A stretch of 18,056 bases of DNA from Deltaproteobacteria bacterium. GTDB lineage: Bacteria > Bdellovibrionota_F > JAHFAK01. Position 1 is the first letter of the stretch. The number at the start of each line of letters is the position of its first letter. The stretch is taken from assembly GCA_023250585.1 (NCBI GenBank), contig JAHFAK010000035.1, positions 1 through 18,056 of the forward strand. The letters run 5' to 3'. A program made the translations under genes and the position numbers. The notes beneath the pieces were generated by a model that had not been told where the DNA came from, did not search any database, and was given only the letters and a program-made list of their open reading frames with translations. Positions 1-18,056 of this stretch are shown piece after piece.

Positions 1-1
1 C

Positions 2-124
2 ATCAAGAGAGCTCTAGCAAAAACCCAAGGCAATCGAACACAAGCCGCAAAGATACTTGAAATTAGCCACCGGGCGCTTATCTATAAAATTCAAGAATAT
101 AAGTTAGAAGATTACGAGGGATAG
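2..124 (+). CDS. C-terminal end of a sigma-54-dependent response regulator (NtrC-like), partial
   Basis: Only the last 40 residues are inside the window; the gene enters from the left edge. They read as a Fis-type helix-turn-helix: GNRTQAAKILEISHRALIYK is the usual N-x-T-x-A-A-x-x-L-x-I-S-x-x-x-L-x-Y-K pattern that closes NtrC-family activators, followed by a short tail and TAG. Such proteins bind upstream enhancer sites through this helix and use an AAA+ domain to open sigma-54 promoters. The AAA+ and receiver domains lie outside the window, so the specific signal or target cannot be named. A plain Fis protein is less likely because the tail is longer and the sequence matches the NtrC-type end better. 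Confidence 0.8.
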   Translation: MKRALAKTQGNRTQAAKILEISHRALIYKIQEYKLEDYEG

Positions 125-167
125 GGAAAGTTTTCTATTGTATCACCAAAGTAACGACAATGGTTAA

Positions 168-1883
168 CTACTCTTTTTTTCTTACAAAACGATACGAAAT
201 ATCTTTGCCACCTTTAATTTTTCCAACGACAAAAATATATTTTCCAAATTGTGAATGATCTTTCGGTAGATCAAATGCAATGGCTGCTTCATAGATAACA
301 CTGGCTGAATTAATAAGCTTGAGTTCATCATCCGTTAATCGTTTACCTTGAGTAATACCTAATGGCTTTTCATCTTTGTCTGAGATTAGTCCAAGGAATA
401 GAGCTAATTTTTTTTCTGGGTTGCTATCTTCTACGGTAAGTTCGAATTGGATAAATAATTTAAGTTTTCTATCCTTTAAAGTTTCAAAAGTCTTTTTTTC
501 TTTTAAAAATCCATTGGTGTATAGTGTCTTTGGCAAAAATTTTATTTCTTTCAAAGTCAGTGGATCACTCATAAAATTTTCGTAACTGGTAAAGAGTGAA
601 ACACGAGTATTTATTTCGTTACTATCCGGATCACAGCGATCTCCTAGTTCATCATTATCTTGGTTTTTTTGGTTTTCATTATAAACTGATTTGCAATTAT
701 CACAAACATCTCCAAATCCATCTTTATCATAATCAGCCTGGTCTGGGTTTGCTATTAGAGGACAATTATCATAAGGATAAACGACTCCACCTTTTGTTGT
801 CTGAGGGCAGTCTTTATCATTATTGGCATCTTTCCCTTTATTACTGAGTCCATCCCCATCAGCATCACAATCGCAAAGATCACCAATTTTATCTGTATCA
901 ATATCATGTTGATCTTTATTAGGAGTAAAATGACAATTATCTGTCTCATCATTTACTTCGTCATTATCATCATCTGGATCACAAACATCTCCACCTTTAT
1001 CATCTTGATCGAAATTCTTTTGATCAAGATTTGCTATTAAAGGGCAATTATCGAAATCTTTGTCTTTTGATTTTTGGCAGTCTTTTCCTTCTTTATCTTT
1101 CCCCGAATTGTTTACGCCATCACCATCGTGATCACAATTACATTCTTTATCTGACGTATTGTCGGTATTAAAACTTTTAGGACATTTATCACAAGCATCT
1201 CCAAATGCGTCTTTTTTATCGAGATCTCCATTTTCTTGTCCTGGATTTGGCTGATCAGGACAATTGTCATCCTTGTCTAGAATTCCATCAGCATCTTTAT
1301 CATCCTTGGGGCAATCTTTTTCAGGAGGATTTTGATCTTTATTAATTTTGTTTGGGCAGGTATCACATACGTTACCAAATCCGTCGTTATCATCATCTTT
1401 TTGATCAGCATTTGATTTATTCGGGCAATTATCAAAATCTTTGCCTTGTGATTTTTCACACTCTTTTCCTTCTTTATCTTTGCCAGAATTATTTATCCCA
1501 TCATTATCGAGATCGCATCCGCATTGATTAGTTGTATCTTGGGGACATTTATCTTCAGTATCTGCAATTCCATCTTTATCTGAGTCTTGTATTGGTGGCT
1601 TTTCTTGTTGAGCCTTGGCAGCCTCATCACAGGCATCGCCTGTACCGTCTTTGTCTTCGTCTTTTTGATTGGCATTGGCTATATCAGGGCAATTATCTTT
1701 ACTATCTTCAATTCCATCTTTGTCTTTATCACTAGGTGTTCCTTGAATATTTTTTATTTGAGCGGCGACAATTTGGTTTTTTGGTTTTTTCTTTTTTTCT
1801 TTGCTGCTCGTTTTGCAGTTTGATATTGTAAATACAATAAACAGGATAAAAAAAAGTGAAAGAGTAATTTTACTATGTTTCAT
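168..1883 (-). CDS. Thrombospondin type 3 repeat lipoprotein (calcium-binding, surface)
   Basis: A secreted, Asp/Cys-rich protein of about 571 residues. The N-terminus is a lipoprotein signal: MKHSK, a hydrophobic stretch and a lipobox ending TISNC (Cys 23 from this ATG). A Lys-rich linker follows, then about ten degenerate TSP3 modules of the form D-N-C-P...N-x-D-Q-x-D-x-D-x-D-G-x-G-D-x-C-D over roughly residues 50-420. A repeat-free C-terminal domain of about 145 residues may be a beta-rich ligand or anchoring domain; I do not recognise it. TSP3 repeats bind many Ca2+ ions through Asp side chains and are stiffened by disulfides, so the protein probably extends from the outer membrane or into the periplasm. 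An in-frame ATG 15 nt upstream (1898) is also possible. I prefer 1883 because it leaves a compact signal peptide; neither start has a clear Shine-Dalgarno. A longer subunit containing the SGKDKEGK segment is duplicated internally. Confidence 0.88.
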   Translation of the reverse strand: MKHSKITLSLFFILFIVFTISNCKTSSKEKKKKPKNQIVAAQIKNIQGTPSDKDKDGIEDSKDNCPDIANANQKDEDKDGTGDACDEAAKAQQEKPPIQDSDKDGIADTEDKCPQDTTNQCGCDLDNDGINNSGKDKEGKECEKSQGKDFDNCPNKSNADQKDDDNDGFGNVCDTCPNKINKDQNPPEKDCPKDDKDADGILDKDDNCPDQPNPGQENGDLDKKDAFGDACDKCPKSFNTDNTSDKECNCDHDGDGVNNSGKDKEGKDCQKSKDKDFDNCPLIANLDQKNFDQDDKGGDVCDPDDDNDEVNDETDNCHFTPNKDQHDIDTDKIGDLCDCDADGDGLSNKGKDANNDKDCPQTTKGGVVYPYDNCPLIANPDQADYDKDGFGDVCDNCKSVYNENQKNQDNDELGDRCDPDSNEINTRVSLFTSYENFMSDPLTLKEIKFLPKTLYTNGFLKEKKTFETLKDRKLKLFIQFELTVEDSNPEKKLALFLGLISDKDEKPLGITQGKRLTDDELKLINSASVIYEAAIAFDLPKDHSQFGKYIFVVGKIKGGKDISYRFVRKKE

Positions 1884-1923
1884 GGATATCACAGTCATTA
1901 TTTAACAAAAAATTAAACAACAC

Positions 1924-1960
1924 ATTATAATGTATCTACTTACTAATAACATAAATGTTA
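1924..1960 (-). promoter_or_regulatory. Likely promoter of the TSP3 lipoprotein gene, with a small palindrome
   Basis: On the minus strand a perfect TATAAT lies at 1929-1924, which would start transcription near 1917, 19-34 nt before the two candidate start codons. No good -35 hexamer is spaced 16-18 bp away. In that place lies the inverted repeat TAACAT-AA-ATGTTA (1947-1960), which could be an activator or repressor site. The rest of the 1899-2110 gap is AT-rich and shows no other gene. Confidence 0.45.
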
Positions 1961-2110
1961 AGTCAATTAATTAATCTCAATTTTCAAATATGCAAACTTC
2001 ATGCCAAGGAATAATCTTTTTTACGCTAATGATTATAATAGGTTATAGACGTTTAACTATAAAGATGTAGTTTCGTTGGGACACCAATGTCTCAAGATTG
2101 AGGCGCTATA

Positions 2111-2560
2111 CTACTTATGATAGGGAAATTTGTTGATAATGGTATAGGCCCGATAGAGTTGTTCGAGTAAAATCAAAATTACATGCTCGTGGTTGAAGGT
2201 CATTTTCGATAGTGAAAGAGTAAGATGAGCATGATGAATAGTTTTATCTTCTATTCCTGCAGGTGGTCCAATCAGAAATGTTAAATCTCTTTGATGAGCA
2301 TTTTGTATAAAAGCGGCAAATTGTTGTGAGTCAAAATTTTTGCCTCTTTCATGAAGTGTAATCAATAATGATGAACTTAAAGTTTTTTCATCAATCGGAA
2401 GTTTGATCAATTTTTGTTCTTTTGAAAGAAGTTTTGGGTTATCTTTAATTTCTTTTATTGCTAGAGGTACAAAGTGACTAATTTTTTCTTTGTATTCATA
2501 TATACCCTCGGTAAGATATCTCTGTTTAATTTTGCCGTAATAATAGAGTGTTATTTGCAT
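2111..2560 (-). CDS. rlmH: 23S rRNA (pseudouridine-1915-N3)-methyltransferase RlmH
   Basis: This 149-residue protein has the size of RlmH (about 155 aa), the SPOUT-fold enzyme that uses S-adenosylmethionine to methylate pseudouridine 1915 in helix 69 of 23S rRNA. The diagnostic C-terminus is intact: SLSKMTFNHEHVILILLEQLYRAYTI and then FPYHK, which matches the family's SLSKMT...LLEQLYRA...YHK signature. TFLIGPPAG (around residues 94-102) sits where RlmH has its glycine-rich SAM loop (usually IGG-x-x-G). The two prolines there are unusual but the position is right. The ATG at 2560 gives the expected MQI-like beta-strand start. No Shine-Dalgarno is visible. It reads away from the adjacent tRNA gene; the promoter hexamers of the tRNA abut its first codon. 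Confidence 0.95.
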   Translation of the reverse strand: MQITLYYYGKIKQRYLTEGIYEYKEKISHFVPLAIKEIKDNPKLLSKEQKLIKLPIDEKTLSSSLLITLHERGKNFDSQQFAAFIQNAHQRDLTFLIGPPAGIEDKTIHHAHLTLSLSKMTFNHEHVILILLEQLYRAYTIINKFPYHK

Positions 2561-2589
2561 TTGATTTATAAGTGGTGATAGACTATAGC
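2561..2589 (+). promoter_or_regulatory. Probable promoter of tRNA-Arg
   Basis: TTGATT (2561-2566) and TATAGC (2584-2589) are separated by 17 bp. The implied start near 2596 would give a 5' leader of about 9 nt before the mature tRNA. The region lies immediately upstream of the divergent rlmH start codon. Confidence 0.5.
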
Positions 2590-2604
2590 ATCCATCTTAT
2601 CTCT

Positions 2605-2678
2605 GCGCCCGTAGCTCAGCTGGATAGAGCAACAGCCTTCTAAGTTGTAGGTCGCCCGTTCGAATCGGGCCGGGCGCG
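2605..2678 (+). tRNA. tRNA-Arg (anticodon TCT)
   Basis: A complete 74-nt cloverleaf. The acceptor stem GCGCCCG/CGGGCGC (2605-2611 with 2671-2677) is perfect, with discriminator G2678. The D stem is GCTC/GAGC. The anticodon stem ACAGC/GTTGT contains one G-U pair. The loop is CTTCTAA with anticodon TCT at 2639-2641, which reads AGA. The T stem GCCCG/CGGGC closes a TTCGAAT loop. No CCA is encoded (GTC follows), so the 3' end must be added by the CCA enzyme. The gene is the only plus-strand feature within a minus-strand block. Confidence 0.97.
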
Positions 2679-2695
2679 TCTACAAAATAAGAACT

Positions 2696-3217
2696 TCATA
2701 TACCTGTGTTGCTTTTCATCTCGACATTGTTAGTCGTATTATTTTTTATCTTCTCTTTCAACACTTTTTCTACAACTTTTGGAACATAATTTGATACATC
2801 CCCGCCGGCTAGAACAATTTCTTTTACCATACTTGAACTGATAAAGATATTATTAGGATGCGTAAGTAGAAAAATTGTTTCTATGTCCGAGTTCATATTC
2901 ATATTTGCAAGGCCTATTTGAAACTCGTAATCAAAGTCTGTTAAAAGCCGCAAGCCACGTAAGATAACTTTACATGTGTGTTCCCGAGCAAAGTCGATAA
3001 GTAATCCATTGAATTGCAATATTGTCACATCGAGATGCTTGCAGGCTTTTTTGACTAATTGAAGCCGCTCTTCAAATGAAAAAAAATATTTTTTGTTGAT
3101 ATTGTTGCCAATTCCAATAATGAGTTCTGAAAAGAGTTTCGAGCCTCGTTCGATAACATCAATATGTCCATTCGTGATTGGATCAAAACTACCTGCATAT
3201 ATTGCTTTGTTCTTCAT
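2696..3217 (-). CDS. coaD: Phosphopantetheine adenylyltransferase (PPAT)
   Basis: CoaD catalyses the penultimate step of coenzyme A synthesis, joining ATP and 4'-phosphopantetheine to dephospho-CoA. The protein (173 aa from this ATG) has all the family landmarks: GSFDPITNGH near residues 9-18 (the T/HxGH nucleotidyltransferase motif), ILRGLRLLTDFDYEFQ in the middle, and SSSMVKEIVLAGGDVSNYVP near the end. The reading frame stays open for another 29 codons upstream (to 3304), but that part is encoded by the palindromic element at 3225-3355 and has no family counterpart. The start at 3217 matches the usual MxKxAIYAGSFDP beginning. It seems to be the last gene of the gltX-tldD-pmbA-coaD operon. 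Only 7 nt separate its ATG from the palindrome arm, so a transcript reading in from pmbA would place a hairpin over the ribosome-binding region. Confidence 0.95.
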   Translation of the reverse strand: MKNKAIYAGSFDPITNGHIDVIERGSKLFSELIIGIGNNINKKYFFSFEERLQLVKKACKHLDVTILQFNGLLIDFAREHTCKVILRGLRLLTDFDYEFQIGLANMNMNSDIETIFLLTHPNNIFISSSMVKEIVLAGGDVSNYVPKVVEKVLKEKIKNNTTNNVEMKSNTGI

Positions 3218-3224
3218 ATATATC

Positions 3225-3355
3225 AAATCAAAAGGTGGGGACCGACATATGGATACATTTAGTAGGGGGCATTTGTTAGCCCTGTCGACGATGGCTCCTA
3301 CCAAACATGGCTAGCCTTAATTCACATTTATGAGTCGGTCCCCACCTTTTGATTT
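3225..3355. repeat. 131-nt imperfect palindrome with perfect 22-bp terminal inverted repeats (REPIN/MITE-like)
   Basis: The outer 22 bases at 3225-3246 and 3334-3355 are exact reverse complements. The arm core on the plus strand is AAAAGGTGGGGACCGAC on the left and GTCGGTCCCCACCTTTT on the right. The 87-nt interior is itself partly self-complementary and has GTCGAC (3284-3289) close to the centre. The element ends 1 nt from the pmbA stop codon and 7 nt from the coaD ATG, and no target-site duplication is evident. The arm sequence resembles GGTCxGTCCCC-type termini that I associate with REP elements mobilised by RAYT (TnpA-REP) transposases; that link is from memory. Transcribed in either direction it would form a long hairpin. 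Confidence 0.85.
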
Positions 3356-3356
3356 C

Positions 3357-4682
3357 CTAACAAACTACGTTAATATTCGAAAACTGCATATATGGCGTGC
3401 TGAGCGTTTCTTTTTCATGGAATCGTTTATTTCCGATGCAATCAATATTTTTGAAACATTCAAAGCTATTGCCTGCAATCATTATGTCTTTTACGCGTCC
3501 TACAATTTCTCCATTTTCAATATAAAATCCTATCTGAATATTATTTGAAAAATTACCGTTAATGATATTTCCCTGTCCTACGCCTAATAAAGAATAAATG
3601 ATAATGCCACGTTTGGTATTTTTAATTATATCGTCATTTTTGATCGTGCCTTCTTTAACTGATAAGCCAGTGGTATTAATCGTTGGCTCCATGAACATAT
3701 TCGGACTTGAGGCATTTGATCGAAAGCCATTCCCTGTTACTGTTGTATTCATGTTATGTGCGGTATTTAAATCATACAAGAATTCATTGATTCTGCCATT
3801 TTTTACAAGATATTTCTCGCGTATCGCAATACCTTCATCATCAAAATTACGCGAGAAGGTTGCATGATGGGTTTGAGGACTTTCCGTAATTGTTAAATGT
3901 GTGCTAAATTCTTGAAGACCTTCTTTTCCAAGTAATGGAGAAGTTCCTAAATACATATTATGTCCATTGAATGCATGGAATATCGGCAAAAATAATACAT
4001 CAATTGCATCCGGATGAAAAATTATTGGCACTTTTGTATTATTTCTATCGAGGCGAACTTTCTTTTTGGAATACTCGAAAACAAATATTATTTCTCGAGC
4101 GATTTCCATGATTGCTAGATCATATGCTCCGCTTGCTCCGCCTTTATAGACATTAATAATTTCTCCTTGATCAGAAAGAGTTCCTTCTATGACACATGAA
4201 TAAAGAGATTTTTTTTCACTCAGATTTAGTCCACGAGAATTAAGAAGATGTATATCGTTCGTCTCAGCTTCAAGATATACATTGATATCAATATCAGAAT
4301 TATACTCAGCGATCTTATTGACTACTTCTTGTCCTTGAAAGATTATCTTTTCATTTGAAAGATTTTCAATCGCTGGATCATACGTCTGTATACGATTATC
4401 GGCAGTATAATTATCGGTAAACTCGAATGCGCCTTCTTTTCCAAAAACCAAATTTGTTTTTAATTGTTCAATAATTTCTGGAATATTATGTAATGAAGTA
4501 GAAGCAAAAAATCCTATTTTCCCTTTATCAATAACCCGGATGGCAAAGCCTTCAGTAACTGATTCTTTAATCATCGTACACGCGCCAGAAGCAAATTGAA
4601 TAGGCCTTTTTTCTTTTCTAATAGAAAATAATTCCCATTCTCTAAAGGTTTTAGTGAGGATATCTACAAGTTTTTCTTTCAT
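3357..4682 (-). CDS. pmbA: TldE/PmbA-family protein, partner of TldD
   Basis: This 441-residue protein belongs to the TldD/PmbA (modulator of DNA gyrase) family. It lacks the HExxxH zinc motif: the matching region around residues 215-250 (IFHPDAIDVLFLP and what follows) has none. That is the hallmark of the non-catalytic TldE/PmbA subunit. Other family marks are FDDEGIAIREKYLVKNGRI (new strand and Gly turn), TKRGIIIYSLLGVGQGN, and the C-terminal barrel. TldD and TldE form a heterodimeric protease that degrades unfolded peptides and trims leader peptides of ribosomally made peptides such as microcin B17. The ATG is 8 nt downstream of the tldD stop, which supports co-expression of the two subunits. 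No Shine-Dalgarno is seen, so translation may be coupled. The 3' end abuts the palindromic element. Confidence 0.9.
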   Translation of the reverse strand: MKEKLVDILTKTFREWELFSIRKEKRPIQFASGACTMIKESVTEGFAIRVIDKGKIGFFASTSLHNIPEIIEQLKTNLVFGKEGAFEFTDNYTADNRIQTYDPAIENLSNEKIIFQGQEVVNKIAEYNSDIDINVYLEAETNDIHLLNSRGLNLSEKKSLYSCVIEGTLSDQGEIINVYKGGASGAYDLAIMEIAREIIFVFEYSKKKVRLDRNNTKVPIIFHPDAIDVLFLPIFHAFNGHNMYLGTSPLLGKEGLQEFSTHLTITESPQTHHATFSRNFDDEGIAIREKYLVKNGRINEFLYDLNTAHNMNTTVTGNGFRSNASSPNMFMEPTINTTGLSVKEGTIKNDDIIKNTKRGIIIYSLLGVGQGNIINGNFSNNIQIGFYIENGEIVGRVKDIMIAGNSFECFKNIDCIGNKRFHEKETLSTPYMQFSNINVVC

Positions 4683-4690
4683 AATTTGTT

Positions 4691-6064
4691 TTATCCACCA
4701 ACAATAACATTATTAATTTTAATATGAGGACTTCCTGTCGGAGTAGGCAAACCCACTTGTCCCATTTTGCCGCATCCTCCGTTTTCTTCCCATCCAAGAT
4801 CGTTCGCAATTAATTCAATATTTTGTAAGGTTTTAAAAAGATTTCCACTTAAAACTACATCGCACAGGGGAGTTGTTATTTTTCCATCTTCAATCATAAA
4901 TGCATATTCAGAACTAAAGGTGAAAAGCTCAAATGCGGTATTACCGCCAAAAAAACTCTTTGCATAAATTCCACGTTTCGTTGATTTCAGCAAATCTTCA
5001 AATGAAGCTTCCCCTCGATCAATATAGGTATTTGTCATGCGAACAATAGGCTCATAATGATAGCTCAGTGCTCGTGCATTGCCCGTGACTGCTTCATTCA
5101 TTTTTGCGGCAGTTTGACGTGAATGCAGTCTTCCCACAAGCTTTCCATTATGAATTAAATAATTCTTTTTTGTTTTTACGCCTTCATCATCATATTTATG
5201 AGTTCCTCGTAAACCTTCTCTCGAGCCATCATCAATTACATTTAAGGCAGGAACCGCAATGCTTCTTCCCAATTGCATAACATCTTTTAATTTTTTGTTT
5301 TCAGATATATGGTCAGCTTCACTAAAATGTCCAAATGCTTCATGAATGAATGTTCCCGCAAGGATAGGATCAAGAATCACCGTATATTCTCCGCCTTTAG
5401 GAGGTTGTGCATGAAGCAGCATCGCTGCACGTTGTGCAGTTTCATGCGCTTCTTGTTCAAGTGTTTCTAATGGACGAAATCCTCGTGACGTTGCAACGCC
5501 ACCTAACGCGCGTTGAATATTTTGGGCATTTTTAGCGGTAGCAACAAATCTAATACGTGCATCGGGCCGTTCTTCATGGATATATGTTCCTTCAGAGTTG
5601 CAGTAATATATGTGTGAAAATTCATCGCGATAATGTGTTGTTGTCGAAGCGATATGCTTATTTCGTAAGATAATGTCATTGTATTTTTCTACTAATTCTT
5701 TTTTTTCTTGCAATGGAACAATTCTAAAATCTTTATCTAAAATTGTTTTTACCTCATCAATAACCGGTGGAACTTCTTTTAAACTCACTTTTTTGTCTTC
5801 AGGTACGTTATGTGCAATCGTGCGAGCATTTTTCGTTGCCTTTTCAATTTCTTTTTCAAGATCATTGAGATTATTAAACGTTGATACTGCCCACGCTCCA
5901 GCAACGAGTGTCCTTACAATTCCACCAATGTCGCGAAGGCTTTGAATATGCTCGAGATCTTTTCCCTTATACGAAATAATAGTATAAGCTTTATCTTGTA
6001 TACGAACTTCTGTAAAATCTGCTTTTGATTTTTGTATAAGGTTTTGTACCGCTTGCTTCTCCAC
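4691..6064 (-). CDS. tldD: TldD metalloprotease subunit
   Basis: This 457-residue protein is the catalytic zinc subunit of the TldD/TldE protease. The metal-binding motif HEAFGH (residues 241-246, an HExxxH site) follows GEYTVILDPILAGTFI. The third ligand, a cysteine, is present as C431 in GGCGKMGQVGLPTPTG, the family's conserved C-terminal loop. DRGEASFEDLLKSTKRGIYA and FGGNTAFELFTF are typical of the C-terminal barrel. It starts with GTG (6064), two bases after the gltX stop; GGAG within the last gltX codons provides the Shine-Dalgarno with a 5-nt spacer, so the two are translationally linked. Together with the neighbouring pmbA it should form the cytosolic complex. No ribosomally made peptide precursor is visible nearby, so its role here is probably general peptide turnover. 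Confidence 0.95.
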   Translation of the reverse strand: MEKQAVQNLIQKSKADFTEVRIQDKAYTIISYKGKDLEHIQSLRDIGGIVRTLVAGAWAVSTFNNLNDLEKEIEKATKNARTIAHNVPEDKKVSLKEVPPVIDEVKTILDKDFRIVPLQEKKELVEKYNDIILRNKHIASTTTHYRDEFSHIYYCNSEGTYIHEERPDARIRFVATAKNAQNIQRALGGVATSRGFRPLETLEQEAHETAQRAAMLLHAQPPKGGEYTVILDPILAGTFIHEAFGHFSEADHISENKKLKDVMQLGRSIAVPALNVIDDGSREGLRGTHKYDDEGVKTKKNYLIHNGKLVGRLHSRQTAAKMNEAVTGNARALSYHYEPIVRMTNTYIDRGEASFEDLLKSTKRGIYAKSFFGGNTAFELFTFSSEYAFMIEDGKITTPLCDVVLSGNLFKTLQNIELIANDLGWEENGGCGKMGQVGLPTPTGSPHIKINNVIVGG

Positions 6065-6066
6065 GT

Positions 6067-7443
6067 TTACTCCATGCCAAAGTGAGTTGCTGATTCTATT
6101 CTTCTGATCGTTCGATCTTTTCCGAGGATTTCAATAATTTCAAATATTCCGGGGCTCGCTTTTTTCCCGGTAACGGCTGCTCGAACAAATTGTGCAAGCT
6201 GTACTAATTTAAGAGAATGTTTCGTAATGACTTTTTGAAATGACTGCTCCAGCATTTGTTTATTCCATTCTGAATTTGCTTTAAATTCTTCAATTAAATC
6301 CTGCGCGGGTTTTATCATTTCAGGTGGTATCATTTTTTTGGCATCATCTTGTATGGTGATTTCATCATTAACATAAAAAAGAAGCTGATCATACAACTCC
6401 TGTAATGTTTTACTGCGAGGCTTTATAAGTTCAATTAAAGATGCGGGGACATCGCCAATCGCAACACCGAGTTGTTCTTTAATTAATGAAATAATTTCCG
6501 CGGGATTTTTTTTGCTTAAGTAATGTCCATTAAGCCATAAAAGTTTTTCGTAATTAAATATTCCATGTGATGGATTGATAGAATTAAGTTCAAATTTTTG
6601 TAGTAATTCATCGAGTGTAAAAATTTCTTCGTCTTTGTATCCCCACCCAATACGGGCAAGAAAATTATTCAAAGCTTCCGGAAGAAATCCTGCGGTTTTA
6701 TATTCTAAAAGACTTGCAGCTCCATGGCGTTTACTGAGACGTTTACCATCGCTTCCCATAATTAAAGGAATATGAGCAAATTCTGGGAGTGATTTTCCAA
6801 GAGCTTCATAGAGCAAAATTTGTTTTGCCGTGTTATTTAGATGATCAACGCCACGGATTACATGAGTAATCTTAAGGTCAATATCATCTATGACAACAAC
6901 ATAATTATACGTAAATGTCCCATCGCTTCGTCGGATAATAAGATCATCGAATTCTTTAGGATCAAAGGTAACTTCTCCCAGCACATTATCTTTAATAATG
7001 ATCTTTTCGTGTCTTTCATTTTTAAGTCTGTACACAAATGATCCATGATTTGGCGCAGGATTAAGAAGACATTTTTTATCATATTTTATCGGAAGTTTTT
7101 TTTCCATTTGATCTTTTCTGAGCGCTTCGAGGCGATCTTTCTCGCAGAAGCATTTATAAACAGATCCTTTTTCTTCTAATATTTTCAGGTGGTTAATGTA
7201 CAGATCGCTGCGCTGTGATTGAAAAACAAGCTGATCCCAGGTGATATTCAGCCATTGAAGTGATTGCAGAATATCCTGAACATATTCTTCTTTTGAGCGT
7301 TCCCGGTCTGTATCTTCAATACGTAATAAAAATTTGCCATGATATTTTTTTGCGATGAGATAATTATACAGGGCTGTCCGAACTCCTCCGATATGTAAGT
7401 TGCCCGTAGGGCTTGGAGCAAAGCGTGTGATAACGTTATTCAT
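6067..7443 (-). CDS. gltX: Glutamyl-tRNA synthetase
   Basis: A class I aminoacyl-tRNA synthetase that charges tRNA-Glu. The start at 7443 gives MNNVITRFAPSPTGNLHIGG with the HIGH-type ATP motif (HIGG) at residues 17-20. Next come FLLRIEDTDRERS, a Cys-x-Cys pair at 98/100 with C125 (typical of the zinc-binding insert), and GKRLSKRHGA (the KMSKS-type loop, about residues 233-242). The alpha-helical anticodon-binding region fills the C-terminus. Length (458 aa) fits the family. The usual ITHVIRGDDHLSNT segment reads ITHVIRGVDHLNNT, with Val in place of one Asp. The frame extends to a GTG at 7461, but the family start is 7443. Whether it is discriminating or also makes Glu-tRNA-Gln cannot be judged from the sequence. 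It leads the operon with tldD, pmbA and coaD. Confidence 0.97.
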   Translation of the reverse strand: MNNVITRFAPSPTGNLHIGGVRTALYNYLIAKKYHGKFLLRIEDTDRERSKEEYVQDILQSLQWLNITWDQLVFQSQRSDLYINHLKILEEKGSVYKCFCEKDRLEALRKDQMEKKLPIKYDKKCLLNPAPNHGSFVYRLKNERHEKIIIKDNVLGEVTFDPKEFDDLIIRRSDGTFTYNYVVVIDDIDLKITHVIRGVDHLNNTAKQILLYEALGKSLPEFAHIPLIMGSDGKRLSKRHGAASLLEYKTAGFLPEALNNFLARIGWGYKDEEIFTLDELLQKFELNSINPSHGIFNYEKLLWLNGHYLSKKNPAEIISLIKEQLGVAIGDVPASLIELIKPRSKTLQELYDQLLFYVNDEITIQDDAKKMIPPEMIKPAQDLIEEFKANSEWNKQMLEQSFQKVITKHSLKLVQLAQFVRAAVTGKKASPGIFEIIEILGKDRTIRRIESATHFGME

Positions 7444-7452
7444 GGTAGATGG

Positions 7453-7481
7453 ATCTAACACATATTTTTTAAAAAGGTCAA
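7453..7481 (-). promoter_or_regulatory. Putative gltX operon promoter, close to the start codon
   Basis: On the minus strand TTGACC (7481-7476), a 17-bp spacer, and TTAGAT (7458-7453) lie just before the gltX ATG at 7443. Transcription would begin near 7446, leaving almost no 5' untranslated region. There is no Shine-Dalgarno between the -10 box and the ATG, consistent with a leaderless message. Not verified by any transcript. Confidence 0.4.
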
Positions 7482-7602
7482 TAAATCATCCCGCAACTCC
7501 ATAACTTCGCATACCTGTGTAGTTCCGAAGAAACAAAACAGATAGACCATTTGTGGGGGAAATTAGTGTAACATCTTTTATTTATTAATGTTTTATTGCC
7601 TA

Positions 7603-7670
7603 TTGCATAATAGATTGTAATGTGCTATAATCAATAGTAGGCATCTTGTAATCCTAAATTAGGGGAGGAG
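7603..7670 (+). promoter_or_regulatory. Strong promoter and ribosome-binding site of the matrixin operon
   Basis: TTGCAT (7603-7608), a 17-bp spacer and a perfect TATAAT (7626-7631) with TGC immediately before it (TGCTATAAT, an extended -10) form a near-consensus sigma-70 promoter. Transcription should start near 7638. The Shine-Dalgarno AGGGGAGGAG (7661-7670) sits 5 nt before the ATG at 7676. Confidence 0.7.
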
Positions 7671-7675
7671 TTAAG

Positions 7676-8239
7676 ATGAATACGCGAATTATTTCTTTTT
7701 TGATTTCATTAGCACTATTTTTAAGTACAGAAAATTTTCTTTCCGCGACGGGCGTTCTCAGCAGTTTTTCTGATCTGATTCAAGAATCGCAAGCCGTAGT
7801 TGTCGGAGAAGTACTCGATCAAAAATCATTTTCTGATAATGATAAAATTTATACAGCTTATAGAGTACAGATTAAAGATGATATTGTTGATTCTCTTTCC
7901 ACTCAAGAGATCACTGTAGTAGTTCCTGGTGGAGTTTATGGCGATATAGGGCAGTATTACTCAATAGCGCCTACGATTAAACCAAGTGAAGAAGCTCTGT
8001 TCTTTCTAAAAGAGAGTCATTTTTATGATGCCTTTGAAATAACTGATTTTGTTGCTGGAAAGTACGATATTATCAACTATGAAGGTACTAAACTTATCTT
8101 TAATGAATCCCTCATTGATTATTTTTCTCAGGGAATAGAATTATCCAAAGAACAACAGTTCAAGCAGATGACAGAAAATAGTCAGTTTCATTTAGAAACC
8201 TTTAAGAAACAAATACAACAAGAGTGGAATAAAAAATGA
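7676..8239 (+). CDS. Secreted protein, putative partner of the downstream matrixin protease
   Basis: This 187-residue protein has a Sec signal peptide (MNTRIISFLISLALFLS..., cleavage near residues 23-26, around LSATG). The mature part has a compact beta-rich pattern: VVVGEVLDQKS, YTAYRVQI, ITVVVPGGVYGDIGQ and PSEEALFFL. The combination PGG...G...GEEALLFL is one I associate with small exported proteins beside matrixin-type proteases in deltaproteobacteria; this is memory, not a database result. The C-terminus is a charged helix (about residues 155-187). It overlaps the protease gene by 4 nt (ATGA at 8236-8239), a sign of translational coupling. Acting as a chaperone, inhibitor or substrate of the protease is inference only. 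Confidence 0.7.
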   Translation: MNTRIISFLISLALFLSTENFLSATGVLSSFSDLIQESQAVVVGEVLDQKSFSDNDKIYTAYRVQIKDDIVDSLSTQEITVVVPGGVYGDIGQYYSIAPTIKPSEEALFFLKESHFYDAFEITDFVAGKYDIINYEGTKLIFNESLIDYFSQGIELSKEQQFKQMTENSQFHLETFKKQIQQEWNKK

Positions 8240-9375
8240 AATATTATGTAGCCATAATTCATTGTGTTTTATTAGTTTCTACAAGTGCGTTCTCATTTTC
8301 TATTATTTCTTCTGAAGGCAAAAGCCTTAAATGGCAAGATAATGAAGTTGAATATTATATTAATGAACGAGGATCAGATGATTTTGTAAATGGATTTGAT
8401 TCAAACGGAGAGGCTATTTCTGAATTTGATATTATCAATAATTCATTTAAAACATGGCAGGATGTGGCAGGCACTAATCTAAACGTTGTGTACGAAGGGC
8501 TCACTTCAATTGCCGAAACAAAAATTGATAAAAAGAATGTAATTTTTTGGGTTGAGCAAGGTTGGACGTCTTTAGATTTTCATCCACCTCGCGGCGCTTT
8601 AGCAGTAACCATATCGAGCTTTGATTTAAAAAATGGCAAAATTCTTGATGCTGATATTCTTTTAAATGGAGAATATTTTAAATGGGCACATATCGATGCT
8701 GATGCTGAAACGCTCATGGTTGATGTTCAAAATACTACTACTCATGAAATTGGACATTTATTTGGGTTAGATCATTCATCAAACGATCCTTTTGAGGACA
8801 ATGAATCAATAAGAACGGCGACCATGTATTATGCCACAAATCCTGGTATTACCGATGGCCGCAGCCTGGAAGTTGATGACATTCTTGGATTAAAACATCT
8901 GTATGCAAAGAATGTTGATCAAATTCCTATTCCAACTATAGATGGAATTACTCCTGCGAGTGGAGACAACTCAAGTTTTGTGGTTTTAACAACACAAGGG
9001 GGGAAAAACTTCGCTGAAACAAGTTTGCTACGACTCGTGCCACATGAAGATGGGCTTTCAGATGTCATCGCAAAAGAAGTTTCAGTTGACGGAGGTGAGA
9101 TTACCTCATTGTTTGATTTACGGGGGGTTAAAATTGGCATATATGATGTAGTTGTCGCCAATGCTTATGGAAAAGAAGCAAAACTCGAAAAGGCATTTGA
9201 GGTTAAGGGCAACCCAAATGTCTATTATAATAGGAGTAAAGTAAGCTATGTTGATGGAGGTGGCTGCGGTCTTTTAAACAGTGGACACGAGAGCAACGCT
9301 TCTTGGATAATGATACTAACCCTTCTATGTTTTGGTATATTTGTAAGAAGACATGTGAATTCCCAAAAGCCATAG
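8236..9375 (+). CDS. Secreted matrixin-like zinc metalloprotease with IPT/TIG-like domain and C-terminal sorting signal
   Basis: This 379-residue protein starts with a signal peptide (cleavage near residue 20, SAFS). The catalytic domain runs to about residue 225 and carries the metzincin signature HEIGHLFGLDH (residues 170-180: H170, E171, H174, H180) and a Met-turn (TMYYA, M197), so it should bind Zn2+ and cut peptides outside the cytoplasm. EVEYYINERG and FHPPRGALAVT match matrixin-like enzymes. Residues 232-325 (IDGITPASGDNSSF...) look like an IPT/TIG or Ig-like domain. The end has a tripartite tail: GGGCG (341-345), hydrophobic helix (357-370) and RR (371-372), similar to MYXO-CTERM-type signals. 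That tail would retain the protein at a membrane until it is cleaved or processed. There is no pro-domain Cys switch. A weak GAGTGG Shine-Dalgarno lies upstream. Confidence 0.9.
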   Translation: MKYYVAIIHCVLLVSTSAFSFSIISSEGKSLKWQDNEVEYYINERGSDDFVNGFDSNGEAISEFDIINNSFKTWQDVAGTNLNVVYEGLTSIAETKIDKKNVIFWVEQGWTSLDFHPPRGALAVTISSFDLKNGKILDADILLNGEYFKWAHIDADAETLMVDVQNTTTHEIGHLFGLDHSSNDPFEDNESIRTATMYYATNPGITDGRSLEVDDILGLKHLYAKNVDQIPIPTIDGITPASGDNSSFVVLTTQGGKNFAETSLLRLVPHEDGLSDVIAKEVSVDGGEITSLFDLRGVKIGIYDVVVANAYGKEAKLEKAFEVKGNPNVYYNRSKVSYVDGGGCGLLNSGHESNASWIMILTLLCFGIFVRRHVNSQKP

Positions 9376-9440
9376 AGGAATATACATAATCCATTTGTAT
9401 CATCAATGCTAGAAAATTTCTCCATGCTACGCAATCATAA

Positions 9441-9470
9441 TTGACTCTATCTTTGATTTTACATTAGTAT
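9441..9470 (+). promoter_or_regulatory. Putative promoter placing transcription at the PEGA gene ATG
   Basis: TTGACT (9441-9446), 18-bp spacer and TAGTAT (9465-9470) end 6 nt before the ATG at 9477. No Shine-Dalgarno is present upstream of the ATG. If used, the first base of the message would be near the A of the start codon, making it leaderless. TATAAA at 9468-9473 is an alternative but gives a 21-bp spacer. Confidence 0.4.
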
Positions 9471-9476
9471 AAAATA

Positions 9477-10913
9477 ATGCGTATAATTTTATCTCGAGCT
9501 ATTATTTATTTTGTTCTTATTACATTCGTAAGTAGTATCGTTAAATTTGAGTTGATGAGTAATCGTCTCTATGCAAAGTCATTTACCAATATTGCTATAA
9601 TTGATTTAAGCTCTGATCAGATTTCTGAAGAAAATAAAAAACGTATTCGCGAGCTTTTGCAAAATAAATTTTATACTCAAGAAGCTATAAGTATTGTATC
9701 GGATAAAAGTATTAATGAGTACCTTAAGAAATTCCATGCAAAAGATGATGTTCAGAAAGAAGCCGCAATAAAAGAGGCCGAGGTCCTTTTTGCTGATGGT
9801 AAGACATTGTATGAAAATACCAATTACCAAGAGGCTGAAGTAAAGTTCAGCGGCGTGATGCAAAAACTCATGGATAATATTGAGATGCTTAAAGACAATG
9901 AACTGCTTATTAATAGCTATGCTTATCGAGCGCTCAATTACACCGGCCTCAATGAACAGGTGCTTGCGATCACCACAATTAAGGATATGTATAAGCTCGA
10001 TAGCAATCCAAAAATTCCTCGCAGCATTAATGAGAATCCAAAATTTAAGAAGCTCTTAGATTCTGCAAGAAGAGATATGGACATATTTACGACCGTTACG
10101 CTCGACATTGAATCAAATCAAAATGATGTTTCTCTCTATTTAAATGGAAGGTTTATTGGTGAGACGAAGGAGTATAAGAAGCTTTCAATTCCAAAGATTT
10201 ATTCGGGGAAACATCGCATTGTTGCTGAAAAAGAAGGTTACAAAAGATCGACGCTCGAATTTGTTGCTCATGATGAAAATATCACCCTGAAAATTAATTT
10301 ACTTCCGAATGATTTCCGCCAGCTTTTGGCAGATACTAATAATACTTCGAAAACAAGTATGTTTGAATTTTTGCGCAAATTTGGCCAAGATACTACTGTT
10401 GGTGCGAACATTATTGTGCTGACTTCGATTAATGAAGAACGCGGGGCATTTTATCTTCGCGTGCAACTCTACGATGTCGAAAAAGATATATATACCAGTT
10501 CATTTAAAACGAGTTTAGGCGACAACTTAAAATACCCTGGAGATGGGATCGATAAACTCTATGCGTCCATTCTCGAGCATATGCAAAATGGCCATGTTAT
10601 CAAGGAACCTATTGTTGCTAAAGGTGATGAAGCAACCAGAGAACATTTTTCAGAAGATGTACAATCGGAAGAAGAATTATTTAAAAAGTTTCCCAAACCA
10701 CAAGCCCGGGCAGATTCAATTCGTACCGAAGACGATGATGCTAATCTTGGCAAAAAGAAGGTAATCGCGACCACCCTTTTACTCCTCATTGTAGGAGGCC
10801 TTGGTGTTGGTGGATATTTATGGTATAAATCAATGAACCGCAAAGCAGAGGTGGTAATTATCCCTCCCGATGCCCAGGCTGCGGCGACCTCAGGGCTATT
10901 CTTTCACTGGTAA
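9477..10913 (+). CDS. PEGA-domain envelope protein with C-terminal membrane helix
   Basis: A 478-residue exported protein. Residues 1-34 form a signal peptide or N-terminal anchor. Next comes a segment on mostly regulated-protein-like sequence (37-90), then an alpha-helical, TPR-like part (about 93-200: EAEVLFADGKTLYENTNYQEA and RALNYTGLNEQVLAIT). Residues 206-275 fit a PEGA domain: VSLYLNGRFIGETKEYKKLS then GKHRIVAEKEGYKR. This short beta domain is common in surface and secreted bacterial proteins. Residues 276-400 are an unrecognised mixed domain. The C-terminus has a Lys-rich stop (KKK), a hydrophobic helix (429-450: VIATTLLLLIVGGLGVGGYL) and a short tail, so the protein probably spans the inner membrane once with its bulk outside. 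It may read or tether cell-wall material; that is inference. It has no operon partner: flanking gaps are 101 and 57 nt. Confidence 0.75.
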   Translation: MRIILSRAIIYFVLITFVSSIVKFELMSNRLYAKSFTNIAIIDLSSDQISEENKKRIRELLQNKFYTQEAISIVSDKSINEYLKKFHAKDDVQKEAAIKEAEVLFADGKTLYENTNYQEAEVKFSGVMQKLMDNIEMLKDNELLINSYAYRALNYTGLNEQVLAITTIKDMYKLDSNPKIPRSINENPKFKKLLDSARRDMDIFTTVTLDIESNQNDVSLYLNGRFIGETKEYKKLSIPKIYSGKHRIVAEKEGYKRSTLEFVAHDENITLKINLLPNDFRQLLADTNNTSKTSMFEFLRKFGQDTTVGANIIVLTSINEERGAFYLRVQLYDVEKDIYTSSFKTSLGDNLKYPGDGIDKLYASILEHMQNGHVIKEPIVAKGDEATREHFSEDVQSEEELFKKFPKPQARADSIRTEDDDANLGKKKVIATTLLLLIVGGLGVGGYLWYKSMNRKAEVVIIPPDAQAAATSGLFFHW

Positions 10914-10940
10914 ATTGAACGAGGTGTTTCGAGCTTTACA

Positions 10941-10946
10941 TATAAT
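10941..10946 (+). promoter_or_regulatory. Possible -10 box for the HAD/nucleotidyltransferase pair
   Basis: A perfect TATAAT 24 nt before the ATG at 10971 would start transcription near 10953 and leave an 18-nt leader. The nearest -35-like hexamer (TTGAAC at 10915) is spaced about 20 bp away, longer than usual, so the match is partial. The gene could instead be read through from the PEGA gene, 57 nt upstream. Confidence 0.3.
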
Positions 10947-10970
10947 TTTACCTATGTTAGGCAGTGTCGT

Positions 10971-11603
10971 ATGCATCATAAGAAGGCCTACGTATTTGAT
11001 TTCGATGGTACGCTCGTTGATTCTATGGATAATTTTGCCGATATCGCTGGACAGATAATTGCAGATCATTATTCAGTAGATTATACGTTTGGTAAAGCGA
11101 AATATATTGCAACTTCAGGGCTTCCTTTTTGTGAGCAAATTGAAATCATTTTCCCTAAAAACCCAATGAATAGTCAGGCCGTTGAAGTATTCGAAGTGAA
11201 GAAACTTGAACGTTACTTTGAGGAAGATTTTTATCCGGATGTAGCCGAGACTATAAATTTTCTTAGATCAAAGGGAAAAAGAGTGATTATTTCGAGCAAC
11301 AACTATCAAAATGTTATTAATGAATATATTTCGCAAAAAGAAGTTATTTTCGATGATATCCTTGGTTTTCGAGAAGGTTTTTCCAAGGGTACAGATCATT
11401 TTAATTTTATTAAAAAAAAGTATGGTTTTGATGCTCATGAGCTGATTTTTATCGGTGACTCCTTAAAAGATGCTGAACATGCATATGCAAATAATATCGA
11501 CTTTATTGCGAAAGTGGGATTGTTTTCACACAAGGATTTCAAGCCATATTTAAAAGATGGAACACGAATTATCAATGCTTTGAAAGAATTAAAGAGCAAT
11601 TAA
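10971..11603 (+). CDS. HAD-superfamily phosphatase
   Basis: A 210-residue soluble haloacid-dehalogenase-type enzyme. Motif I DFDGTLVDS (10-18) supplies the nucleophile D10 and acid/base D12. Motif II is in VIISSNN (Ser 108/109), motif III is Lys 139 (FSKG), and motif IV is GDSLKD (162-167) with Mg2+-binding D163 and D167. The cap is helical (residues about 20-85), as in phosphoglycolate-phosphatase-like C1 HADs. The substrate cannot be read from the sequence. Its ATG is followed, one nucleotide after its own stop, by the nucleotidyltransferase gene. This suggests that it removes a phosphate from an intermediate or product of the same pathway. Confidence 0.9.
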   Translation: MHHKKAYVFDFDGTLVDSMDNFADIAGQIIADHYSVDYTFGKAKYIATSGLPFCEQIEIIFPKNPMNSQAVEVFEVKKLERYFEEDFYPDVAETINFLRSKGKRVIISSNNYQNVINEYISQKEVIFDDILGFREGFSKGTDHFNFIKKKYGFDAHELIFIGDSLKDAEHAYANNIDFIAKVGLFSHKDFKPYLKDGTRIINALKELKSN

Positions 11604-11604
11604 A

Positions 11605-12324
11605 ATGCAGATAGTTATTTTAGCAGCTGGTCGAGGTATTCGTATTAGTTCCATGACAAATAGTCGACCAAAAACTCTTATTGAGATTCAGGGTAGACCT
11701 ATTCTTGATTATATTTTATCCACTCTCCAAGCTATTAACTATAGTGAAATTATTATTGTTGGTGGTTATAAAATTGGAAAATTACAAGCTTTCCTTCAGA
11801 CAAGATCATATCAAAAAATACGATTAATTGAAAATAATGATTACCTCAAGGGAAGTGTTTTAACGATCCTTGCAGCAAAAAAGTATATAAAAGAAGAATT
11901 TTTACTTTTAAATGCTGACCATATTATTCCAGCAGCGCTTCTAAAAAAAATGTCACAAGAAAAATCAGGAATTACTATTGGATGTGACTTCGATCGAAAG
12001 CTTGGGCCAGATGACATGAAGGTAAAGTTGGATAGTAAAAAACATGTCAGTACTATGGACAAACAACTTATTGATTATGATTGTGGTTATATAGGAATGA
12101 CGTATTGTAGTTTTTCTATGAAAGATTTTTATTTTGAGGCTCTAGATACTATTTTAAAAATGAATGATGGTGAAGCAAAAAATGTTGAATTTATTATAAG
12201 TACTCTTGCCAAAACACAATCAATTAACATATGTGATTTAAGTAATGTCGGGTGGCTTGAAATTGATAATAATAAAGATTTGCAAACTGCTCGGTCAAAA
12301 ATTAATCATTTACCAATTCAATAG
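11605..12324 (+). CDS. Sugar/polyol-phosphate nucleotidyltransferase (IPCT-like)
   Basis: A 239-residue Rossmann-type nucleotidyltransferase that would activate a phosphorylated alcohol or sugar with an NTP. The N-terminal loop reads ILAAGRGIRI (residues 5-14; most relatives have GxGTR, here GRGIR), followed by RPKTLIEIQGRPIL. NADH (103-106) is the metal-binding strand, and the end has GWLEIDNNKDLQTA, a pattern seen in phosphocholine, aminoethylphosphonate and inositol-1-phosphate cytidylyltransferases. The order FDRKLGPDDMKVKLD and QLIDYDCGYIGMT resembles the cytidylyltransferase half of the archaeal IPCT/DIPP-synthase fusion. CTP is therefore the favoured NTP. No N-terminal signal is present, so the enzyme is cytosolic. 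It follows the HAD gene after 1 nt and overlaps the CDP-alcohol phosphotransferase tail-to-tail by 23 nt. Confidence 0.85.
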   Translation: MQIVILAAGRGIRISSMTNSRPKTLIEIQGRPILDYILSTLQAINYSEIIIVGGYKIGKLQAFLQTRSYQKIRLIENNDYLKGSVLTILAAKKYIKEEFLLLNADHIIPAALLKKMSQEKSGITIGCDFDRKLGPDDMKVKLDSKKHVSTMDKQLIDYDCGYIGMTYCSFSMKDFYFEALDTILKMNDGEAKNVEFIISTLAKTQSINICDLSNVGWLEIDNNKDLQTARSKINHLPIQ

Positions 12325-13591
12325 CTGCTTCTTTTTTCAAATTCCTTAAAGCCGTATACACTGCTAATGTCAGCATCCATGTAATATTACTGCCAATTGA
12401 AGTAGTTATAAATAAAACATCATTAAGATTCAGTAGCGCAAACGCGAACATTATATATGGCAGCGTTGACCGTTTAATGAATTCTTCCAATAGAAAAGCA
12501 ACTTTAAAGATAGCTTTATCTTTATTCGTCATTACTGCTTCTTTAAAAATTCTTCCAAATTCTTCCGGTCTATCTTTAGGTGCCATGACTTTTCGCAGGT
12601 AAAGATAAAGAATCATACTTAAAAACATTCCTGAAATTGCAATAACGGTGGGAACAAATGCAACCCTCCCATACATTCGATGAATCCCAAGACCTAGACC
12701 AAAGAAAACAAATACGTAATAGAGATAATCACATACGGTTTCTATCCAGCAGCCTAGAGGTGTTGATTTAAACTTATAACGCGCAACTTCCCCATCGCAT
12801 CCATCAAGCCAGCTTGAAAAAAGTCCAAGAAAAGCTCCAATTAACATATTGTTATATCCACCTTGAGAATATGCAAATCCAGCTAAAGCACTAAAAAGAA
12901 GAGCAATAAACGAAATAGTATTTGGAGTTAGACGAATTTTGAGAAAAAAATATTTAGTCATGGGAATAGAAAATTTTCGGGATACAAGTCCTAAAGTACT
13001 TTCATATTTTTTGAAAATAGTCCTTTCTACTTTTTTTCTATATACTTTAAGATCCCCATATGAATTCAGTTTATGCCAACAGCTTTCTTTAAAATTTCTT
13101 ATTGAAGTTTTTATTGAGGCATTGCCATCATTTTTTGTAATAGAAATTCCTTGCGAGAAATTTTCCTTGTTTGTTAATACTATGCCTGCAAATTTTTTAG
13201 TTTCGCTTCCTTGTAATATCTGTAAGTCATAAGAACTTTCTTCAAGAACTTCAAAAAGCTCTTTATGAAAAACAAAATATCTTCCATTTAAAATAATATT
13301 TTTATACGAAGGAACAATGTGCTTGAGATTTGAACTGTGCACTATTTGTATATCACGATTGTGATAATAGGTATGTTTTTTTATGTAATTAATGCTTGCC
13401 AATACTGCTTGCATAGCCAGTGTATCATCTATTTCAACATACAAAGTTTTTACGCCAACATTAAGGAGGCTATACATTTGTCGGGTGAGATGGGCCAACC
13501 CCAAAAGCTTTTTATTACAGCTCGTAAAGGTGTTGCCATTTGGTTCAGTAATCGAAAAATGTGCGTCTGTAATGATACCGATCATACGCAT
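12302..13591 (-). CDS. CDP-alcohol phosphotransferase with degenerate N-terminal nucleotidyltransferase domain
   Basis: Counted from the GTG at 13642, the longest frame has 446 codons; this ATG is codon 18. The C-terminal membrane half (codons about 240-440, with five or six hydrophobic helices) is a CDP-alcohol phosphotransferase. The signature D-x-x-D-G-x-x-A-R...G-x-x-x-D-x-x-x-D reads DGCDGEVAR (280-288) then GCWIETVCD (297-305). The third acidic residue is Glu (E301) instead of Asp; D280, D283 and D305 are present. Such enzymes transfer the phospho-alcohol of a CDP-linked substrate to an acceptor alcohol. The N-terminal half (about 21-170) has the alternating strands and helices of a nucleotidyltransferase but lost the Gly-rich LAAG-x-G loop (GIITDAHFSI stands in), so it is probably non-catalytic. 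SRKFS and TPNTISFIALLFSALAG match the linker of the inositol IPCT/DIPPS fusion. The start is uncertain: GTG 13642, ATG 13603, 13591 or 13585. No Shine-Dalgarno decides. Confidence 0.88.
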   Translation of the reverse strand: MRMIGIITDAHFSITEPNGNTFTSCNKKLLGLAHLTRQMYSLLNVGVKTLYVEIDDTLAMQAVLASINYIKKHTYYHNRDIQIVHSSNLKHIVPSYKNIILNGRYFVFHKELFEVLEESSYDLQILQGSETKKFAGIVLTNKENFSQGISITKNDGNASIKTSIRNFKESCWHKLNSYGDLKVYRKKVERTIFKKYESTLGLVSRKFSIPMTKYFFLKIRLTPNTISFIALLFSALAGFAYSQGGYNNMLIGAFLGLFSSWLDGCDGEVARYKFKSTPLGCWIETVCDYLYYVFVFFGLGLGIHRMYGRVAFVPTVIAISGMFLSMILYLYLRKVMAPKDRPEEFGRIFKEAVMTNKDKAIFKVAFLLEEFIKRSTLPYIMFAFALLNLNDVLFITTSIGSNITWMLTLAVYTALRNLKKEAAIELVND

Positions 13592-13657
13592 AGTCTTTAG
13601 CATATTAGGATAGACATGTAAATGATTAAAAAGATAAACCACAATGTACTACATCAA

Positions 13658-13685
13658 TTCATATTCATTGAACGCCGATTGACAA
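13658..13685 (-). promoter_or_regulatory. Putative promoter of the CDP-alcohol phosphotransferase gene
   Basis: On the minus strand TTGTCA (13685-13680), a 16-bp spacer and TATGAA (13663-13658) would start transcription near 13651, upstream of all start codons considered for that gene. Its -35 box overlaps the plus-strand TTGACA of the divergent gene almost completely. The two promoters thus share the same 7 bp. Confidence 0.35.
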
Positions 13686-13707
13686 ATGACTTTATCTGTA
13701 ATATTAT
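13679..13707 (+). promoter_or_regulatory. Near-consensus promoter of the EEP-family hydrolase operon
   Basis: TTGACA (13679-13684), a 17-bp spacer and TATTAT (13702-13707) form a good sigma-70 promoter. Transcription would start near 13714 and give a leader of about 170 nt before the ATG at 13886. That leader contains the hairpin at 13813-13840 and ends with the strong Shine-Dalgarno AGGAGGAGGT (13873-13882). Confidence 0.55.
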
Positions 13708-13812
13708 TTGTCGAGTTATTTAATGTTAACAATATTTATGAGAAATCAACGATGAAGAAATTACGAATTGTTCCAAACCTTTTTTATTTTTGTTACTCTA
13801 TCCGCCTTCGCA

Positions 13813-13840
13813 GAGCCCCACGGCTTTAGCCATGGGGCTC
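13813..13840. repeat. Stable hairpin in the 5' leader, resembling an IS200/IS605-end or REP stem
   Basis: GAGCCCCACGGC and GCCATGGGGCTC form a 12-bp stem with one C-A mismatch, closed by the tetraloop TTTA (13825-13828). No run of T follows on either strand, so it is not a standard terminator. The sequence and the loop look like the GCCCCACGGCTTTAGCCGTGGGGC hairpins found at the ends of IS200/IS605 elements and in REP families; the resemblance is from memory. It lies in the leader of the following gene. Confidence 0.7.
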
Positions 13841-13885
13841 CATAGAGGCTGTTCAAGATCATAAATAATTATAGGAGGAGGTACT

Positions 13886-14902
13886 ATGAAGTGGAAAATA
13901 TTCTATGCTCTTGTTATCTGTAGCATGTTTTTTTCGAGGGTATTATTAGCCGATGACGAAAAATCTGATCAAGAAACGAAGAAACCAACATTAACCATTG
14001 CAAGTTGGAATATCGATGCAATTGATTTAAAGGATATACAAAAAATTGTAGAAGGAATAACAAAACTTAATCCACAAATACTCTGTTTGCAAGAAGTCGA
14101 TGTATTAACGAAACGAAAACGAGAAAATTTTGTTGATGTACGACAGACTTTATTGGAGTTACTCACTAAAACCTTTGGATCAATTTCATATCACTATGCG
14201 AAAGAATTTCAGGAATTAGTAGAGATCTGGAAAGCAGAAGCAGAAAAAGCAGACGGTGATTATAATGTAAGTGAACATGTGAAAGATACAATAGCTACAG
14301 GTCAGATGACGCTTATACGAGAACCGATTACTTTTACCAAACCTTATGATACAGCTCAAAGTTTAACTTTTAAAAAACAATATTGGTTGTGGACTCATTT
14401 GAATACTTTGAAGTGGCTTAGTTACAAAATCAGAGATAAAGGACTTGAAGCCCGTGAAGGGGGTCGAGTTGTACTCTTGAGTACTATTCATCATCCCGAA
14501 TTTGGTGATATCTATATTATAAATTTACATTTAGAAAGTAAGAAAGAAGATAGAGAAATTCGTATGAAACAGCTTGAAGAACTATTTAGTTCCAAACTTT
14601 TTAAAGACATTGGTGATCAAAAGATTATCCTTGCTGGTGACTTTAATGAACATCAAAATGGATTGAATCCATATATTACTGAAACTTTTGGTTTCCGCAA
14701 TCCCTTTTCTGAGAGTAAGATCCCGACCTATCCTCACGCCGATAAATCTGGTGATCGCATAGATTTTATCTATCTTAAAAATTTTGATGAAAATCTCATT
14801 ATACGGCCAACTGTTTATGGGGAAGAGAATGGAGGTCATGGCAAATGTACTATCGAAGGCTCAGATCATTGTCCTATTTCGATTGATATTATTATTCCAT
14901 AA
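13886..14902 (+). CDS. Secreted endonuclease/exonuclease/phosphatase (EEP) family hydrolase
   Basis: This 338-residue protein begins with a signal peptide (MKWKIFYALVICSMFFSRVLLA, cleavage likely after residue 22, before DDE). The mature part is a DNase I-like fold: ASWNID (39-44), LQEVD (68-72), NLHLES (213-218), GDFNEH (251-256), RIDFIY (291-296) and SDHCPI (326-331). The Asn/Asp/His/Glu residues that bind Mg2+ and polarise water are therefore all present, and the enzyme should cleave a phosphodiester outside the cytoplasm. The substrate could be DNA, RNA or a phospholipid/phosphoinositide; sphingomyelinase-like and inositol-5-phosphatase-like members share these motifs. A helical insert (about 105-190) with many charged residues is unusual in length. 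It is driven by a strong promoter and Shine-Dalgarno, and the DUF6454-like lipoprotein follows after 21 nt. Confidence 0.85.
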   Translation: MKWKIFYALVICSMFFSRVLLADDEKSDQETKKPTLTIASWNIDAIDLKDIQKIVEGITKLNPQILCLQEVDVLTKRKRENFVDVRQTLLELLTKTFGSISYHYAKEFQELVEIWKAEAEKADGDYNVSEHVKDTIATGQMTLIREPITFTKPYDTAQSLTFKKQYWLWTHLNTLKWLSYKIRDKGLEAREGGRVVLLSTIHHPEFGDIYIINLHLESKKEDREIRMKQLEELFSSKLFKDIGDQKIILAGDFNEHQNGLNPYITETFGFRNPFSESKIPTYPHADKSGDRIDFIYLKNFDENLIIRPTVYGEENGGHGKCTIEGSDHCPISIDIIIP

Positions 14903-14923
14903 AGCGAAAATAATTCTATTATT

Positions 14924-16069
14924 ATGAAACACCTCTTGCTCTTGGTATGCCTTAACATAGGTTTTTTTTCGTGTACCAAGAATGAAACATATAACGAAGC
15001 ATATGTTAATTCGAAAACTCTCTATAGACTTACTGATCCAGAAGTATTTAATCTTGGTATACCCAAAGAGTTTTTTGTAGGAAAATTACAGTCTAATCGA
15101 AAGCAATCAATTTGTCACACACAAGGGCTTTATATTGATAAAAACCGAATTTTTGTAAGCTGTATTTTATATAATATGGAAGAGGTGAATACTCGTTCAT
15201 ATTATTCCGAAGCGTTCTTACTTGAAGCAGACCTTTCTCATATTCTCAATAAGCAAAAGACCATCCAATGGACACTTCACCAATTTGCTCAAGATGTAGC
15301 AAAAATTGAGCGCAAAAGAATTTCTCAAACAGTTTTTGGCGATAATGATGTTCCGAAAGGAGCGCATGATTTCATGTATAAGCTTTCTCATCCATCGGGA
15401 ATGGAAAGAGATGTGAATGAAAATTTCATTTGGCTTACCCCCAGTGTTTATGGCCCAAAAAGCTCTGCTCATTTTCGTAAATATAATATCGACAGAGGAC
15501 GCTTCATGAAAGAATTTTGGCATGTTCCTGATCATAGTGGGCTTGTTCTTCCTTTGGATAATAATATCATCGTTGGTGTTACGTGGGGCAGTAAGGAGTT
15601 TCTTGCGCTCGATACCAAAACCGGTCAGTATAAACTTTACGAAAATACACTTCCAGAACTCGTTGATTATCAAGACAGTACTCGGCTTTCATCAAATATT
15701 TTTTTATGTGGTGGCAAGGCAATTACAAAAACCTGGAATAGCAGAATACACACAGGGCGTATTCATGTTTTGCACATTAATGGTTCAAGCTATGATAAAC
15801 TTTCTTTTGAATTGATGGGGTTCGTTAGGATGAAAAATGTCAACGAAGACATGCGTGATTTAGGAGTTGTCGAATATGTTTACAAAGATTACAAGGGCAC
15901 AATACAAGAAATAAAGGCAATTAAAAGTACCTATGCCGGAGTCGAGACAAACGTTACACTGCCTCATGAAGGGATGTCTTTGGACCCTGAGAAACAATGG
16001 CTTTATTTCGTTCCTCAAGATCTTCCGGATGCCAAACTTTTTCGTTATAAAATTTCAAAAATTCAATAA
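14924..16069 (+). CDS. Beta-propeller lipoprotein, DUF6454-like
   Basis: A 381-residue exported protein with a short lipoprotein signal ending GFFSC (Cys 17; Phe at -3 is slightly atypical). The remainder repeats beta-strand blades with conserved marks: ICHTQGLYIDKNRIFVSC (64-80), LSHPSGMERDVNENFIWL (154-171), SSAHFRKYNID (180-190), HVPDHSG (200-206) and VGVTWGSKEFLALD (217-230). HTQG, HPxG, IWxP..Y.P.S, DHxG and NWGSR are the landmarks I associate with DUF6454 proteins (six-bladed propeller-like); this assignment is from memory. Such domains usually bind ligands or read cell-surface material; no enzymatic residue is certain here. It follows the EEP hydrolase after 21 nt without its own Shine-Dalgarno, so the two are probably expressed together. 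Its tail overlaps antisense with the protein remnant at 16070-16202. Confidence 0.75.
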   Translation: MKHLLLLVCLNIGFFSCTKNETYNEAYVNSKTLYRLTDPEVFNLGIPKEFFVGKLQSNRKQSICHTQGLYIDKNRIFVSCILYNMEEVNTRSYYSEAFLLEADLSHILNKQKTIQWTLHQFAQDVAKIERKRISQTVFGDNDVPKGAHDFMYKLSHPSGMERDVNENFIWLTPSVYGPKSSAHFRKYNIDRGRFMKEFWHVPDHSGLVLPLDNNIIVGVTWGSKEFLALDTKTGQYKLYENTLPELVDYQDSTRLSSNIFLCGGKAITKTWNSRIHTGRIHVLHINGSSYDKLSFELMGFVRMKNVNEDMRDLGVVEYVYKDYKGTIQEIKAIKSTYAGVETNVTLPHEGMSLDPEKQWLYFVPQDLPDAKLFRYKISKIQ

Positions 16070-16202
16070 TTGCTTCTGTAGCATTTTGATCTGATTGCTT
16101 TGGTAATGAATCTCCAGGTAATTCATGGTATGCTTCAAGATGTATATTCCATCCTATCACTTCTTTGCCTTGAATAGTTATGACGTTGTGTATAGATGCA
16201 CT
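16070..16202 (-). pseudogene. Minus-strand protein remnant of unknown family
   Basis: From 16202 the frame on the minus strand reads protein-like sequence (VITIQGKEVIGWNIHLEAYH, then ELPGDSLPKQSDQ and ATEAIIEFLKFYNEK) and continues antisense into the end of the preceding lipoprotein gene, to 15954. It is cut off on its 5' side by two consecutive stop codons (TAG, TAA near 16203-16208). The parts upstream are open only in alternating frames, and there is no plausible start. I do not recognise the family. It looks like the C-terminal end of a decayed gene. The chance that it is only a random open stretch is not small. Confidence 0.3.
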
Positions 16203-16274
16203 TTACTACCAGGAATGATAAATCAGTGTACGTCTCATTCCATGATTTTCCTTCACCTCAAAAAAATGGGATAG

Positions 16275-16484
16275 CACCGGAATATATATAAACATCAGGG
16301 GATATATGATATTCCAAAAACTTTGCTTCAAAAGGTAGTAAAAACATCAAAGGCAAAGAGTAAGAAAGAGGTAATAATTATAGATCTAGAGGTGTATCTA
16401 AAAAGATATACGCTCGAAAAATTTGGAACCTTTGATTTAAACTGGACGCATAAAAGGTTAGACCAGTTTAGGAAAGAAAGATGA
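16275..16484 (+). pseudogene. Remnant of a VapB-type antitoxin gene
   Basis: The open frame reads IPKTLLQKVVKTSKAKSKKE (from 16311), then VIIIDLEVYLKR, then a shortened linker and FGTFDLN...LDQFRKER before TGA (16482-16484). This is the normal order of a VapB of the ribbon-helix-helix type (the segment ending SKKEVI...L..YLKR, then the toxin-binding tail). The beginning is damaged: no ATG is in frame, TAG lies at 16272-16274, and the usual start motif (M-R-T-T-x-x-I-D) cannot be built in one frame. The stop codon overlaps the ATG of the VapC fragment by 4 nt (ATGA), the typical vapBC arrangement. Decayed by point mutations or a frameshift. Confidence 0.65.
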
Positions 16485-16561
16485 TCTTGATTGATACGTC
16501 AGCGTGGATAGATGTCTTGAAGGGTACTGCGAATCAAAAGCTTGCAAATATCGGAAGATGA
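16481..16561 (+). pseudogene. Truncated VapC-type PIN-domain toxin
   Basis: The first 26 codons read MILIDTSAWIDVLKGT..., the standard VapC start with the first catalytic Asp (ID-T-S-A-W at residues 4-9). TGA and TAG follow directly (16559-16564), and no further PIN-domain sequence (second and third Asp, GxxxxxxD) continues in any frame. The toxin is therefore broken and should be inactive. The partner antitoxin gene directly upstream is also decayed. This marks a past addiction module. Confidence 0.7.
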
Positions 16562-16618
16562 TAGCTTGCTGTTAAGAGAAGATTTCCCTATCTTTATACT
16601 ACTAATCCATCATTAGTA

Positions 16619-16659
16619 TCAAAGACGTCTTTGACACTATTTTTCGATTAATGTAGAAA
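16619..16659 (+). promoter_or_regulatory. Promoter of the radical SAM gene with a perfect 16-bp palindrome
   Basis: TTGACA (16631-16636), a 17-bp spacer and TAGAAA (16654-16659) point to transcription starting near 16666, at the ATG (16665). The perfect palindrome TCAAAGACGTCTTTGA (16619-16634) covers the first 4 bases of the -35 box, where a dimeric repressor could block RNA polymerase. There is no Shine-Dalgarno before the ATG. Confidence 0.4.
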
Positions 16660-16664
16660 CAATT

Positions 16665-17654
16665 ATGGGAAAAACACGAGCGTGGATACAACGACAGCAA
16701 AGAGCTATCAGCTATCAATATAGAGTCTTTAAAATGATAGCTACGAGCATTGTGTCCACGAAGCATCCAATCCTTGCACAAATTATTCCCATTCGAAAAT
16801 GTAATCTCGATTGTGCCTATTGTAATGAATACGATAAGGTTTCGGAGCCAGTTCCAACTGAAAAAATGATTGAGAGAATTGATCAGCTGGCAGCATTTGG
16901 TACCAGCATTATTGTCTTTAGTGGTGGTGAACCACTCTTACATCCCGACTTGGATCAATTAATTACCCGAATTCGCTCGCATGGTGTTATTGCAGGATTG
17001 ATTACAAATGGTTATTTATTAACGAAAGACCGTATTGAAAAACTGGGGAAAGCTAGACTCGATTATTTGCAGATCAGTATTGATAATGTAAAGCCCGATG
17101 ATGTTTCCATGAAGAGCTTGAAAGTACTCGATAAAAAACTGGGACTCTTGGCAGAGCATGCGATATTTCAAGTAAATATTAATTCAGTTCTTGGTTCAGG
17201 CATCAATAATCCTGAAGATGCTTTGACTGTCGCCGAACGAGCTATAGCGCTCGGATTTTCTAATACTGTGGGAGTTATTCATAATAAATTTGGCCAATTA
17301 AAACCATTAAGTGAACATGAAAAGTCAATATATAAAAAAATCAAAGCGCTTGGAAAAAAATCATTTGCCCGCATTGATTATTTTCAAAAAAATATTGTCA
17401 ATAGTCAGCCTAATAATTGGCGCTGCCGAGCTGGAGCTCGTTATCTATATATTTGTGAAGATGGGCTTGTTCATTATTGTTCTCAAATGCGCGGCAAGCC
17501 AGGGATATCCTTACGAGACTATACTCGAGAAAATATACGTCGAGAATTCTATACCAAAAAAGTGTGTGCCCCGATGTGTACGATTTCCTGTGTGCACCAA
17601 GCATCATTCTTAGATAATTGGCGAGCACCTCAAAATCTCACTAAAACGCGCTAA
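16665..17654 (+). CDS. Radical SAM protein with C-terminal cysteine-rich (SPASM-like) domain
   Basis: This 329-residue enzyme carries the CNLDCAYC cluster motif (C46, C50, C53, a CxxxCxxC site) that holds the 4Fe-4S centre and binds S-adenosylmethionine. GGEP follows (87-90), which supports SAM binding. The C-terminal part has six cysteines (C254, C264, C272, C301, C305, C309) in [20 protein letters not shown], then YCSQ, then [12 protein letters not shown]. They probably hold one or two auxiliary Fe-S clusters, as in SPASM/twitch-type maturases and related enzymes. I recall closely similar proteins, starting W[17 protein letters not shown], across deltaproteobacteria, annotated only as radical SAM proteins, so the reaction is unknown. 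No precursor peptide lies beside it. The ATG at 16665 lacks a Shine-Dalgarno; the promoter sits unusually close. Confidence 0.9.
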
Positions 17655-17666
17655 TTCTTAGCTTTT
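17650..17666 (+). terminator. Weak possible terminator after the radical SAM gene
   Basis: The overlapping stem GCTAA-TTC-TTAGC (17650-17662) followed by TTTT (17663-17666) lies over the radical SAM stop codon. The stem has only five base pairs, so this is tentative. The opposing gene's stop is 10 nt away. Confidence 0.3.
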
Positions 17667-17673
17667 ACAAGGT

Positions 17674-18056
17674 TTACCGCGTGATAAATTCCTTAATATA
17701 CACTCTATGCTCAGGCAGAGTTTGAGCGGTGAATTCCTTCTGCAGTAATTTTACTAATTGTCTATTTTCATACGGTTTTTTATTATAGCGAAAAAAAATA
17801 AATTTAGTTGTATCAAGACGCAATAGCTCTTCTTCAGTAGTAATGAGAGTCTGAATATGTTTTTTACTTCTAAGAACTAGATGTTCGATAGATATTTCCG
17901 ATTTCCATATTCTATCATCAAATGGTAACTCTATCGTAATAGCAGTAAAAGAAAAACGTTTGTTCTTCATTTGTTTATTCTTTAATTCATTCAAGGTCTC
18001 ATAAATTTTATGGATATCGTAAGGTCGTCCATCAAGGGGAAGATAGAATGTATGAA
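17674..18056 (-). CDS. Unrecognised protein, C-terminal part (runs off the right edge)
   Basis: On the minus strand the frame is open from the window edge to TAA at 17674-17676. It gives at least 126 residues, starting within the edge as ...FYLPLDGRPYDIHKIYETL and continuing through FTAITIELPFDDRIWKSEIS and LVLRSKKHIQTLITTEEELL to VYIKEFITR. A TTG at 17994 could start a shorter protein, but the coding sequence plainly continues upstream past it without a stop, so the gene is probably cut by the window. The composition is soluble and mixed alpha/beta, with no signal or membrane helix in view. I do not recognise the family. Its stop faces the radical SAM gene with only 19 nt between them. Confidence 0.6.
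   Translation of the reverse strand, partial: HTFYLPLDGRPYDIHKIYETLNELKNKQMKNKRFSFTAITIELPFDDRIWKSEISIEHLVLRSKKHIQTLITTEEELLRLDTTKFIFFRYNKKPYENRQLVKLLQKEFTAQTLPEHRVYIKEFITR

Follow-up and report, generated by a model that had tools for sequence, protein, structure and literature searches.

Adjacent phosphatase, nucleotidyltransferase and CDP-alcohol phosphotransferase genes as a probable phosphoinositol-type module in a Deltaproteobacteria bacterium

Three adjacent genes encoding a HAD-superfamily phosphatase (HAD), a nucleotidyltransferase (NTase) and a CDP-alcohol phosphotransferase (CDP-AP) probably form a conserved phosphoinositol-type module. We give roughly even odds (about 50%) to the reading that they make CDP-inositol, transfer phosphoinositol and remove a phosphate. 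This reading is based on the identities of the genes, on the linkage of their relatives to inositol-1-phosphate synthase (MIPS) and to LPG_synthase_TM in other genomes, on a fusion of IPCT/DIPPS with a similar HAD, and on the homology of a relic domain in the CDP-AP. Rather than new chemistry, the system seems to be a diverged form of a pathway that has until now been proposed for gut Bacteroides alone; the original prediction had called it unrecognised, a claim that falls since the same enzyme set was already proposed for Bacteroides (PMC9246714).

The genes lie in a window of 18,056 nucleotides, the whole stretch of DNA that was analysed, which is an entire contig (C88) of a 2.24 Mb genome that is 97% complete. 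The HAD (10971-11603, plus strand, 210 amino acids) matches Pfam HAD_2 (1.2e-17), retains unbroken motifs (DFDGT, SS, K and GDS..D) and belongs to an uncommon subfamily whose genes are associated with those of CDP-alcohol enzymes. A single base (11604) separates its stop from the start of the NTase (11605-12324, plus strand, 239 amino acids; NTP_transf_3, 1.4e-13), a candidate CTP:inositol-1-phosphate cytidylyltransferase-like enzyme with an intact catalytic loop (LAAGRGIR, PK). The CDP-AP (12302-13642, minus strand, 446 amino acids, GTG start) matches CDP-OH_P_transf (PF01066, 7.6e-8; 33.3 bits for a gathering cut-off of 22) and presents an AF2299-like architecture. It is formed of an N-terminal degenerate cytidylyltransferase-like domain (13000-13582, codons about 21-214), matched to IPCT by profile-profile comparison, and of a membrane domain with predicted helices that carries the active-site motif (12305-12930, codons about 238-446; Pfam stretch 238-358). 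All three Pfam matches exceed the gathering scores, and the reading frames agree with the prediction of three such genes, including the one-nucleotide spacing and an NTase encoded as a separate protein. The CDP-AP lies on the opposite strand, convergent to the NTase with an overlap of 23 bp, so that the three genes of the window are adjacent and not one operon. Elsewhere in the window, a secreted-looking protein of the endonuclease/exonuclease/phosphatase family, which could be a phosphodiesterase (13886-14902; Exo_endo_phos, 8.5e-9), is encoded beside the start of the CDP-AP. A matrixin-like metalloprotease (8236-9375; PF00413, 1.8e-8) ends with Gly-Cys-Gly and a hydrophobic tail resembling a cell-surface sorting signal, and an adjacent gene pair (3357-6064) resembles, by eye, a protease pair of the TldD/PmbA type.

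The linkage of these genes was examined by tblastn in 48 loci selected for the presence of the HAD, the window included. The NTase adjoins the HAD in 46 of them, which suggests linkage far above chance for genomes of about two to four thousand genes, and the CDP-AP is found in 33. LPG_synthase_TM is fused or nearby in 26/48 and MIPS is encoded within 8 kb in 14/48, both counts being lower bounds because many loci end at contig edges. All five genes occur together, mostly co-directional, in 10/48 loci; same-class genomes among the 48 are not independent. The three genes, whose co-occurrence across genomes was to be checked, are linked in other genomes. In G269, for instance, the row comprises MIPS, a small ORF, an NTase fused to LPG_synthase_TM, the HAD and the CDP-AP, while a Kofleriaceae MAG carries HAD, NTase and CDP-AP on the same strand and G132, G361 and G093 encode the HAD-NTase pair. 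The scan of named genomes also gave a Deltaproteobacteria MAG (nzgw603) and an uncultured delta proteobacterium MAG.

The N-terminal domain of the CDP-AP had been predicted to be a degenerate nucleotidyltransferase-like domain that has lost its Gly-rich loop, and this is borne out at the family level. Indeed, when 19 relatives, the window sequence among them, are combined into a profile, it matches the IPCT profile with an hhalign probability of 98.3% (E 1.4e-14), compared to E-values of 0.3-0.4 for control profiles (HAD, LPG), and the probability is 98.2% when the window sequence is left out. The window N-terminal sequence taken alone reaches a probability of only 1.8% against IPCT, and it aligns with the remaining relatives at E 1.8e-4. 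The Gly-rich loop is absent from this domain, and a GL..L.R motif is common to it, to AF2299 and to IPCT. A profile of 12 whole CDP-APs matches AF2299 (4o6m) at 1.9e-41 and IPCT-DIPPS (4mnd) at 3.8e-30, the latter match spanning the cytidylyltransferase domain, and the window CDP-AP alone matches AF2299 at 9.4e-9. An AlphaFold model built with two relatives as input had a mean pLDDT of 45 (about 60-80 across much of the membrane domain). Foldseek ranked AF2299 first with this model (E about 1e-3, low TM-scores), a ranking that, given the poor model, we do not take to establish the fold of the domain. By sequence comparison, the domain is a relic cytidylyltransferase. Its presence on a stand-alone CDP-AP is not a novelty, as AF2299 already combines an N-terminal cytidylyltransferase-like domain with a CDP-AP membrane domain (PMC4634129). 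Unlike AF2299, for which CDP-glycerol is the reported donor (PMC4634129), the window gene has an intact NTase and a HAD phosphatase as neighbours, and a Glu replaces the third Asp of its motif.

This substitution concerns a metal ligand of the active site. The window motif reads DGCDGEVAR...GCWIETVCD, and DGCDGEVARYKFKSTPLGCWIETVCD keeps every position of D-x2-D-G-x2-A-R-x8/9-G-x3-D-x3-D except for this Glu, which is unique to the window among the 24 sequences compared, the 23 relatives all having Asp. Similarly, the window protein reads KRS where many relatives read KRD or KKD. Its frame is intact, and these residues may mean a changed activity of the enzyme in this genome. A first scan of the genome contigs with the single window CDP-AP sequence as query returned no match. 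Among the loci compared, two contain a tandem pair of AF2299-like CDP-APs (L123, 6378-8857; L063, 4091-6531), and in two others an AF2299-like CDP-AP adjoins MIPS without a neighbouring NTase or HAD of the window type (L246, 5758-8339; L247, 118-2945).

The HAD subfamily is rare: of the 386 genomes sampled, 9 have a match at E<=1e-15, and 8 of these still match at E<=1e-30. Searches of plasmids only returned matches at 25-28%. In a tree, 11 members form a monophyletic clade apart from other HADs (support 100/99). Within particular groups the HAD is more widespread, being present in 32/46 genomes of the class of nzgw603 and in 10/35 genomes of the order of the Kofleriaceae MAG. Most IPCT/DIPPS fusions that were found have no window-type HAD alongside. 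G002, however, encodes a single protein of 700 amino acids in the order NTase-CDP-AP-HAD, whose first 460 residues are an IPCT/DIPPS (NF041135, 4.7e-74 over nearly the full model) and whose remainder is a window-type HAD. In G135, the HAD adjoins a gene resembling archaetidylinositol-phosphate synthase. Both arrangements fit the proposed role of the HAD as phosphatase of a condensation product.

The best solved relative of the NTase is the IPCT 2xme (7.5e-11 with the single sequence, 3.6e-34 with the family profile). In a tree of 46 NTase sequences, however, the window NTase falls outside the IPCT clade: the seven NTases linked to the HAD make up a clade by themselves (100/98), apart from nearly every IPCT fusion, whereas the NTase domain of the fused G002 protein is placed among these fusions. 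The HAD-linked NTases group with other NTases, some of which are encoded beside genes resembling, by eye, glycerol-1-phosphate dehydrogenase, and the IPCT signature DTG is replaced by GYIG in their clade. With this placement and this signature, inositol phosphate is only a putative substrate. Two loci (L064, 4665-7366; L066, 5881-8547) contain in a row an NTase, a 355-amino-acid protein resembling, by eye, glycerol-1-phosphate dehydrogenase, and a CDP-AP, possibly a bacterial CDP-glycerol-type pathway. The window NTase and CDP-AP are homologous to the two halves of IPCT/DIPPS (Archaeoglobus 4mnd, Thermococcales NF041135), but they are encoded by two separate genes, the CDP-AP retaining the relic domain, and they score 73.4 and 43.7 bits against NF041135, well under its equivalog cut-off of 580. 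A separate IPCT is also known from the di-myo-inositol-phosphate synthesis of Thermotoga (4jd0).

An inositol-1-phosphate synthase was expected in the genome and was indeed found, on another contig (L077 on C151), unlinked to the three genes; in other genomes MIPS clusters with the gene set. MIPS is present in seven of the eight HAD-NTase genomes examined (G000, which is the window genome, G093, G132, G269, G361, G390 and G392) and absent from the eighth (G391), compared to 74 of the 386 sampled genomes. The argument that a MIPS in the genome proves the use of inositol by the three genes was rejected, since a PIP-synthase-like CDP-AP of the window genome (C54; PIPSynBT1523 model, 7.9e-42, under its cut-off) could account for it. 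Such enzymes also occur in G269, G390, G132, G391 and G392. The presence of MIPS in a genome is therefore weak evidence alone, and its physical linkage in relatives is stronger. The bacterial PIP synthase route (BT_1522/23/25 type; Mycobacterium PgsA1) similarly draws inositol from the MIPS product and needs a phosphatase, but its donor is CDP-DAG and the window genome has a separate PIP-synthase-like gene. MIPS also has a recurrent neighbour, a conserved protein of only about 110-120 amino acids that ends with ...EE(I/V)TE(R/K)...A..DP and whose gene often lies on the opposite strand, with LPG_synthase_TM on one side and MIPS on the other (L057, 5550-5912; L284, 4593-4946; L289, 2627-2986; L290, 7985-8365; L293, 7605-7919; L296, 5355-5717; L297, 5231-5593; L244, 9698-10039); it was not found near the MIPS of the window genome.

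In the proposed module, MIPS would supply inositol-1-phosphate from elsewhere in the genome, and the NTase would use CTP to activate this putative substrate as CDP-inositol. In the membrane, the CDP-AP, with its inactive cytidylyltransferase-like domain, would then transfer phosphoinositol from CDP-inositol to an acceptor, giving a phosphoinositol phosphodiester and CMP; we infer this step, its direction and its acceptor from the chemistry of the family. As suggested by its fusion and neighbourhood, the HAD may strip a remaining phosphomonoester from the condensation product, or from the acceptor. Because the recurrent partner LPG_synthase_TM is a membrane family tied to lipids, we favour, with low certainty, an inositol-containing membrane lipid over a free solute. 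Several observations go against the module: the HAD-linked NTases stand apart from IPCTs, MIPS is unlinked in the window genome and could be used there by the PIP-synthase-like CDP-AP, AF2299 and DIPPS do not process lipids, and the window CDP-AP is convergent, with Glu for the third Asp and KRS for KRD. Taken together, the predicted pathway of a linked HAD, a separate NTase and a CDP-AP with a relic domain is largely supported by family matches and conserved linkage.

Within the same module, CDP-inositol could instead be condensed with inositol-1-phosphate to di-inositol-phosphate (DIPP), the HAD being a DIPP phosphatase and the product a compatible solute. The reported occurrence of IPCT/DIPPS in non-thermophiles (PMC8397731) makes such a product conceivable, CDP-AP relatives match IPCT/DIPPS best (NF041135; e.g., 2.7e-27 for G269), the G002 fusion associates this very enzyme with a window-type HAD, and neither AF2299 nor DIPPS processes lipids (PMC4634129). 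However, the frequent LPG_synthase_TM fits a lipid, the scores of the window CDP-AP for DIPPS (NF041135) and for archaetidylinositol phosphate synthase are much alike and far under both cut-offs, and a window-type HAD adjoins few of the fusions, which makes a solute rather unlikely. Unlikely as well is an NTase that uses glycerol phosphate, glycerate, phosphocholine or a related compound to make a different CDP-alcohol, for another head group, with the MIPS linkage reflecting an inositol-containing acceptor or the mere clustering of lipid genes. The separate clade of the NTase and its GYIG signature would be in line with this, as would the phosphocholine and phosphoglycerate members of its family and the binding of CDP-glycerol by AF2299 (PMC4634129), whereas its closest solved relatives are IPCTs and the physical linkage to MIPS recurs.

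The HAD might also be a phosphatidylinositol-phosphate phosphatase serving the separate PIP-synthase-like enzyme, in which case the NTase and the CDP-AP would add a second phospho-alcohol to phosphatidylinositol. Such PIP-synthase-like enzymes exist in the window genome and five relatives, and the HAD of G135 has an archaetidylinositol-phosphate-synthase-like neighbour; but no MIPS was detected in G135, and the near-constant association of the HAD with the NTase as well as its fusion in G002 render this explanation improbable. Finally, the CDP-AP may have lost or changed its activity in this genome, only the HAD and the NTase still acting together. Its unique Glu, its KRS and its convergent orientation could be read in this way, but the intact frame of 446 codons, the other conserved motif residues and a PF01066 score above the gathering cut-off make it improbable as well.

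Among the closest counterparts of the proposed phosphoinositol-transfer module is the putative alternative inositol-lipid cluster of Bacteroides vulgatus and Prevotella, formed of an NTP transferase, a CDP-AP, a HAD and MIPS, for which CDP-inositol was proposed as donor for inositol lipids, with functions unconfirmed in that work (Heaver et al., 2022; PMC9246714). We compared the window set with Bacteroidaceae genomes, the first of which had an ordinary BT-like cluster. Both sets comprise the NTase, the CDP-AP, the HAD and MIPS, and LPG_synthase_TM is also present at the Bacteroidaceae loci (L257 and L262), as it is near the window's relatives; the adjacency of NTase, CDP-AP and HAD is met in the window and in 33/48 loci in all. 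On the contrary, the Bacteroides HADs lie outside the window HAD clade and are missed by the window-family profile, the NTases of the two sets occupy distant positions in the tree, and no 200-amino-acid relic domain is present on the Bacteroides CDP-AP. Moreover, MIPS belongs to the cluster in Bacteroides, while it is unlinked in the window genome, and Bacteroides has an extra protein of 281-289 amino acids. Judging from these comparisons, the window set resembles the Bacteroides cluster in its presumed function, and homology does not place it within that cluster.

It is possible, though we put it forward tentatively, that a class of Deltaproteobacteria-like lineages makes an undescribed inositol lipid via CDP-inositol from the five-gene locus, alongside an ordinary PIP-synthase route, with the HAD representing a new subfamily of phosphatases that act on phosphoinositol condensation products and the window genome holding a rearranged remnant or version. 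One genome has a member of the HAD subfamily fused to IPCT/DIPPS, and the subfamily is a candidate phosphatase for CDP-inositol-type pathways. Kept across one class, the gene set is a second, distantly related assembly of the same enzyme types tied to MIPS and LPG_synthase_TM, which makes the idea of CDP-inositol as a donor testable in other organisms.
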